A stretch of 64,000 nt of DNA from Opitutia bacterium (GTDB lineage Bacteria > Verrucomicrobiota > Verrucomicrobiia > Opitutales > Opitutaceae), in assembly GCA_016190985.1 (NCBI GenBank), contig JACPPI010000001.1, positions 186,001 through 250,000 of the forward strand, in the 5' to 3' direction. Every line of letters begins with the position of its first letter. Position 1 is the first letter of the stretch. A model generated the notes under the pieces. That model did no database searches and was not told the DNA's origin. It was given only the letters and a program-made list of their open reading frames with translations. Below are positions 1 through 64,000 of this stretch, piece by piece. Both the position numbers and the translations under genes were made by a program.

Positions 1-452
1 CACAACAGGTAGGTGAAGCCACCCCCGTTGGAATGCCCGGTCGAATAGACGCGCCGGTCATCGATGACATGGCGCTGGCGCAGGTCGGCCAGCATCGCAT
101 CGAAGAACTTCAAATCCCGATCACCCTGCAGCCCCGCCTGCCCCTGCCAGCCGGCCTCGTTGCCCTCCTTGTCGGTGAGTTGTCCGGGGGTCGGGAGGCC
201 TTGCGGGTAGACCACGATGGCCTCCGGCCAGTGCTGATGGATGGGAAAGCTGCGCGAAGCCTGCGTCATCGAGCCACCGTGGCCGTGAAAGGCGAAAACA
301 AGCGGCGCCCCGGTGCCCGGCACTGTGGCGGGCACATGGACGAGGGCCTCACGGCTCACACCGCCGACCACCCAGGTCCGCCGTTCGAGTGGCGCGGCGT
401 CCATGCCGCCGAACAGGATCAGGGTCAGACCGAGAGCGAGGACATGGTGCAT
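1..452 (-). CDS. Secreted esterase/PHB-depolymerase-like (LpqC family), 3' part missing
   Basis: The 5' part of a minus-strand gene that runs off the left edge. The visible ~150 residues begin with a hydrophobic signal peptide (MHHVLALGLTLILFGG), then an HGHGG oxyanion-hole motif and a GHSNGGG nucleophile elbow whose serine would be catalytic. This matches alpha/beta hydrolases of the LpqC/poly(3-hydroxybutyrate) depolymerase or feruloyl-esterase type, which are usually exported and cleave ester polymers. The acid and histidine of the triad lie outside the window. Another in-frame ATG at 488 would add 12 residues; I chose 452 because it places the hydrophobic segment at the N-terminus. No Shine-Dalgarno is obvious. 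The substrate cannot be told from this fragment. Confidence 0.75.
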   Translation of the reverse strand, partial: MHHVLALGLTLILFGGMDAAPLERRTWVVGGVSREALVHVPATVPGTGAPLVFAFHGHGGSMTQASRSFPIHQHWPEAIVVYPQGLPTPGQLTDKEGNEAGWQGQAGLQGDRDLKFFDAMLADLRQRHVIDDRRVYSTGHSNGGGFTYLL

Positions 453-525
453 GGAGGAATGACGCGCCCGGTGGTCGCCGGTTTCCATACCGGCGACGGC
501 GTCGGTGTGGAAACCGCCGCCCACC

Positions 526-1716
526 TTATTTCCGCAGGCCGGCGCAGAAGCGCGCCAGCCGCTCCAGCCCCTTGCGCATCATCTCGTCGGAGGTGGCGTA
601 ACTGAGGCGCAGGTAGCCCTCGGCGCCAAAGGCGGAGCCGGGCACGGCCGCGACTTTTTCCCGCTCGAGCAGTTGCGCGCAGAAATCGACATCCTTGACT
701 CCGAAGCTGGAGATGTTGGGGAAAAGATAGAACGCGCCGCCGGCCAGCAGGCACGTGATGCCGGGAATCCTGTTCAGCTCGGCGTGCAGGTGCTTCCGGC
801 GGCGGTCGAAGGCGGCCTTCATCCCGGCGAGGGCCGCGACGGCCCTGCCCTTTTCCTGGAGCGCCGCGAGCGCGCCGTATTGCGCGAAGGTCGTGGCGTT
901 GGAGGACATCTGGCTCTGCAGCTCGGCGCAGGCCTTGGCGATCGGCGCGGGCGCGACGAGCGTGCCGAGGCGCCAGCCGGTCATCGAATAGGTCTTGGAA
1001 AACCCGGCGACGGTGATGGTCCGTTTCTCCACCTCGGCCCCGAGCATGGCGAAGTTGACCGGCTCGTTGCCGTCGTAGATCAGGTGCTCATACATCTCGT
1101 CGGCGAGCACGTAGAGATTGTGCCGCACGCAGACACCGGCGAGCGCCGCGAGCTCGGCGCGCGTGTAGACCGCCCCGGTGGGATTCGACGGCGAGTTGAG
1201 GATGACCAGCTTCGTTTTCGGCGTGATGGCGGCCCCGAGGAGCGCCGGCGTGAGCTTGAAGCCGGCGCGGTCGTCGCAAAGCACGAACTTCGGCGTGGCG
1301 CCGGAGAGCTTCACCATCTCGGGATAGCTGACCCAGTAAGGCGCGGGCACGATGACCTCGTCGCCCGGGTTGCAGGTGGCCAGGATGGCGAGGTAGCAGG
1401 AGTATTTGCCGCCCGGCGACACGACGACCTGGGACGAGGCGACCTTGTAGCCGTATTCCGCGGCGTAGCGGTCGGCGATGGCCTGGCGCAGCGGCTCGAT
1501 GCCGGGCGTGGGCGCATACTTGGTCTTGCCGCCCTGGAGCGCGGCGATGGCGGCGTCCTTGATGAACTGCGGCGTGTCGAAGTCCGGCTCGCCGGCCGCG
1601 AAGCTGCACACGTCCTCGCCCGCCGCGAGCATGGCCTTGGCCTTCGCGTCGATGGCAAGTGTCGGCGATGGCGAGACGTTGCGGGCCCAGACGGACAGGG
1701 GGTGCGGTGCGCTCAT
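526..1716 (-). CDS. Pyridoxal-phosphate aspartate/aromatic aminotransferase (class I)
   Basis: A full-length 396-residue class I aminotransferase of the AspC/AspB type that transfers amino groups between an amino acid (probably aspartate) and 2-oxoglutarate in the cytosol. Visible motifs are the [12 protein letters not shown] segment, the [11 protein letters not shown] segment that contacts the cofactor, and [14 protein letters not shown], whose lysine (near residue 235) should form the Schiff base with PLP. Length is normal for the family. It stands alone between a divergent-looking gap and the cut-off esterase. The 3' end abuts a short repeat-like stretch (TTATTTCCGCAGGCC). Substrate preference (aspartate, aromatic or prephenate) is not resolvable here. 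Confidence 0.9.
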
Positions 1717-1785
1717 GCAAGGGCGAGATAAAGGCGCGCAGTTTCCGATGGCAAGCCAGCCCTCGGCCCGCGGCCTGTCATAGGC

Positions 1786-2601
1786 CTACAGTCCGCGGAT
1801 CTTTTGGCGGTCCACTGGCGGGGTCGCCAGCGCCAGCCGCTCCGGCGCGAAAGTCTCCGGGGGCAAAGCCAGGTCGAGCGCCGCGGCCTTGAAGGTGAGC
1901 CGGGTCTTGTCGCGGGTGACGAGGTTGCGCAGGTCCACCGATTTCACGAGCCATTGCTCGCCGGTCTTCTTCAGGTCCAGCAGCGTCACGCTTTTGGCGG
2001 GCCGGCCGTCGCGCCCGAGCTGCTCGACCTGCACCACGGCTTGAAACTGCGTGTCGATGGACACCCGCACGCCGCTCATCTCCGGCCGGGCCGCCGCGAA
2101 GTCCGCCGGCGGATACAGCAGGAACCGGTGCGCGGGGCGGCTCCGGACCTTGGCGAGGCCTTCGTAGACGAAGTCGGCCCAGTGCAAAAACGGCATCTGC
2201 AGGTCAAAGAGCGTGAAGTCGGTGCCCGCGATCGGCTGCATGGTCTCGGCCGTCGAGGCCGGGCGCACCGCGCCCTCCGCGACGGTCCAGGCCGCCGGGG
2301 CGGCCCCGGATTGGATCAGCCAGCGCCCGGCGCCGAGGCTCAGCCGCGTCAGCGGGCCACCGGGTCCGCGGGTGCCGAGCATCTCGCCGGCAATCGCGCG
2401 CCCGGCTCCCTTGCGGGGCAGCACCTGCAAGTCGAAGGCGAGCCAGTGGTCGCCGACGATGCCGGCCTGCCGGAAATCGCCGAGGATGCGCGCGCCCTCG
2501 GCCTGGTCGGGTTTGCGGCCGTCGGCATACACCGGAGCCGGCCGGGCTCCGGCCTCAGCCGCGCACAGCGCCGGCGCGAGCGCCAGCACCAGCGCAAACA
2601 A
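1786..2601 (-). CDS. LolA-like outer-membrane lipoprotein-sorting protein
   Basis: Encodes about 271 residues starting with a signal peptide (FALVLALAPALCAAEA). The rest is a soluble beta-rich periplasmic protein with FLLYPPADF, GVRVSIDTQF and SVTLLDLKKTGEQW segments like the TP_0789/LolA-like fold that binds lipid or lipoprotein acyl chains. I chose the TTG at 2601 because the reading frame further upstream overlaps secG; a GTG nine codons later (CTG GTG CTG region) is an alternative. It follows secG by 31 bp on the same strand, so the two are probably cotranscribed and both act in envelope export. Family assignment is from pattern, not a search. Confidence 0.6.
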   Translation of the reverse strand: MFALVLALAPALCAAEAGARPAPVYADGRKPDQAEGARILGDFRQAGIVGDHWLAFDLQVLPRKGAGRAIAGEMLGTRGPGGPLTRLSLGAGRWLIQSGAAPAAWTVAEGAVRPASTAETMQPIAGTDFTLFDLQMPFLHWADFVYEGLAKVRSRPAHRFLLYPPADFAAARPEMSGVRVSIDTQFQAVVQVEQLGRDGRPAKSVTLLDLKKTGEQWLVKSVDLRNLVTRDKTRLTFKAAALDLALPPETFAPERLALATPPVDRQKIRGL

Positions 2602-2632
2602 GAAAGCCCGGCGGCCGGCCGGGCTCGAGCGG

Positions 2633-2983
2633 TCAGGGCTTCTTGGGCTCAACCGGCGCGGGGGTTGCGGGTTTTGCGGCGGGCGCTGTGGCCGGCGCCA
2701 CCACCGTCGGCAGCTTGCTGTCCGCCGCATCGCGGTGCTTGGACTGGTAGATATGGGCGAGGTAGAGCGTGAAGCCGACCACGAAGAACACGATGGCGGC
2801 CTTGATGGTCGCGCCGCTGAGGACGTTGCCCGTCTCGGCGCCGAAGGTGGACTCCATGCTGCCGCCGCCCATGGCCGAGCCCATGCCGCCGTCGGTCTTG
2901 GCCCGCTGCATGAGGACCACCAGCACCAGGAACAGCGAAGTGATGACAAGGATGAAAGTCAGGATACCGATAACAAGGCTCAT
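2633..2983 (-). CDS. secG: Protein-export membrane protein SecG
   Basis: A 116-residue protein with two hydrophobic segments (about residues 5-27 and 58-80) joined by a QRAKTDGGMGSAMGGG loop, the hallmark arrangement of SecG, the accessory subunit of the SecYEG translocon in the inner membrane. The glycine/serine-rich loop and the C-terminal proline/alanine-rich tail (PATAPAAKPATPAPVEPKKP) fit the family. It is followed by the LolA-like gene and preceded by a 186-bp gap containing a 23-nt palindrome. SecG itself is usually dispensable but speeds translocation. Confidence 0.9.
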   Translation of the reverse strand: MSLVIGILTFILVITSLFLVLVVLMQRAKTDGGMGSAMGGGSMESTFGAETGNVLSGATIKAAIVFFVVGFTLYLAHIYQSKHRDAADSKLPTVVAPATAPAAKPATPAPVEPKKP

Positions 2984-3083
2984 AAAGGGTGCAGAAGAAG
3001 CGTAACGGAGGCGGCTTTGTCAACCAAAGTTCTGGCGCGGCAAGGTGTGCGCTCCCGGCCGCGGATCGGCATTCGCCAGATAA

Positions 3084-3106
3084 TTTGTCAATTATTGCGT
3101 TACAAA
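3084..3106. repeat. 23-nt imperfect palindrome, copy A (intergenic)
   Basis: Begins TTTGTCAATTATT and ends GCGTTACAAA. It lies about 100 bp upstream of the secG start and 64 bp downstream of the parB stop. It is one of six 23-nt copies in the window sharing TTTGT and ACAAA/G ends and a TAWTA-like AT-rich centre. It stands out from the G+C-rich surroundings. It may be a mobile miniature element or a binding site. Confidence 0.75.
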
Positions 3107-3169
3107 TCAGCGGGGCGCCAGCCGCTCCGACCGACGGGGTCCGCGACCCCCCGCGGTCGCAAGCTTGAA

Positions 3170-4132
3170 TCACAACGGCAGGCCCATCTTCCCCAGCACC
3201 CGGGAGAGGTCGTCGTTGCCCTGATATTCGATGATGATGCGTCCGCGCCTCGGCGCATGCTTGAGGGTGCTCCGCGCCCCGAGGTGCGTGGTCAGGCGTT
3301 TCTCGATGTCCGCCAGCGCCGTGGCGGTCGCGCCGGGCATGCGGCGCCTCTTGCCGGGGCCGCCGGTCTTGTGCCGCAGCAATTCCTCGAGGCCGCGCAC
3401 GCTGAGACCCTGCTCCAGGGCCCGGCGGGCGAGCAGCAGGCGTTCGGCGGAGTTCTCCACGCCGAGCAGCACCTTCGCGTGGCCGACGCTGAGCAGACCC
3501 TTGCCCACATACCCCTGCAGCTCGGGCTCGAGCCCGAGCAGGCGCAGCGAGTTGGCCACGGTCGCGCGGCCCTTGCCGACGCGTTGCGCCGCGGCATCCT
3601 GGGTGAGGTCGAAATCGCGGATGAGGCTGGCGTAGCCGTGCGCCTCCTCGAGCGGGTTGAGGTCGGCGCGCTGCAGGTTCTCGATCAGCGCCAGCGTGGC
3701 GGATGAGGCGTCGCTCGAGGCCATGATGCGGGCCGGGATGGCCTTGATCTTGAGCTGCTGGTAGGCGCGCCAGCGGCGTTCGCCGGCGATGAGCTGGAAA
3801 CGGTCGCCGGTGGCGCGCACGACGATGGGCTGCAGCAAGCCTTCGGCGCGGATGCTTTCCACCAACTCGGCCAGGGCTTCGTCGGAAAAATCCTTGCGTG
3901 GCTGATAGGGATTGGGCTCGACGAGGTGCACGGCGACCTCGCGGTAGTCGGGCAGGCCCGCGCCGGTTTGTGCGCCTGCGCCCTGCGGGCTTCCGCCTTC
4001 GCCTGGCTTCGGCGAGACAGGACGGCGCGGTTCGTCCGGTGGCGGCGCCACCGGCGAAGGCGGCTTCGCGGTCGTGCCGCTGTTGATGAGGGCGCCGAGT
4101 CCGCGGCCGAGTCGAGATTTCGGGGTGGCCAT
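3170..4132 (-). CDS. parB: Chromosome-partitioning protein ParB
   Basis: A 320-residue ParB/Spo0J protein. It starts with KSRLGRGLGALI, the ParA-contacting box typical of chromosomal ParB, followed by a proline-rich linker. The ParB-N domain has YQPRKDF and GERRWRAYQQL (CTP-binding GERR box). A helix-turn-helix follows (DLTQDAAAQRVGKGRATVANSLRLL), then the dimerisation tail. It loads at parS sites and organises the origin region. No parA is adjacent, and I saw no TGTTTCACGTGAAACA-type parS in the window. The start lies 2 bp past the stop of the upstream LysM gene, so translation is likely coupled. Confidence 0.95.
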   Translation of the reverse strand: MATPKSRLGRGLGALINSGTTAKPPSPVAPPPDEPRRPVSPKPGEGGSPQGAGAQTGAGLPDYREVAVHLVEPNPYQPRKDFSDEALAELVESIRAEGLLQPIVVRATGDRFQLIAGERRWRAYQQLKIKAIPARIMASSDASSATLALIENLQRADLNPLEEAHGYASLIRDFDLTQDAAAQRVGKGRATVANSLRLLGLEPELQGYVGKGLLSVGHAKVLLGVENSAERLLLARRALEQGLSVRGLEELLRHKTGGPGKRRRMPGATATALADIEKRLTTHLGARSTLKHAPRRGRIIIEYQGNDDLSRVLGKMGLPL

Positions 4133-4134
4133 GG

Positions 4135-4707
4135 TTATTTGCCTTGGGGGATGAACAGGGTCTGGCCGACGCGGATCTTCGTGTCGTCGGCGATCTTGTT
4201 GGCGTTGCGGATGTCCGCCAGTTTGGCGCCGGTTTTTTTCGCGATGCCGGACAGGGTGTCGCCGCTCACCACGGTGTAGTTGATGCCCTCCTTGGGGAAA
4301 TCGTCGCTGAAACTCGTCTGCACCACCGGCCGCGTGGCCTGGTTTTTGGCGAGCGCGTCGAGCGCGGCGTTCGTCTGCTTGCCGAGGCGCTCGATCTGCC
4401 CGGCGACCTGTTGCAGGACCTCGCGCTTCTGGTCGGCGAGCGCGGCCTGCATCGTCCGGTTGATGTCGGCGACGGCGCGGTTGAGCTGTTCGATGGTGGC
4501 GTAGCTCTGCCCGGCCTTGGCCTGCAGCGCGTTGTTGTCGCGCGACAGTTGCTCGACGGCCATCGTCAACTCGCCCACCCGCTGGTTCAGCAGCGCCACA
4601 TCCTGCCGCAGGTTGGCCATCTCGAACCGGGTGTTGTCCGTCTGGCCGCCGGCCAGGGCAGCCAGGCCGGTGAGCAGCACACCATATCGCAGCAATTGAT
4701 TGGGCAT
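4135..4707 (-). CDS. LysM-domain envelope protein with coiled coil
   Basis: Encodes 190 residues: a short N-terminal hydrophobic segment (YGVLLTGLAALAGG), a long heptad-like stretch (NLRQDVALLNQRVGELTMAVEQL and on, about residues 30-110), and one C-terminal LysM domain (YTVVSGDTLSGIAKKTGAKL ... VGQTLFIPQ) that binds peptidoglycan glycan strands. The arrangement suggests an exported protein that tethers a coiled coil to the wall. I placed the start at the ATG giving MPNQLLRYG; longer frames run into fmt's 3' region. It lies between fmt and parB on the same strand, 2 bp from parB. Confidence 0.8.
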   Translation of the reverse strand: MPNQLLRYGVLLTGLAALAGGQTDNTRFEMANLRQDVALLNQRVGELTMAVEQLSRDNNALQAKAGQSYATIEQLNRAVADINRTMQAALADQKREVLQQVAGQIERLGKQTNAALDALAKNQATRPVVQTSFSDDFPKEGINYTVVSGDTLSGIAKKTGAKLADIRNANKIADDTKIRVGQTLFIPQGK

Positions 4708-4744
4708 GGCGTGAGGCTGGGAAATTCGCGGAACAAAAACAAGC

Positions 4745-5743
4745 CTAGCCCTTGGGACGCGGGAACGGCTTGTCGGCCACGAGCGCCGGCATCGGATGCG
4801 AGGGCAACCGGGTGCCCGCCGCCACCGGCCGGCCGCGGAGAAATTCCGCCGCCGGCAGCATCCTGCCGCCCGGCCGCTGGAGCTTCCGCAGCCGGAGCGT
4901 CCCCTGCCCCGTGCCGACCAAGAGACCCTCGGCATCGCTGCCGGCGACCTCCCCGGGGCCGGGTAATTTGTCAATTAATACGTTACAAGCCTCCGCGAGG
5001 CCGAGCTTCACGGCCTGGCCGTTGATTTTCACCGCGCAGCCGGGCCAGGGCATCAGGCCGTTGATGCGGGCGGCGAGCAGAGCGGCCGGTCGCGCGAAAT
5101 CAAGCACACCGTCGGTTTTCTCCAGTTTGCGGCAATACGTCGCGTGGCTGGCGCTCTGGTCGGTGAAGGCCTGCTTGCCGGCGGCAATCGCCGGCAGGCA
5201 CCGCGCCAGCAGCGGCACGCAGGCGGCGGCGAGTTTCGCTCCGACCTCGACGGCCGTGTCGAGCGGAGCGATGCTCACACGCTCCACGCTTGCAACCGGG
5301 CCGGCATCGAGTTGCCGCACCATCCGCATGAGGGTCACGCCGGTCCCGGTGTCGCCGCAGGCGATGGCGGTTTGGATCGGCGACGCGCCGCGATACTTCG
5401 GCAGCACGGAGGTGTGCAGGTTTAGCGTGCCGAGGCGCGGCGTGGCGATCGTATCCGGTTTGAGGATATGCCCGTAAGCCATGACGAGCACTAAGTCGGG
5501 CTCCAACGCGAGCAGCTGAAGCTGCGCGTCCCCATCGAACCTCTCCGGCTGATGCAAGGGAATCCCGCGCTCTTTCACCCAAAGCTTGATTTCGTTGGAT
5601 TGGACCTTGTGCCCGCGCCCGGTGGCCCGGTCCGGCCGGGTGAAGACCGCGACCAACTCCGCGATCTGCCTCCCCTCGCCCGCCAGCCAGTTCAGCGCGG
5701 GCAGCGCGATGGCATCCGAGCCCATGAAGACGATCCTAAGCAT
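4745..5743 (-). CDS. fmt: Methionyl-tRNA formyltransferase
   Basis: A 332-residue Fmt that formylates the initiator Met-tRNA using 10-formyltetrahydrofolate. Visible are the N-terminal MGSDAIALPALNWL, the hydrolase-fold motif VMAYGHILKPD, and the signature LNLHTSVLPKYRGASPIQTAI with catalytic Asn/His. The C-terminal OB-like domain follows (VKINGQAVKLG ... LRLRKLQRPGGRMLPAAEFLRG). The start at 5743 is decided by a strong AGGAGGG ribosome site; a longer frame would run into a repeat. Around Cys253 the coding sequence contains a 23-nt palindrome copy encoding CNVLIDK in the OB-like region, with codons (GTA, TTA) unusual for this genome. Confidence 0.95.
   Translation of the reverse strand: MLRIVFMGSDAIALPALNWLAGEGRQIAELVAVFTRPDRATGRGHKVQSNEIKLWVKERGIPLHQPERFDGDAQLQLLALEPDLVLVMAYGHILKPDTIATPRLGTLNLHTSVLPKYRGASPIQTAIACGDTGTGVTLMRMVRQLDAGPVASVERVSIAPLDTAVEVGAKLAAACVPLLARCLPAIAAGKQAFTDQSASHATYCRKLEKTDGVLDFARPAALLAARINGLMPWPGCAVKINGQAVKLGLAEACNVLIDKLPGPGEVAGSDAEGLLVGTGQGTLRLRKLQRPGGRMLPAAEFLRGRPVAAGTRLPSHPMPALVADKPFPRPKG
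4967..4989. repeat. 23-nt imperfect palindrome, copy B (inside fmt)
   Basis: Begins TTTGTCAATTAATA and ends CGTTACAAG. It is within the C-terminal domain of fmt, read on the minus strand as C-N-V-L-I-D-K without disturbing the frame. Its left half is nearly identical to copy A (shared TTTGTCAATTAWT, then a one-step shift to CGTTACAA). Confidence 0.75.
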
Positions 5744-5759
5744 GCTCCCTCCTGCCTGC

Positions 5760-5840
5760 CATCCTGAGCGAAGCGAAGGATCCAACGGCACGGCCGCCAG
5801 CGCACATCAAACGGGATTCTTCGCTTTGCGCAGAATGACA
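5760..5840. repeat. Inverted repeat of the GAGCGAAGCGAAGGATCC family
   Basis: Left arm ATCCTGAGCGAAGCGAAGGA and right arm ATTCTTCGCTTTGCGCAGAAT, about 30 bp apart, sitting 16 bp upstream of the fmt start and 18 bp from the der stop. A second copy is at 63854-63937. Repeats of this kind are widely scattered in bacterial genomes; function unknown. Confidence 0.85.
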
Positions 5841-5858
5841 GATGGCGGGGATCATGGG

Positions 5859-7337
5859 TCAATCGTCGGGCAACGAGGCATCGATGTCCTCGCCCGACTC
5901 GGCCGCGAGCAGGTTGCGGCGCGTGCCCTTGGTCGCGAGGCGGTCGGCGACCGTCTGCTTTTTCTTGCCGACGAGGTCGAAGTGGATCGGGCAGCCGTCG
6001 AGGCCGAACTCCTTGACGAGTCCGGCCTCGAGGAAGCGGCGGTAGGATTCCGTGAGGCTGCGTTCCTGGTTGCAGAAAATCTTGATGCGAAACGGCCGGG
6101 TGCCGGTCTGCGTGGCGTAGTAGATGCGGAAGCGCACGCCGAAGGTCGAGGGCGGCGGCGTGCGGTCCGCCATCTTGATGATGTGGGCGTTGAGCTTGGC
6201 GGTCGGGATCCTGGTGTCGAGCCGGCGGTCGAGCGCGCGGGCGGACTTGAGCATGCGCGTGATCTCATGGCCGGTGAGGGCCGAGACAAACATCACCGGC
6301 GCGCCGGGAGTGAAGAAGAGTTTCTCGAACAGCGTCTTCTCGTAGTCCTCCCGGTATTCGCGCTCGGTGTCGAATTTTTCCACCAGGCGCTTATGGAACT
6401 GGTCGTGCACGAGGTCCCACTTGTTGACGACAATGACGATGGGCTTGGCCGCCTTGATGATCTCACCGGCGATGGACTGGTCCTGCTGGGTGACGCCGTC
6501 CATGGCGTCGAGCACCATGAAGACCACGTCGGCGTTGTGGATGGCCTCGAGCGAGCGCAGACGGGAGAAATATTCGACGGAGGACGAGAGCTTGGTCGCC
6601 GCGCGGATGCCGGCCGTGTCGATCAGGCGGAACGGCCACAGCTTGCCCTCGCGGCTGGTGTAGGTGAAGTCCAGCTCCACGGCGTCGCGGGTCGTGCCGG
6701 GCTGGTCGCTGACGATCAGGCGGTCGCTGTTGAGCAGGCGGTTGCTGAGGGAGGATTTGCCGACATTCGGCCGGCCCACGAAGCAGATGCTCAGGCGCTC
6801 CTTGTCGAGTGCGGTCTCCTCGGCCACCGGCCCGAGCCTGGCGAGGATGGCGTCGCGCAGCTCCGCCTCGCCGTTGCCGTGCTCGGCGGAGATGTAGAAC
6901 GGCTTGCCGAAGCCGAGGCGGAAAAACTCGGAGACCTCCGCGATCTTCTCCTCGCCGCTGTCGGCCTTGTTGGCGACAAGCAGCACCATCTTCTTGCTGC
7001 GCCGCAGGAGCTGGGCGATGCGCTCGTCGAGCGCGGTCACGCCCTCGCGGGCGTCGATGATGAAGAGGATGACGCTGGCCGCCTCGATGGCGAAGCCCAC
7101 CTGCAGCTCCGAGGCCTTGGTGATGCGCGCCGGGGTGTCGCTGCCGGTCAGCCCGAGGCCGCCGGTGTCGAGGAGGGTGAAGCCGCCGTCCTTGACCTCG
7201 GCGTTGACCACGTCGCGGGTGACGCCGGGCATGTCGTGGACGATGGACACGCGCTTGCGCACCAGCCGGTTGAACAAGCGGCTTTTGCCCACATTGGGGC
7301 GGCCCACGATGGCGACGGTGCGCGGAACGGAAGTCAT
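5859..7337 (-). CDS. der: Ribosome-assembly GTPase Der (EngA)
   Basis: A 492-residue tandem GTPase needed for 50S subunit maturation. G-domain 1 starts at VAIVGRPNVGKSRLFNRL with DTGGLG and NKAD; G-domain 2 begins near residue 180 with CFVGRPNVGKSSLSNRL, DTAGIR and NKWD. A C-terminal KH-like domain follows (SALTGHEITRML, then GVRFRIYYATQTGTRPFRIKIF). The acidic/basic tail (KKKQTVADRLATKG...) is normal. It is upstream of fmt on the same strand, separated by a repeat. The start MTSVPRTVAIVG is supported by domain alignment. Confidence 0.96.
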   Translation of the reverse strand: MTSVPRTVAIVGRPNVGKSRLFNRLVRKRVSIVHDMPGVTRDVVNAEVKDGGFTLLDTGGLGLTGSDTPARITKASELQVGFAIEAASVILFIIDAREGVTALDERIAQLLRRSKKMVLLVANKADSGEEKIAEVSEFFRLGFGKPFYISAEHGNGEAELRDAILARLGPVAEETALDKERLSICFVGRPNVGKSSLSNRLLNSDRLIVSDQPGTTRDAVELDFTYTSREGKLWPFRLIDTAGIRAATKLSSSVEYFSRLRSLEAIHNADVVFMVLDAMDGVTQQDQSIAGEIIKAAKPIVIVVNKWDLVHDQFHKRLVEKFDTEREYREDYEKTLFEKLFFTPGAPVMFVSALTGHEITRMLKSARALDRRLDTRIPTAKLNAHIIKMADRTPPPSTFGVRFRIYYATQTGTRPFRIKIFCNQERSLTESYRRFLEAGLVKEFGLDGCPIHFDLVGKKKQTVADRLATKGTRRNLLAAESGEDIDASLPDD

Positions 7338-7451
7338 TCAGGGCAGACCTTCGAGGCGGAGGAGCCGGCTGGCAAGCGATACTTGCGGGCCGGGCCATTC
7401 CGCGCTCAAGCAGAGCGGATTGCAGCCGATTTTCAGTGGGTTCGAGCATGT

Positions 7452-7892
7452 ATGAACATTCTTTTTGCCGACGATGACCTGCGCATCCGCGAATACGTTG
7501 CCTGCCTGCTTGCCAACTGGCCTGACCACCAGCTCACGTTGGCGGCCAGCGGGCAGGAAGCCTGGGCCATGCTCGATGACCCCCGGCGCTGGTTCGACCT
7601 CGCCATCCTCGACCTCAACATGCCAAGCGGAACCGGCTTTGAGGTGATCAAACGCATCAAGGAATCCGCGCTGCACGCCCGGATGGACATCATCATCTGC
7701 ACCGCGCGGGCCGACCGGAATACGGTGGATGAGGCGATCGGGCACGGGACGCTGCACTATGTGGTGAAGCCGTGGATCGGCGACACCCTGAAGCAAAAGA
7801 TCGCCCAGATCGCCCAGGCGCGCGAGGCCCGGGAACGCCTTTCCCCCTTGCAGGATCCCCTTCTGTCTTTGAGCCGACGCCCCGATCGCTGA
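7452..7892 (+). CDS. Single-domain response regulator (CheY-like receiver)
   Basis: Encodes 146 residues: a receiver domain with the acidic pocket ADDDLR near residue 8, the phosphoacceptor aspartate in [13 protein letters not shown] (about residue 56), the threonine in IICTAR and the lysine in YVVKPW. A short tail of about 25 residues has no output domain. It should be phosphorylated by an unlinked histidine kinase and signal by protein contact. It is divergent from der and upstream of ffh on the same strand. A longer upstream frame exists, but the receiver begins exactly at MNILFADDD. Confidence 0.9.
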
Positions 7893-7938
7893 GATTTGTG
7901 TTTATTCGCGGGGATTTGTCGTTTCAGTTCGCGGCTCC

Positions 7939-9291
7939 ATGTTTGAAAGCCTGACCGAAAAACTGACCGGCGCCCTGCGCAATCTGCGCGGGGTCGGCCA
8001 ACTGTCCGAGGCCAACATGGCGGACGCCCTCAAGGAAGTGCGCGCCGCCCTGCTGGCCGCCGACGTGCATTTCCGGGTCGCCCGCGAGTTCACCGACCGC
8101 GTGCAGGCGGCCTGCGTCGGCCAGAACGTCCTCAAGTCGGTCACGCCCGGGCAGCAGGCCATCAAGATCATCCACGACGAGCTGGTGAAGCTCCTCGGCG
8201 AGGGCACGACCGATCTCGCCCGGAAGCGTCCGCTCAAAATCCTCCTGGTCGGCCTCCACGGCTCGGGCAAGACGACCTCGACCGCCAAGCTCGGCAAGCT
8301 GCTCAAGAAAAAGGGCGCCCGGCCGTTCGTGGTCGCCTGCGACGTTTACCGGCCGGCCGCCATCGACCAGCTGGAGATCCTGGCCAAACAGGACGAGCTC
8401 GGCTTCCACGCCGACCGCGCCTCGAAGGATGTGCCCGCTATCGCGCTGGCGGGCCTCGGGGCCGCCACGGCCGCGAACGCCGACGTCATCCTTTTCGACA
8501 CCGCCGGCCGCCTCCAGATCGACACGGAGCTGATCGCCGAGGTCAAAAAGCTTCACGCCGTGGTGCAGCCCGACGAGGTGCTGCTCGTCGCCGACGGCGC
8601 GCTCGGCCAAGAGGCGGTAAACGTGGCCAAGGCGTTTCACGAAGCGCTTTCCCTGACCGGCTTGATCCTGACCAAACTCGACGGCGACGCCCGCGGCGGC
8701 GCGGCCCTGTCCATCAAGTCTGTCACCGGCGTTCCGATCAAGTTCATCGGCACCGGCGAAAAGACGGAGAATTTCGAGGTCTTTCATCCCGACCGCCTCG
8801 CCTCTCGCATCCTCGGCATGGGCGATGTCGTTTCGCTGGTCGAGAAGGCGCAGGAGAACATCAGCCAGGCCGACGCCGAGCGCATGGCGGAGAAGATGCG
8901 CAAGGCGGACTTCAACCTGGAGGACTTTCTCGCGCAGATGCAGCAGGTGAAGAGGATGGGCTCGATGCAGTCGCTCATGGGCATGATGCCCGGCATGAGC
9001 GGCGTGCAGATGCCGGACAACGCCGAGCAGCAGATGAGGCGCACCGAAGCCATCATCCAGTCGATGACGATTCAGGAACGCCGCAAGCCCGGCGTGCTGA
9101 ACGGCAACCGCCGCATCCGCATCGCCAAGGGCGCGGGCGTGAAGGTCGTCGAGGTCAACCAGCTCCTCAAGCAGTTCGAACAGATGCAAAAGATGATGAA
9201 GCTGATGAAGGGCGGCAACCAGCAGAAGCTCATGCGCCAGATGCAGCAGATGAAGGGCCGCGGCGGGCTGGGCGGCCTGCCGGGGTTCTGA
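7939..9291 (+). CDS. ffh: Signal recognition particle GTPase Ffh
   Basis: A 450-residue SRP54 homologue: N domain (1-90), G domain with [26 protein letters not shown] and [10 protein letters not shown], then a methionine-rich M domain ([20 protein letters not shown] ... [11 protein letters not shown]) that binds 4.5S RNA and signal sequences. It targets nascent membrane proteins to FtsY and SecYEG. Length and motif order are canonical; the C-terminal tail is a Q/M/G-rich stretch. The next gene, trpF, converges with a 4-bp gap. No 4.5S RNA gene was recognised in the window. Confidence 0.97.
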
Positions 9292-9295
9292 GCCC

Positions 9296-9964
9296 TCAGT
9301 ATCTCGGATTCTCGTGCTTGGCTGCGTTGTGGAGGGCGAGCACGAGGGCCTGGAGTTTCGCCGGGCTCTTGATGCCGGGTGCCTGCTCCACCCCACTGTT
9401 CACGTCGATGAACTTCGCGCCGGTCGCGGTCACGGCGGCGGCGATGTTCTCGGGATTGAGGCCGCCGGAAAGAATCCAGGTCTTGCCCGGGTGCGCCTCG
9501 CGGTGGCGCGTGAACTTCGGCCAGTCGCCGGTCTCGCCCGTGCCGCCGAACTTGTCGGGATGGAAAGTGTCGAGCAGGAAAGTGTCGGCCAGCGGCAGCC
9601 ACTCGGGCTTCACGTCCTGCCCCGGCGGGAGTCTCGGAGCCAACCAAAGCCGATTGATGCCTACGGTCTCAGCCCAAGCGCCGATCACGTGCGCCGGGGT
9701 CGTGTGCGGGAAATGAACCTGGAGGGCGTCGAATCCGAGCGCGGCCAGCCCGGCCAACTCGGCGGGCGACGGTTCGACACACACGGCGACCTTCTTCGTC
9801 GCCGGCAACTTCGGCAGAAGCGCAGTGTATTGCTCGCGCGACAGATTGCGGGGCGACGGTGGATAGAAGATGAATCCGAGCCAGTCCGCGCCGAGCCCCA
9901 CCGCCGCGGCAGCGTCATCCGCGCGCGTGATCCCGCAAGTCTTCAGTGAAATCCGTCCGTTCAT
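9296..9964 (-). CDS. trpF: Phosphoribosylanthranilate isomerase
   Basis: A 222-residue (beta/alpha)8 enzyme that isomerises N-(5-phosphoribosyl)anthranilate in tryptophan synthesis. Visible are KTCGITRADDAAAAVGLGAD with the catalytic Cys, the aspartate in LLDTFHPDKFGGTGETGDW, and LSGGLNPENIAAAV for phosphate binding. It is the only trp gene in the window, so the pathway is split here. It converges with ffh. The 63 bp upstream are filled by an ATCCGTG-type repeat. Confidence 0.95.
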   Translation of the reverse strand: MNGRISLKTCGITRADDAAAAVGLGADWLGFIFYPPSPRNLSREQYTALLPKLPATKKVAVCVEPSPAELAGLAALGFDALQVHFPHTTPAHVIGAWAETVGINRLWLAPRLPPGQDVKPEWLPLADTFLLDTFHPDKFGGTGETGDWPKFTRHREAHPGKTWILSGGLNPENIAAAVTATGAKFIDVNSGVEQAPGIKSPAKLQALVLALHNAAKHENPRY

Positions 9965-9971
9965 TTTCTCT

Positions 9972-10034
9972 AACCGCAGATTGCACTGATGGCCACCTGC
10001 AATCCGTGCCGATCCGTGTCATCCGTGGTCAAAA
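9972..10034. repeat. ATCCGTG-type interspersed repeat between trpF and DegT gene
   Basis: Begins AACCGCAGATTGCACTGATG and ends ATCCGTGTCATCCGTGGTCA. The ends are related as inverted copies (AACC.CAGAT / ATCCGTGGT). A similar element is upstream of the DUF5069-like gene (54264-54456) and a relative lies at 11140-11205. Each sits against a gene end. No hairpin-plus-T terminator is seen. Confidence 0.7.
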
Positions 10035-11123
10035 TGAATTCACCGCCTTGATCACGTGATCGACCTGCGCGTCGGTCAGTTCGGGGAAGATGGGCAGGCT
10101 CACGCAGGTCGCGCTGGTGTTCTCGGCGATCGGGATGCTGCCGGCGGCGTAGCCGAGCGCCGCGTAGCAGGGCTGACGATGCATCGGGCCGGGGTAGATG
10201 ATCTCGGTGCCGACGCCGTTCCTCTCCAAGTGCGCGCGGAGGTCGTCGCGGCGCGGATGCAGCAGCGTGAACTGGTGCCACACGGACTCGCCGTAGGCCG
10301 GCACGACCGGCAGCTGGACGTCGCTGCGTTTGATGCCGGCGCGATACATCGCCGCAATGGCGCGACGGCGGGCCGTCCACCCGGCGAGCTTCTTCAGCTT
10401 TATGTTCAGCACCGCTCCCTGGAAGCCATCCATGCGAAAGTTGAAGCCGACCTCGGCGTGGGTGTAGCGTTTCGGTGAGCCGTGGACGCGCAGGAGCTGC
10501 GCCTTGTCCATCACGGCGGCGTGTTTCGAGACAAACGCCCCGCCCTCGCCGCAGGCGCCGAGGTTTTTGGTCGGATAAAAGCTGAAGGTGCCGCAGTCGC
10601 CGATGCCGCCGACCGGCGCACCCTTGTAGGTGGCGCCGACGGCCTGCGCGCAGTCCTCGACGACGAAGAGCTTGTGCGCCTCGGCGATGGCCATGATTTC
10701 ATCCATCCGGGCCGGCTGGCCGAAGATGTGCACAACCACGATGCCCTTGGTCTTCGGCGTGATCGCCTTGGCGATGGCCTCCGGGCTGATGCACCAGGTA
10801 TCCGCGTCGATGTCCACAAAGACCGGCTTGGCGCCGACGTAGCTGATGCCCCAGCAACTGGAGGCGAAGGTGAACGGCGTGGTGATGATCTCGTCGCCCG
10901 GACCGAAGCCGCCGCAGATGGACGCGACATGCAGCGGCGACGTGCCGCTGTTCATGCCCAGCGCGCGCGAGTAGCCGAGCGTGGCGCTGAAGGCCTTCTC
11001 GAAGTCCTCGACGTCCTTGCCGAGGCAGAAACGGGTGTTGTCGTAGGTGGCGGCGAGCGCGGCGAGCACTTCGGTGCGGATGGCCTGGTGCTGCGGCTTG
11101 AGATCGAGGAAGGGGATTTTCAT
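10029..11123 (-). CDS. DegT/DnrJ/EryC1/StrS PLP-dependent sugar aminotransferase
   Basis: A 364-residue sugar aminotransferase that usually converts keto-sugar nucleotides to amino sugars for polysaccharides. It begins IPFLDLKPQHQAIRTEVLAAL, a family-typical start. Later motifs are GMNSGTSPLHVA, VVEDCAQAVGATYKG, the PLP lysine in FSFYPTKNLGACGEGG, and HQFTLLHPRRDDL near the C-terminus. It lies 67 bp from hemD on the same strand, with a repeat between them, so operon membership is uncertain. No other nucleotide-sugar gene is adjacent, so its product sugar cannot be inferred. Confidence 0.88.
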   Translation of the reverse strand: MKIPFLDLKPQHQAIRTEVLAALAATYDNTRFCLGKDVEDFEKAFSATLGYSRALGMNSGTSPLHVASICGGFGPGDEIITTPFTFASSCWGISYVGAKPVFVDIDADTWCISPEAIAKAITPKTKGIVVVHIFGQPARMDEIMAIAEAHKLFVVEDCAQAVGATYKGAPVGGIGDCGTFSFYPTKNLGACGEGGAFVSKHAAVMDKAQLLRVHGSPKRYTHAEVGFNFRMDGFQGAVLNIKLKKLAGWTARRRAIAAMYRAGIKRSDVQLPVVPAYGESVWHQFTLLHPRRDDLRAHLERNGVGTEIIYPGPMHRQPCYAALGYAAGSIPIAENTSATCVSLPIFPELTDAQVDHVIKAVNSF

Positions 11124-11139
11124 GGAGAAGATTCTCCGC

Positions 11140-11205
11140 GAATTACGCGGATGAACGCGGATAGGGCAAAACTTATCCGTGGTATCCGCGTTATCCGCGG
11201 GAAAG
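11140..11205. repeat. Imperfect inverted repeat of the CGCGGAT/ATCCGCG type
   Basis: Contains AATTACGCGGATGAACGCGG and, inverted, TATCCGTGGTATCCGCGTTA, overlapping the 3' end of hemD (stop at 11191). It is related in style to the ATCCGTG elements at 9972 and 54264. The 3' codons of hemD are therefore inside the repeat. Confidence 0.6.
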
Positions 11206-11979
11206 TTTGGTCTTCAGGGCTTCGAGCAATGCCTCCAAGGACGCTTCGTCGGCCTCGAAGTCCACCGGCAGGCCGAGCTGCTTCATGGTGGCCGTCGTGC
11301 TCGGGCCGATGCTGCCCGCGAGCGGGCGCTTCGCCTTGGCGGCGAGCCTGAGGGCGGCGGCCTGGTCGAAGAAGGACTGCGCGGCGGACGGACTCGCGAA
11401 CAGGATCGCGTCGGCGCCCTTGGCGCGGAAATCGCCGGCGACCGGATCGGCGGCGAGGTCGGTCTCCTCGGTCCTGTAGACCGGCAGGATGTCCACGATG
11501 GCGCGGGCCTCCTCCAGTTTCTGCGCGAGGGTCTCGCGGTTTTTGTTGCCGGTGATGACAAGGACCTTGGCGCTGTCCATGCCCTCGCGCTCGATCAGGG
11601 CCATGGCCAGTTCCTCGGCGCTGGCCTTTTTGGGCTGAACCTCGACGCGCAGGTGCTGTTCGCGGACGGCGGCGGCCGTGGCTTCGCCGACCACGGCGAT
11701 GCGCATCAGCCCGAAGGCCCGGATATCGTCGTAGACGCGGTGGAACTCCTCGAAGAAATATCTCACGCCGTTGACGCTGGTGAAGATGATCCACTCGTAG
11801 CCGCCGAGTTCCTGAAAGACCTCGTTGAGCGTGTGCAGGTTGATGTCCTTGGTGACCCGGATGAGCGGCAACTCGACCACTTCCGCTCCGAGCGCGGTCA
11901 GGCGCGCCCGCCAGTCGGATGACGAGGCGGCCGGACGGGTCAGGGCAATACGGCGGCCGGTGAGCGGTGCGTTAGGCAT
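11191..11979 (-). CDS. hemD: Uroporphyrinogen-III synthase
   Basis: A 262-residue HemD-like protein (two alpha/beta subdomains) that cyclises hydroxymethylbilane to uroporphyrinogen III. It starts PLTGRRIALTRPAASSSDWRARLTALGAEVVELPLI and carries IIFTSVNGVRYFF, VVGEATAAAV and, in the second half, ADAILFASPSAAQSFF and IGPSTTATMKQLG. These are the loosely conserved positions of this very divergent family. It overlaps hemC by 8 bp, which puts the two consecutive haem steps in one operon. Confidence 0.85.
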   Translation of the reverse strand: MPNAPLTGRRIALTRPAASSSDWRARLTALGAEVVELPLIRVTKDINLHTLNEVFQELGGYEWIIFTSVNGVRYFFEEFHRVYDDIRAFGLMRIAVVGEATAAAVREQHLRVEVQPKKASAEELAMALIEREGMDSAKVLVITGNKNRETLAQKLEEARAIVDILPVYRTEETDLAADPVAGDFRAKGADAILFASPSAAQSFFDQAAALRLAAKAKRPLAGSIGPSTTATMKQLGLPVDFEADEASLEALLEALKTKLSRG

Positions 11980-12826
11980 GAAACTTCAGTTCCTTGAGAA
12001 TTCGGGCCGCACCGGCGGCGGGGCGGGCAAAGTCCTCCGCTGTCAGCGGCAGCGTGCGGATGCCCGTCTGCTCGTGGAAAAAGTGCAGCCGGTCGCCGGC
12101 GACGTGGGCGGCGAAGGCCGTCTGGCAGCCGCCACCGAGGGCAGCCTGCAGGGCGCGCTCCATCGTGACGCTGCGCGCGGTCGCGGCGTCAAGCACGGCG
12201 GCGAATTTCGGCGCGTCTTCCGTCCGGCACTGGAGGGCGATCGCGCCCTGCCCCACGGCCGGCACGCTTTCCGCCAGGGACAGCGGGCGAAACACCACCC
12301 CGGGCCAACTGCGAAGCCCGAGGCGGTTCATGCCCGCGGCGGCGAGGATGGTCGCGGCGGCGGCGCCGGCGGCGATTTTCTTCAGGCGCGTGTCCACGTT
12401 GCCGCGGATCTCGGTGAACGTGGCGGCGGGAAAAAGCATTCTCACCTGCATCTGCCGGCGCGGGCTGCTCGTGGCGATGGTGGCGGGCGCCGTCACGCCC
12501 TCGCGGAGCACCAGCACGTCGCGGACGTCCTCGCGCGGCAGGTAGCCGGCGACAGCGAGGCCGGCCACCATTTCACCGGGCAGATCCTTGCAGCTGTGCA
12601 CGGCCACGTGCGCCTCGCCGCGCAGCAGCGCCTGCTCCAGCTCGGCGGTGAAGAGCCCCTTGCCGCCCTGCTTGTTGAGCGACCAGTCCACCTGCTTGTC
12701 CCCGGTGGTGACGATCTTTAGGAGTTCGCACTGCGCGCCGGGAATCTGTTCCCGCAGCCGAGCGGCCACCATCTCCGTCTGGACGAGGGCGAGCGGGCTT
12801 TTTCGGGTCGCGAGGATGATTTTCAT
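11972..12826 (-). CDS. hemC: Porphobilinogen deaminase (hydroxymethylbilane synthase)
   Basis: Encodes 284 residues. The start MKIILATRKSPLALVQTEMVAARL is the textbook N-terminus. Other motifs are HSCKDLP (catalytic aspartate), SSPRRQMQVR (substrate arginines), and GGGCQTAFAAH, where the cysteine carries the dipyrromethane cofactor. The protein is slightly short at its C-terminal domain compared with the usual ~310 residues. It polymerises four porphobilinogens and hands hydroxymethylbilane to HemD, encoded immediately downstream with an 8-bp overlap. The start lies 13 bp from tRNA-Val on the same strand. Confidence 0.95.
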   Translation of the reverse strand: MKIILATRKSPLALVQTEMVAARLREQIPGAQCELLKIVTTGDKQVDWSLNKQGGKGLFTAELEQALLRGEAHVAVHSCKDLPGEMVAGLAVAGYLPREDVRDVLVLREGVTAPATIATSSPRRQMQVRMLFPAATFTEIRGNVDTRLKKIAAGAAAATILAAAGMNRLGLRSWPGVVFRPLSLAESVPAVGQGAIALQCRTEDAPKFAAVLDAATARSVTMERALQAALGGGCQTAFAAHVAGDRLHFFHEQTGIRTLPLTAEDFARPAAGAARILKELKFHA

Positions 12827-12839
12827 GGGGGTGAAAGAA

Positions 12840-12913
12840 TGGGCGGTGAGGGACTCGAACCCCCGACACCCTCGGTGTAAGCGAGGTGCTCTAACCAACT
12901 GAGCTAACCGCCC
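12840..12913 (-). tRNA. tRNA-Val (anticodon UAC)
   Basis: The minus strand folds as a cloverleaf: acceptor GGGCGGT/ACCGCCC, D arm TAGCTCAGTTGGTTAGAGC, anticodon loop CTTACAC (anticodon TAC), and T arm GGGGGTTCGAGTCCCTC. The discriminator is A. CCA is not encoded, unlike the other two tRNAs in the window. Confidence 0.95.
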
Positions 12914-12962
12914 GGAAGGCGGTCAACAAACGGCAACGCCTTGTGCCCGGCAAGGGAGAATT

Positions 12963-13018
12963 GGCAGGGCGAGTCGTCTCCGACGAACCGCGGCTCATCC
13001 GGAGGATTCGCCCTACCG
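12963..13018. repeat. REP-like element, GGYAGGGCGA family
   Basis: Outer arms GGCAGGGCGAGTC and GATTCGCCCTACC pair almost perfectly, enclosing a small GTCG/CGAC hairpin and an irregular second half. It lies between tRNA-Val and the asd stop, 4 bp from the latter. It has the same GTAGGG-bounded style as the elements at 20598 and 36669. Confidence 0.7.
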
Positions 13019-13021
13019 CGA

Positions 13022-14050
13022 TCACGCCTTCACCGGCAGGCCCAGCTCGATCATCTTTTCGACGGTCTGGATGGCATTGAGCGCGGCGCCCTTCCACAGG
13101 TTGTCGCCGCTGACCCACAGCGCCAGGCCATGGTCGAACGCCGTGTCCAGCCGGAGGCGCCCGACGCCGCACTTCGCCTGCCGGCTGTGGGCGAGCGGCG
13201 TGGGATAGGCGTTCTTCGCCGGCTCGTCGACCAGCTCGGCGCCGGGAAAGGCCGCGATGGCCGCCCGCGCCGCCTCGACCGAAACCGGGCGCGCGAACTC
13301 GGCGTTGATCGCGACGGAATGCGCGCGCACCACCGGCACGCGCACGCACGTGGCCGAGACTTTCAGGCCGGGCAGGCCGAGGATCTTGCGGCTTTCGGCG
13401 CGCATCTTGGACTCCTCGCCCGTGTAGCCGTCGCTCCCGAAAGAATCGATGTGCGGGATGACGTTCTGGAAAATCTGATGCGGGTAGACCTCGCGCGGGA
13501 GCGGCCGCCCGGCGGCATAGGCCTGCACCTGCTGCTCCAATTCAACAATGGCCCCGGCGCCGGTGCCCGACACGGACTGGTAGGTGGCGAACACGACGCG
13601 CCTAAGGCCAAAGGCGCGGTGCAGCGGATACAGCGCCATCAGCGCCACGGCCGTCGAGCAGTTCGGGCTGGCGATGATGCCCCGGTGGGAACGCAGCGCC
13701 TCGGCGTTGATCTCCGGCACGACGAGCGGGACGTCGGGGTCCATGCGGAAGGCGGAGCTTTTGTCGACGACGAGGCAGCCGCGCTTCACGGCCTCGGGCG
13801 CGAGGGCCTTGGTGACCGGACCGCCCGCCGCAAAGAACGCCACATCCAGCCCGGCAAAGGCGTCCGGCGTGGCCTCCCGCACGGCGATTTTCTTCCCGGC
13901 AAAATCAACGGACTTGCCCACGGAGCGCGCCGAGGCCAGCGGCCGCAGCTCGGCGAGCGGAAAAGCGCGCGCCGCCAGCAGGGCAATCAGCTCTTGACCG
14001 ACTGCTCCGGTGGCCCCGACGATGCCGACTCTTAATGCTCTCTGGCTCAC
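13022..14050 (-). CDS. asd: Aspartate-semialdehyde dehydrogenase
   Basis: A 342-residue USG-1/Asd enzyme that reduces aspartyl phosphate to the semialdehyde for lysine, threonine, methionine and diaminopimelate. Motifs are VGIVGATGAVGQELI (NADP binding), ASPNCSTAVALMAL with the catalytic cysteine, QSVSGTGAGAI, and VRVPVVRAHSVAINAEF with the active-site histidine. I used the GTG at 14050 as start, because the Rossmann fold begins nine residues later and no ATG is nearby. This places it one base from a divergent start at 14052, so one of the two starts may be elsewhere. Confidence 0.92.
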   Translation of the reverse strand: MSQRALRVGIVGATGAVGQELIALLAARAFPLAELRPLASARSVGKSVDFAGKKIAVREATPDAFAGLDVAFFAAGGPVTKALAPEAVKRGCLVVDKSSAFRMDPDVPLVVPEINAEALRSHRGIIASPNCSTAVALMALYPLHRAFGLRRVVFATYQSVSGTGAGAIVELEQQVQAYAAGRPLPREVYPHQIFQNVIPHIDSFGSDGYTGEESKMRAESRKILGLPGLKVSATCVRVPVVRAHSVAINAEFARPVSVEAARAAIAAFPGAELVDEPAKNAYPTPLAHSRQAKCGVGRLRLDTAFDHGLALWVSGDNLWKGAALNAIQTVEKMIELGLPVKA

Positions 14051-14051
14051 G

Positions 14052-14591
14052 ATGAATGAAAGCTTGAAACGGATGAAAGAAAGGTGCGCCGCCCTGGGAA
14101 TCAAGCCCACAGAGCGTGTCATAACCGTTTCCATCGCGCGGCAACTGCTGGGCTATCACGTCGGCGGGGAGCGGCGGAAGAGCCATGTCATATCCACCTC
14201 CCTGCGGCCGCCCTCGAACGAGAAAAACTCCCTCGGCACGCCGCGCGGCCTGCACGCGATCGCGGAAAAACACGGCGCGGGCGCGCCGCCGGGCATCGTC
14301 TTCAGGGGCCGCGTCAGCACCGGAACGCATTTCCAGGAGCTGGGCGACGAGGAGAACGCCCGGAACCTGGTCACCACGCGCATCCTCTGGCTGCGCGGCC
14401 TCGAGCCCGGCGTGAATGCCGGCGGCAACGTGGACACCTACGGGCGCTATGTCTACATCCACGGCACCAACCACGAGGAGCGGCTGGGCCGGCCCGACAG
14501 CCAGGGCTGCATCCTGATGGACAACGTCGGGATCATCGGCCTGTTCGACGAGGTCCGCGCCGGCGACCTGGTCTGGATCGAGGATCAGTAG
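14052..14591 (+). CDS. YkuD-type L,D-transpeptidase catalytic protein
   Basis: Encodes 179 residues with an L,D-transpeptidase domain: VSIARQLLGYHV near the N-terminus, HGTNHEERLGRPDSQGCILM near residue 150. The SQGC cysteine is the nucleophile and the upstream HGTN histidine its partner. Such enzymes make 3-3 crosslinks in peptidoglycan or attach lipoproteins to it. I see no signal peptide, which is unusual for a periplasmic enzyme; an ATG at 14073 is an alternative start. The 3' end overlaps the convergent glycine-zipper lipoprotein gene by 7 bp, and the start is divergent from asd. Confidence 0.8.
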   Translation: MNESLKRMKERCAALGIKPTERVITVSIARQLLGYHVGGERRKSHVISTSLRPPSNEKNSLGTPRGLHAIAEKHGAGAPPGIVFRGRVSTGTHFQELGDEENARNLVTTRILWLRGLEPGVNAGGNVDTYGRYVYIHGTNHEERLGRPDSQGCILMDNVGIIGLFDEVRAGDLVWIEDQ

Positions 14592-15067
14592 TCCATCGCC
14601 AGCGTCACGCGCGCGGCGCCCGGGCTGTGGATGACATTCACCTTGTCGCCCACCATGTAATTGGGCGGCGCCTCCTGCACGATGACCACGGTGTCCCCAT
14701 TCCTCAACTGGACGGTGATTTCCTGCGCCTTCTTCCGTGTGGCCAGCTCCTCGATGGCGTCACCCGCGATGGCCCCGACAATGGCGGCCCCGGCCACACC
14801 GAGCGCGGAACCGGTGCTGCGGATGCCCCCGACCGGACTGGCCGCGGCGGAGCCGACAATTGCGCCGGCGCCCTGGCCCAGGCGAGTCCGCCGGCCCTCG
14901 ATGGTCATCTCGGTTACCTTGATGACCGTGCCGACGTCGGTCGTCTGCATCTGGTTCGCCTGGGAGGAAGGCACCACGGTCGTCTTTGACGGGATCGTGC
15001 AACCAGCGCCCAGGAGAAACACTCCGCCCCAAAACCCAACCGGCAGCAGTCTCAATATTGTGGGCAT
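14585..15067 (-). CDS. Glycine-zipper outer-membrane lipoprotein (SlyB-like)
   Basis: A 160-residue lipoprotein: signal peptide with lipobox LLGAGC near residue 22, then a glycine-zipper stretch (GQGAGAIVGSAAASPVGGI ... GVAGAAIVGAIAGDAIEE) that would sit in the membrane, and a C-terminal beta segment (EITVQLRNGDTVVIVQE). This is the layout of SlyB/PcP/RcsF-linked 17-kDa surface antigens of the outer membrane. It ends inside the convergent L,D-transpeptidase gene by 7 bp. Exact function in the envelope is unknown. Confidence 0.75.
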   Translation of the reverse strand: MPTILRLLPVGFWGGVFLLGAGCTIPSKTTVVPSSQANQMQTTDVGTVIKVTEMTIEGRRTRLGQGAGAIVGSAAASPVGGIRSTGSALGVAGAAIVGAIAGDAIEELATRKKAQEITVQLRNGDTVVIVQEAPPNYMVGDKVNVIHSPGAARVTLAMDY

Positions 15068-15151
15068 GACAGGTAAGACGGGTTAACTGGGCGACAGTTT
15101 CGCCCAAAGCGGGGCAAAATCAAGCCAGCAGTCCCGCCGGGCGGCGACGGC

Positions 15152-17389
15152 TCAGGCGTTGCGGCCGAAGAGGAGCCGGAGGGAATTGAGGCACACCAGC
15201 AGCGTGCTGCCCTCGTGCGCCGCCACACCCGCGGCGAGCGGCAAGGCGCCAAATGTGGTGGCGACAACCATGATGACCACCACGCCGAGCGAGACCGCCA
15301 GATTCTGGCGGATGATGGCCCTGGCGCGGCGGCTGAGGCGGTGCGCGGCGAGGAAGTTCTCGATGCGGTCGTGCATCAGGATAACCTCGGCCTGCTCCAG
15401 CGCCGCGTCGCTGCCACGCGCGCCCATGGCCACGCTGACGTCGGCCGCCGCAAGGCTCGGGGCATCGTTCACGCCGTCGCCGACCATCGCCACCCGACGG
15501 GCCGGCGGGCCCAACCGCAGCGCCTGGATGGCCTCCACCTTTTGCTCGGGGGTCAGGTGCGCGCGCACTTCGGCCACGCCCAGCTCCTTCGCCACCGACT
15601 CGGCGGCCAGACGCCGGTCGCCGGTCAGCATGACGGTGTGAATGCCGCGCGCCTTCAACTCGGCCAGCACGCCTTTCGACTCGGCGCGGATCTGGTCGCG
15701 CAAGAGCACGCGCCCGAGCACCCCCGGGCCCACGACCCACACCTCCGAGAGTTCCGCCGAGGCCGGCGGCAGTTTCTCCGCCCACCCGGCGAGCGGGCCG
15801 GCCTCCAGCAATTCGCGCCGGCCGAGCAGGGCCTGCGCCCCGCCGGAGCGGCCGCTCACGCCCTGCCCCACGATGTTCCGGAAATCATCCAGCGCGATGC
15901 GCCGCACGCCCCGGGCCTTGGCGTCGCGCACGATGGCGCGCGCGAGCGGATGCTCGGACTTGGCCTCCAACGCATAGGCCAGCTCCATGACCTCGGCCTC
16001 GCGCCCCGGCGGGAAGCTCTCGTAGCCGACCACCGCCAGTTCGCCGGTGGTCAGCGTGCCGGTCTTGTCGAGGGCGACCACATTGACGTCGGCCAGCTTC
16101 TCGATCGCCGCGCCGCCGCGGAAGAGCACACCGTGCCGCGCGCCCCAGGCGATGGCCGCGAGGATGGCCGACGGGATCGAGAGCACGAGCGCGCACGGGC
16201 TCGCCACCACCATCAGCGTCATGGCGCGGTAGAAGGCGGAGCGCGCCTCCGGGGTGTTGGTGAAGGCCGGGAGACCGAACCCCAGCCACCACACCAGAAA
16301 CATCACCGCCGAGCCGCCGATGACCGCGTAGGTGTAGCCGGTGCCGAACTTGTCGGTGAAGCGCTCGCTCGGGGCCTTGAGTTTCTGCGCGGTCTGGATG
16401 AGCCGGATGATCTTCTGCAATGTGCTCTCGGCCGGCAGGCGCGCGACCTCGTAATCGACCGCGCCCCACAGGTTGAGCGTGCCGCTGAACACCTGGTCGC
16501 CCATGTTTTTCTCCACGGGGTTGGCCTCGCCCGTCAGCGCGGATTCATCGCTCGCGCTCCGGCCGCCGAGGATCACGCCGTCGGCCGCAAAGGCGGCGCC
16601 CGGCTTCACCCGCACGCGCTGCCCCACCTGCAGCTCTTCCACCGCCACCTCGCGCTCGCCGCCATCCGGCAGCACGACGGTCGCCTGCTTCGGCGAAGTT
16701 TTGAGCAGGGCGCTCACCTCGCGCTGGGTGCGGTCGAGGGCGTATTCCTCCATCGCTCCCGAGGCGGAAAACAAAAACAACAGGAGCACGGCCTCGCTCC
16801 ACGCGCCGATCAGCACCGCGCCGAGGGCGACGGCCAGCATCAGGAAATGGATGTCGATGTCGCCCTTCTTGAGGTTCTCCCACGAATCCACGGCCGCGTC
16901 CCAGCCCCCGGCCAGCAGACCGGCGGCGAACAACCCGCGCGCCAGCCACGGCTGGCCGGGCAGAAGGTGCGCGGCCGCCGCCCCGGCGACACCCGCCGCT
17001 CCGCACACCGCCGCCAGTGCGGCCAAAGTCCGCCATTCCTGGTCCTCGGGCGCGGGCTCGGCCTTGATCTCGGGCCATTCCATCTCGCGCCAGAGCCAGA
17101 GTTTCTCGGCGGTCACACAGGTGTCCCGCCCGAGCACGACCGCGCTGCCTTCCTGTTTCACCGAATAGCCGCCGGGCACCGAAAAACCGGGACGGGCCGC
17201 CAGCCGCGCCTCCACGGCGCTGATGGTGGCGGCGAGCTTGGCCTCCAACGCCGCCAGATCGATGTCGTTGATGGTGGCGACCGCCACCTTGCGCGCCGCC
17301 GGGTCGATGCGCACCGCCCGCACTTCCGGCTGCTCCCGCAGGAAGCGCACGAGCTGCTCGGTCCAGTTGTCGGGCAAAGGCTGCGGCAT
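15152..17389 (-). CDS. P1B-type heavy-metal-transporting ATPase (P1B-4-like)
   Basis: Encodes 745 residues, with a degenerate N-terminal metal-binding-like domain, transmembrane helices, and DKTGTLTTGE with the phosphorylated aspartate. Further on are MLTGDRR and GDGVNDAPSLAAADVSVAMG. The membrane metal site reads ASPCALVLS (SPC rather than CPC), and the last helices contain HEGSTLLVCLNSLRLL. SPC plus HEGGT/HEGST marks the P1B-4 group (Co, Zn, Fe or Ni export; CtpD/HMA1-like). I chose 17389 because GGTGGGA lies just upstream; ATG 17401 is possible. It is divergent from a DinG-like helicase gene across 77 bp that hold a perfect 8+8 palindrome. Confidence 0.9.
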   Translation of the reverse strand: MPQPLPDNWTEQLVRFLREQPEVRAVRIDPAARKVAVATINDIDLAALEAKLAATISAVEARLAARPGFSVPGGYSVKQEGSAVVLGRDTCVTAEKLWLWREMEWPEIKAEPAPEDQEWRTLAALAAVCGAAGVAGAAAAHLLPGQPWLARGLFAAGLLAGGWDAAVDSWENLKKGDIDIHFLMLAVALGAVLIGAWSEAVLLLFLFSASGAMEEYALDRTQREVSALLKTSPKQATVVLPDGGEREVAVEELQVGQRVRVKPGAAFAADGVILGGRSASDESALTGEANPVEKNMGDQVFSGTLNLWGAVDYEVARLPAESTLQKIIRLIQTAQKLKAPSERFTDKFGTGYTYAVIGGSAVMFLVWWLGFGLPAFTNTPEARSAFYRAMTLMVVASPCALVLSIPSAILAAIAWGARHGVLFRGGAAIEKLADVNVVALDKTGTLTTGELAVVGYESFPPGREAEVMELAYALEAKSEHPLARAIVRDAKARGVRRIALDDFRNIVGQGVSGRSGGAQALLGRRELLEAGPLAGWAEKLPPASAELSEVWVVGPGVLGRVLLRDQIRAESKGVLAELKARGIHTVMLTGDRRLAAESVAKELGVAEVRAHLTPEQKVEAIQALRLGPPARRVAMVGDGVNDAPSLAAADVSVAMGARGSDAALEQAEVILMHDRIENFLAAHRLSRRARAIIRQNLAVSLGVVVIMVVATTFGALPLAAGVAAHEGSTLLVCLNSLRLLFGRNA

Positions 17390-17418
17390 GCGTCCCACCA
17401 TGCCCCGCTGCGGCCCGT

Positions 17419-17436
17419 CAGCAAATTGATTTGCTG
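17419..17436. promoter_or_regulatory. Perfect 8+8 palindrome in the ATPase/helicase divergent region
   Basis: CAGCAAAT and ATTTGCTG separated by TG, located 30 bp upstream of both divergent starts. The position and symmetry fit an operator for a metal-responsive regulator, but no regulator gene is nearby and the site could be coincidental. Confidence 0.35.
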
Positions 17437-17466
17437 CGCATGAATTAACCGGCTCTCTCAGCGGCC

Positions 17467-19551
17467 ATGATCGGCCTGCACGACGACGCCCGCCCGTCCG
17501 CGGACACCGGCCCCAAGCCGACCCGCGTGCGCGAGCTGGCGGCGGAGATCTTCTCCGAATCCGGCCAGCTCTGCGCCGCCCTCGGCCTGGAGCACCGGCC
17601 GGAACAGGCGCAGATGGCACGGACCGTCGCGGCCTCCCTGCGGGACGACAAACCGCTGCTCTTCGAGGCCGGCACCGGCGTGGGCAAGTCCCTCGCCTAC
17701 CTGATCCCGGGCCTCATCCACGCCACCGACCAGGGCCGGCAGATGATCGTCTCCACCCACACCATCTCGCTGCAGGAGCAGATCGAGCAGAAGGACCTGC
17801 CGGTCTGCCGCAAGGTGTTCAAGGCCTCGCCCGCGCTGGAGCGCTACGCCGGCTTCCGCTCGACCGTGCTCGTGGGCAAGTCCAACTACCTCTGCCCCAC
17901 CCGGCTCGGCCACGCGCTCGCCGACCGCGGCACGCTCTTCGCCGACGCCGACTACGACGAACTGCAGCGCATCGCCAAATGGGCCGAGACGACCCGGACC
18001 GGCCTCCGGCACGAACTCCAGCCGCCGCCGCGCCCCGAGGTGTGGGACGCCGTCAACGCCGACTCGGCCTCCTGCTCGCGCAAGCATTGCGACGGGAAGA
18101 AATGCCATTACCAGCACGCGCGCGCCCGGCTGCGCACGGCGCAGGTCATCATCGTCAACCACGCCCTGCTCTTCGCGCTGCTTAACGCCGGCGGGGCCCG
18201 CGCGCACGGCGCCGCCAAGGACGCGCGCGGCGTGCTGTTCCCCGACGACTTTCTCGTGCTCGACGAGGCCCACACCGTGCCGGAGGTGGCCACGAACAAC
18301 TTCGGCCTCGCGCTCAGCAGCTACGGCGTCGACCGGGCGCTCAAGTATCTCTTCAACCCGCGCACCAAGCGCGGCCTGCTGCGCAAGCTCGGCGGCGCGC
18401 CCGCCCAGCAGCTCGTGCTCGACGCCCTCGACGCCTCGAAGCAGTTCTTCGATTTCATCGCCGACAGGATCCTCACGCCGCGTCCCATCGTGCGCATCCG
18501 CGAGGAGGGCGCCGCCGACCCCGCGCTCGACGGTCCGCTCGGCGCGCTGCACCGGCTGCTGGGCAAGCTGGCCGACAAGCTGGAGGACGGGCGGGAGCGG
18601 GATGAGATGCTGGAGCAGCAGCAGCGCATCAAGGGACTGCAGGCCGGGATCACCGAGTGGCTCACGCTGGGGGACAAGGGCCATGTCTACTGGACCGAGC
18701 GGAGCGGACGGAAGCAGACGATCGTCACGCTCCGCAGCGCGCCGATCGACGTCGCCCCCGAGCTGCGCAGGCACCTCTTCGGCTGCGGCACGAGCGTGGT
18801 CTGCACCAGCGCCACGCTGGCGATGGGCGGCAGCATCGACCCCCTCGCCGCGCGCATCGGGGCCGACGGCGCCCGGGCCGTGGCGGTGAAGTCGCCCTTT
18901 GATTTCGAGCGCAACATGCGCGTCTACGTGGCGGCCGACGTGCCGCCGCCCTCGCCGAAGGGGGCGAAGCTCGCGCTCGACATCCTCGCCGACTACATCG
19001 GTTTTTGCACGGAGCGGGTGCGTGGGGGCTCGCTGGTGCTGTTCACCAGCTACACGGACATGCGCGCCGTGGCCCAGACGCTGGAGCCGGGCTGGCGCGC
19101 GGCCGGCCGGCCGTTCCTCATCCAGGGCGCCGACCTCTCCCGCACCGAGCTGGCGCACCAGATGCGGACGCTCGGCAACGCCGTGCTGTTCGGCACCGAC
19201 AGTTTCTGGACCGGCGTGGACGTGCCCGGCGCGGCGCTGTCGCAGGTCATCGTCACCCGGCTGCCGTTCGATCCGCCGACGCATCCGATCACGGAGGCGC
19301 GTTGCGAGCACATCAGCGCCGCGGGCGGCAACCCCTTCAACGAGCTGACCCTGCCCGACGCGCTCATCAAGTTCCGCCAGGGCATCGGCCGGCTCATCCG
19401 CAACAAGACCGACCGGGGCGTCGTCACCATCCTCGACTCCCGCGTGCTGGCCAAGGCCTATGGCCGGGAGTTTCTGGGCGCGTTGCCGACCGGGGGCTAC
19501 GAGCGCATGGACCGGGGCGGACGGGAGCGCGTTTTTAGACCTTTCCCTTGA
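17467..19551 (+). CDS. DinG/XPD-like superfamily 2 DNA helicase
   Basis: A 694-residue 5'-3' helicase. Walker A is FEAGTGVGKSLAYLI (near residue 65). The iron-sulphur domain carries cysteines at SNYLCPTRLG and CSRKHCDGKKCHY. Walker B is VLDEAHTVPE. Motifs IV-VI include TSYTDMRAV, FWTGVDVPG and RQGIGRLIR with the arginine finger. These identify the Rad3/XPD group including DinG and YoaA, which unwind DNA damage or R-loop intermediates. All four Fe-S cysteines appear present. It is upstream of a PP2C gene by 26 bp, possibly cotranscribed. Confidence 0.92.
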   Translation: MIGLHDDARPSADTGPKPTRVRELAAEIFSESGQLCAALGLEHRPEQAQMARTVAASLRDDKPLLFEAGTGVGKSLAYLIPGLIHATDQGRQMIVSTHTISLQEQIEQKDLPVCRKVFKASPALERYAGFRSTVLVGKSNYLCPTRLGHALADRGTLFADADYDELQRIAKWAETTRTGLRHELQPPPRPEVWDAVNADSASCSRKHCDGKKCHYQHARARLRTAQVIIVNHALLFALLNAGGARAHGAAKDARGVLFPDDFLVLDEAHTVPEVATNNFGLALSSYGVDRALKYLFNPRTKRGLLRKLGGAPAQQLVLDALDASKQFFDFIADRILTPRPIVRIREEGAADPALDGPLGALHRLLGKLADKLEDGRERDEMLEQQQRIKGLQAGITEWLTLGDKGHVYWTERSGRKQTIVTLRSAPIDVAPELRRHLFGCGTSVVCTSATLAMGGSIDPLAARIGADGARAVAVKSPFDFERNMRVYVAADVPPPSPKGAKLALDILADYIGFCTERVRGGSLVLFTSYTDMRAVAQTLEPGWRAAGRPFLIQGADLSRTELAHQMRTLGNAVLFGTDSFWTGVDVPGAALSQVIVTRLPFDPPTHPITEARCEHISAAGGNPFNELTLPDALIKFRQGIGRLIRNKTDRGVVTILDSRVLAKAYGREFLGALPTGGYERMDRGGRERVFRPFP

Positions 19552-19577
19552 ACGAAAGCTGCCTGTAGTGTCGCCCA

Positions 19578-20294
19578 ATGATGAAGCTGCGCTCCTTCGC
19601 CCACACCGATGTCGGACTCGTCCGGCCGGAAAACGAGGACAGCTTTCTCCGCAACGACATCCACCGGCTCTACGCCGTGGCGGATGGGATCGGCGGCCTG
19701 CCCTCGGGCGCGCAGGCCAGCCAGCTCGCGGTGGCGACGCTGGAGAAGATCTTCACGAGCCACGGGGCCGGCCACAAACTCAACTACCCGCGCATCCTGG
19801 CCGAGGTGAACGACCAGGTCTTCCGCCTCGGGCGCGTGCTCAGCCCGCAGTTCGGCATCGGCTCGACGCTCACCTTCGCGCACGTGACCGGTGTGAAGCT
19901 GAACATCGGCCACGTCGGCGATTCCAGCGCCTTTCGCCTGCGCTCGAAACACCTGGAGCAGCTCACCCGCGACCACACCATCGAGACCGAGATGCAGGAC
20001 CGCGCCGCCCGCGGCGAGCCGATGGCGCTGCTGATGGAGAACCGCAACGCGCTCACGCGCTGCATCGGCCAGCCCCCGCCGCTGGAGGCGGAATGCGCCA
20101 GTCACACCCTGCTGCCCCACGACCGCTACCTGCTCTGCAGCGACGGCATCTCCCGCTTCGTCAATGTGGTCGAGATCGCCGACATCCTCGGCACTGCCAC
20201 CGAGCCCGAGGCCGCCGCCCGGCAGCTGGTCCAACGCGCCAACGAGCGCGGCGGCCTGGACAATTCCACGGCCGTGGTCCTGTTTTTCGACTGA
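19578..20294 (+). CDS. PP2C-family serine/threonine phosphatase
   Basis: A 238-residue PPM phosphatase. Metal-binding and catalytic motifs are VGLVRPENEDSFL, YAVADGIGGLPSG, LNIGHVGDSSAFRL, LLCSDGISRFV and GGLDNSTAVVLFF, in canonical order. It removes phosphates from Ser/Thr of target proteins and uses two Mg/Mn ions. No Hanks-type kinase is adjacent. It is followed after 1 bp by a small TPR gene, and preceded by the helicase gene. Confidence 0.93.
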   Translation: MMKLRSFAHTDVGLVRPENEDSFLRNDIHRLYAVADGIGGLPSGAQASQLAVATLEKIFTSHGAGHKLNYPRILAEVNDQVFRLGRVLSPQFGIGSTLTFAHVTGVKLNIGHVGDSSAFRLRSKHLEQLTRDHTIETEMQDRAARGEPMALLMENRNALTRCIGQPPPLEAECASHTLLPHDRYLLCSDGISRFVNVVEIADILGTATEPEAAARQLVQRANERGGLDNSTAVVLFFD

Positions 20295-20295
20295 C

Positions 20296-20601
20296 ATGCG
20301 GTCGTCGCACTTCGCCGCGCTCGTGGCGTCGCAGCCCGCCAACGCGCTCTTCCGGTTCAGCCTCGCCCAGGCCCTGCTGGCGGAGAACCGCCCCGCCGAA
20401 GCCGTCGAACACCTGCAATTCTGCGCGGCCCACAAGGCCGACTGGATGCTGCCGCGCATCCTCCTCGGCAAGACGCTGCTGGGGCTCGGCCGGCGGGCGG
20501 AAGCCAAACCGTGGCTGGAACAGGCGTTGCAGCTCGCCATCGCGCAGACGCACGAGGACCCTGAGCGCGAGCTGCGCGCGCTGCTCGCGGAACTTGGGTA
20601 G
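20296..20601 (+). CDS. Small TPR-repeat protein
   Basis: Encodes 101 residues that read as about 2.5 tetratricopeptide repeats: NALFRFSLAQALLAENRPAEAVEHL, then DWMLPRILLGKTLLGLGRRAEAKPWLEQAL. TPRs bind proteins. It starts 1 bp after the PP2C stop, so the two are probably translated together and the TPR protein may be a phosphatase partner. The TAG stop codon at 20599 is part of the following REP-like element. Confidence 0.8.
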   Translation: MRSSHFAALVASQPANALFRFSLAQALLAENRPAEAVEHLQFCAAHKADWMLPRILLGKTLLGLGRRAEAKPWLEQALQLAIAQTHEDPERELRALLAELG

Positions 20602-20655
20602 GGCGCGTTATCCGCAACGCGCCGCGCGGCGGCTTAAGGACAAGCCGCCCTGCCT
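20598..20655. repeat. Double-hairpin REP-like element
   Basis: Two tandem hairpins with 8-bp perfect arms and 6-nt loops: GGCGCGTT/AACGCGCC and GGCGGCTT/AAGCCGCC, bounded by GTAGGG and CCCTGCC. The first bases form the stop codon of the TPR gene. The same architecture occurs at 36669-36726. Confidence 0.85.
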
Positions 20656-20656
20656 T

Positions 20657-21601
20657 TCACCCCCACAGCGGCGCCGGATACTTGCCCGTCGCGATCAAGG
20701 CGCGGATCGCCGCCTGCGACGCCGCAAGGTCCTCGCGATACGTGAGGCCAAACCACGCATCGCTGCTCCGCAACAATGCCACCTTCGCATCGCCGCGCTC
20801 GTTCAGCGAACCCAGCGCCGTGGGCAGGTAGAACTCCGCTGTCGGATCCGCGGCGTGCTGCCGCTGGAAATCGGCGAACAATATTGCCAGTTGCGGGAAA
20901 ACCGCCGGCGTGAAGCCCCAGAAGTTCATCGAGACAATCTCCTCGCCAGTCAGCGTCCGCGCCGCGCCGTCCGCGCCGGCATAGCGCGCCCCGGCAGCGG
21001 TCTTTTCGATCCTGGTGATCTCGGTGATGCTCTTCAGGCGGCCGTTTGCAGAGGTCGTGCAGAGGCCGCGGCTGACGGTGCCGAACTCAGACAAGGTCTG
21101 CCTCAGCGGATAGCCCACCATCGCGTAATCCTGCGATCTCGCAAGGTGCTCCGCCAACACGCGGTAGGCCGAGGCGCCGTAGAAATCGTCGGCGTTGATG
21201 ACGGCAAACGGCCTGCGCACGGCCTCGCGCGCCGCCAGCACCGCGTGCCCCGTGCCCCAGGGCTTGGCGCGGCCCGCCCCTGTCTCCTGAAAGACATAGC
21301 TGACATCCATCCGCGTCTCCAGTCGTCGGCCGATGGTCGTCCGGAAATCGGTTTCCATGTCCTTGCGAATGACCAGAACGACGCGGCCAAAGCCGGCACG
21401 CAGCGCGTCGTAGGCCGAGTATTCGATGATGAGTTCGCCGGCCGGGCCGACCGGCTGCACCTGCTTGAGCCCGCCAAACCGGCTGCCCATGCCCGCGGCA
21501 AGGATGACGAGGTCGTAGGAAGGCTTGGCCACGGAGGACACGGCACACCCTGCCTCGCCCCGGCTTCGCAGGGCAAGCACGGAAGAGGCCGGCCGGTTCA
21601 T
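20657..21601 (-). CDS. Sugar-phosphate nucleotidyltransferase-like protein
   Basis: Encodes 314 residues with a nucleotidyltransferase fold: LVILAAGMGSRFGGLKQVQPVGP (nucleotide-binding loop), WGTGHAVLAAREAV, FAVINADDFYG (metal-binding aspartates), and FWGFTPAVFPQLAILF. It resembles UTP/CTP-dependent sugar-1-phosphate transferases with broad substrates. The start ATG overlaps the stop of the upstream patatin gene (ATGA), so translation is coupled. A GTG about 24 codons later (VAKPSYDLVIL) would remove a low-information N-terminus and is a possible true start. Confidence 0.8.
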   Translation of the reverse strand: MNRPASSVLALRSRGEAGCAVSSVAKPSYDLVILAAGMGSRFGGLKQVQPVGPAGELIIEYSAYDALRAGFGRVVLVIRKDMETDFRTTIGRRLETRMDVSYVFQETGAGRAKPWGTGHAVLAAREAVRRPFAVINADDFYGASAYRVLAEHLARSQDYAMVGYPLRQTLSEFGTVSRGLCTTSANGRLKSITEITRIEKTAAGARYAGADGAARTLTGEEIVSMNFWGFTPAVFPQLAILFADFQRQHAADPTAEFYLPTALGSLNERGDAKVALLRSSDAWFGLTYREDLAASQAAIRALIATGKYPAPLWG

Positions 21602-22743
21602 CCCCGCACAAACGCGGCTATCTCTTCGCTGCGGGCCTCGGCATCGCGCGCGCCGATGGCCATGAGCTGGCCCACGTAGCTGTGGCTGAACATCACGGTC
21701 GCCAGCAGGTCTGACTGGGCCGTGTCCCGGGTGCCCAGGCCGCGGATCGCAAACCGGAAGGCCCGGGGCAAATCCCGCTCATGGGCGGCCGCCAGCGCGC
21801 CGATGTCCACCGAGGGCCGCACCAGGATGAGTTCAACCTGGCTCAGGCCGTCCAGGTTTTGGCGGGGATGACCAGCCAGCAGATGGTTGAGCCGCTGCAG
21901 GTGCAGCGCATCCTGGTCAAGCACGTCCAGAAAAACCGCGTCCAACATCTGGCCGATGATGCTTGCCGGCGCCGGATACGGCACCGGGCGGATCGGGTCG
22001 GCCGTCGGAAAGGGACGCGGCGGCCGGGTGGAGATCGCCAGGATCTTGGTGGCGCCAAGATGAATGGCCGGGGAAAGGGGCGACACGAGGCGGATGCCCC
22101 CGTCGCCATGCCAGGCGTTTTCCAGCCGCACCGCCGGGAAAAAAAGCGGCAGGGCGCAGGAGGCCATGACGTGGTCCAACCCGAGATCCGCCGGCAGGCC
22201 GGCGCGGCCCGGGCGCGACCAGGAGACGATCTCGCGGCTTTCCACCCAGGTGGTGGAGATGCCCGAGAGATAATTGGTCGTCGTGATGGCCACCGCATCC
22301 AGGTGCCCCCGCCGCACGTTGTCGGCCACTCCCAGCAACCGGCCGTCCGCGCCGGGCTTGAGCGCGGCGGACAGGAAGCTCCGCAGCGGCCCGGTGTTGA
22401 CCAGGCTGCGGGTGCTCGGCGCCAGGCCCGACCCGCCCGTGGCGAGGCGCCCGACCCACCGCAGCATGTTGGCCAGCGTGGCCGCCCAGTCCGCGTTGAA
22501 AACCTGCCCCACCGTGATGTCGGACCAGAAGTCCGCCAGGCGAACCGAGTTTTCGCGGAAGGATCCGGGGCCCGAGCCCAGGCAGGCGATGTTGATGGCC
22601 CCGGCCGACACGCCGGTGAGAATGGGAAAATAAAGCTCCGGGTGCAGCTCCCCCAGCCGCCGGAGAAACCCGGCGTGATAGGCGGCCCGCGCGCCACCGC
22701 CGCCGAGCATCAGCGCCACCTTGTTTTGCTTCCCCTTCAGCAT
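21598..22743 (-). CDS. Patatin-like phospholipase
   Basis: Encodes 381 residues. The oxyanion motif is LMLGGGGARAAYHAGFL, the nucleophile elbow GVSAGAINI, and the catalytic dyad aspartate DGGI near residue 240 (AWHGDGGIRLVSPLS). Patatins hydrolyse acyl esters of membrane lipids or cofactors. The C-terminal half is a longer non-conserved region ending in an ATGA overlap with the downstream nucleotidyltransferase. Start choice is uncertain: ATG 22743 (MLKGKQNK) begins right before the fold, but an ATG at 22824 and a GTG at 22794 are in frame. Confidence 0.85.
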   Translation of the reverse strand: MLKGKQNKVALMLGGGGARAAYHAGFLRRLGELHPELYFPILTGVSAGAINIACLGSGPGSFRENSVRLADFWSDITVGQVFNADWAATLANMLRWVGRLATGGSGLAPSTRSLVNTGPLRSFLSAALKPGADGRLLGVADNVRRGHLDAVAITTTNYLSGISTTWVESREIVSWSRPGRAGLPADLGLDHVMASCALPLFFPAVRLENAWHGDGGIRLVSPLSPAIHLGATKILAISTRPPRPFPTADPIRPVPYPAPASIIGQMLDAVFLDVLDQDALHLQRLNHLLAGHPRQNLDGLSQVELILVRPSVDIGALAAAHERDLPRAFRFAIRGLGTRDTAQSDLLATVMFSHSYVGQLMAIGARDAEARSEEIAAFVRG

Positions 22744-22866
22744 GGGCGGACTGCTGCCCACCGGCAGAAATTCGGTCGGCGGGGTATTTTTCACCCCCCC
22801 ATCATCCCGCCTCCCGGCGCCCACCGCAAGCCGATTGGCGGGAAACAGCGGCGCCGGGCGTGGAGA

Positions 22867-22941
<75 letters not shown>

Positions 22942-23024
22942 GAAAGGGACGCGGAAGAAGCCACATTTTCCCCGGGAAATCCACAAGATTTTTCGCGCCG
23001 CGCCGGGGAGCTGGTGGTGGGGGG

Positions 23025-24275
23025 CTAGATGTCGTCCGGCCCGAGCCAGCGGAAGGAGGTGATCACGAATCGCCGGCCGAAGCCCGGCATCGTGTCCGGT
23101 GTCCGTTGCACGATGGCCTCGCAGTAGGCGACAGCCTCGACCTTGGCCGCATCGGCGGGGTTCAGGGCGTCGCCATAAGCGCGGATGCGAAAAGTGTCGG
23201 AGCGGACGGTGAGCATGGGCCCGAGGGCCGTCATGATCTGCGTGAAGCTCGGCGACGCGGTGATCGGGAACAGCGTGGCCAGATAGGTGACGAACGCCGC
23301 CGTCGAGGTGAAGGGTCCGTTGGCGGCTTTGCCGGGAGTCGAAAAAACAGCGAGGCCGTTCTGCATCGTGGTTCCCCGCGCGGAGACGGTGGCCGACGGG
23401 AGCGACGTGGTGGCGCCGGGAGCGGTGTTGTAGGTCTGCAGGAGGTTGCGCCAGGCGATGGCCGAGGTGGTGTTCACGTTGAAACAACCGGATGGCAACA
23501 GTGCCCCGGACACCAGCCGGTTGGTGAGCGTGGTGTGGTGGAAATTATCCTGCAGCGTGGATGGGGTCAGTGCGGCTGCAGGGGTCGGCAGCAGAGAAAG
23601 CTGCTCGTAGGACAGAACCTTGGAAGTGCTAGCGGCATAGGTGGCCAGTGCATCACGCAACCGCCCTTGGGCATTGCCTGTCGTGGCCGCGTAGATCACC
23701 GGCGGTGTCACCACCACCGGGGGCGGCGAAAAGGCCGAGGTCTTCACCCCCTCATCGCAGATCACATATGCGCAGTAACCTGTGATGGCATTGTTTCCCG
23801 GCGCGCCCGGCGTCTCGGCGATGGGAACTGCGATTTTCCCGGCTATGACATGCTCGGAGTTCGCGGTGGCCGCCCCTACGGTCCCGTTGCTGATCAGTTC
23901 CAGGGCTGGCACGCCTGCCTGCAAAGCGGCGGTGGCCGGCTGCGCTCCTGAAACAAGCCAAGTGACAAAGCTGCCGTCGTTGCGCCAGACGCCGCACCAG
24001 TGGCGGGTGCTGTTGGCGGCCAGAGGGGCGATGCCAGTGAGGCCGGCCATGCCCGTCAGGCGTGCATCGTCTCCCGCGTGCCGCTGCAACTCCCCCAGCC
24101 CGACGCTGAGCGCGAGCAAGGCGTTTTGCCGGGCCCGGGCCTGATGGACACCGGTGAGGGAGGTCTCGCTGCTCACCTTGGTGAGGGCGCTGAGCGCAAG
24201 GACGGCCAGCACGAGCAGGGCCAGCAGCACCAGCGTGATGACGAGCGCGAAGCCGGCGGGCGGGCGGGTCTTCAC
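23025..24275 (-). CDS. PilX-like prepilin-family protein (Verru_Chthon A-like)
   Basis: Encodes 416 residues with an N-terminal hydrophobic helix preceded by a short basic leader (KTRPPAGFALVITLVLLALLVLAVLALSAL), then a long low-conservation periplasmic region. Start GTG 24275 overlaps the stop of the upstream gene (GTGA), so it is the last of six coupled prepilin-like genes. The position and N-terminus resemble cassette protein A of the verrucomicrobial four-gene Verru_Chthon set, though it is shorter than I expect for that family. A role in a pseudopilus or export assembly is inferred, not shown. Confidence 0.6.
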   Translation of the reverse strand: MKTRPPAGFALVITLVLLALLVLAVLALSALTKVSSETSLTGVHQARARQNALLALSVGLGELQRHAGDDARLTGMAGLTGIAPLAANSTRHWCGVWRNDGSFVTWLVSGAQPATAALQAGVPALELISNGTVGAATANSEHVIAGKIAVPIAETPGAPGNNAITGYCAYVICDEGVKTSAFSPPPVVVTPPVIYAATTGNAQGRLRDALATYAASTSKVLSYEQLSLLPTPAAALTPSTLQDNFHHTTLTNRLVSGALLPSGCFNVNTTSAIAWRNLLQTYNTAPGATTSLPSATVSARGTTMQNGLAVFSTPGKAANGPFTSTAAFVTYLATLFPITASPSFTQIMTALGPMLTVRSDTFRIRAYGDALNPADAAKVEAVAYCEAIVQRTPDTMPGFGRRFVITSFRWLGPDDI

Positions 24276-25318
24276 AGCGCGGTCCCCTTGATTTCGATTC
24301 TCCGGACAAAGACGCGGGAGTTCGCCTCCACCACCGCCCACCACCATTCCGCGTCGGTGGCATACGCCGGCGGGCGGTTGGCGAGGCGGTTGCCCTCGAT
24401 GGCGTCCAGCAGGCTCGCGCCCTCCTCGGTGAGGATGCGGAGCATCACCTCGGCCACTTCCGGATAGCGCGAGTCGATGGCCAGGCTGCTGCCGATGGCC
24501 TGATGCGCGCTGTCGCCTTCCACGGCGGGATAGATGCGCTGCAACGAGCCGTCGGGATTGCGCACGTAGAGCCAGCAGCCAAAATCCACGACATTCGAGG
24601 CCAGCAGATTGGCATGGCTGGGGTTCATCACGTTGCGGGCGGTCCGGTAGGTCGTTGAACCCGCGCCGGAAGGATTGTTGCTGGTGCTGGCATAACCCGC
24701 CGCAGTGACATCGTAGCCGGTGGAGAAGGTCTCCGCGTTGCTGACGGCGGTGCGATACAGCGAGTAGCGCACCGGGGCCGGGTTGGCCGCCACCGGATCG
24801 CCGGTGACGGGACGCCGCGCCATCTGGTAAGCCACGGTTGTCGGCAGGCTGCCGCCGGACTCGACATTGGTGGCGACAAAGCGCAGCCAGATCCCCGACA
24901 GGCCGAAGCGCGCGTCAGACAGGCGCCGGCTGCCGCTGGCGTCGGGGGCCGGCAGCGGCCGCAAGCTGGCGCCGTTGGCCGGCTTCATGACCCCGGGGCC
25001 GATCAGCCAGCCATGATTGGCCAATCCGCCGGGCGCATCGATGATGTCGGCCGCAAGCCAACGGTTGCTGTCGCGGCGATAGACCGCCGACTGCAGATCC
25101 TGCTCAAGCAGATCGAACACCTGCTTGGCGGCAATGGCCTGCGTGTGGCTGGCCTGGCTGCGCCTCCAGAAATCCAGCAGGCTTCCCGTCACCCGCAGCA
25201 TGAGACCGGCAAGAACCAGGGTGATGGTCACCGCCACCAGCAGCTCCAGCAGCGTGAACCCGCCTTCGCCAAGGCTGCGGCGCGGCGCGGACACACGGTG
25301 GGCCGGCGGCGGTTTCAT
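24272..25318 (-). CDS. Prepilin-type minor pseudopilin (Verru_Chthon C-like)
   Basis: A 348-residue protein with a prepilin leader ending GEGG, followed by FTLLELLVAVTITLVLAGLML, the glycine(-1)/phenylalanine(+1)/glutamate(+5) signature of PilD-processed pilins. The mature part has a LLDFWRRSQASHTQAIAAKQVFDLLEQDLQSAV helix, then a beta-rich head of about 280 residues. Its start overlaps the stop of the preceding gene by ATGA, and its stop overlaps the following GTG. It likely forms a minor component at the tip of a pseudopilus. Confidence 0.75.
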   Translation of the reverse strand: MKPPPAHRVSAPRRSLGEGGFTLLELLVAVTITLVLAGLMLRVTGSLLDFWRRSQASHTQAIAAKQVFDLLEQDLQSAVYRRDSNRWLAADIIDAPGGLANHGWLIGPGVMKPANGASLRPLPAPDASGSRRLSDARFGLSGIWLRFVATNVESGGSLPTTVAYQMARRPVTGDPVAANPAPVRYSLYRTAVSNAETFSTGYDVTAAGYASTSNNPSGAGSTTYRTARNVMNPSHANLLASNVVDFGCWLYVRNPDGSLQRIYPAVEGDSAHQAIGSSLAIDSRYPEVAEVMLRILTEEGASLLDAIEGNRLANRPPAYATDAEWWWAVVEANSRVFVRRIEIKGTAL

Positions 25319-25815
25319 CGGTTAAGCGCGACCGTGAATGTGACCTGGCTGCGGTCCGCGAGGTTCGTGGCCGCGGTCGCGCCGGGCAGACGGTAAGGCC
25401 AGGACACCCGCACCTGCAGCGCGAGGAACGCCTTCTGCGAATCGAAGCGCAACGGCTCGTCGGGGAATTTCCAGCATTCGACATAGTAGTATTGCTCGGC
25501 GGCTGGAGGAGCGACCACCGAATCGATCCGGCTGGCATCGCGCGGCGCGACGAAGCCAAAGCCATCCGCCAGCGGCGCCGACATCAGGGGAATCTGCCCG
25601 GCCAGGTTGTCCAGATCCGCCCCCGCGAGGCGTGACAGCTCAACTTTGAGCGCATCGGGCAGTCGTTGGGCCGCCAGGCTGGCGCCGGCGTCGGCCCCCT
25701 GCCGGGACAGGGCGGCGATCAAGCCCAGGACAACCGCGACGGAAGAGGCGAACAACCCGACCGCGATGATCACCTCGATCAAGGAGAATCCTCTCCGCTG
25801 ATGGCGAGATTTCAT
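25315..25815 (-). CDS. Prepilin-type minor pseudopilin (Verru_Chthon B-like)
   Basis: A 166-residue protein: basic leader KSRHQRRG, then FSLIEVIIAVGLFASSVAVVLGLIAAL, a type IV prepilin N-terminal helix with the conserved +5 glutamate. A short globular head follows. Both ends overlap its neighbours (TGATG with the upstream gene, ATGA with the downstream one). Cutting by a prepilin peptidase at the G/F junction is expected; no peptidase gene is in the window. Confidence 0.75.
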   Translation of the reverse strand: MKSRHQRRGFSLIEVIIAVGLFASSVAVVLGLIAALSRQGADAGASLAAQRLPDALKVELSRLAGADLDNLAGQIPLMSAPLADGFGFVAPRDASRIDSVVAPPAAEQYYYVECWKFPDEPLRFDSQKAFLALQVRVSWPYRLPGATAATNLADRSQVTFTVALNR

Positions 25816-26525
25816 CAGAACGAAGACCGGTCATTCAACAGCGCCGGCACGCCGTAGGCGCTCAGCACCAGTCCCCGCACGGCCTGGGGCGACCCCAACT
25901 GGACCGGCGACTCGCCCGGCTGATAACTGCCCGGAGCGCGGCGCGCCCCCGGCGCCAAAACGAGAAACCCTTTCGGCGGCGAACCGCCGCCCAGCGTGGC
26001 GAGCGTGCTGTTGGCCGTGAAGGCGACGCCGGTCCAGATTTGCGGGGAGGCATCGCCCTCCAACGTGGTGGACAGCGTCTGGTTGGTGAAGAGATCGGAA
26101 ACAAGGTCGGCACTGGGATCAGAGACCCGTTTCCAGTCCACCGGATTCGCGACGAGTCCACCGGCCAGCGTCAAGGTTGCCGGCACGACATAGATTCCGT
26201 CGGGCAAGGTGACCGCGGTCACGGTGTCCCAGTCGGCGGGACTGGCGCCGCTTTGCCGGGCCGACTGGAGCACGAGATGGCGCAGAAACCGGTCCGGCGC
26301 GGCGGGGTCGACGTTGACCAACAGACGAGTCTTGCGGCCCGTGGCTGGGGCCTTGACGCGGGCGGCCGTGATGAGGTTGGCGATGGCGGCCTGCCCCGAC
26401 TGGAGGCCGGCCGTCACGCCGCCGCCGGTCAGCCCGCTGACGAGAAAGAACGACATCGCCGCGATGATCCCGATGACGACCAGCAGCTCCAGCAGCGTGA
26501 ACCCTCGGGTGGTGCGCGTCCTCAT
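25815..26525 (-). CDS. Prepilin-type pseudopilin (Verru_Chthon D-like)
   Basis: Encodes 236 residues. The leader RTRTTRG precedes FTLLELLVVIGIIAAMSFFLVSGL, a classic prepilin signature. The head contains a long helix (QSGQAAIANLITAARVKAPATGRKTRLL) and a beta-rich C-terminus. The start ATG 26525 overlaps the previous gene's stop (ATGA); a TTG two codons earlier is the only alternative. Part of the six-gene overlapping set. Confidence 0.75.
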   Translation of the reverse strand: MRTRTTRGFTLLELLVVIGIIAAMSFFLVSGLTGGGVTAGLQSGQAAIANLITAARVKAPATGRKTRLLVNVDPAAPDRFLRHLVLQSARQSGASPADWDTVTAVTLPDGIYVVPATLTLAGGLVANPVDWKRVSDPSADLVSDLFTNQTLSTTLEGDASPQIWTGVAFTANSTLATLGGGSPPKGFLVLAPGARRAPGSYQPGESPVQLGSPQAVRGLVLSAYGVPALLNDRSSF

Positions 26526-27151
26526 TTCCAACTGAAGATGAATTCGGGATGGGCGGGGTCGGCTCCGGGTGCCGGCGCGTAGAAGATCACTCCCGCACGA
26601 ATGCCCGTCGCTGGGAAATCCGCCGCGCCGGGCGTCAAGCCGCCCACGGCGGGCAGCGCGGCGTAGTCGCTGCCGACCTTGATCACGCCGTCGAGGTTCT
26701 TGTCCACGAGCACGGCGATCTCGGTGTTGTCGAAGGCGTCGTGCAGCAGATTCGGCGCGAGCGACGCGGCATTGGTGAAGTCGGCGTCGCTGAAGGAATA
26801 GAACGCGATGAGCTTCCGGTTCTGCGTGGCGGCGGGCCCGGTCGGAGCCAGCGCGGTGCCGTCGCGCTTCCGGCCGGACAGGATGTCGTGAAAGAGGTGG
26901 TCACCGCCAAGACTCGTGGTTGCGCCGCCGTTGACCAGCGCCGTGGCGTCGAAGGCTGGGTAGCAGCCATATTCGCTGCGGAAACCCTCGATGCCGGCGG
27001 ACCATTGGCTGAATTGCACCTTGGTCCTCGCCTTGTGGGCCGCGACCCGGGCCGAACGCACCGCGGGGAAAATGAGCGCGGCGAGGATGCCGATCACGGC
27101 GATGACCGACAGCAGCTCAAGCAAAGTGAAGCCTCTGGTGGAACGGCGCAT
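26522..27151 (-). CDS. Prepilin-type pseudopilin, GspG-like N-terminus
   Basis: Encodes 209 residues: leader RRSTRG, then FTLLELLSVIAVIGILAALIFPAV, cleavable prepilin signature with +5 glutamate. The head begins KVQFSQWSAGIEGFRSEYGCYPAF, resembling the GspG/PilA start of the globular domain, and has several acidic turns (FTNAASLAPNLLHDAFDNTEIAVLVDKNLDG) that could hold calcium as in major pseudopilins. It starts 5 bp after the upstream pseudopilin stop. Confidence 0.78.
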   Translation of the reverse strand: MRRSTRGFTLLELLSVIAVIGILAALIFPAVRSARVAAHKARTKVQFSQWSAGIEGFRSEYGCYPAFDATALVNGGATTSLGGDHLFHDILSGRKRDGTALAPTGPAATQNRKLIAFYSFSDADFTNAASLAPNLLHDAFDNTEIAVLVDKNLDGVIKVGSDYAALPAVGGLTPGAADFPATGIRAGVIFYAPAPGADPAHPEFIFSWK

Positions 27152-27156
27152 GTTGA

Positions 27157-27699
27157 TCAGCGGTTGGCGGGGATGTTGTCGAGGTTGGCGGCCGGCGCAA
27201 CATCGGGGAAGCCCCCGGCCAGCAGCGCCGGCGCATCGGCTCCGTCCGGCCCGGCCGAATAGAGCACATAGCTGCTGTTGGTCCAGGGATTCTGAGTCTT
27301 GTAAGCGTAGACGTAAGGCCTGTCCCACGGGTCCCGCAAAGCCTCCGCGACGATATTGAACCGGGCCGCCTCGATCAACGCGCGGCCGGCGATGGCGGCG
27401 TCCGAGGCCGGACCGCGTTGGCCGAGCAAGGCGCGGAGCAATTGCGCCTCATCGTCAGTGCGCGGATAATCGCCATAGGCGCGCCGGTAGTCCTCCAGCG
27501 CGGCGCCGAGCACGGCGAGCTCGGCCCGGGCCCGGGCGATTTTGCCGGTTTCGGAGGCCCGCCGGCCGGCGCCGATGACGATGCCGGCGAGGATGGCGAT
27601 GATCGTGATGGCCGCGAGGAGTTCGAGCAGGGTGAACGCGCGAGCGCGAGTTGAAAGCTGAGAGTTGAGAGTTGAGAGACTCTGAACCCGGATCCTCAT
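27157..27699 (-). CDS. Major-pseudopilin-like protein (GspG type)
   Basis: Encodes 180 residues. After an unusually long leader (about 22 residues, including SLSTLNSQLST encoded by a simple repeat) comes FTLLELLAAITIIAILAGIVIGAG. The head has a GspG-like alpha helix (ARAELAVLGAALEDYRRAYGDYPR), and the phrase DPWDRPYVYAYK is close to the conserved DPWGxPY of type II secretion major pseudopilins. It is the first gene of the six-gene prepilin set, so transcription likely starts near here. The repeat-coded leader is odd for this family. Confidence 0.82.
   Translation of the reverse strand: MRIRVQSLSTLNSQLSTRARAFTLLELLAAITIIAILAGIVIGAGRRASETGKIARARAELAVLGAALEDYRRAYGDYPRTDDEAQLLRALLGQRGPASDAAIAGRALIEAARFNIVAEALRDPWDRPYVYAYKTQNPWTNSSYVLYSAGPDGADAPALLAGGFPDVAPAANLDNIPANR
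27649..27683. repeat. Simple-sequence repeat (GTTGAGAGTTGAGAG type) inside the pseudopilin leader
   Basis: GAGAGTTGAGAGTTGAGAG-type tandem of ~7-nt units covers codons 7-18 of the GspG-like gene on the opposite strand, producing the SLSTLNSQLST leader. It is low-complexity compared with flanks and lies immediately before the hydrophobic helix. Confidence 0.65.
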
Positions 27700-27711
27700 G
27701 TCCCCAAGCAA

Positions 27712-27787
27712 AGCCCGTCCGGAGGCCGGGCTCCACCTTATTTCTTGCGCATCCGACACCAAGGGCGTCGTCAAGCGACGCCCCTAC
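27712..27787. repeat. Two REP-like hairpins between acs and the pseudopilin operon
   Basis: First hairpin: AGCCCGTCCGGAGGCCGGGC with 5-bp GCCCG/CGGGC arms, followed by CTCCACCTTATTT. Second: GGGCGTCG/CGACGCCC with a short TCAAG loop, ending CCCTAC. They fill the gap between the pseudopilin start and the acs stop. The second resembles one half of the double-hairpin elements at 20598 and 36669. Confidence 0.65.
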
Positions 27788-27795
27788 AGTCCGGC

Positions 27796-29757
27796 TTACT
27801 CCTCGTCAGCCTTCAGCGCGGAGATGACCGAGAAGTCCTCAAGTGTGGTCGTGTCGCCCTTGATCTCGCCGGAGGTCGCAAGCTCCTTGAGCAGGCGGCG
27901 CATGATTTTCCCCGAGCGGGTCTTGGGCAGGCCGGCGGCGAAACGGACCAGGTCGGGCTTGGCCAGCGAGCCGATCTCCTTGCCGACGTGGGCGCGGAGA
28001 TCCTCCTTGAGCTGGTCGCTGGCGGTGTGGGTGGACTTGAGGGTCACGAACACGACGAGCGACTGGCCCTTCAGCTCGTCGGGGCGGCCGACGGCGGCGG
28101 CTTCGGCGACGGCGGGGTGCGACACGAGCGCGCTCTCGATCTCGGCGGTGCCGATGCGGTGGCCGGAGACGTTGAGCACGTCGTCAATGCGGCCGACGAT
28201 CCAGAAATAGCCGGCTTTGTCCTGGCGGGCGCCATCGCCGGTGAAATAGACGCCGGGCTTGCCGGGGAATTCGCCGAAGTAGGCTTTCTTGAAGCGCTCG
28301 TCGTCGCCCCAGAGGGTGCGGAGCATCGAGGGCCAGGGCTGCATGATGGCAAGCTTGCCGCCGTTGTTGCGCGGGACCTCGTTGCCCATCTGGTCGACGA
28401 TCTTGGGCAGCACGCCGAAAAACGGGAACGTCGCGGAGCCGGGCTTGGTCGGGGTGATGCCCGGGAGCGGCGTGATCATGATGCTGCCGGTTTCTGTCTG
28501 CCACCACGTGTCGACGATCGGGCACTTCTTTTTGCCGACCATCGCGTGATACCACATCCAGGCCTCGGGGTTGATGGGCTCGCCGACGGTGCCGAGCAGG
28601 CGCAACGAGTCGAGGCGGTGGCGGAGCACGTAGTTGTCGCCCCAGCGCATGAAGGCGCGGATGGCGGTCGGCGCCGTGTAGAGGATGGTCAGCCCGTGGC
28701 GGTCGATCATCTGCCAGAAACGGTCGGGCTCCGGCTGGTTGGGCGCGCCTTCGTAGAGAAAAACGGTCGAGCCGTTCGAGAGCAGGCCGTAGACGACGTA
28801 GCTGTGGCCGGTGACCCAACCGATGTCGGCCGAGCAGAAGTAGCGGTCATTCTCCTTCAGGTCAAAAACGTAGTGCGAGCTGAGCTTGGCGCCGAGCAGA
28901 TAGCCCGCGCTGGTGTGCAGCACGCCCTTGGGTTTGCCGGTGGAGCCGGAGGTGTAGAGGATGAAGAGCGGGTGCTCGGAATCAAAGGCCTTCGCGGTGT
29001 GTTTGTTCGGCGCGCCCTCCCACGCCTCCCGCCACCAAACGTCGCGGCCCTCGGCCATCTTGACCTCGTTGCCGCAGCGCTTGACCACGAGGACCGTCTG
29101 CACCGACGGCGCACCTTCAAGGGCCCGGTCGACGTTGGCCTTGAGTTCGATGACCTTGCCGCGGCGCCAGCCACCGTCGGCCGTGATGACGAGCTTGGCC
29201 TTGCAGTCGTTGATCCGGTCCTTGATGGCCTCGGCGCTGAATCCGCCGAAGACGACCGTGTGCACGGCGCCGACGCGGGCGCAGGCCAGCATGGCGATCA
29301 CCGCCTCGGGGATCATCGGCAGGTAGATCGCGATGCGATCGCCGGCCTTGATCCCGGAATTCTCCAGAATGTGCGCCAAGCGGCAGACGTGAAAATGCAG
29401 CTGCTTGTAGGTGATTGTGCGGACATCGCCGGGTTCGCCCTCGAAAATTATTGCAGCCTTGTTTTCCCGGGCCGTGCCGAGGTGCCGGTCGAGACAGTTC
29501 TCCGAAACGTTTAACTTGCCACCCAGGAACCACTTGGCATGGGGCGGCTTCCAGTCAAGGACCTGCTTGAAGGGCTTCCGCCAGACGATGTGCTCCTTGG
29601 CCTGCTTGGCCCAAAACTTCTCTGGAGCGTTGACAGACTCGGCATAGAGCCTACGGTAACTCGCGTAGCTGCCAAGGTTTGCTTGGTTCTTGAATTCAGC
29701 CGATGGTTTGAAAATCCGGCTTTCGCGAGACACCGAAGTAATCGTTTGGTCCGTCAC
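27796..29757 (-). CDS. acs: Acetyl-CoA synthetase (AMP-forming)
   Basis: A 653-residue Acs that activates acetate through acetyl-AMP to acetyl-CoA. Motifs: [16 protein letters not shown] (ATP loop), [18 protein letters not shown] (acetate/ATP pocket with tryptophan that limits the acyl chain), [20 protein letters not shown] hinge, and the C-terminal [12 protein letters not shown] whose lysine is the usual acetylation site. Length and order are canonical, so it is likely the cell's acetate assimilator. It stands alone, 96 bp from the divergent first rho gene. Confidence 0.96.
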
Positions 29758-29853
29758 TAGTTTCTCCTCTTTTGGGGTTGAAGCTTGCTGGTTCTGAAAT
29801 GCACCCGACGGATTGCACGGTCAAGCCCAGGCAGCTGCCTAAACCCGTTCTGT

Positions 29854-31029
29854 ATGGATAAAGATACTTCGTCGGCCGCCTCCACGGCGTCGCCGACCCC
29901 TTCCCCCGCCCCGCCCCCGCCGGAAAGCACCGTGCGCGTCGAGGGCATCCTCGACATCGACAACAGCCGCAACGGCCAGTTGCTCGATCTCGCGAAGCAT
30001 GGCAAACGCCGGCCGACCGACCCCTTTGTGCCCCGCGAGCTGATCCGCCGCTTCCATCTGAACCAAGGCAGCATCATCACGGCCCAGGCCACGCCGGACG
30101 ACCGTTTCCCCAACCCCAAGGTCCGCTTCATCGAGAAGGTGGACGGCCTGGACCTCGAGGCGCGCCGCCGCGCCGTTGATTTCGCCAACCTCACGACGAT
30201 CACGCCCAACGAGCAGCTCAAGCTCGAGTTGAAGGACGGCCGCATGACCACCCGCGTCATGGACCTGTTCTGCCCCATCGGCAAAGGCACGCGCGGGCTC
30301 ATCGTCGCCCCGCCCCGCACCGGCAAGACCACCTATCTCCGCGACATCGCGCTCGGCGTCCTCCAGAATCATCCCGAGTGCCACGTCATGATCCTCCTCG
30401 TTGACGAGCGCCCCGAGGAAGTCACGGACTTCAAGCGCACCGTCCCCGCCGAGGTCTGGGCCTCGTCCAACGACGATCCGGTCGAGAACCACATCCGCGT
30501 CGCCGACCTCTGCATCGAGCGCGCCAAGCGCCTCGTCGAGGCCGGCAAGGACGTGGTGCTGCTGCTCGACTCGCTCACCCGCCTCGCCCGCGCGCACAAC
30601 ACCGCCAAGAACTCCGGCCGCACCGGCACCGGCGGCCTCGATGTCCGCGCCCTGGAGCGCCCCCGCCAGCTCTTCGCCTCGGCCCGCAACACCGAGGACG
30701 GCGGCAGCCTCACCATCGTCGCCTCCATCCTCGTCGAGACCGGCTCGCGCATGGACGATGTGATCTTCCAGGAATTCAAGGGCACCGGCAACATGGAGCT
30801 GGTGCTCGACCGCAAGGCGGCCGAGATGCGCATCTGGCCGGCCGTCAACGTCGCCTCCTCCGGCACCCGCAAGGAGGAACTGCTGCTCGACGAAAAGGCC
30901 CTCGAGGCCATCCACTTCTTCCGCCGCGCCCTCGTGCAGCAGAAGATCGAGGAGGCCACCGACACCATGGTCACCCGCCTCGGCAAGACCAAGACCAACG
31001 CCGAGTTCATCAAGCTCATCGTCAAATAA
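29854..31029 (+). CDS. rho: Transcription termination factor Rho, short paralogue
   Basis: Encodes 391 residues. A short proline-rich lead precedes a Rho RNA-binding-like domain (RVEGILDIDNSRNGQLLDL, then GSIITAQ) and the hexameric RecA-type ATPase: [18 protein letters not shown] (Walker A), [13 protein letters not shown] (arginine/Q-loop region), LLLDSLTRLARAHNT and GTGNMELVLDRK (R-loop). It lacks the classic Rho_N helix domain that the second gene at 42751 has. So this genome holds two Rho-type hexamers about 12 kb apart. I placed the start at ATG 29854 (MDKDTSSA) because it begins the domain; a longer frame is unsupported. Confidence 0.9.
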   Translation: MDKDTSSAASTASPTPSPAPPPPESTVRVEGILDIDNSRNGQLLDLAKHGKRRPTDPFVPRELIRRFHLNQGSIITAQATPDDRFPNPKVRFIEKVDGLDLEARRRAVDFANLTTITPNEQLKLELKDGRMTTRVMDLFCPIGKGTRGLIVAPPRTGKTTYLRDIALGVLQNHPECHVMILLVDERPEEVTDFKRTVPAEVWASSNDDPVENHIRVADLCIERAKRLVEAGKDVVLLLDSLTRLARAHNTAKNSGRTGTGGLDVRALERPRQLFASARNTEDGGSLTIVASILVETGSRMDDVIFQEFKGTGNMELVLDRKAAEMRIWPAVNVASSGTRKEELLLDEKALEAIHFFRRALVQQKIEEATDTMVTRLGKTKTNAEFIKLIVK

Positions 31030-31106
31030 CTTCGCTCTTGCCCCGGCATTTCCGCCCCGCGACAACTTTCCTTCCTCTCCACCCTCCGACACGAAGATAT
31101 TCCTGA

Positions 31107-32864
31107 ATGAACAGCTTCTCCGAGCAATGCCTGGATATGGCGCGGTCGATGTTGAGCCACAACCTCGACGCCATCAATGCCGACGGCACCGTCACCCCCG
31201 CCGCCGGTGAAGGCCCGCGCTCCGACGAGCCCGGCCACGTCGCCTTCGCCCTCGGCGAATATTACCGCGCCACCGGCGAGACCACGCTCAAGGGCCACGA
31301 CCTGATCGACCTCGCGGCCCGCTGCATCACCGCCCAGGCCTTCACCGAGCCCGCCGGCGAAAGCGGCGTCGCCTACGCCTCGCTCGGCCTCCTCTCCTTC
31401 GGCCCCTCCAAGGAGCGCAATCCCGTCTGGGAGCGCCTCGTCGAGGAGACCCGCCAGAAACTCGACAAGCTCCTCCTCACCCGCAGCGACTACGACAACT
31501 ACTGGCAGGCCTTCAACATCGCCAAGGCCGTCTGCCGCTTCAGCCTCGGTCTCTCCAAGAAGGACGAGACCTCGCGCCTCATCGAGCGCCTGGCCGAGCG
31601 CATCGAGCAGACCAGCTCCACGGGATTCTTTGACGATGTCGAGAAGGGCGTCGGCGGGCACTTCAACCTCTACGGCGTGATGACCCTCGCGTTCACGCGC
31701 TCGGCGCTGCAGTTGCACGCCAACTCCGCCCTCCGCGAGCGCAAGCTGCCCACCCTCCGCACCTACGCCGAGAAATACATCAAGATGATGCCCGACCTCG
31801 TGCGCCCCGACGGACTCGGCTGGGCCTACGGCCGCGCCGCCGGCGCCTACGGCCAGATGCACTGCATCACGCTCATCCTCCAGGGCCTCCGCGACGGCTG
31901 GATCCCCGACGACCAGAAGAACAAATATTTCGACATCCTGCGCCGTCTGTTCTACTATTTCTTCCACACCTACCTGGACCAGGAACAAGGCTTCCTCGAC
32001 ATCCGCGACGACGAGCGCACGGCCTACGCCTCGCACACGACCCGCATGGCGAACTTCGACGCCGCCCGCTACCTCTGCCAGTGGTCGCGCCTCGCGAAGA
32101 CCGTGCACATGCCGGACAACGTCAAGCCCGACCCGGTGCGCACCAGCGGCCGCTTCGTCATCTTCGACAAGTCGAACCGCAAGGAGCAGGGCCTGTTCCT
32201 CTACCGCGACGCGGACTCCGGCCTGCAGGTGCAGTTGCCGCTCGTCAGCTCCGGCGTCGATTGCACGGCGGACAACCTGCCCTTCCCGCACTGCCCCGGC
32301 GTGTTCGACTGGCCGAACAACCTCTACCTGCCGGTCATGACCCCCGAGCTGACTTTCGGCGAGCAGGTCACCCTGCCCGCCTTCTACGGCCAGAAATGCG
32401 TCACGGGCCTCGGCCTGAAGAACTCGTTCTATTTCCGCTACGAGCAGCCCGACCTGATCAACACCAGGGAGGAAATGGTCAAGGGCCTCGGCAGCGTGAA
32501 GGTCCAGTGGACGTTCACCGGCAGCAAGATTTCCGCCGAGTTCTCCTACACGGTCAAAAACCAGGTGCAGCTCGACAAGTTCCGCTTCGCCCTCGTCATC
32601 GGCGCCCCGCACTCGAAATACCGCTTCGGCACCTCCCCGGCGCTCGGGGCGCACGGCCACCGCTGCTCCGTGCTCAAGGACGACTTCCACGCCAATTGGG
32701 CCGAGACCGAGGTGGTCAGCGCCGATCCGGCCTACCGCACCAATTTCGGGAAGCTGCATTACGTCCAGATGTTTGTCCGCGACCATCCGCTCATCATGCG
32801 GCCCGGCCAGGTCTACCGGCTGGCGGTCAGCTTCGATCCCGAGCTCACGGTTGCCGGCGCTTGA
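31107..32864 (+). CDS. Unidentified 585-residue protein, possible (alpha/alpha) toroid plus beta domain
   Basis: I do not recognise this gene. The N-terminal ~350 residues are rich in helices with aromatic/acidic surface patches (EYYRATGETTLKG, NYWQAFNIAKAVCRFSLGL, FFDDVEKGVGGHFNLYG, GLGWAYGRAAGAYGQMH), like the toroids of glycan-active lyases and hydrolases. The C-terminal ~230 residues look beta-rich (QVQLPLVSSGVDCTADNLPF, GLGLKNSFYFRYEQP). No signal peptide is visible, so it is probably cytosolic. It follows the short rho by 77 bp on the same strand. A heparinase/DUF2264-like family is a guess. Confidence 0.6.
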   Translation: MNSFSEQCLDMARSMLSHNLDAINADGTVTPAAGEGPRSDEPGHVAFALGEYYRATGETTLKGHDLIDLAARCITAQAFTEPAGESGVAYASLGLLSFGPSKERNPVWERLVEETRQKLDKLLLTRSDYDNYWQAFNIAKAVCRFSLGLSKKDETSRLIERLAERIEQTSSTGFFDDVEKGVGGHFNLYGVMTLAFTRSALQLHANSALRERKLPTLRTYAEKYIKMMPDLVRPDGLGWAYGRAAGAYGQMHCITLILQGLRDGWIPDDQKNKYFDILRRLFYYFFHTYLDQEQGFLDIRDDERTAYASHTTRMANFDAARYLCQWSRLAKTVHMPDNVKPDPVRTSGRFVIFDKSNRKEQGLFLYRDADSGLQVQLPLVSSGVDCTADNLPFPHCPGVFDWPNNLYLPVMTPELTFGEQVTLPAFYGQKCVTGLGLKNSFYFRYEQPDLINTREEMVKGLGSVKVQWTFTGSKISAEFSYTVKNQVQLDKFRFALVIGAPHSKYRFGTSPALGAHGHRCSVLKDDFHANWAETEVVSADPAYRTNFGKLHYVQMFVRDHPLIMRPGQVYRLAVSFDPELTVAGA

Positions 32865-32873
32865 TAGACTTCT

Positions 32874-32950
32874 TTGGAGGCGGGACTATCAGTCCCGCAA
32901 CTTGGATAGCCGTGGCTTGCATCCTGCGGGGCTGATTGCCCCGCCTCCAA
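32874..32950. repeat. Triple-hairpin REP-like element
   Basis: Outer arms TTGGAGGCGGG and CCCCGCCTCCAA. Inside are GCGGGACT/AGTCCCGC (8-bp, 3-nt loop), an irregular middle hairpin, and GCGGGGC/GCCCCGC. It begins 9 bp after the stop of the unidentified gene and could also slow transcription, but there is no T-run. Confidence 0.8.
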
Positions 32951-33060
32951 CATGCAATGTGACGACCGGGTTAAATCCCGGCGTCTTACGCGCCATTGTC
33001 CCGCGGCTGCTTGCTAGGTGAGCGATATCTGGTTTGGCTACGGGCGAACCTCCCTCTCCC

Positions 33061-34011
33061 ATGGTCAAAGATCCCACCGCCACCCCGTTTCCCAACCCCA
33101 AGCAGGAAGACGAGCTGATCAAGCGCGTTCACCGCGAGTTGATCGACGACTACGATGAGGAACTGGAGATGGAGCGCGAGGACTGGGAACACGCCACCCC
33201 GGGCGCGCCGGCCCGTCCGTCCGAGAAGGACATGTCCCTTGAGGCGCGGAACCGTTATTTCACCGAGCTGTTCCGCCTGCAGGGTGAACTGGTCAAGATG
33301 CACGACTGGATCGTGGCGAGCGGCCACCGGCTGGTCATCCTGTTCGAGGGACGCGATGCCGCCGGCAAGGGCGGCGCCATCAAGCGCATCACGCAGCGGC
33401 TGAATCCCCGCGTGGCCCGGGTGGCCGCCCTGCCCGCGCCCTCCGGCCGCGAGCGGACGCAGTGGTATTTCCAACGCTATGTCGCCCACCTGCCGGCCGC
33501 CGGCGAGATGGTGCTGTTCGACCGCAGTTGGTATAACCGCGCCGGCGTCGAAAAGGTCATGGGCTTCTGCACCGACGACGAATACGAGGAGTTTTTCCGC
33601 TCGGTGCCCGAGTTCGAGAAGATGCTCGTGCGCTCCGGCATCCAGCTGGTCAAATACTGGTTCTCCATCCCCGACGAGGAGCAGGAGTTCCGGTTCCGCT
33701 GCCGCATCAACGACCCGCTCAAGCAGTGGAAACTCAGCCCGATGGACCTCGAGTCGCGCAAGCGCTGGGAGCAATACACGAAGGCCAAGGAGGTCATGTT
33801 CAAGCGCTCGCACATTCCCGAGGCCCCGTGGTGGGTCGTGCAGGCCAAGGACAAGAAGAAGGGCCGGCTCAACTGCATCCACCACCTGCTGTCGCAGGTG
33901 AAATACACCGAGGTCGCGCACAAACCCATCCGGCTGCCGCCCCGCGACCACAGCCCCGACTACCGCCGCGAGCCCATCTCCCCGAAGATGCTCGTGCCCG
34001 AGGTCTACTGA
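33061..34011 (+). CDS. ppk2: Polyphosphate kinase 2
   Basis: A 316-residue PPK2 with Walker A FEGRDAAGKGGAIKRI, the lid/B region LFDRSWYNRAGVEKVMGFC, and the conserved WKLSPMDLESRKRWEQYTKA and SHIPEAPWWVVQAKDKKKGRLN segments. PPK2 enzymes transfer phosphate between polyphosphate and nucleoside di- or monophosphates, usually regenerating GTP/ATP. A highly acidic N-terminus of about 55 residues (DDYDEELEMEREDWEH) precedes the fold. The class (ADP, GDP or AMP preference) cannot be settled by eye. Start ATG 33061 begins the conserved part; an upstream GTG/TTG is not needed. Confidence 0.93.
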   Translation: MVKDPTATPFPNPKQEDELIKRVHRELIDDYDEELEMEREDWEHATPGAPARPSEKDMSLEARNRYFTELFRLQGELVKMHDWIVASGHRLVILFEGRDAAGKGGAIKRITQRLNPRVARVAALPAPSGRERTQWYFQRYVAHLPAAGEMVLFDRSWYNRAGVEKVMGFCTDDEYEEFFRSVPEFEKMLVRSGIQLVKYWFSIPDEEQEFRFRCRINDPLKQWKLSPMDLESRKRWEQYTKAKEVMFKRSHIPEAPWWVVQAKDKKKGRLNCIHHLLSQVKYTEVAHKPIRLPPRDHSPDYRREPISPKMLVPEVY

Positions 34012-34019
34012 GCCGCCGG

Positions 34020-34100
34020 GTGGAGCGCGGCCTCAGGACGCGCGGCGAACCCGTCCGGCTTGTCCGCCGTGGCCTTGGCGGCGGCAGGCCAGGTTCCACC
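34020..34100. repeat. GGTGGA-bounded inverted-repeat element
   Basis: Starts GGTGGAGCGCGGCCTCAGGA and ends GGCAGGCCAGGTTCCACC. The GGTGGA/TCCACC ends and GGCCT/AGGCC pairs define an imperfect inverted repeat in the 97-bp gap between ppk2 and the convergent hypothetical. GCCGGGCTCCACC at 27726 is a related fragment. Confidence 0.6.
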
Positions 34101-34108
34101 TTTCAAAC

Positions 34109-34729
34109 TCACGCCACTACCACCGGAGCCGACGCAGTCTTCGCTCTCGGCGCGCCGACGAGCACGCCGAGGTGCTCCTGGATTTTCTGGAAGAACTCCA
34201 CGTTCAGATCGCCCACCGGCACCTCGTAAAGCTGGTGCGTCGGCATGTGCTCGTAGATCTGCCGCTGGTTGTCCTCGGAGTAACCGCGCAGCTTGATGAG
34301 CTTCTTGCGCTCCAACATGAGAGCGAGGAACTGGAGTAAAGGCGTGTTGATAGCTGAGGGGCCACCGTTGTTTGCTGCTGCAAACCCGGTGTTTGTCCCG
34401 AGAACTGTGTCCTCCGGCACACTCACGGGCAAAGCCAGAGTCAGGAACAGGTTCTCGGCGGTCAGCTTGAGTGTCCGCGCCGGATCCTCCTCGGCCTTGC
34501 GCTGCTTGAAGGCCACCACCCAGCGGCAGTAGACAAAGGCCGGCAGCCTTGCCTCGCCGAAGCTTGGCGCAGACGGGGTGAAGCGCGCGTCCTCGCTCTC
34601 CAGCAGGTCGCGGCGGGCGACCTCGCCGCTCGCCTCCCGCACCAGATAGCTGACGACCCGGTCGTTCTCGGCGAAGTCGCGGCCGCTGACATGGCACTTG
34701 GTGGCAATCGGGTGAAGAGTCAGCTCCAT
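34109..34729 (-). CDS. Conserved hypothetical protein (zinc-finger-free, 206 residues)
   Basis: I do not recognise this gene. It encodes 206 residues with an N-terminus MELTLHPIATKCHVSGRDFAENDRV, where a CHVSGR motif and VVSYLVREASGEVARRDLL suggest a small beta domain. The middle is helical (EEDPARTLKLTAENLFLTL), and a C-terminal region is rich in Leu/Lys (LMLERKKLIKLRGYSEDNQRQ). No signal peptide or membrane helix is seen. Codon use matches its neighbours, so it appears real. It is convergent with ppk2 and upstream of an inverted repeat that separates it from a phosphoesterase. Confidence 0.55.
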   Translation of the reverse strand: MELTLHPIATKCHVSGRDFAENDRVVSYLVREASGEVARRDLLESEDARFTPSAPSFGEARLPAFVYCRWVVAFKQRKAEEDPARTLKLTAENLFLTLALPVSVPEDTVLGTNTGFAAANNGGPSAINTPLLQFLALMLERKKLIKLRGYSEDNQRQIYEHMPTHQLYEVPVGDLNVEFFQKIQEHLGVLVGAPRAKTASAPVVVA

Positions 34730-34780
34730 GGACGTTTTCTTGTTTACCCCCGGGGCCCGCGAACGCTAGCTAAAATGCAG

Positions 34781-34915
34781 TAGCGAACATCGAGTAGTGA
34801 GTAGCGGCTTAACCTTGCTGATCAATTTTACCCAGAAGATGGAATCACGCGGAATGGCGCGGCGGCCCTTCGTTGCAGTGTCATGAGCCTGTCTACTCGC
34901 TACTCGATGCTCACT
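34781..34915. repeat. Inverted CTACTCGATG-type repeat pair
   Basis: Left arm 34781-34806 (AGCGAACATCGAGTAGTGAG) and right arm 34892-34915 (CTACTCGCTACTCGATGCTC) are near-complementary over about 24 bp and lie 85 bp apart. They occupy the promoter region of the phosphoesterase gene and end 24 bp before its start. Confidence 0.7.
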
Positions 34916-34938
34916 CCTCGCCACTTCCGCTCATTCCA

Positions 34939-35601
34939 ATGAGTGGACGCCTCATTGCCGTCGGCGACATCCATGGTTGCCACAAGGAATTTCGCGACCT
35001 GCTCGACAAGCTCGACCTCGGGAAGGACGACCGCCTGATCCTGCTGGGCGATCTCATCAACCGCGGCCCCGACAGCGGCAAGGTGGTCGAGCTGGCCCGG
35101 GAGCACGCCACCGCCTCGCTTCTCGGCAACCACGAGCTGCGCCACCTCAACTACCGCCGCACCGACGACCCGAGCCATCTCAAGAAATACGACTACGCCA
35201 CCATGGAGCAGCTGCGCGGCAAGGACTGGGACTACCTGGAGGCGATGAAACTCACCTACGAGGATGCGGAGCTCGGGGTGGTGTTGGTCCACGGCGGCTT
35301 CCTACCCGACCGGCCGTGGCACAAGCAGCCGGCGCGCATCGTCACCCGCATCCAGGTCGTCGGCCCGGACGGCGAACCGCACAAACGCTCCGAGATGCCC
35401 GACGCTCCGCACTGGTCCACGCTCTGGGCCGGCCCGCCCTTTGTCGTCTACGGCCACACGCCGCGCGAGGAAGTCGCCCGCACCAAGTGGACACTCGGCA
35501 TCGACACCGCCTGCGTGCTGGGCGGCAGCCTGACCGCCTACATCCTCCCGGAGAAACGCATCGTGCAGGTCAAGGCCCGGGAGCGCTACTACAGTCCCTG
35601 A
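34939..35601 (+). CDS. Metallophosphoesterase, PrpA/ApaH-like serine/threonine phosphatase
   Basis: A 220-residue calcineurin-like phosphoesterase: LIAVGDIHGCHKEF, LILLGDLINRGPDSGKVVEL, LLGNHELRHLNYRR, VHGGFLPDRPWH and YGHTPREEV, i.e. the GDIHG/GDxxxRG/GNHE set that binds two metals. Bacterial relatives are PrpA-type protein phosphatases and bis-nucleosyl tetraphosphatases. The start is ATG 34939 (MSGRLIAVGDIHG), because a longer frame runs through a repeat. It precedes the YhaM-like gene on the same strand by 74 bp. Confidence 0.9.
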   Translation: MSGRLIAVGDIHGCHKEFRDLLDKLDLGKDDRLILLGDLINRGPDSGKVVELAREHATASLLGNHELRHLNYRRTDDPSHLKKYDYATMEQLRGKDWDYLEAMKLTYEDAELGVVLVHGGFLPDRPWHKQPARIVTRIQVVGPDGEPHKRSEMPDAPHWSTLWAGPPFVVYGHTPREEVARTKWTLGIDTACVLGGSLTAYILPEKRIVQVKARERYYSP

Positions 35602-35638
35602 TCCGACGGGCGGGCGGTCCGTGCGGAAGAGTCTTTGC

Positions 35639-35670
35639 CCTGTCCTCTGTTTTCTGTTCTCTGTCCTCCG
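35639..35670. repeat. Pyrimidine-rich repeat (TGTCCTCTGTTTTCTG type)
   Basis: TGTCCTCTGTTTTCTGTTCT followed by CTGTCCTCCG, ending 5 bp before the ATG of the YhaM-like gene. A second copy of the same motif lies in pilC at 37901-37930 in inverted orientation. It leaves no room for a normal ribosome-binding site. Confidence 0.6.
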
Positions 35671-35675
35671 CAACC

Positions 35676-36665
35676 ATGTCCGACATCTCCACCACCCTCT
35701 CCGTCCAGGCCATCAAGGCGCTTAATCCCAAGGGAGGCGACACTTTCGCCAGCGTGCTGCTCATCAGGCGCCTGGCCGAGCGCCCGACCAAGACGGGCAA
35801 TCCGTTCCTCGCGGTCGAACTGGGCGACCGGACCGGCACCTTCAACGTCAATTGCTTCAGCGACAACCCGGCCTTCGAGTTCTTCAAGGGCCTGAAGGAG
35901 GGCGCCGTCGTCCGGATTGAGGCCAAGGTGGACTATTATCAGAGCCGGTTCTCCCCGAAATTGCTCCGCGCCGAGGAGATCTCGGCCGAGCAGCTCGCCG
36001 GTTCGCCGCTTCTCGCCAACCTCGTCGAGACCGCGCCTGAGGACGCCGACGCGCTGTGGACCGAGTTTCAGGCACACATTGCCGCCATCACCCACGCCGA
36101 GCTGCGCGCCACGGTGCAGGCCGTGTTCGACGAAATCGGCGAGCAGTTCCGCCATGCCCCGGCCGCTCTCGCCATGCATCACGCCTACCGGCACGGCCTG
36201 CTCGAGCACACTGTCCACATGGCCCGCGTCGGCCGCGCGCTCGCCCCACTCTACCCCGAAGTCGACGCCGATCTCGCCCTCGCCGGCATCCTCGTCCACG
36301 ACACCGGCAAGGTCATCGAGTATCAGGGCACGCTCGCCACCTCACGCAGCCGCAAGGGCATCCTCCAAGGCCATGTCGTGCTCGGCTACCAGCTCGTCCG
36401 CAAGGCCGGCCTCAAGGCCAAGCTCAACCCCGACCTGTTGGAACGGCTTGAACACATCGTGCTCAGCCACCAGGGCGAACTCGAATGGGGCGCGGCGGTC
36501 ATCGCCGCCACGCCCGAGGCCGTGTTCGTCGCCAAGATCGACGACCTCGACGCCAAGATGGGCATGGTCCAGCGCCTGCTCCGCCAGGCCGGAGAGAACG
36601 ACGAGTTCTCCGACAAGCATCTCGGCCTGAACGCGCAGCTGTTGCTCAAGAAGCCGGTGAAATAA
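35676..36665 (+). CDS. YhaM-like 3'-5' exoribonuclease (OB fold plus HD domain)
   Basis: Encodes 329 residues. An N-terminal OB/nucleic-acid-binding domain (FLAVELGDRTGTFNVNCFSDN, about residues 15-100) is followed by an HD domain: HHAYRHGLLEHTVHMA, ILVHDTGKVIEYQG, HIVLSHQGELEWG, and KIDDLDAKM. The layout matches the RNase YhaM/CBF1 family that trims RNA (and DNA) from 3' ends with metal ions. All HD metal ligands seem intact. It lies directly after the phosphoesterase gene; the 3' end abuts a REP-like element. Confidence 0.88.
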   Translation: MSDISTTLSVQAIKALNPKGGDTFASVLLIRRLAERPTKTGNPFLAVELGDRTGTFNVNCFSDNPAFEFFKGLKEGAVVRIEAKVDYYQSRFSPKLLRAEEISAEQLAGSPLLANLVETAPEDADALWTEFQAHIAAITHAELRATVQAVFDEIGEQFRHAPAALAMHHAYRHGLLEHTVHMARVGRALAPLYPEVDADLALAGILVHDTGKVIEYQGTLATSRSRKGILQGHVVLGYQLVRKAGLKAKLNPDLLERLEHIVLSHQGELEWGAAVIAATPEAVFVAKIDDLDAKMGMVQRLLRQAGENDEFSDKHLGLNAQLLLKKPVK

Positions 36666-36668
36666 ACA

Positions 36669-36726
36669 GTAGGGTCGGTGCTTGCACCGACCTGACAAGC
36701 GAGGTCGCCGCAAGCGGCGACCCTAC
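36669..36726. repeat. Double-hairpin REP-like element
   Basis: Two hairpins with perfect 8-bp arms and 4-nt loops, GGTCGGTG/CACCGACC and GGTCGCCG/CGGCGACC, enclosed by GTAGGGTC and GACCCTAC. It begins 4 bp after the YhaM-like stop. The architecture equals the element at 20598-20655. Confidence 0.87.
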
Positions 36727-36735
36727 AGAATCAAG

Positions 36736-36765
36736 TCAGCAGCTGCACGATCCGCACGATCGGCC
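36736..36765 (-). pseudogene. Relic of a pilC-like 3' end
   Basis: On the minus strand this reads P-I-V-R-I-V-Q-L-L-T-stop, the same ten residues and stop as the pilC end 100 bp away, with nearly every third position different. All changes are synonymous, so the stretch looks like the leftover end of a paralogue rather than a recent copy. Upstream homology is lost immediately. Confidence 0.5.
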
Positions 36766-36836
36766 AGCCTTCGCCGAGCCTACGGCTGGCAGGTCGTGTT
36801 CACGGGTGGCCCTGTGCAAAGCGCATCTTGCGGGCG

Positions 36837-38117
36837 TTATGTGAGCAGTTGGACAATCCGGACAATGGGCAGGAAGAGCGCAATGACGATTGTGCCGACG
36901 ACGAGCGCGAGGAACAGGATCAGGATGGGTTCGATCAGCGAGCTGAGGCCGGCGACGGCGTTGTCGACCTCCTCCTCGTAGATGTCGGCGACCTTTCCGA
37001 GCATCTCGGGCAACTGGCCGGTGTGCTCGCCGACGTCGATCATGCTCGTGACCATGGGCGGAAAGACATTCGTCGCCTCCAGCGGCGGCGCGACCGGTGC
37101 GCCCTCCTTCACGCGGTCGTGCACCTCGGTGATGGCGCCGCCGACCCGCGAATTGCCGCAAGTGTCGCGCGTGATGAGCAGCGCCGGCAGGATGGGCACA
37201 CCGCTGGAGAGCAGTGTGCCGAGGGTCCGGCCGAACCGGGCGATGATGGCTTTCAGAAAGAGCGGACCAAACAGGGGCAGCCTCACGACCCAGGTGTCCA
37301 GCAGTCTTGCCCCGGCGGGCGTCCGTCGGAAAGCCTGCACACCCAGCCACAGCGCCACACCCACGCCCAGCGCGACGAGGTAGTGGTTCTTCACCGCGTC
37401 GCTCACGGTAAGCACCGCCTGCGTCAATGGCGGCAGCGGCGCGCCCTTGAGCAGGTCGGCGAAGATCTGCTTGAACTTCGGCACCACGAACACGAGCAGG
37501 CCGGCGAGAATCAGCACGGCCACGGCCATGACGATGAGCGGGTAGACCATCGCCGAGGTGATTTTGCCCTTCAGTTGCAGGCTTTTTTCCTGAAACCGCG
37601 CCAGCCGGTCGAGCACGACATCGAGCACGCCACCGGCCTCGCCGGCTTTGACCATGTTGATGTAGAGGCGGTCGAAGACGCGCGGGTGCTGTGCCATCGC
37701 CTCGGAGAGCGTGCCGCCGGACTTGATGGCCTCGGCCAGCGCCTCGATCACGCGCCGGAAGCCCGAGTTGCGCTCCTGCCGCGCCAACACCCCGAGCCCG
37801 CGCAGCAGGGGCATGCCGGCCCGCAGCAACGTGGCCAATTGGCGGGTGAACACCGCCAGATCCTTGGCCCCGACCAAGCGGAGGAACGGCAGGCGCAATT
37901 GGACAGAAGACAGAGGACGGAGGACAGAAACCGGAGCCTGACGCGGTTGGGCAGACGCTTTCGACTGCGATGGTCCTCCGGTCTGAGGAAAAACATCTGT
38001 GGGAAACAGGCCCTGCCCTTTGAGAATGGCCGCCACCTGCTTCACGTCCGGGGCGTCGAGCGAGCCGGTCTTCTCCGCGCCGCGCGCGTCGAGGGCGGTA
38101 TATGAAAATCGAGGCAT
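36837..38117 (-). CDS. pilC: Type IV pilus inner-membrane platform protein PilC (GspF family)
   Basis: A 426-residue GspF/PilC protein with two repeated cytosolic helical domains and three membrane segments. Visible: FSYTALDARGAEKTGSLDAPD at the N-terminus, KDLAVFTRQLATLLRAGMPLL and, in the second domain, TLGTLLSSGVPILPALLITRDT. Each is followed by transmembrane helices such as MVYPLIVMAVAVLILAGLLVF and LILFLALVVGTIVIALFLPIV. It anchors the pilus motor ATPases encoded just downstream. The linker around residues 50-75 is coded by an inverted copy of the pyrimidine repeat seen at 35639 and is unlike other PilC proteins. Confidence 0.92.
   Translation of the reverse strand: MPRFSYTALDARGAEKTGSLDAPDVKQVAAILKGQGLFPTDVFPQTGGPSQSKASAQPRQAPVSVLRPLSSVQLRLPFLRLVGAKDLAVFTRQLATLLRAGMPLLRGLGVLARQERNSGFRRVIEALAEAIKSGGTLSEAMAQHPRVFDRLYINMVKAGEAGGVLDVVLDRLARFQEKSLQLKGKITSAMVYPLIVMAVAVLILAGLLVFVVPKFKQIFADLLKGAPLPPLTQAVLTVSDAVKNHYLVALGVGVALWLGVQAFRRTPAGARLLDTWVVRLPLFGPLFLKAIIARFGRTLGTLLSSGVPILPALLITRDTCGNSRVGGAITEVHDRVKEGAPVAPPLEATNVFPPMVTSMIDVGEHTGQLPEMLGKVADIYEEEVDNAVAGLSSLIEPILILFLALVVGTIVIALFLPIVRIVQLLT
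37901..37930. repeat. Pyrimidine-rich repeat inside pilC
   Basis: On the minus strand it reads like the element at 35639 (TCCTCTGTCTTCTGTCC core). It lies in the linker between the short N-terminal region and the first GspF domain, encoding VSVLRPLSSVQL in frame. Confidence 0.55.
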
Positions 38118-38199
38118 GGCTAAATATGGAACTCAGGGAAACCGGAACCGATCCCCAATCTCACCGGGCGTCTTCCTGATTTCCTGAGTTCCATATTGG

Positions 38200-39891
38200 T
38201 CACGTGTATTTCACGACCTCCTCCACGGTCGTTTCGCCGGCCAGGATGGCCGCGAGGCCCGCCTCGCGCAACGTGGTCATGCCCTGCCCGACCGCCTGCT
38301 GCTTCAGCTCGACCAAGGACACGCCCCGCACCACCGCCTCGCGCAGGCTGTCGTTCATGGGCAGGTATTCAAAAAGCCCGATGCGGCCTTTGTAACCTAA
38401 TAGGTTACAAGCAGCACAGCCGACCGCGCGGTGGAAAACCTGGCCCGACTCCTTGGCTGTGTCAGCCCCCAACTGACGTAGCAGCGCTTCGCTCGGCGTA
38501 TAGGCGGCGCGGCAGGCCGGACAGAGCCGCCGCACGAGCCGCTGGGCGAGCACCGCTTCCAGCGTCGAGGCGAGCAGGAAGGGCTCGATGCCCATGTCCA
38601 CCAGGCGCGTGACCGCCGACGGCGCGTCGTTCGTGTGCAGGGTGCTGAGCACGAGGTGGCCGGTGAGCGAGGCCTGGATGGCGATCTGCGCCGTCTCAAG
38701 GTCGCGAATTTCACCGACCATCACGATGTCGGGATCCTGGCGGAGAAAAGTGCGGAGGGCCCGGGCAAAGGTCAGGCCGGCCGCCAGATTCACCGGCACC
38801 TGCATGACGCCGTCGATCTCGTATTCGACCGGATCCTCGACCGTGAGCAGCTTGGAATCGACCGTATTGAGCGCGGTCAGGCAGCTGTAGAGCGTGGTGG
38901 TCTTGCCCGAGCCCGTCGGCCCGGTGACGATGAAAATGCCGTTGGGGCGGTGGATGATCTCCTCGACGCCGGAACGGATTTGGCCGGGCAGGCCGAGCTG
39001 GCGCAGCTCGAGCTGGACCGAGGTCTGGTCGAGGACGCGCAGCACGACGCTCTCGCCGAACTGTGTCGGCAAGGTGGAGACGCGCAGGTCCACGGCGCGG
39101 CCGCCGAGGTTGAGCTTGATGCGGCCGTCCTGCGGGAGGCGGCGCTCGGCGATGTTGAGGTTGGCCAGCACCTTGATGCGCGAGATGATGGGCAGCGCGA
39201 GGTTCTTGGGCGGCGGCGCCATGTCGTAGAGCGAGCCGTCGATCCGGTAGCGGATCTTGAAGTCGTGCTCGAAGGGCTCGAAATGGATGTCGGACGCCTT
39301 GTCCCGGATCGCCTGCGCGAGCACGAGATTGACGAAGCGGATGATGGGGGTCTGCCCGGCGAGCTGCTCGATGTCCTCCTCCGTCAGCACCTCGTCGCCC
39401 GTGTCCTCCATCTGCGCCCGGAGGTCGCCGAGCGCGGCGCCGAGGGAGATTTCCTCCTCCCCATAGTGCTGGCGGATGAGCAACTGGACGCGCTCAGGAT
39501 CGGCGACACTGACACGCACGTCGCGCTCAAGGGCAAAGGTGAGATCGCTCACCAAGTGGGGGTTGAAGGGATCCACTGCGGCCAGCGAGACGGAGAAGCC
39601 GTCGGCGGCGAGCGGCGCCACGCCGTAGGCGCGGGCCATGCCGCCTTCCACGAGCGCCAGGGCGTCGCCCGGCAGCGTCGCGGGAAGCTCGGCCGCGTAG
39701 CCGCAGCCGATGTGCTCCGCCACGGCTTGCAGCAGAGCGGGTTTGTCGATCAATCCGAGGTCGAGCAGCACGACCGCGAGGGGCTTGCCGCTGGCGCGGT
39801 GCTCGTCGAAGGCCGCCTGCAGGGAAGCGGGGTCGACAAGGCGGCGCCCGGCGAGGAGATCGAAGACCGTCTGATCGTGGCCCTCGAACAT
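38200..39891 (-). CDS. GspE/PulE-family motor ATPase (PilB-like), first copy
   Basis: A 563-residue secretion/pilus ATPase. The N-terminal MshEN-like region has DEHRASGKPLAVVLLDLGLIDKP, and the ATPase core has [18 protein letters not shown] (Walker A), DIVMVGEIRDLETAQIA (Walker B/Asp box) and GHLVLSTLHTNDAPSA (His box). A zinc tetra-cysteine follows, LCPAC ... GCAAC. The fourth cysteine (Cys495) and the following NLLGYK are encoded by the 23-nt palindrome (copy C), where homologues have CxGTGY. It powers pilus extension with PilC and sits between pilC and pilT. Confidence 0.92.
   Translation of the reverse strand: MFEGHDQTVFDLLAGRRLVDPASLQAAFDEHRASGKPLAVVLLDLGLIDKPALLQAVAEHIGCGYAAELPATLPGDALALVEGGMARAYGVAPLAADGFSVSLAAVDPFNPHLVSDLTFALERDVRVSVADPERVQLLIRQHYGEEEISLGAALGDLRAQMEDTGDEVLTEEDIEQLAGQTPIIRFVNLVLAQAIRDKASDIHFEPFEHDFKIRYRIDGSLYDMAPPPKNLALPIISRIKVLANLNIAERRLPQDGRIKLNLGGRAVDLRVSTLPTQFGESVVLRVLDQTSVQLELRQLGLPGQIRSGVEEIIHRPNGIFIVTGPTGSGKTTTLYSCLTALNTVDSKLLTVEDPVEYEIDGVMQVPVNLAAGLTFARALRTFLRQDPDIVMVGEIRDLETAQIAIQASLTGHLVLSTLHTNDAPSAVTRLVDMGIEPFLLASTLEAVLAQRLVRRLCPACRAAYTPSEALLRQLGADTAKESGQVFHRAVGCAACNLLGYKGRIGLFEYLPMNDSLREAVVRGVSLVELKQQAVGQGMTTLREAGLAAILAGETTVEEVVKYT
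38389..38411. repeat. 23-nt palindrome, copy C (inside PilB-like gene)
   Basis: Begins TTTGTAACCTAATA and ends GGTTACAAG; 10-bp arms on either side of one central base are perfect. On the minus strand it codes C-N-L-L-G-Y-K through codons TGT AAC CTA TTA GGT TAC AAA. CTA, TTA and GGT are rare in this genome. Confidence 0.8.
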
Positions 39892-39912
39892 GGCGGCCTC
39901 CTCCGGCGCGGC

Positions 39913-40995
39913 TCAGAGTTCGCGGAGCTTGAAGCCCATGGTCGTGAGCTTCTCGCGCATGACGACCGGATCCTGCGCCTTTTCCAACGCCTCATCGGGG
40001 TCGATCAGCTCGCGGTTCACGAGGCTCATCAGGTGGGTGTCGAGCGTGATCATGCCGAGGTTGGCGCCGGTCTGGATGTCCGACGGGATGCGGAAGGTCT
40101 TGTTGTCGCGGATGAGCGAGCCGATGGACGAGGTGTTGACCATGATCTCGTAGGCCGCGATGCGGCCGCCGGTCTTCTTCTTGCAGAGCGACTGGGAGAT
40201 GACCGCGATGATGGAGGTGGAGAGCTGCATGCGGATCATCTCCTTCATGTTGGCCGGGAAGGCGTCCACGATGCGGTCGACGGTCTTGGCGGCGCTGTTG
40301 GTGTGCAGCGTGCCGAAGACCAGGTGGCCCGTCTCGGCCGCGGAGATGGCGGCCTCGATGGTCTCCAGGTCGCGCAACTCGCCGACGAGGATGACATCGG
40401 GGTCCTGGCGCAGGGCGCGCTTGATGGCCTCGGCGAAGCTCGGCACGTCGGAGCCGACCTCGCGCTGGGTGACGACGCATTTCTTGTGCGGATGGTAATA
40501 CTCGATCGGATCCTCGATGGTGATGATGTGGCCGTCGCGGTTCTCGTTGATGTAATTCATCATCGAGGCGAGCGTGGTGGACTTGCCGGAGCCGGTCGGG
40601 CCGGTGACGAGGAAGAGGCCGCGCTGGCGGTAGAGCAGCTCCTTGATCTTGTCGGGCATGCCGATGGCGCGGAGGTCGAAGAGCTGGTTGGGAATCTGGC
40701 GCAGCACCATGCCGTAGTTGCCCTTGGCCTTGAGCACGCTGACGCGGAAACGGGCCTTGTCGCCGAAGGCGAAGCCGAAATCGGTGCCGCCGTTGAGCTT
40801 CACGTTCTGGATGTGGTTGTCCGGCGTGATGGACAGCATCAGCTGCTCCGTGTCCTCGGGCCGCAGCTCGGGGCCGTCGATGGGCGTCATGCTGCCGCGC
40901 AGGCGCAGGCAGGGGGGCACGCCGACTTGGAGGTGGAGATCGGAGCTTTTCTGGTCCACGACCAGTTCCAGGAGGTCATTCATTTCGTAGCTCAT
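39913..40995 (-). CDS. pilT: Twitching-motility retraction ATPase PilT
   Basis: A 360-residue PilT that drives pilus retraction. Motifs: [37 protein letters not shown] (Walker A), [53 protein letters not shown] (His box), and the C-terminal helix [22 protein letters not shown] with retraction-specific features. Length and order are canonical. It is in the middle of the motor block. Confidence 0.96.
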
Positions 40996-41007
40996 GCGAT
41001 GGGTGGG

Positions 41008-42723
41008 TTAAAGCGGGTCGCCAACGGTGACGGTCACAACCTCTTCGATTGTCGTGAGGCCGGCAAGGACTTTACGGACGCCGTCCTCTCGCATGGTGCG
41101 CATGCCGTCCCGGCGGGCCTGGGCGCGCAGGCGGGCGGCGGTGACGTTGTCATAGATCATGGCGCGGATGCCGTCGTGGACGGGAAACAGCTCAAAGATG
41201 CCCATCCGCCCCTGATAGCCGGTGCCGTGGCAGGCCGCGCAGCCGGCGCCGTGCGCGAAGGTGGCGCCCTCGAGCTGCGCCGGCGCGAGGCCGAGCGCGT
41301 GCAGCTCGCGCGGCGACGGGGTGTGGGCGCGCGTGCAGGCCGGGCAGATGCGCCGCACGAGGCGCTGGGCCATGACCGAGCGGAGCGCGGCGGCCACGAG
41401 GAAGGGCTTGGCCCCGATGTCGATCAACCGGGTGACGGCGGAGGGGGCGTCGTTGGTGTGCAGGGTGCTGAAGACCATGTGGCCGGTGAGAGAGGCGTTG
41501 ATGGCGATCTCGGCCGTCTCGAGGTCGCGGATTTCGCCGACCATGACGATGTTCGGCGCCTGCCGGAGCATGGCGCGCAGGGCGGCCGCGAAGGTCATGC
41601 CGATGGCCGGGTTGACCGGCACCTGGTTGATGCCGGAGATCTGGTATTCCACCGGTTCCTCGACAGTGATGATCTTGCGGTCGGGCTGGTTGAGGTGGTG
41701 GAGCGAGGCGTAGAGCGTGGTGGTCTTGCCCGAGCCCGTGGGGCCGGTCACGAGCATGATGCCGTCGGGCGAGGCGATCAGCTGCTCGAATTGCTTGTGG
41801 TCGTCGGGCAGGAAACCGAGTTCCGGCATGCCGAGCTTCAGCCCCTCCTTGTCGAGGATGCGCATCACGATGCTCTCGCCGTGCGCCGTGGGCAGCGAGG
41901 AAACGCGCAGGTCGAGCGCCCGCCCGCCGAGGTTGACCTGGATGCGGCCGTCCTGCGGCACGCGCTTTTCCGCGATGCTGATGTTGGCCATGATCTTCAG
42001 GCGGGAGATCACGGCGAGCTGCAGGCGCTTCGGCGGCGAATCGACCTCCAGCAACACGCCGTCGATGCGGTAGCGCACGCGGAACCGGCGTTCGAGCGGC
42101 TCCAGATGGATGTCGGAGGCGCGCCGCCGGACGGCCTCGGCGATGATGGTGTGGGCCAGCTTGATGATGGGAGCGTCGCGGTCGCTCGCCTGCCCTTCCT
42201 CGCCGCTGGCAGTCACCGGAGGTGAAGCGGGCTCCGCCTCCGCCGTCAGGCTTGACGCCTGGTCCGGCACATCGCGCCCGTAATGGCGGGCGATGGCCGC
42301 GCGGACATCGGCCGGCGAGGCCAGCGCCGGTTGCGCGGTGACGCCGGCCACATGGGAAAGACTGTCGAGCACATCGACGGCGATGGGGTCGGCCAAGGCG
42401 ATCCGCAGCACGCCGTTCTCCCGGGCAAAGGGCATGACCTTGTGCTCCAGCACAAACGAACGCGGCAGGGCCGCGAGGACCGCCGGCGGGACCGCCATTC
42501 CTTCCAGCGAGACCCAGGGCATGCCGAACTCCCCGGCCACCGCCTGGCCCAGCGCGGTCGGGTCAAGGGCGGCGTCGGCCGTCAGGATGTCCAGGAGGCC
42601 GGGCGCGGCGCGCGTGAGATCGGTGTGCTCCGCGGCCTTGCGCCGGGCCGCCTCCAGTTGCGCCGCGCTGATCAAACCGCTTTTCAGGGCGATCTGCACG
42701 GCGTAGTCGTCGGTGGCGGTCAC
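41008..42723 (-). CDS. GspE/PulE-family motor ATPase (PilB-like), second copy
   Basis: A 571-residue ATPase with an N-terminal MshEN-type domain (AQLEAARRKAAEHTDLTRAA), followed by the core: [53 protein letters not shown], and the zinc tetra-cysteine ICPAC ... GCAACHGTGYQGR. This copy keeps the usual GTGY at the site where the first copy has LLGY from a palindrome, so it is a clean control for that substitution. Having two PilB-like ATPases suggests separate pilus or secretion machines, or one for the pseudopilin operon at 23-28 kb. Confidence 0.92.
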   Translation of the reverse strand: MTATDDYAVQIALKSGLISAAQLEAARRKAAEHTDLTRAAPGLLDILTADAALDPTALGQAVAGEFGMPWVSLEGMAVPPAVLAALPRSFVLEHKVMPFARENGVLRIALADPIAVDVLDSLSHVAGVTAQPALASPADVRAAIARHYGRDVPDQASSLTAEAEPASPPVTASGEEGQASDRDAPIIKLAHTIIAEAVRRRASDIHLEPLERRFRVRYRIDGVLLEVDSPPKRLQLAVISRLKIMANISIAEKRVPQDGRIQVNLGGRALDLRVSSLPTAHGESIVMRILDKEGLKLGMPELGFLPDDHKQFEQLIASPDGIMLVTGPTGSGKTTTLYASLHHLNQPDRKIITVEEPVEYQISGINQVPVNPAIGMTFAAALRAMLRQAPNIVMVGEIRDLETAEIAINASLTGHMVFSTLHTNDAPSAVTRLIDIGAKPFLVAAALRSVMAQRLVRRICPACTRAHTPSPRELHALGLAPAQLEGATFAHGAGCAACHGTGYQGRMGIFELFPVHDGIRAMIYDNVTAARLRAQARRDGMRTMREDGVRKVLAGLTTIEEVVTVTVGDPL

Positions 42724-42750
42724 GAGAGTGAGCCGAACCCGGGGCGGGGC

Positions 42751-44532
42751 TCAGCGGTTGAGGCTGAGGAGGAATTCCGTGTTGGTCTTCGTTTTCTTCA
42801 GGCGGCCGATGAGCATGTCCATCGAGTCGGCGGCCGGCACGCCCTGCATGGCGCGGCGCAGCGAGTAGATCTTGATCAACTCGTCGGGGTGGTAGATCAG
42901 CTCCTCCTTGCGGGTGCCGGACTTGTCGATGTTGAGCGCGGGGAAGATGCGCTTGTTGACGAGGTCGCGGTCGAGGTGGAGTTCCATGTTGCCGGTGCCC
43001 TTGAACTCCTCGAAGATGATCTCGTCCATGCGGCTGCCGGTGTCGACCAGCGCCGTGCCGATGATGGTGAGGCTGCCGCCGCCCTCGATGTTGCGGGCGG
43101 AGCCGAAGAAGCGCTTGGGTTTCTGGAGGGCGTTGGACTCAAGGCCGCCCGACATGATCTTGCCGCTGTTCGAGGCCAGCGCGTTGTAGGCGCGGGCCAG
43201 CCGGGTGATGGAATCGAGCAGGATGACGACATGCCCGCCCTGCTCGACGAGCCGGCGGGCCTTCTCGATGACCATCTCCGCGCAGTGCACATGGCTCTCG
43301 GGCGCCTCGTCGAAGGTCGAGCTGACGACCTCGCCCTTGCAGTGGCGCTTGAAGTCGGTGACCTCCTCGGGCCGCTCGTCCACCAGCAGGATGATGAGCT
43401 TGGCGTCGGGCGAATTCTCCGCGATGGAGTTCGCCATGTTCTGCATGAGGATCGTCTTGCCGGTGCGCGGCGGGGCGACGATCAGGCCGCGCTGGCCGAA
43501 GCCGATCGGGGTGACGATGTCCACCATGCGCATGGAGACGTCCTTCTGGCCCGGCATCTCCAGCAGGATGCGCTTGAGCGGGTAATACGGCACCAGCTCC
43601 TCGAAGGGCGGAACCTTGGAAATTTCCGCCGGCTTGCCGCCCATGACCTTGCGGATGGCGACGACGGCAGGGCAACGATCGTTGCCCTGCGGGGCCTGCA
43701 ACTGCACCTCGACGGCGTGGCCGCGTTTGAGGCCGAAATGCCTGACGAAGATCTCCGGCAGGAACGCGTCCTCGGGATAAAGCCGGTAGTTGACGTCGTC
43801 GTGCACCACGAACCACAGGCCGCGATCAGTCTGGTCAAGGTAGCCCCGGTCATGGAGCGGGATTTTCTGCTCGGCGATGGCGGCGAAAATCTGGGTGATG
43901 AGCTGGCGGCGGTTCGGGGCGCCCTCGAATTTCACCTCCAGTTTCCTGGCGCAGGCGGTGAGCTCGGCCAGGTTCAGCGCGTAAAGCTCGTTGAGCCAGA
44001 CCGGGTCGGTCTTGCTTCTGGCGATCTCGTCGGCCAGTTGCCCGATCGCGTCCAGGCTCTGGAAGCGCGCCGGGTCGGGCAGGTCGCCGTAGTGCACGGC
44101 TTCGTTGGGCGGAGCGGGCTGCGGCGGATGCTTCGGGCCCTGGAAATTCTGGCTGCCGCCCCATTTGCCGCCACCGCGGAACTTGTTGCCGCGGTGCCGG
44201 CGGCCCCATTTGCCCCCGCCCTGCTGATACTGGCCGCCGTTGCCGCCTTCGGATGGCTGGTCGCCGCCCTCCGGTTGCGCGGACGGCTGGTCCGGGCCGC
44301 CGCCGTGATCGGCGGGAGCCTCGGCCGGAGGCGAAGGCGGTGTTTCCCGCACGGGCTCGGGCGCCGGCGGCGGTGGGGGCGGCGGGGCCTCGGCATACTC
44401 CCGCTCTTTGACGGCGGCAACCTTAAGGGGTTTCTTGCCGCCACGGATCAGGCGCGAGCGCACCGGGCGTTTGGTTTCAGCCGGGTCGCTGGGCGCGGCG
44501 CTGGTTTCGTCGGATTTAGGAGGGACTGACAT
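42751..44532 (-). CDS. rho: Transcription termination factor Rho, long paralogue
   Basis: Encodes 593 residues. The first ~150 are a disordered proline/glycine/glutamine region (e.g. [17 protein letters not shown]), then a Rho_N domain ([23 protein letters not shown]), a cold-shock-like RNA-binding domain ([21 protein letters not shown]) and the ATPase core: [31 protein letters not shown] and [11 protein letters not shown]. It should be the main Rho of the cell. The overlap with coaE is 17 bp. The RNA-binding part contains a perfect 24-bp palindrome at 43667. An inserted disordered N-terminus is typical of several Rho proteins from high-G+C phyla. Confidence 0.94.
43667..43690. repeat. Perfect 24-bp palindrome within rho
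   Basis: Both strands read GCAGGGCAACGA followed by its exact complement. It codes QGNDRCPA in the RNA-binding domain. The outer GCAGGGC/GCCCTGC matches the boundaries of the REP-like elements, but protein length does not change relative to expectation. Confidence 0.6.
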
Positions 44533-45157
44533 GAAGGCGGCCGGCGGGCCGGTTGGGGGTGGTTTTCAAGAGGCGATCAGCCAGCGCATCGACCTGTTCG
44601 CGGAGAAATTCGGACGTGCCGTCATTCAGGAGAACGTGGTCCGCCAACTCGCATTTGCGGGCCAGTGGCAGTTGCCGGGCGATGCGCTCGCGGGCTTGCT
44701 CCCGGGGGAGGCCACGCAGCTCCAAACGCCTCAATTGAGATTGGGAGTCTGTGGTGACGCAGACGGTGAAATCAAACCAATTCTCCAGGCCCTTCTCGAA
44801 CAGCAGCGGCACCTCGACGATGAAGGCCGCGCCCGGGCTCGCCGCGATCACCTCCCGCCAGCGGGCCAGCAGGCGGGGATGCAGCAGTTCCTCGAGCCAC
44901 GCGAGCGCCGCCGGATCCTTGAAAACCGCCTCCGCGACCCGATGGCGGCGGACACTGCCATCGGCGGCCAGCATGGCGTCGCCCAGTTTGGCGCGGATGG
45001 CCTCCGTCACCTCGCGGCTGGGCAGCAGCTCGTCGCGCACGACCTGGTCGGCATCCAACCGGCGAAAGCCGCGCTCGGCGAACCGCGCCGCCGCCGTCGA
45101 TTTGCCACACCCCATGCCGCCGGTCAGGCCGACCATCAAGTTGGAGTTGTTAACCAT
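44516..45157 (-). CDS. coaE: Dephospho-CoA kinase
   Basis: A 213-residue CoaE that phosphorylates the 3' OH of dephospho-CoA with ATP, the last step of CoA synthesis. Motifs: [18 protein letters not shown] (Walker A), [27 protein letters not shown] and [22 protein letters not shown]. It ends inside the start of rho, so the two are likely coupled. It is divergent from the HD-domain gene. Confidence 0.94.
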
Positions 45158-45224
45158 TTATCTCGGCCCAACTATATGGGCTTGCTGGAGATGGGGGGCA
45201 ACCCCTATCTCCTGTGGACACCGC

Positions 45225-46070
45225 ATGGTTCCGCCCCACGCAGTTGACACCAAACACCCGGCCGCAGTGACCAAGGCCGTGCAGGCGGCGTTCAGCACCA
45301 TCGGCGCCGAGGCCAGTTTTCCCCTGCTCGACCGGCTGTTCGCGGATGTGACGGACATGTTCGAGGGGCGCTACGCCGGCTACCAGGCCATCGACATGCA
45401 CTATCACAACTACGAGCACACCCTGCAGGCGGCCATCTGCCTGGTGCACATCCTGCAAGGCCGCAGCCGCACCTTTGACCGGCCGGTGCTCCTCGCGCGC
45501 GACTGGGAGCTGGCGGTCATGGCGGTGTTGCTCCACGACAGCGGCTTCCTGAAAAAAAACGGCGACCATGCCGGCACCGGTGCGAAATACACCTTTGTCC
45601 ACGAGCGGCGGAGCTGTGATTTCGCCCGCGAATACCTGCCGCGCATGGGCGTGACGGCCACGGAGATCGAGGACATCTGCGCCGCCATCATCTGCACCGG
45701 CCCGCGCGGCAAGATCAGCCAGGTCGCCTTCAGCCGGGACGAGGCCCGGCAGATGGCGTTCGTGCTGGTGACGGCCGACTATCTGGCGCAGATGAGCGCC
45801 CCGGACTACCTGGACAAACTGCCGATCCTCTACCGGGAGTTTCAGGAGGCTTTCGAATTTGAGCAGATTCCGCCCGAGAAGCGGCCCTACAACAGCCTGA
45901 AGGAACTCCTGGAGAAGAGCCCCGCCTTCTGGGGCAATTACGTGCGGCCTCTGCTGGACTTCGAGGCGGGCGCCGTCTACCGCTACTTGGGCCAGCCCAA
46001 CCCCTACTTGCAGGCGGTTGAGGACAATCTGGCGGAATTGCGCCGGCGCCTGCAGGCCGGCCCGGCCTGA
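45225..46070 (+). CDS. HD-domain phosphohydrolase
   Basis: Encodes 281 residues with an HD-like metal site: MHYHNYEHTLQAAICLVHIL (first histidines), AVMAVLLHDSGFLKKNG (HD pair), ICAAIICTGPRGKIS and LVTADYLAQMSAPDY. Such proteins hydrolyse nucleotides or phosphorylated signals; GTGAKYTFVHERRSCDFAREYL fits the seven-helix Cyanobacterial/verrucomicrobial HD group. No sensory or GGDEF partner is joined to it. The ATG at 45225 is the only in-frame ATG near the domain start. It is divergent from coaE and ends 24 bp before comM. Confidence 0.75.
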   Translation: MVPPHAVDTKHPAAVTKAVQAAFSTIGAEASFPLLDRLFADVTDMFEGRYAGYQAIDMHYHNYEHTLQAAICLVHILQGRSRTFDRPVLLARDWELAVMAVLLHDSGFLKKNGDHAGTGAKYTFVHERRSCDFAREYLPRMGVTATEIEDICAAIICTGPRGKISQVAFSRDEARQMAFVLVTADYLAQMSAPDYLDKLPILYREFQEAFEFEQIPPEKRPYNSLKELLEKSPAFWGNYVRPLLDFEAGAVYRYLGQPNPYLQAVEDNLAELRRRLQAGPA

Positions 46071-46094
46071 CCCAACCTCCCCGCCCACCTGCCT

Positions 46095-47630
46095 ATGCTT
46101 GCCACGATCGGTTCCGCCGCGCTGCTGGGCATTGATGCCGTCCCCGTGCTGGTCGAGGTCAACACCGGGGAAAGCGGCGTGCCCAACCTGATCCTCGTCG
46201 GCCTGCCCGACGCCGCTGTCAAGGAGTCCGAGGACCGCGTCTTCTCCGCGCTCAGCAACTCCGGCCTGCGCATGCCCCGCACGCGCACCACCATCAACCT
46301 CGCCCCGGGCGACCTGCGCAAGGAAGGCGCCATCTATGACCTGCCCATCGCCCTCGGCATCCTCGTCGCGACCGGGCAGCTCGCCTGCGCCAAACTGGGC
46401 GACTACCTGATCGCCGGCGAGCTCAGCCTCTCCGGCGCCACCCGCCCGATCAAGGGCGGCCTCGCCATGGCGGTGCTCGCCCGCGGGTTGCGCCGCAAAG
46501 CCGTCCTGCTCCCGCCCGTCGCCGCGCAGGAGGCCGTCCTTGTCGAGGACTTGCTGGTCTACGAAATAACTTCGCTCGACCAGGCCGCCCGTTTCCTCGC
46601 CGGACAGCTGCAGCTCACCCCGCTGGTGCCGCCCCGCACGACCGCCGCGGCCTGCCGCCACGACCACGCGCCCGACTTTGCCGACATCAAGGGCCAGCAG
46701 GCCGTGCGCCGCGCCGTGGAAGTCGCCGTCGCCGGCGGGCACAACCTCATCATGATCGGACCGCCGGGCTCCGGAAAATCGATGATCGCGAAGCGCATTC
46801 CCGGCATCATGCCGGCGCCCACGCTGCAGGAATACCTCGAGGTCCTGCGCATCCACTCGGCCGCGGGCCAGACCATGGAGGGCGGATTGCTTTTCCTCCA
46901 GCGCCCCGCCCGCGCCCCGCACCACACCATCTCGGATGTCGGCCTGCTCGGCGGCGGCGCCATCCCCGGCCCCGGCGAGATATCCCTCGCCCACCACGGC
47001 GTGCTGTTTCTCGACGAGTTTCCCGAGTTCAAGCGCTCGGCCCTGGAGGTTCTCCGGCAGCCGCTGGAGGACGGCCACGTCACCATCTCGCGCAGCGCGG
47101 GCAGGGTCACCCTGCCCTGCCACTTCATGCTGGTGGCGGCTATGAACCCCTGTCCCTGCGGCTACCTCGGCGATCCCAAGCGCGAGTGCCGCTGCGCCCC
47201 CGCGCAGATCCAGCGCTATCGCGCCCGCATCAGCGGCCCGCTGCTCGACCGCATCGACCTGCACATCGAGGCCCCGGCGCTGTCGATCACCGAACTCCGC
47301 AGCGACCGCGCCGGCGAGTCCTCGGGCGCCATGCGCGAACGGGTCGAGCAGGCGCGGCAACTGCAGTTGATCCGGTTCCGCGGCACTGCGCTCACCTGCA
47401 ACTCCCGGATGCTGCCGTCCCAGCTCAAGAAGTTCTGCGTGCTCGAACCGGCGCTCGGCGACCTCCTCCAGCAGGCCATGGAGCAGCTGTCGCTGTCGGC
47501 GCGGGCCTACGACCGCATCCTCAAGGTCGCGCGCACCATCGCCGATCTCGCCGAAGCCGACCGCATCGCCTCGCCCCATCTCCTCGAGGCCATCCAATAC
47601 CGCAGCCTCGACCGGAACGTGTTCTATTAG
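46095..47630 (+). CDS. comM: YifB/ComM-family Mg-chelatase-like AAA+ ATPase
   Basis: A 511-residue ComM/YifB protein: N-terminal Lon-substrate-like domain ([31 protein letters not shown]), AAA+ core with [21 protein letters not shown] and [30 protein letters not shown], and the C-terminal CxxC pair ([18 protein letters not shown]) plus a Mg-chelatase-like domain. ComM is a branch-migration helicase that supports integration of imported DNA during natural transformation. Together with the pilus block it suggests competence, though no other com gene is here. Confidence 0.92.
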
Positions 47631-47756
47631 CCCGCCGCCGCGCAATCGCCCCGCGCCGCGGCGAGAAAACACTCGTCACCCCCGACGGGCATGGCAGCCT
47701 GCCGGTGGCCCTCATTCGCCACGGCGCAAGCCCCGGTTGCGCCGCGCTCCTGCCCC

Positions 47757-48350
47757 ATGTCCAACCCTCCCGCAATCAGCGACAAATTCCAAGCCCAGGT
47801 GGACAAGGAACTCGCCGCCTGGCCCCCGCGCCCCGACCTCTGGGCTTACGCCGAGGAGGTGTCACCCCCGGCGGACAAGGCCGCCACCCGCGCCAACTAC
47901 ATCAGGTTTCGCATCGCCGAACTGCGCATGGCGGAGGCCGTGAGTGAGAGCGTCCCCTCTGACCGCGCCGAGACACCATCGCCGGCGCCCGGGATCGCCG
48001 TCACCGCCGCACCCCAGGGGTTCATCGGACGCTTTATGTGGCGCGCCGCCGGCCGGGTGATCACTCAGGAATCGCTGTTCAATGTCATCCTGGCCGGTTT
48101 TGTCGCCACGCTGAGCTTCGCGGCGCTTTTTCTGAACAACATCGGCCATCGCGCCTGGTGGCTGGTCCTGCCCCTGGGCCAGATCATCAACATGTATCTG
48201 GCTTACCGCCTGTCCGGCTACCCGCTGCACTTGCTGGCCACCACCCGCTCGGCGCAGGCGCGCCTGCAGATCCTCCTGAACGTCCTGGTTCTCACCGTGC
48301 TGCTGCTCCTGTTTGCCGTGCTCATTCCGCTGACACACCGGCTGCTCTGA
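47757..48350 (+). CDS. Small membrane protein of unknown function
   Basis: I do not recognise it. Encodes 197 residues: a soluble N-terminal part of about 110 (KFQAQVDKELAAWPPRPDLWAYA, YIRFRIAELRMAEA), then three hydrophobic segments (NVILAGFVATLSFAALFL, WWLVLPLGQIINMYLAYRL, LLNVLVLTVLLLLFAVLIPL) with an HLLATTRSAQARLQ turn. It appears to be an inner-membrane protein facing the cytosol at its N-terminus. The start follows comM by 126 bp. A charged loop suggests interaction with a partner. Confidence 0.6.
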   Translation: MSNPPAISDKFQAQVDKELAAWPPRPDLWAYAEEVSPPADKAATRANYIRFRIAELRMAEAVSESVPSDRAETPSPAPGIAVTAAPQGFIGRFMWRAAGRVITQESLFNVILAGFVATLSFAALFLNNIGHRAWWLVLPLGQIINMYLAYRLSGYPLHLLATTRSAQARLQILLNVLVLTVLLLLFAVLIPLTHRLL

Positions 48351-48391
48351 GTCTGCCGCGCTGCCAATGCCGCAAATCCTTGCGCGCTGAA

Positions 48392-48466
48392 TGGCGCCCC
48401 CACGGGGAATCGAACCCCGGTTTGAAGAATGAGAATCTCCTGTCCTAGCCGCTAGACGATAGGGGC
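48392..48466 (-). tRNA. tRNA-Glu (anticodon CUC)
   Basis: Cloverleaf on the minus strand: acceptor GCCCCTA/TGGGGGC, D arm CGTCTAGCGGCTAGGAC, anticodon stem-loop GGAGATTCTCATTCTTC with anticodon CTC, and T arm CGGGGTTCGATTCCCCG. CCA is encoded; discriminator G. Confidence 0.93.
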
Positions 48467-48523
48467 GGAAAACCGAAAGAACAAACAAGCACCCGGCGGC
48501 GGTCCGTCAAGCGCGCAAAAGCC

Positions 48524-48943
48524 TCAGGCCGTGAACAGTTCGCCGGGCTCGAAGAATCGCTTCAGCTCCGCCCGGGCGTTCTCGTCGCTGTCGGAGGCGT
48601 GCACGACGTTTTTCATCATCTCGGTGCCGAAGTCGCCGCGGATCGTGCCCTTGGCCGCCTTCCGGGAATCCGTCGGCCCGAGCAGGTCGCGCACCTTCTG
48701 GACGATGTTGTCCCCCTCCAGGGCCATCGCGATGACGGGGCGCGAACTCATGAAAGCCTCGATCTCCGGATAAAACGGCTTGTCGGCCACATGCGCGTAG
48801 TGTTCGCGCAGCTTGGCGGGCGTCAGGCGCATCATCTTGCAGCCCACTACGGTGAAGCCGGCCGCCTCGAAGCGGTTGAGCACGTTGCCGACATGGCGCT
48901 GGGCCATGCAGTCCGGTTTGAAAATGACGAATGTTCTCTGCAT
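48524..48943 (-). CDS. ndk: Nucleoside diphosphate kinase
   Basis: A 139-residue Ndk that moves the gamma-phosphate between NTPs and NDPs. Motifs: RTFVIFKPDCMAQRHVGNVLNRFEAAGF, MRLTPAKLREHYAHV and NVVHASDSDENARAEL with the phosphohistidine. Length is normal. It is upstream of tRNA-Glu and downstream of the photolyase gene on the same strand. Confidence 0.95.
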   Translation of the reverse strand: MQRTFVIFKPDCMAQRHVGNVLNRFEAAGFTVVGCKMMRLTPAKLREHYAHVADKPFYPEIEAFMSSRPVIAMALEGDNIVQKVRDLLGPTDSRKAAKGTIRGDFGTEMMKNVVHASDSDENARAELKRFFEPGELFTA

Positions 48944-49001
48944 ATAAGCGGCCCACCATACTTTTCGGGACCCGTTTGAAAAGCCCGGATTTCAAGTTTC
49001 T

Positions 49002-50450
49002 TCAGGGCCGCGAGACCCGGATGCATCGGAAGGCCGCCAGTGCGGCCTCGCGTGCTTCCCCATGATCCACCAGCGGTTGCCGGTAGTTGTCCCCGAGCCG
49101 CACGCCCGCTTCGGCCAGCACATGCGGTGGCGCCGCCCATGGCCGGTGGATGAACTCCGCCGGCAGCCGGGCCAGTTCCGGCACCCAGCGCCGCACATAG
49201 CTGCCGGCGGGATCGAACTTCGCGCCCTGCAGGAAAGGGTTGAATATCCGGAAATACGGCGCCGCGTCGGCCCCGCAGCCCGCCGTCCATTGCCAGCCGA
49301 GCGTGTTGTTGGCGAGATCGGCGTCAACCAGCGTGTCCCAGAACCAGGCCGCTCCCTCCTGCCAGGAGAGCCGCAGGTGCTTCACGAGAAACGACGCCAC
49401 GATCATGCGCACGCGGTTGTGCATCCACCCCGTCGCCCATAGCTGGCGCATGCCGGCGTCCACGATCGGGTAGCCGGTCATTCCTCGCTGCCAGGCGCGC
49501 AGCTGGCGGGAGCTTTTCCGCCATGGGAAGACGGCGAATTCCTTCCGCAGCGGCTTGGCCGGGGTCTGCGGAAAGTGAAACAGCAGGTGGTGGGCGAATT
49601 CCCGCCAGCCAACCTCGCTCAGGAAAACCTGGCCGCCGCGATTGGCCGGGAACACGCCACTGTCCTTGGACAACGCCCGCACCGCCGCCCAGACCTGCCG
49701 CGGGCCGATTTCGCCAAAATGCAGATGCGGTGACAACGCCGACGTGCCGTCGGTCTCCGGCAGATTCCGCCGGTCGGCGTAGTCCGCCAGCGCAGCCGCG
49801 GTGAATTGCTGGAGCCGTTTCCGGGCCGCGGCCTCCCCCGGAACCCAGGCCGCCGCCAAGCCGGCATCCAACTTGATCGCCGGCCGCAACCGTAGGTCGG
49901 CGAGGTCCAAAGAGGCCGGCCATCGAGCAGGTGCCGGGATATCTCCCGCCGACAGCTTCACCGGCGTGTCCACCGGCAGCGTGAGACAGTGCCGCCAGAA
50001 CGGCGTGAACACCTGGAACGGCCCGCCCGACTTGTTCCGCACGGTATGCGGCTCGAACAGGAGCGCGGCGTTGAAGCTCCTGGCGTCAACCCCTGTCGCC
50101 AGCAGTTCCGCCTTCAGCGTTTTGTCCCGGGCGATGATCGCCGGCTCGTAACGGCGGTTCCAATAAACCGCGGTCGCCCTGGTCTGCGTCAACAGCGCGC
50201 GCAGCACCACCCCGCTTTCGCCTGCGGCCAGCAGCAGCCGCGACCCGCGTTCCCGCAGTGAGCCAGCGAGACTCGCCAGTGAATGATGCAGCCACCACCG
50301 CGAGGCCCCGCCGGCGGGCCAGTCGCCGTCCGCGGCCGTATCCAGAATGTAGACGGGCAGGATGGCTCCGCCGCGCTTCAGGGCCGCCGCCAGCGCGGGG
50401 TTGTCCTGCAGCCGCAAATCCTGCCGGAACCAGACAATCGTCACGGCCAT
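49002..50450 (-). CDS. phrB: Deoxyribodipyrimidine photolyase
   Basis: A 482-residue class I CPD photolyase/cryptochrome: VWFRQDLRLQDNPALAAAL (antenna domain), then the FAD half: GEIGPRQVWAAV, GWREFAHHLLFHFPQ, GMTGYPIVDAGMRQLWATGWMHNRVRM, and DADLANNTLGWQW with FAD-contacting residues and the tryptophan chain. It uses light to split thymine dimers. It is 5 bp from glgA on the same strand, so it is probably cotranscribed with the glycogen gene by chance. Confidence 0.94.
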   Translation of the reverse strand: MAVTIVWFRQDLRLQDNPALAAALKRGGAILPVYILDTAADGDWPAGGASRWWLHHSLASLAGSLRERGSRLLLAAGESGVVLRALLTQTRATAVYWNRRYEPAIIARDKTLKAELLATGVDARSFNAALLFEPHTVRNKSGGPFQVFTPFWRHCLTLPVDTPVKLSAGDIPAPARWPASLDLADLRLRPAIKLDAGLAAAWVPGEAAARKRLQQFTAAALADYADRRNLPETDGTSALSPHLHFGEIGPRQVWAAVRALSKDSGVFPANRGGQVFLSEVGWREFAHHLLFHFPQTPAKPLRKEFAVFPWRKSSRQLRAWQRGMTGYPIVDAGMRQLWATGWMHNRVRMIVASFLVKHLRLSWQEGAAWFWDTLVDADLANNTLGWQWTAGCGADAAPYFRIFNPFLQGAKFDPAGSYVRRWVPELARLPAEFIHRPWAAPPHVLAEAGVRLGDNYRQPLVDHGEAREAALAAFRCIRVSRP

Positions 50451-50455
50451 GCAGC

Positions 50456-51898
50456 TCAGAGCGCCTCGGTATAGAGTTTCTCGTAGGCCGCCACCGCCTG
50501 TGTCCAGGAGAAATCCCTGGTCATCGCGCGGCGCTGGACGGCGGCATAGCGCTTCCGGTCCGCGAACAAAGCCAGCGCGCGCTTCAGGCCGCTCCCGAAT
50601 TCCTCCTGCGTGGGCGCGAACATGATGCCGGTGCCCGTTTCAGGGTTGGCCTCGATATCCGTCACCGTGTCCACCAGACCGCCGACATTGCTGACGAGCG
50701 GCACGGTGCCGTAGGTCTGGCTATACATCTGGTTCAGGCCGCAGGGCTCAAACAGGGACGGCATGAGGAAAAAATCCGAGCCGGCCTCCACGAGGTGGCT
50801 CATCGCCTCGTCATGGCGGACGGAGAGGCCGACCTTGCCGGAATATTGCGTGGCGAATTCACCGAGCAGCTCCTCGTATTTCCTCTCCCCGCTGCCCAGC
50901 AGCACGAGGCGGCAGTTCTCCCGGGCGAAAAACCCCCGGGCCCCCAGCACCAGGTCGAGGCCCTTGGCCGGGGTGAAGCGGCACACCATGCCGAAGACCG
51001 GCCCCTTGAACGTCGCGCTCCAGCCGAACTCCTTCAGCAATTTCGCGCGACACCGGCGCTTGCCCGACAAATCATCCGCCGTGTAGCGTGCCGGCAGGCT
51101 CGGGTCGGTCGCCGGGTTCCAGACCGTGGTGTCGATGCCGTTGAGCAGGCCGTGCAGATCGTCGAGCCGCGAACAGATCACGCCGTCCATGCCGTTGCCG
51201 AATTCCGGCGTCTGGATCTCCTTCGCATACTGCGCGCTGACGGTTGTGAGCTTGTCGGCGAAGACGATGCCGGCCTTGAGCATGCACATCTGGTCGTAGT
51301 ATTCCATGCCGTCGATCGTCAGCAGATCCTCGGGCAGGTTGGTCAGCGCGTAGGATTTCCGCGGAAACACGCCCTGGTAGGCGATGTTGTGGATGGTGAA
51401 GACGGTCTTGAGCGCCAGGGTGACCGAGTAGCGCCGCTCGGCGTCGCGCAGGAACACGGGCAGCAGGCCGGTCTGCCAGTCGTGGCAGTGCACGATGTCG
51501 GCCTTGAAGTCGGTCAGGCGGAGCATCTCGACCACGGCCTTCTGGAAAAAGATGAAGCGCGCGTCGTTGTCGTCGTAGTCGCGCTCGCCCGTCCAGTAGG
51601 GCAGCTTGCGGTCGAAGTATTCCTCGCGGCAGACGAGGTAAAGCGTGAGCCCGGGACGCGGTTTCAGCGTGAAGACATCCCCCGCCAGGAAGGTCTCGCC
51701 CATCTCGATCTTCAGCTTGTGGCTGGGCTTGAGGCCGGCCACGTGCGGACCGTCGAGCACCGGGCGGTAGCCCGGCATGAAGACCGCCAGCTCGTGCCCC
51801 CGATCGGCCAGGGCGCCGGTCAGCGCCCCCACGGCATCCGCGAGGCCGCCCGTCTTGAGATAGGGAAACAGCTCGCTGGCCGCGTGGGCAATTCGCAT
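50456..51898 (-). CDS. glgA: Glycogen/starch synthase (ADP-glucose)
   Basis: A 480-residue GT5 enzyme that extends glycogen from ADP-glucose. It begins RIAHAASELFPYLKTGGLADAVGALTGAL with the KTGGL motif that binds the donor, and has VFTIHNIAYQG, the GT-B linker FGMVCRFTPAKGLDLVLGA, and the conserved MPSLFEPCGLNQMYSQTYGTVPLVSNVGGLVDTV. Length is canonical. It is the only glycogen gene in the window. Confidence 0.95.
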   Translation of the reverse strand: MRIAHAASELFPYLKTGGLADAVGALTGALADRGHELAVFMPGYRPVLDGPHVAGLKPSHKLKIEMGETFLAGDVFTLKPRPGLTLYLVCREEYFDRKLPYWTGERDYDDNDARFIFFQKAVVEMLRLTDFKADIVHCHDWQTGLLPVFLRDAERRYSVTLALKTVFTIHNIAYQGVFPRKSYALTNLPEDLLTIDGMEYYDQMCMLKAGIVFADKLTTVSAQYAKEIQTPEFGNGMDGVICSRLDDLHGLLNGIDTTVWNPATDPSLPARYTADDLSGKRRCRAKLLKEFGWSATFKGPVFGMVCRFTPAKGLDLVLGARGFFARENCRLVLLGSGERKYEELLGEFATQYSGKVGLSVRHDEAMSHLVEAGSDFFLMPSLFEPCGLNQMYSQTYGTVPLVSNVGGLVDTVTDIEANPETGTGIMFAPTQEEFGSGLKRALALFADRKRYAAVQRRAMTRDFSWTQAVAAYEKLYTEAL

Positions 51899-52015
51899 GT
51901 TGCAACCCTACACCCCGGCCCGCATGGTGCCATCAGAAAATCCCGGCCTGCCGTCCGTAGCCTTCGTGAAGGATGAGCCGCCCTGCTGCGCAACGCGCAG
52001 TCTTTCGTCTCCCTC

Positions 52016-54250
52016 ATGAGTTATTCCGACCGCCTTTTGGCCCATCTTAAGCGCCGCAGCTATGTCCCGGCCCCGGCCGACGCCATCGCCAAGGAGTGGC
52101 GTCTCAACCCCAAGGACCGCCGCAAATTCGCGCAACAGGTCGACGACCTGCTCCGGACCGGCCAGCTCGTGCTGATCAAGGGCGACCGCCTCTGCCTGCC
52201 GCGCGAGGCCGACCTCGTCACCGGCAAGATCAACTTCCGCCAAAAAGGCTCGGCCATGGTGTTCCCCGAGGTCAAGGTCACCGAACCGCGCAAACCCGGC
52301 ATCTTCATCGCCGGCGAGGACACCGGCGTGGCTCTGCAGGGCGACAAGGTCGTCGTTCGCCTCCGCTCGCCCAAGGACCGCGACTTCCCTCATTTCCTCA
52401 AGCCCGGCGAGCAGGCCGGCAAGGTCATCAAGATCCTCGAGCGCGGCAGCGCCACCCTCACCGGCACCCTCCAGCGCGGCCGCGCCTATTTCTACGTTGT
52501 CTCGGACGACCCGCGCATCGGTCACGACATCATCGTGCCGGACCCGGCCAAGGCTCCCCTGAAACCGCCCGCGGCCGTCGGCGACAAGGTCGTCGTGAAA
52601 CTCAACGAGTGGAAGGAGCGCCACCTCAACCCCGACGGCGTCATCGTCGAGCGTCTTGGCCGCGCTCTCGAACCCCGCGCCGAGCTGGCCGCCATCTACC
52701 ACAAATACAACCTGACCACCGCGTTTCCCGAGGCGGTCGTGCGCGAGGCCGCCACCCTGCCCGCCGTCGTCAGCCCGGCCGACCTCGCCGGGCGCCGCGA
52801 CTACCGCGCAATCCCGACCTTCACCATCGACCCCGACGACGCCAAGGACTTCGACGACGCGCTCTCCATCGAATACCTCGACCACGGCGACATTCGCATC
52901 GGCGTGCACATTGCCGACGTCAGCCACTACGTGAAACCCGGCACCGCCCTCGACCGCGAGGCCCAGAATCGCGGCAACTCCACCTACCTCGTCGGCACTG
53001 TCGTGCCGATGCTGCCGGAGAAACTCTCCAACGGCCTCTGCTCGCTCGTCGAGGCGCAGGACCGCGTCACCAAGGCCGCGCTCTTCACCTTCGCGGCCAA
53101 CGGCCGGATCAAGGCCACCGAGTTCGCCAACACCGTCATCCGCAGCCGCAAGCGCCTGACCTACAAGCAGGCCTTCGCGCTCATGTTCGAGGACGACCTT
53201 GGCAAAATCCGCAAGCTCCCTCTGCCCGCCGCCCACCAGACCGGCGCGACCGGCCGCGCCCTCAGCGAACTGCCCCAGGCCGAGCTGGTCGAGTTGCAAA
53301 AATGGATCCGCCAGCTCTGGACCATCGGCTCCAAAATCCGCCGCGAGCGCATGGCGGGCGGCAGCCTCGACCTCGACATGCCCGAGACGAAGATCTTTGT
53401 CGACGCCGCGGGCTACGCCGACCGCATCGAGCTCATCCACAACGACGAGAGCCACCAGCTCATCGAGGAATACATGCTCCTCGCCAACGAGGCCGTAGCC
53501 CGCCTCACCCGCGGCCACCACCTGCCCTCGCTCTACCGCGTGCATGACGACCCCGACGAGGCGAAGCTGGGCGAACTCCGACAGTTTCTCGGCACCTTCG
53601 GTATCAAGGCCGGCGACCTCTCCAACCGCGCCGAGGTCGTGAAACTGCTCGCGGTGCTCAAGGACCACCCGCAGGGCTACATCCTCCGCACACAGCTCCT
53701 GCGTTCCATGCGGAAGGCCTGCTACCGCGCCGCGCCCGACGGGCACTACGGCCTCAACAAGACCGACTACACGCACTTCACCTCGCCCATCCGCCGCTAC
53801 GCCGACCTCGTGGTGCACCGCGTGTTCGACGCCTATCTGGCGAAAACCGCCGGCAAGCCGACCGCCAGCTACCGCATCGCGCAGATCGACAACCTCGCCG
53901 AGCACCTCAGCCTCACCGAGATCAACAGCACCGAGGCCGAGCGCGATTCCCAGAAGCTGAAGCTCATGGAGTATTTTGAGCGCGAGGCGGCCAAGAAGCA
54001 CAAGACCGTCTTCACCGCCATCATCACCGACGTCCGCAACCACGGCTTTTTCATCGAGGTCGCCGACGCGGGCGCCTTCGGCATGGTGCCGGTGTCGTCG
54101 CTCAAGGACGACTTCTACGTGCTCAACGGCGCCGGCACGGCCTTCATCGGCCGCAAGACCAGGCGCAAGTTCGAGCTCGGCCACAAGATCTCGGTCGTCG
54201 TGGACAAGGTTGACCGGCAGAAACGGCTGATCGACTTCACCGTGCCGTGA
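52016..54250 (+). CDS. rnr: Ribonuclease R (RNB family)
   Basis: A 744-residue exoribonuclease: N-terminal HTH/CSD region (DRLLAHLKRRSYVPAPADAIAKEW, SAMVFPEVKV), RNB catalytic domain with TIDPDDAKDFDDALSIE (metal aspartates), LCSLVEAQDRVTKAAL, then YTHFTSPIRRYADLVVHR, and a C-terminal S1 domain (FTAIITDVRNHGFFIEVADAGAFGMVPVSSL). It degrades structured RNA and matures rRNA/tmRNA. The start lies close to a GAAGG-type repeat at 51945-51975. Next gene: the DUF5069-like gene after 224 bp. Confidence 0.95.
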   Translation: MSYSDRLLAHLKRRSYVPAPADAIAKEWRLNPKDRRKFAQQVDDLLRTGQLVLIKGDRLCLPREADLVTGKINFRQKGSAMVFPEVKVTEPRKPGIFIAGEDTGVALQGDKVVVRLRSPKDRDFPHFLKPGEQAGKVIKILERGSATLTGTLQRGRAYFYVVSDDPRIGHDIIVPDPAKAPLKPPAAVGDKVVVKLNEWKERHLNPDGVIVERLGRALEPRAELAAIYHKYNLTTAFPEAVVREAATLPAVVSPADLAGRRDYRAIPTFTIDPDDAKDFDDALSIEYLDHGDIRIGVHIADVSHYVKPGTALDREAQNRGNSTYLVGTVVPMLPEKLSNGLCSLVEAQDRVTKAALFTFAANGRIKATEFANTVIRSRKRLTYKQAFALMFEDDLGKIRKLPLPAAHQTGATGRALSELPQAELVELQKWIRQLWTIGSKIRRERMAGGSLDLDMPETKIFVDAAGYADRIELIHNDESHQLIEEYMLLANEAVARLTRGHHLPSLYRVHDDPDEAKLGELRQFLGTFGIKAGDLSNRAEVVKLLAVLKDHPQGYILRTQLLRSMRKACYRAAPDGHYGLNKTDYTHFTSPIRRYADLVVHRVFDAYLAKTAGKPTASYRIAQIDNLAEHLSLTEINSTEAERDSQKLKLMEYFEREAAKKHKTVFTAIITDVRNHGFFIEVADAGAFGMVPVSSLKDDFYVLNGAGTAFIGRKTRRKFELGHKISVVVDKVDRQKRLIDFTVP

Positions 54251-54263
54251 ATGTCGGAGTGTT

Positions 54264-54456
54264 AACCACAGATTGCACAGATGGACACGGATAGTTGCAG
54301 GGCCCCCATCGCTGCGGACTGTGAACCGAACCCGCGAGGGCGTGTGTTCATCTGTTGTTAGAGGTCTTGGTTGCTGGGATCATTTGCCATTCCAGTTTTC
54401 CCTCTTTTAGTTCCTGTTTCACCCATCCGTGATGATCCGTGTCATCCGTGGTCAAA
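54264..54456. repeat. ATCCGTG-type interspersed repeat upstream of the DUF5069-like gene
   Basis: Ends AACCACAGATTGCACAGATG and ATCCGTGTCATCCGTGGTCA are inverted relatives; the middle 140 bp is unstructured. The element fills most of the 224-bp gap and stops 18 bp before the ATG. Related to 9972-10034. Confidence 0.7.
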
Positions 54457-54474
54457 TTCTTTCCCTTCTGTCAT

Positions 54475-55002
54475 ATGAAACACTACGACTTCGCCGATCA
54501 GTTCCGCGCGCTCTACAACCAGGCCGTCAAGCTCTACGCCTCTGGCCAGACCGGCGCAGGCACGTATTTCAACGCCGACGAGACGGCCTTCCTCGCCGCC
54601 AACGGCATCAGCGCACAGGCCATGTATGACTACGCCGAGGACCACAACAACGGCGGCGAGCCGGGCTACGACCGCGCGCTCGCCATCGAGTCCGTGCGCC
54701 GCGACTATTTTCTCAATGTCCAGCACGGACAGCCTTCGGGCCAAGTCCTGAGCGTGGATTCCCTGCCCGCCAAGACCGACGCCGTGCAAGGCATCGAGTG
54801 GCTCCCGCGCATCATCCCCAAGACCAAGGCCAAGCTCCGCGGCGAGCTGCCGGACAGCCTCATGTATAGCTGTGGGGGTGACCGGCGGTTTTTCAAAAAG
54901 CACGACATCCACCCCGCCGAGTTTCTCAGCCTCGTCTGGCGCAACATGGACAACGACGCCGCCACCATCGACTGGGTCGTCCAGCGCTCCTCGAAGAAGT
55001 GA
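54475..55002 (+). CDS. DUF5069-like protein
   Basis: Encodes 175 residues of unknown function. The C-terminal part PRIIPKTKAKLRGELPDSLMYSC, CGGDRRFFKKHDIHPAEFLSLVWRN and DNDAATIDWVVQRSSK is like DUF5069 proteins: a GGDxxFF motif, then a helix ending in a W-V pair. The N-terminus (DFADQFRALYNQAVKLYASG) is helical. It is cytosolic. The start ATG 54475 has little ribosome site because the upstream repeat comes close. Its stop begins the left copy of a sequence that repeats at the integrase 3' end. Confidence 0.7.
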   Translation: MKHYDFADQFRALYNQAVKLYASGQTGAGTYFNADETAFLAANGISAQAMYDYAEDHNNGGEPGYDRALAIESVRRDYFLNVQHGQPSGQVLSVDSLPAKTDAVQGIEWLPRIIPKTKAKLRGELPDSLMYSCGGDRRFFKKHDIHPAEFLSLVWRNMDNDAATIDWVVQRSSKK

Positions 55003-55034
55003 CTCAGGACTGATCCAGCGGCGAGTGCACGCCG
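55001..55034. repeat. Partial direct copy of the integrase gene 3' end (left)
   Basis: Starts GACTCA and continues to CCAGCGGCGAGTGCACGCCG, where the last 20 bp match 55605-55624 (inside the integrase) at 19 of 20 positions; both copies also begin GACTCA a few bases earlier. It lies directly after the DUF5069-like stop. Confidence 0.75.
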
Positions 55035-55102
55035 CGGTTTTACCCTTTCGTAGCCTTGCGACGAAGCGTGCAGCACGCGACGAGAGAATCCCCCTTGACG
55101 TC

Positions 55103-55125
55103 TTTGTAGTCTATTAGATGACAAA
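55103..55125. repeat. 23-nt palindrome, copy D
   Basis: Begins TTTGTAGTCTATTAG and ends ATGACAAA. It is an inverted twin of copy E, from which it is separated by 14 bp, so D and E together form a longer cruciform-capable structure at the 3' side of the small HTH gene. Confidence 0.85.
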
Positions 55126-55139
55126 TGCTGCCTCGGCCG

Positions 55140-55162
55140 TTTGTCATTTAATAGACTACAAA
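55140..55162. repeat. 23-nt palindrome, copy E
   Basis: Begins TTTGTCATTTAATAG and ends ACTACAAA. Its 23 nt are nearly the reverse complement of D and nearly identical to F. Confidence 0.85.
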
Positions 55163-55165
55163 GAC

Positions 55166-55195
55166 CTGCCCGCCTCAGACCTGCCCGCCTCAGAC
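55166..55195. repeat. Tandem 15-bp duplication at the HTH gene 3' end
   Basis: Two copies of CTGCCCGCCTCAGAC in a row. The HTH gene's stop codon lies in the second copy; the first is just past palindrome E. Confidence 0.8.
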
Positions 55196-55558
55196 CAGCT
55201 CGCGCCCCTGCTGACGGGCGCACAGCCACGCGAGCAGGAGCAACGTGCGCTCGGCATCGAGGCAGCCGGCCTGCGCCTTCAGGCAGACATGCAGCCGCTG
55301 GCGAGGAATTCCAAGGATACGCGCCAGGTGCACCTTGCTGCCGCGCTTGCGGAGCAGAGGCGCCACCTGTCTGACCAGTTCGTTCCACAGCGGAGTGTCC
55401 GCTCCGGGTTGCAAGGTAAGTCCGCGCGTGGGCGGACGTCGTTTTAGTTTTCCGGCCGCACGTCTGGCGGATTCGGCGGCCGCGTCGGTCAACCACTCGA
55501 TAATCTCGACATAGGGCCGGAGGCGGGGATGCAGTGGGTTCGGACGCACGTAGTTCAT
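55190..55558 (-). CDS. Small XRE-like helix-turn-helix protein bracketed by 23-nt palindromes
   Basis: Encodes 122 residues. The N-terminal half is MNYVRPNPLHPRLRPYVEII then a basic stretch (ARRAAGKLKRRPPTRG). The C-terminal part is a likely DNA-binding domain: GSKVHLARILGIPRQRLHVC and DAERTLLLLAWLCARQQG resemble XRE/lambda-repressor HTHs (x-LA-x-LGI-x-RQ-x-L). No enzymatic motifs, no transposase signature. Palindrome F ends just 7 bp upstream of the chosen ATG 55558, so F may be its operator; D and E lie at the other side. An alternative start would add part of F. The unit sits directly after the integrase gene on the same strand. Confidence 0.6.
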   Translation of the reverse strand: MNYVRPNPLHPRLRPYVEIIEWLTDAAAESARRAAGKLKRRPPTRGLTLQPGADTPLWNELVRQVAPLLRKRGSKVHLARILGIPRQRLHVCLKAQAGCLDAERTLLLLAWLCARQQGRELV

Positions 55559-55564
55559 GGGATG

Positions 55565-55587
55565 TTTGTCATCTATTAGACTACAAA
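55565..55587. repeat. 23-nt palindrome, copy F (between integrase and HTH gene)
   Basis: Begins TTTGTCATCTATTAG and ends ACTACAAA. It fills most of the 32-bp gap between the integrase stop (55591) and the HTH start (55558). Position suggests autoregulation by the HTH protein or an end of a mobile unit. Confidence 0.85.
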
Positions 55588-55590
55588 GAC

Positions 55591-56874
55591 TCAACCCGAT
55601 GTGTCCAGCGGCGAGCGCACGCCGAGGCCCGGCTTTTGCATGACGTGGGTGTAGATCTGCGTGGTCTCCACGCTGGCGTGGCCGAGCAGCTCCTGCGCCG
55701 TCCTGATGTCGGCCCCGCCCTCCAGCAGATGCGTCGCGAAACTGTGTCGCAGCACATGGGGCGTCACGCGTTTGTCTATCCTCGCCGCCGTTCCCGCCGC
55801 ACGGATATTGTTTTGAAAAGTGCTGTCGACCGTATGATGCCGCCTCCGCACGCCTGACTGCGGATCAATGCTGGTTTCACGCGAGGGGAAGACCCATTGC
55901 CACTCCCATCGTTCACCCGCCCGGGGATATTTTCGGGCGAGACTTTCCGGCAACCAGACTCCGGGCAGGCCCGCCGCCCGGTCCGCCGCGAATATTTTGC
56001 GCAACCCCTCCACATGCTCACGCAGTGGCGCCACCAACCGCTCCGGAAGCACCGTGGCCCGGTCTTTGTCGCCCTTGCCGCCCCGCACCAGCAGCTGTCG
56101 TCGCGCCAGATCGAGGTCTTTCACCCGCAGCCGCAGCAACTCCATCAGGCGCAATCCGCTCCCATACATGAGTTCTCCCATCAGGCGGTTGTCACCGGAC
56201 AGCCGGGTGCATTCGTCGCGGCTCAACACGGTCGGCACCCTTTGACGCTCGCGCGCGTAGGTGAAATGAATGGAGCCCAACTGCCGGCCCAGCGCCTCCT
56301 GCATCAGAAACACCAGGGCGTTAAGCGCCTGTTTCTGGGTTGAGGGTGCGACCCGCTGCCGCACCGCGAGGTCGGTGAGAAAGCTTTGCACCTCTCGCTC
56401 CGTCGCCCGGTATGGCGAGGCCGGCGCGATGAACCGGGCGAACCTTTCCGCCCATTCCAGATACGTCGTCTCTGTCCGGGCCAGGAAATGACGCGTGCGC
56501 ACCGCCACGACCAGGGCCTGCCGCCAATCCGCCCCGCCGGGGCTGGACAGCCCGGACGGGCGCGACCGGAGGGCCGTCGGTGGCGGCACCCGCGCGGAGG
56601 GTTGTCGGACCTGCAGTTTTGCCGTTTTGAAAAACCACCGCAGCGCCAGCCGCGGCGAACGATCGCCGCTCCGGGCTTGCGCTTCCGCCGACTCGATGTA
56701 GGTCTTGGCTCCAGCAATGGACGCCGGCACATGCAGGATTTTGCAGTGGCGCAAAAACCCCAGAATATCGCGGGTCATGCGGGCTTTGTCGGCCGGGGTA
56801 AACGCAGCCACGGCCAGTGACTCTTTCCACTCGCGAAAAGTAACGGGTGCCCGCTCGTCAGACGGTTGTGGCAT
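55591..56874 (-). CDS. intI: Integron-type tyrosine recombinase (IntI-like)
   Basis: Encodes 427 residues. Catalytic residues: arginine in LMYGSGLRLMELLRLRVKD, then HxxR and tyrosine in TPHVLRHSFATHLL and GHASVETTQIYTHV. The diagnostic integron-integrase patch between motifs is present, VWLPESLARKYPRAGERW and on to WVFPS, which other tyrosine recombinases lack. The N-terminus carries about 80 residues beyond a minimal IntI (TFREWKESLAVAAFTPADKARM). It should recombine attI with attC sites of gene cassettes. ATG 56874 (MPQPSDERAP) is chosen; a longer frame passes through an inverted repeat. Its last codons are duplicated at 55001. Confidence 0.9.
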   Translation of the reverse strand: MPQPSDERAPVTFREWKESLAVAAFTPADKARMTRDILGFLRHCKILHVPASIAGAKTYIESAEAQARSGDRSPRLALRWFFKTAKLQVRQPSARVPPPTALRSRPSGLSSPGGADWRQALVVAVRTRHFLARTETTYLEWAERFARFIAPASPYRATEREVQSFLTDLAVRQRVAPSTQKQALNALVFLMQEALGRQLGSIHFTYARERQRVPTVLSRDECTRLSGDNRLMGELMYGSGLRLMELLRLRVKDLDLARRQLLVRGGKGDKDRATVLPERLVAPLREHVEGLRKIFAADRAAGLPGVWLPESLARKYPRAGERWEWQWVFPSRETSIDPQSGVRRRHHTVDSTFQNNIRAAGTAARIDKRVTPHVLRHSFATHLLEGGADIRTAQELLGHASVETTQIYTHVMQKPGLGVRSPLDTSG

Positions 56875-56881
56875 GGCACGA

Positions 56882-56925
56882 GTAAGGCTTTTACCGGACA
56901 CCCCCACAACCGCAAAAAGCCTTAC
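56882..56925. promoter_or_regulatory. Inverted repeat upstream of intI
   Basis: GTAAGGCTTTT and AAAAGCCTTAC pair perfectly over 11 bp around a 22-nt spacer, starting 7 bp upstream of the intI start codon. In integrons this region holds the integrase promoter and attI; the pair could be a regulator site or part of attI. Confidence 0.5.
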
Positions 56926-56939
56926 CCAGAGCCTTTCTT

Positions 56940-57320
56940 CTACAGCCCCGATGACCTTACCACGCTTGGCTGCAATGACTTTTGATTATCAGCCCCACAA
57001 CTCGCCTGGCATGTTGATTTCCGCCCCGTTTGAGTCCCAATAACACTGTTCGGCAAAGACCATTCGTAGTCCGCGCCATGAATTTCTTTCAGAAGCCAAT
57101 TATCATCGTGAATCGTATGATGCGCACTGCCTTTGTTGCGCGCGAAGAGCGGTCCTTTCTTCGGGGACGGTGCGGGATTCCAAGAAGATGGTCCGATACA
57201 AGCGAGCGCCAGCACGCTTGCTGTCGTCAGAGGAAGAAAATCGGAAGCCGAACCAGTCGCCACAGCCGAACGCGGCGGCGCGTCCGTTTTCGGGAGTTCA
57301 GTTTGTTTTTCGGGAGGCAT
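56940..57320 (-). CDS. Hypothetical protein in low-G+C stretch near the integrase
   Basis: Encodes 126 residues of lower-G+C composition than its neighbours. It has a polar N-terminus (PPEKQTELPKTDAPP), a short hydrophobic run (LPLTTASVLALACIGPSSW) that may be a membrane or lipoprotein anchor, and a C-terminal region HTIHDDNWLLKEIHGADYEWSLP. It reads towards intI, opposite to what most integron cassettes do. A candidate attC half lies just upstream at 57329. It is the best frame here but might not be expressed; the 56875-57490 stretch otherwise holds nothing else I recognise. Confidence 0.35.
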   Translation of the reverse strand: MPPEKQTELPKTDAPPRSAVATGSASDFLPLTTASVLALACIGPSSWNPAPSPKKGPLFARNKGSAHHTIHDDNWLLKEIHGADYEWSLPNSVIGTQTGRKSTCQASCGADNQKSLQPSVVRSSGL

Positions 57321-57328
57321 AAAGTTTT

Positions 57329-57359
57329 CGCGCCGCGTGGCTGATCTCAAACGTTAGGC
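57329..57359. other. Candidate right half of an attC recombination site
   Basis: CGCGCCGCGTGGCTGATCTC leading to AAACGTTAGGC: this follows the arrangement of attC right halves (L-site GGCTNANCTCAA and R-site GTTAGGC). The matching left half (RYYYAAC ... TTGAGNTCAGCC) is not visible within 130 bp, so the site is incomplete or degraded. Confidence 0.4.
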
Positions 57360-57490
57360 CAAGAAAGAGTCCTGCTGAAGGCCTTCGGGCCGGTGTAGCC
57401 AGCAGTTGACCGGATATCCCCTTGCACTGGCGCGGCCCAGCCAAACGTTGACGCCCGCGTTCGGATTCGCAGCATAAGACACATACTCCC

Positions 57491-57967
57491 ATGCCAGCCT
57501 ACACGCTGAAAGTGAACGGGCAATCGCGCCCGGTGAATGTCGCGGCCGACACCCCGTTGCTCTGGGTTTTGCGCGATCATCTCAATCTTGTCGGCACCAA
57601 ATACGGCTGCGGCATCGGACAATGCGGCTCCTGCACCGTCCACGTCAACGGTGTGCCCGTCCGCTCCTGCCAGACGCCCGTCTCCACGGTCGGCGGCACC
57701 GAAATCACCACCATCGAGGGCCTCTCACCCGACGGCTCCCACCCTTTGCAACAGGCCTGGTGCGACCACGACGTGCCCCAGTGCGGCTACTGCCAGGCCG
57801 GCCAGATCATGACGGCGGCCGCCTTGCTCAAGAACAACCCCACGCCGACCGACGACGAGATTGACGGCGCCCTGGCGGGCAACCTCTGCCGCTGCGGCAC
57901 CTACCTCCGCATCCGCCACGCCGTGAAAGACGCCGCCACGGCTATGCAGAAAGGAGGCCACAAGTGA
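57491..57967 (+). CDS. iorA: Molybdenum hydroxylase small subunit, [2Fe-2S] protein
   Basis: Encodes 158 residues: plant-type 2Fe-2S motif [17 protein letters not shown], then the C-terminal second cluster [19 protein letters not shown] and [15 protein letters not shown]. This is the IorA/CoxS-type small subunit that carries electrons from the molybdenum cofactor. Length is normal. It overlaps the large subunit gene by GTGA (4 bp), so the two are translated together. Isoquinoline 1-oxidoreductase is a family name; the substrate is unknown. Confidence 0.9.
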
Positions 57968-60180
57968 GCGCACCCGATTCCACTCTCACGCGCCGCGATT
58001 TCATCCGCGTCACCTCGCTGACCGGCGGCGGATTCCTGCTCAGCCTCGCGCTGCCGACGGAGGGCTCGGCCCAGGCCGCGGCGGCGCTCGACGACACCGC
58101 CAAGACCTTCACGCCGGGGCCGTTCATCAAGATCACCCCGCAGAACATCATCACCATCCTGGCCAAGAATCCCGAGACCGGCCAGGGCGTGCGCACCTCC
58201 CTGCCCATGATCGTGGCCGAGGAGCTGGACGCGGATTTCTCCAAGGTCGTCGTCGAGCAGGCCGCCCTGCGCAACGACGTCGGCGCGCAGTTCGCCGGCG
58301 GCAGCCGGTCCACGCCCGACAACTACCTGCTGCTCCGCCGCGCCGGAGCCACCGCCCGGGCCATGCTCATCGAGGCGGCCGCGCAGACCTGGAATGTCCG
58401 CGCCGCCGAACTCACGACCGACAAGGGCCGTGTCTTTCACGCCGCCACCGGCCGCAGCCTCACTTATGGCGAACTCGCCACCAAGGCCGCGACCCTGCCG
58501 ATTCCCGACGAGAAGAACGTCCGGCTGAAGAGCGAGGATGAATTCCGGATCCTCGGCGGGCGCGTCGGCGGCGTGGACAACCATGCCATCGTCACCGGCC
58601 GGCCGCTCTTCGGCATCGACCAGCGGCTGCCCGGCATGGTCTACGCCGCCTACGAGAAATGCCCGGTTTACGGCGGCAGGGTTGTCAGCGCCAACCTTGA
58701 CCGGATCAAGGCCCTGCCGGGAGTGCGGGACGCTTTCATCATCGAGGGCACGGACAATTTGAGCGGCCTTCTGCCCGGCGTGGCGATCGTCGCCGACTCC
58801 ACCTGGGCCGCGTTTTCGGCGAAGCGTCAGCTGAAGATTGCCTGGGATGAGAGCGTCGGCGCCGGGCACAGCAGTTCCGACTATGCCGCGCAGGCCGCGG
58901 CGGCCGCGCAAGCCGGCGGCAAGACCGTGCGGCAGGACGGCGACGTCGCGACAGGCATGGCCGCGGGCAAAGTCGTCGAGGCCGCGTATTCCTACCCGTT
59001 CCTCAACCACGCCACGCTGGAGCCGCAGGGCTGCACCGCGTGGGCTAAGGACGGCGGCATTGAGTTCTGGACCACCTCGCAAACCCCCGGCTCCGGCCAG
59101 GAGCTGGTCGCCACCACGCTCAACATCCCCAAGGACAAGCTGAAACTGAACCTCGTCCGCGCCGGCGGCGGCTTCGGCCGGCGCCTGGCCAACGACTACA
59201 TGGTCGAGGCTGCGGCCATCGCGCTGCGCACCAACGGCGCGCCGGTCAAGCTCACTTGGACCCGCGAGGACGACATGCGGCACGACTGTTACCACCGCCC
59301 GGGCGGGTTCCACTACCTCAAGGGCGCCGTCGATGCCACGGGCAAGATCAGCGCCTGGCACAATCACTTCGTCACCTTCGGTCTCAAGAACACCGAGCGC
59401 CCGTCCTCCGGCGCGACCCTGAGCCCCGACGAGCTCCCGGCGCGCTTCATCCCGAACTTCCGCCTGGACCAGACCATCCTGGCCACGATGGTGCCGACGG
59501 GCCCGCTGCGCGCGCCCGGCAGCAACGGGCTCGCGTTTGTGATGCAGAGCTTCATCGACGAGCTGGCCCACGCCGCCGGCCGCGACCCGGTGGAATTCCG
59601 CCTCGATCTGCTCGGGCCCGACCGGGTGGTGCCGCCCAGCACCGGCCAGCGCGGCGCGCCCTACGACACCTCCCGCATGAAGGGCGTGGTCCGGCTCGCG
59701 GCGGAGAAATCCGGCTGGGGCGGCCGGCTGCCGAAAGGCGAAGGCCGCGGCATCGCGTTTCACTTCAGCCACTCCGGCTATGTCGCCATGGTCGCCGAGG
59801 TCGCCGTCGCGCGTGACGGCACGCTCAAGGTCCGCCGCGTGACCGCCGCCGTCGACGTGGGACCGATCATCAACCTCAGCGGTGCGGAGAACCAGATTCA
59901 GGGTTCGATCATCGACGGCCTGGGCATGGCCTGGCTGCAGGAGATGACCTTTGACCGCGGCCGGGCCGTGCAGAGCAATTTCCACGATTATCCCCTGCTC
60001 CGCTCCACCGAGACCCCGGCGATGTCGGTCAACTTCATCCAGAGCAGGAACCCGCCCACCGGACTCGGCGAACCGGGCTACCCCGTGGTGCCGCCGGCGA
60101 TCTGCAACGCCATCTTCACGGCGACCGGCAAACGCATCCGGCAACTGCCGTTCAACAAGACGGACCTGAGCTGGTCGTGA
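57964..60180 (+). CDS. iorB: Molybdenum hydroxylase large subunit (IorB-like)
   Basis: A 738-residue aldehyde/isoquinoline-oxidoreductase-type molybdopterin subunit. It starts with a twin-arginine-like signal ([20 protein letters not shown]), so the folded enzyme is probably exported. Molybdopterin-binding regions include [57 protein letters not shown] and the C-terminal [19 protein letters not shown]. The GTG start overlaps the IorA stop. No maturation gene (xdhC type) is adjacent, so cofactor insertion must be encoded elsewhere. Confidence 0.9.
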
Positions 60181-60191
60181 GCGGAGAGGCC

Positions 60192-61676
60192 TTACGGCGC
60201 CTTCCGCTGCTTCAGCCGGCGCATGTCGATCACGACATCGTAGGCCTGCGGGGCCGGCACGTCGCGGCCCGCCGTGAAGGTGTAGCTGCCGCCCTTCGGC
60301 AGCTTGGCCCCGAAGCGCTCGTGCAGCGCGGCCTTGACCATGTCCTTGGGCACGCCGGGTGAATCGCTGGAGAGCGAGCCGAATTCGTCGCCACAAACCA
60401 CATCGGTGCTGCGCTCCGCCAGCGTGGGTGAGATGAAATAGACCTTGGTCGGCTTGGTGAAGCTGGCGCGGAGCAGCGCGCTTTGCACGATGTCCCACTC
60501 GTGCCCCTGCGGCTCGGCGATGAGGCCGTAAGCCTGCCGGTGCGCATTCCAGGCCACGCCGGTGGCCAGCACGCCGAGGCCCGCGTAGTGCAGGAGGGGC
60601 TTGAGCTTGGCGGCGCTGGTCAGCGCCCGCAGGCCAAAGAGGGCGTAGACGAGGACGAGGCCCGACAGCGGGAACAGCATCCGGTAGGCGGTGGAACGCT
60701 CGGCCGACAGCAGCGCGGCGGCATGCGCCACAAAGGGCAGGATGCCGAGGCACCAAAACCATTTCCGTTTCCACCAGGCGCCCGTCCCGGCGGGGGTGAG
60801 CCGGACACCGGCGCCGATGAGGGCGGCGCTGACCGCAACGGCGCCCCAGAAAAGCGCGGCCCCGCTGCCAAAGTCGTCCCGCAGGGCGTAAAGCGCGAGG
60901 GCGTTGGGCAGCGGCTGCCGGAAAAACCAGCCCAGCTTGGCGAACGGCTGGCCCTCCAGCTGCATCCGCGCGGACTCGTGAAACACGCCGTTGCCAATGA
61001 GCCCCTGCACCAGCGAATAGGCGACGCCGAGCCCGAGCACGAGCGCCCCGAGATGATACGCCAGCCACTTCGGGTCGGTCATCGGTTCCCGGCCGCTGCG
61101 CACCAGCAGCACGGCGGCGATCAGCACGACCGCAAACAGGGCGTTGGCCTGGTAGATCAGGGCGGCCAGCGCATAGATCATGCACCCGCCGAGCAACGCC
61201 ACGGCGCGCTTCAACCCGCCCCGCTCCAGTTCCGTCTCGATGGCGGAGAAACCGGCCACGGACAGGAGCAGCGCCAGCGCATGCGGCCACGCGATGGCCC
61301 AGCCGGCCCCGACCTGCGCGGCGGGGAGCAGGATGACCCCGAGGCCGATGGCCGCCGCCTCGATTTCCGACCAGCCGGATTGATAGAGCTGCCGCCAGAT
61401 GGCCAGACCCAGCACGACCATGAGGAGCACGCTCGCGAGGCGCAGCCACGGCAACTGCGCGACATCGTCCGTCACGCCAAAGGTGGTTTCCAGCAGTGCC
61501 CCGGCCAGCGGGTGGCCGTGCGAGGCGGTGACCTTCACGAGCATGCCGGGCGCCTCGCGCGTCGCGCGCAGGTGCCTGTAGTCGTCCCTCATGCCATAGT
61601 CGTGGAAGATGGTCTGCCAATAGACCGCCAGCGGGACCAGCAGCAGAAGATAGAGGCAGAGGCGCGTGCGGATCAT
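60192..61676 (-). CDS. Polytopic membrane protein, GT-C glycosyltransferase-like
   Basis: Encodes 494 residues with about ten membrane helices (CLYLLLLVPLAVYWQTIF, LLMVVLGLAIW, LIYQANALFAVVLIAAVLL, LPLSGLVLVYALFGL among others). The segment after helix one is FHDYGMRDDYRHLRATRE, an acidic DD loop like GT-C glycosyltransferases that use lipid-linked sugars. The C-terminal ~100 residues are soluble (KVYFISPTLAERSTDV, VVIDMRRLKQRK). It begins at ATG 61676, overlapping the polymerase stop by one base. Its sugar and acceptor are unknown; the GT-C call is from topology only. Confidence 0.6.
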   Translation of the reverse strand: MIRTRLCLYLLLLVPLAVYWQTIFHDYGMRDDYRHLRATREAPGMLVKVTASHGHPLAGALLETTFGVTDDVAQLPWLRLASVLLMVVLGLAIWRQLYQSGWSEIEAAAIGLGVILLPAAQVGAGWAIAWPHALALLLSVAGFSAIETELERGGLKRAVALLGGCMIYALAALIYQANALFAVVLIAAVLLVRSGREPMTDPKWLAYHLGALVLGLGVAYSLVQGLIGNGVFHESARMQLEGQPFAKLGWFFRQPLPNALALYALRDDFGSGAALFWGAVAVSAALIGAGVRLTPAGTGAWWKRKWFWCLGILPFVAHAAALLSAERSTAYRMLFPLSGLVLVYALFGLRALTSAAKLKPLLHYAGLGVLATGVAWNAHRQAYGLIAEPQGHEWDIVQSALLRASFTKPTKVYFISPTLAERSTDVVCGDEFGSLSSDSPGVPKDMVKAALHERFGAKLPKGGSYTFTAGRDVPAPQAYDVVIDMRRLKQRKAP

Positions 61677-63859
61677 CAGAGGGACATTTCTTGCTGCGCT
61701 GCTTGTGGCGGAATCCCCGCGAAACGTCCATAACGTTCCAGCCAGTCGTCGATTTTTCCCAAATAATATGCGGGGTCGTAGGGCGCGGTGGCCGCGTCGT
61801 AGGCCGCGAGCGGCCGGGCGCGCTGCCAGTCGGAGGCCTGGCCCTTGGCTTTCCGGCCGATGTAGTAGCTGACCCGCTCGCCCATGCGCGGCCGGGGGCT
61901 CATCTGCAAGGCCACCTCGGCCGCGGCGCGGCGCGGTTTGCCCCCGCCGGCCACCCACTGCTGGTAGGCGTCGGGGTTCTGCCCCAAAGTCTCGGCCTTC
62001 GCCAGGTCGGCCACCGGATGCTCGCCCGCGGCAATCTGCCGCCGCAGCCGCGAGATCTCCGCCGCCGGGGACTCCGGGCTCACGCCCAGCAGATGGGCGA
62101 TGAGCTGGTCGCCCAGCCGCTTGAGAAACGGCTCGATCCCGCGCGAACGCAGCGCCGAGCCGCGCAAGGTGATCTGCCCGCCCGCCGCGAGCGCGTAGTT
62201 CTTGGCCTTGTAGCAGAACATCGCGTCGTAGGCCCCGTCGTATTCCAGCTCGATGCCCGTCGGCAGGATCTGCGCGACCAGAGCCAGCAGCTCCTCGGGC
62301 CGGGCAAAATGTTTCTCGGCCGACAGGTAGATGCCGTCTGTGTCGGCCTCGAGGATGATGCAGCCATGCCGCTGGAATTCCCCGATGAGCGCCTGCAGCA
62401 GTTCGCGACCGCGCCGGGTGACTTCCGCCGCCAGTTCCCCGTCGCCGAACCGCGCCCCGGAAAACCCGAGGTAGCCGTAGAAGGAATTGATGAGGATCTT
62501 GAAGGTGGCCTGCCGGGCCTGCGCCTCGTCGCGCTCGGCGGCGGTCGGCGCGTCCCTGGCCAGCTGCTTGTATTTCAGCCGGTAGTCGCGCAGCCGCCGC
62601 AGCATCGGGATGAACACCCCGAGCGAGTCGCTCTTCGGGTTGCGGCCCATCTGCAGCAACAGGCTCGGGTAGAGCGAAGCCACGTCGAAATGCAGCACAT
62701 GCCGGAAAACACCTTCCTGGAAACTGCGCGTGAAGCCGCCCTCGAACGGCGCGATGTCGATCGGGGCCGGGCAGCTGGCGCGGGCGTGGTAATACTCCTC
62801 CAGAAACAGCAGGTCCACCTTGCCGGCGGTGCCGCGCAGCGCCGCCTCCTGGAGCAGCAGCGGGAAGGCCCGGGCCTGTTCGAAGTAGGTCGGCAGCAGC
62901 ACCTCGGCCAGTCCCTTGGTCTCGCGCAGATCATCCGCCAGATAGGCGAGGAACTCGGCGCGGTTTTGCCGGAAGGCGCTCTGGATCTCCGCGCCGTCGA
63001 TGTAGGTCCGGCCCTCCCCCGACTCCGGAGTGACGCCGAAATAGACCGCCGCGTCCTTCAACCCGTAGGCGGTCATCTCGCGCGCCGTGATGTCGTAGAG
63101 CTGCGCCAGCAGGTAGGTGTCGATGACGGCGCGGCCGGGCATGTCGCAGCGCGGAAAATCGATCCAGCGCTCCGCCACCTTCAGGCGGCTGTTGCGAAAC
63201 GCCGCCGTCAACCCGAACCGGCCCCAGGCGCACGGCACCCGGTGGCGTTTGCTCCGCGTGCGCAGGTAGTCGAGGTCGAACTTGAAAAGGTTGTGCCCCT
63301 CGACGACATCGGGATCGAGTTCGCGCAGCCGATCGTTGAAAGCCAGCAGCAGGCGCTTTTCGCCGGCGTCGCTCTCCTCCTCCAGCGTCAGCAGCTCGCG
63401 GCGGGCCCCGCACTGCAAGCCGATGGCGAGCACCCGGTCGCCGGGATTCTTCGCGTCGCTGAAGGCTCCGGCCTCGGCCGCGCCGGTCTCGATGTCCAGC
63501 TGGCAGCGGCGCAGGTCGGCGAAGCGCAGGTCCGCGTAAAGCCGGGCGCGTTGCTGCATCAGCCACTGGCTCTCATAGGGCTTGAGCACGTCGATCGCCG
63601 CGCCCTCGCGGACGTCCTTGAAAAAGGACTCGAACACCGCGAGCGATTCCGCGTGCGCCAGCCGGTGGAAGACCCCCTCGCCCGCCAGCCGCTCAAACGT
63701 CACCCCCTCGTGCGCGGTTTCCGCCCCCACCCAGGCGAAAGGCCGGAACGGCTCCGCCTGCTCCGCGCGTCCGCCGTCCGGCGTGGCCACGCAGGTGTGC
63801 GCCCGGCCGTCGTCGCCAATCCACAGGCCGCAAAGCGTCTCGCTGCCCTTGTTTGTCAT
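61676..63859 (-). CDS. Family B DNA polymerase (with exonuclease domain)
   Basis: A 727-residue polymerase, short compared with E. coli Pol II (783). Exonuclease domain: CQLDIETGAAEAGAF (Exo I), VVEGHNLFKFDLDYLRT (Exo II). Polymerase motifs: LHFDVASLYPSLLLQM (motif A), FKILINSFYGYLGF (motif B) and LEADTDGIYLSAEK (motif C). These indicate a proofreading replication/repair enzyme, likely a damage-tolerance polymerase like PolB or a family acquired from a phage or archaeal source. The start codon is supplied by a GAAGCGAAGGAT-type repeat. It overlaps the next gene by one base, so an operon is likely. Confidence 0.9.
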   Translation of the reverse strand: MTNKGSETLCGLWIGDDGRAHTCVATPDGGRAEQAEPFRPFAWVGAETAHEGVTFERLAGEGVFHRLAHAESLAVFESFFKDVREGAAIDVLKPYESQWLMQQRARLYADLRFADLRRCQLDIETGAAEAGAFSDAKNPGDRVLAIGLQCGARRELLTLEEESDAGEKRLLLAFNDRLRELDPDVVEGHNLFKFDLDYLRTRSKRHRVPCAWGRFGLTAAFRNSRLKVAERWIDFPRCDMPGRAVIDTYLLAQLYDITAREMTAYGLKDAAVYFGVTPESGEGRTYIDGAEIQSAFRQNRAEFLAYLADDLRETKGLAEVLLPTYFEQARAFPLLLQEAALRGTAGKVDLLFLEEYYHARASCPAPIDIAPFEGGFTRSFQEGVFRHVLHFDVASLYPSLLLQMGRNPKSDSLGVFIPMLRRLRDYRLKYKQLARDAPTAAERDEAQARQATFKILINSFYGYLGFSGARFGDGELAAEVTRRGRELLQALIGEFQRHGCIILEADTDGIYLSAEKHFARPEELLALVAQILPTGIELEYDGAYDAMFCYKAKNYALAAGGQITLRGSALRSRGIEPFLKRLGDQLIAHLLGVSPESPAAEISRLRRQIAAGEHPVADLAKAETLGQNPDAYQQWVAGGGKPRRAAAEVALQMSPRPRMGERVSYYIGRKAKGQASDWQRARPLAAYDAATAPYDPAYYLGKIDDWLERYGRFAGIPPQAAQQEMSL

Positions 63860-63937
63860 CCTGAGCGAAGCGAAGGATCCAGAATGATGAACGTCAACGG
63901 TCGTGCTGCTGGATGCTTCGCTCCGCTCAGCATGACA
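63854..63937. repeat. Inverted repeat of the GAGCGAAGCGAAGGATCC family
   Basis: Left arm ATCCTGAGCGAAGCGAAGGA, right arm GGATGCTTCGCTCCGCTCAG (ends GACA). It overlaps the start codon of the polymerase (ATG at 63859 is within the left arm) and ends 13 bp before another gene's stop. Second copy at 5760-5840. Confidence 0.88.
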
Positions 63938-63949
63938 GAAAGGGGAAAA

Positions 63950-64000
63950 TCAGAAGGGCCGGAAGAACACCATGACGAGCGCCACCAAGATCAGGGCCAG
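63950..64000 (-). CDS. C-terminal end of an unidentified membrane protein
   Basis: The last 17 codons (A-L-I-L-V-A-L-V-M-V-F-F-R-P-F, then stop) of a minus-strand gene that continues beyond the right edge. The stretch is strongly hydrophobic, like a final membrane helix. Nothing more can be said of its function. Confidence 0.45.
   Translation of the reverse strand: MALILVALVMVFFRPF

Follow-up and report, generated by a model that had tools for sequence, protein, structure and literature searches.

The window, 64,000 nucleotides of a contig from an Opitutia bacterium, contains a compact unit of 491 bp (55100..55590, no strand assigned), bounded at both ends by 26-nt inverted repeats of 96% identity. 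Inside it lies the gene for a small helix-turn-helix (HTH) protein, probably of the XRE/Cro-like type (55190..55558, minus strand), which encodes 122 aa counted from the ATG, with a longer TTG-started form of 134 aa also open. The predicted recognition helix of the protein spans approximately residues 85-93 (PRQRLHVCL). Three palindromes, which differ from one 23-mer at 0, 1 and 1 positions (no match in 100 shuffles), accompany the gene: D (55103..55125, plus strand), the outer copy 3' of the gene and the left end of the unit; E (55140..55162, minus strand), the inner copy on the same side; and F (55565..55587, minus strand), a candidate operator located 6 nt upstream of the ATG and forming the right end of the unit. 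The first-pass annotation had described this gene with palindromes on both sides, and its coordinates and 23-mer matches were confirmed, as was its account of D and E as a near-perfect inverted pair 14 nt apart (26 nt, 96%). D also forms an inverted pair with F around the gene, again of 26 nt and 96%. Together, D and E make up a REPIN-like inverted doublet which is predicted to fold, as RNA, into a strong hairpin (-37 kcal/mol, z -9.8, 0/200 shuffles). No sigma-70-like promoter was found between 54950 and 55800, and two matches to known RNA families both fell far below gathering. The annotation had also placed the 23-mer at three distant positions in the window, of which we recovered fewer: one clear occurrence, a solo palindrome of another subfamily (TTTGTAACCTAATAGGTTACAAG, 38389..38411, plus strand) inside a called gene and with the same core as at the HTH copy at C15:18168, and one match to the palindrome pattern with one mismatch (4970-4986). 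Between 55040 and 55095 of the window a REP-like hairpin of the GTAG type can be made out by eye (GTAGCCTTGCGACGAAG); according to PMC3733652, repeats of the GTAG type are frequent in O. terrae.

Directly upstream of the HTH gene, and on the same strand, is an integron integrase gene (55591..56907, minus strand; TIGR02249, 369.9 bits against a cut-off of 265). A 24-nt copy of its 3' end (92%) is found on the far side of the unit (55014..55037, minus strand), the other copy being at 55604-55627, and a similar duplication is visible by eye at locus L190 of the relative G010. An integrase-like ORF in this position and orientation occurs at 9/88 loci, a count which includes the window and L062, a locus of the same genome (C5:276269-276580), and some of these ORFs are fragments; at 79/88 loci none was detected by phmmer at E 1e-5. 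With the integrase present at just 9/88 loci, we conclude that it is not needed.

The HTH protein family

The genome from which the window derives (the own genome) carries 8 strong homologues of the HTH protein (11 matches at E 1 or less). A protein search found the gene in 64/189 relatives, all 64 belonging to a single family, f1, which is probably Opitutaceae judging by the taxa that carry relatives. An 83-row profile recovered the gene in 60/130 members of f1, and in a phylum-wide draw gave a match in 20/387 genomes; three of these matches were weak and came from outside f1 (G350, G371 and G226), and they were rejected as relatives, being short, generic HTH segments. The taxa with homologues are Lacunisphaera, Opitutus, Oleiharenicola, Candidatus Didemnitutus, Rariglobus and unplaced Opitutia or Verrucomicrobia MAGs (80 records kept of 104). 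One homologue (L379) comes from a MAG labelled Akkermansiaceae.

Searched against Pfam at E 0.01, the 83 members produced weak matches only, to YdaS (27), HTH_3 (11), HTH_8 (3) and a NUMOD-like DNA-endonuclease domain (3/83, best E 0.003); the last may hint at an enzymatic link. Absent from the families matched at this threshold was the Y1/HUH domain. The AlphaFold2 model is all-helical with a mean pLDDT of 82. Foldseek related the model to XRE-type chains at E 0.8 or more, which is weak, and VIA placed HNF-1A at the top (Z 7.8) and XRE-type chains at Z 5-7.1, all under Z 8, a level at which the tool cautions that the similarity is possibly just a common arrangement. No relative with a solved structure was identified by sequence under E 0.06. 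The protein is probably a small DNA-binding protein of XRE/Cro-like type, with modest support from the modelled fold. An origin in phages or plasmids was rejected, as phage and plasmid collections held no match; in viral contigs, one peptide pattern led to 3 stretches, none of them a relative. In PHROGs, weak matches to 10 families were obtained, the best at E 2e-06 and most of them to regulators or repressors of transcription, and 1/83 members weakly matched a DNA transposition protein. Membership of a defence system was likewise rejected, with no PADLOC match for 4 proteins.

Palindromes beside the gene and across genomes

We examined 88 of 139 listed loci (8 from the own genome and 80 of the relatives' 131 matches, mostly the best-scoring ones), searching for palindromes within 250 bp on each side of the gene and requiring the best pair to agree at 18 or more of 23 positions. 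Matched palindromes were present on both sides of 68/88 copies, while the same threshold was reached by 18% of 3483 mismatched upstream/downstream pairings, 0/88 shuffled flanks and 0/83 displaced flanks. Further to that, among 80 loci taken from the records with relatives, of which 36 were new by protein and 34 had both flanks, 23/34 were flanked in the same way. That homologues are never flanked by palindromes, a finding named beforehand as fatal to the first-pass proposal, is clearly contradicted by both counts. The half-sites vary between copies (GTCAC, GTAAC, GTAGT, GTCAA, GTAAT, TTCAC and others), yet they match between left and right of the same gene. The upstream palindrome frequently ends a few nt ahead of the ATG, a second palindrome lies 3' of the stop codon in most copies examined, and in several the stop codon itself is overlapped by the downstream palindrome (offset -7). 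An inverted arrangement fits better in 38/67 scorable pairs and a direct one in 29. Among the 20/88 copies without a matched pair, L082, L135, L150 and L153 still enclose the gene in an inverted repeat of lower symmetry.

Palindromes are also dispersed away from the gene. With 2 mismatches allowed, the own genome gives 34 forward and 31 reverse matches, counts that overlap as many places match both strands, and 0 in the backward control. Across 120 f1 genomes, the number of palindromes (generic pattern) rises with the number of HTH genes (Spearman 0.79), which is the association that had been proposed as a check on the 23-mer. The median is 18 in the 64 gene-bearing genomes and 0 in the 56 without the gene, and fewer than 3 palindromes are present in 7 of the gene-bearing ones. 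Outside f1, 69 genomes yield 4 matches in total, with 0 to 3 per genome in the backward control. Palindrome-rich genomes lacking the gene, the other observation held to speak against the proposal, do occur as exceptions: 4 or more palindromes are found in 9/56 gene-free genomes, as against 57/64 with the gene. G036 has 22 palindromes, G113 has 12, and G024 and G078 have 9 each, and the HTH gene was found in these four neither by protein search nor by profile. In a set of 73 f1 genomes the palindrome count correlates with Y1 matches at only 0.17 (p 0.16) and with the HTH gene at 0.79; G002, G006, G008, G014, G019, G037, G043 and G066 combine the HTH gene and 4-42 palindromes with no Y1 match, some of the Y1-free genomes being incomplete (69-84%). 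Repeats driven by a RAYT were rejected on these two grounds. The 17-mer core of a resident gene's flanks recurs in 29/35 palindromes of G086 and 41/47 of G109 (gene flanks included).

In 268 kb of the own genome, consisting of loci chosen for palindromes or HTH genes and annotated with a simple codon-usage gene caller, 25/29 sites lie outside called genes in sequence of which 87% of positions are coding. These 29 sites, selected by a filter that misses less symmetric palindromes, including the window's own three, comprise 7 between convergent genes, 18 between codirectional genes and 4 within called genes; with the 9 beside HTH genes set aside, the figures are 0 divergent, 5 convergent, 11 codirectional and 4 in genes. 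In G109, 6/38 sites are intragenic (71% expected) and 6 fall at locus edges. None of the 29 own sites lies between divergent genes, and 6/38 in G109 do.

Doublets and arrays are part of the pattern. Among 41 close pairs at HTH loci, partly dependent since some loci are near-identical orthologues, 20 are spaced 36-48 bp, with 27 inverted and 14 direct; the solo loci of G109 hold only 4 close pairs, 2 of them inverted. Locus L259 of G086 (1240-1660) contains palindrome pairs arrayed in tandem, each unit measuring ~90-105 bp by eye, where L273 of G109 has a single copy. Outside the 23-mer, the complementarity of the arms exceeds the distant baseline in the own genome and at HTH loci, and less so in G109. 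At C11:107447 of the own genome (L071), a solo palindrome sits within a longer dyad of 49 nt, and some solos have copy-specific outer arms. A palindrome doublet at L247 (1208-1270) is located inside a called gene, in a region that, from its motif, is probably the rlmN linker. It was rejected as a clean insertion and points to a replacement: G198 has other DNA at this place, in the form of a different GC-rich hairpin, and the more distant G046 has a doublet.

At 11/38 solo loci of G109 the palindrome is, by eye, at the centre of a shared longer element with inverted ends (10 loci by an exact 11-nt piece). The copy at L248 is a 111-bp insert with CTA on both sides, and G086 has an empty site there with CTA once. 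We conclude from this that a MITE of 111 bp, which duplicates 3 bp of its target, carries the palindrome along in genus g27, the empty site coming from the one copy at L248. A search for the MITE ends beside HTH genes gave one match with 3 mismatches, which is chance-like; as the HTH genes lack these ends, the g27 MITE leaves the palindromes of other genomes unexplained. Of 39 G109 loci, 21 (one doubtful) have a counterpart in G086, and two of the 18 without were followed; where G086 has an orthologous stretch, the G109 site is shared in most cases. For the own solo palindrome at C11:107447 no empty site was obtained among 19 orthologous loci, none of which holds a palindrome of the generic pattern, and divergence is too great for borders to be drawn in the 10 gaps that can be read from both sides.

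The HTH gene occupies syntenic places in several species pairs (picked for matching flanks), and in the loci compared the gene unit alone showed neither a target duplication nor an empty site. A self-contained mobile unit, as first proposed, is thus not borne out. At the place orthologous to the window, G010 (L190) has the unit together with the integrase, and G011, G013, G004, G018 and G001 have neither; in these five a DUF5069 gene is followed by the gene found at window 57491. In G015 (L191) the same place holds a solo palindrome of another subfamily adjoining an integrase 3' remnant, and the stretch read there contains no HTH gene. Recurrent neighbour ORFs, as far as we inspected them, are shared syntenic surroundings, the integrase (9/88 loci) excepted.

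Covariation of recognition helix and half-site

Residues in the predicted recognition helix vary together with bases of the half-site. In 91 matched elements, whose residue/base counts are inflated by relatedness, R or K at residue 86 goes with G at half-site base 3 in 86/87 and P86 goes with T in 4/4; residue 88 is R in 82/83 elements where base 7 is not A, and is not R in 8/8 where base 7 is A. Residue 91 is acidic in 45/59 elements with C at base 7 versus 5/23 with T. Distances between proteins and between half-sites are correlated across 68 elements (Mantel r 0.39), the largest value in 2000 permutations being 0.15. Among sister pairs, picked without reference to the helix, residues 86, 88, 90 or 91 differ in 13/14 with unlike half-sites versus 13/28 with equal ones (p 0.006), an effect reached by 36/1000 control column sets and partly circular, as these four positions were picked after the Mantel analysis. 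Two syntenic pairs from different species illustrate the pattern: E91 versus L changes together with base 7 C versus T (L154/L157), and Q90 versus H together with mixed GTAAC/GTCAC half-sites (L114/L138). A counter-example is L092/L097, where the half-sites differ and the four residues are identical. In this covariation the palindromes act as would be expected of sites cognate to the HTH protein. Of the first-pass proposal, binding of the palindromes by the protein gains from it, and autoregulation at F stays conjectural.

Candidate explanations and known systems

Comparison between copies and genomes establishes the flanking of the gene by matched palindromes, their dispersal as singlets and doublets, and the covariation of helix and half-site. 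We suggest, with a probability of about 0.62, that the HTH protein and its cognate flanking and scattered palindromes form a REP-like repeat system in which the resident protein is a binding protein and not a transposase. A dimer of the HTH protein would bind each palindrome, and would repress its own promoter at the upstream copy (F in the window); by tying the ends together or shielding hairpins, it could allow the repeats to persist and be copied. Having no enzyme of their own, the repeats would be moved by borrowed means, of which the 111-bp MITE of g27 may be an example, and at least sometimes the gene would stay at its inherited locus as protein and palindromes change in concert. It may be, although we offer this only tentatively, that the repeat system is driven by the binding protein alone, bound palindromes being copied via gene conversion or borrowed transposons and each paralogue founding its own repeat family. 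PRDM9 and its sites chase each other's sequence, and by analogy the HTH protein and its palindromes could possibly do the same under such a drive.

A true mobile element, in which the 491-bp unit moves whole, its palindromes serving as terminal inverted repeats and the enzyme being provided in trans, would account for the 26-nt inverted ends, the better fit of the inverted orientation in 38/67 pairs, the several copies per genome at different places and the patchy distribution, as well as for the place orthologous to the window, where unit and integrase are both present in G010 and both absent in five genomes. We consider it rather unlikely, given that several copies are syntenic between species, that no target duplication or empty site was seen for the unit alone, that inverted pairs outnumber direct ones only slightly (38 to 29) and that recurrent neighbour ORFs are syntenic surroundings except for the integrase at 9/88. 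That same integrase, directly upstream in the window and among those 9/88 loci, with its 3' end duplicated across the unit, brings to mind an integron cassette, with the HTH gene captured beside the integrase and the palindromes serving as recombination sites. This is very improbable: 79/88 loci have no integrase-like ORF, and attC core boxes were not seen by eye in the palindromes.

The palindromes could instead be sites of ordinary regulators, an orphan XRE repressor having an upstream operator and a second, downstream site, with the solo palindromes as the operators of its regulon. The XRE-like fold and weak HTH_3/YdaS matches agree with this, as does the upstream palindrome often lying a few nt before the ATG. 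Helix/half-site covariation is typical of regulator families, among them GntR, IclR and MerR, and the 6/38 divergent sites of G109 make promoter sites possible there. Such a regulon is nonetheless unlikely, somewhat more so than a mobile unit: 0/29 own-genome palindromes lie between divergent genes, palindromes occur as doublets, in a tandem array and in the middle of a MITE, and a second palindrome follows the stop codon in most copies examined. Operators of the BlaI/MecI type had been a first idea from the half-site and were dropped once the flanking gene proved to be of an XRE-like family. The least probable reading is a chromosome-organising protein. MatP, with matS, and SlmA are proteins of that kind with dispersed palindromic sites, and here too dispersed dyads are seemingly read by one small protein; against this stand the number of copies, which can reach 8 in one genome and differ in their sites, the patchy presence (64/120 f1 genomes) and the copies in an array and in MITEs.

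No HTH-palindrome system of this kind was found described in the open-licence PMC literature, in keeping with the first-pass remark that no described system matches. If the REP-like reading holds, a repeat family with a resident gene lacking a transposase domain raises the question of whether a binding protein can maintain or spread repeats, and PMC3733652 leaves open certain REP families (CGTC) that apparently have no dedicated transposase. The natural variation is also rich enough for a recognition code to be read, with dozens of protein-site pairs showing matched changes.

In its predicted fold (weak scores) and its palindrome before the start codon, the system resembles XRE/Cro/CI autoregulators, including the controller (C) proteins of restriction-modification systems, from which it differs in the second palindrome after the gene, the copy-specific match on both sides and the dispersed copies of the site. 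The likeness to MITEs is confined to genus g27, where an element of 111 bp, inverted at its ends and flanked by a 3-bp duplication, has the palindrome at its centre, whereas the other sites inspected, in the own genome and at HTH flanks, are the dyad alone without outer ends. The closest parallel is REP/REPIN repeats with their RAYT (TnpA-REP) as presented in PMC3116915, PMC8266576 and PMC3733652: short, mostly extragenic palindromes that occur singly, in inverted doublets or in clusters, a gene with repeats of its own on either side, and repeats and protein that co-evolve. A layout of this kind without a RAYT, already pointed out in the first-pass annotation, held up in the flanked gene, singlets, doublets and array and in the absence of a Y1/HUH Pfam match. 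Unlike in REP-RAYT, the protein encoded here is XRE-like and has no Y1 match, the number of palindromes is unrelated to that of Y1 genes, and the palindromes are near-perfect dyads, most with a TAWTA-like centre, beside which no obvious GTAG/CGTC tag was seen by eye at the sites inspected. As no sign of the defining transposase turned up in the gene, we do not file the system under REP-RAYT, even though it would work alike; if repeats are indeed driven by the binding protein alone, the system would amount to a selfish repeat with a non-catalytic driver.
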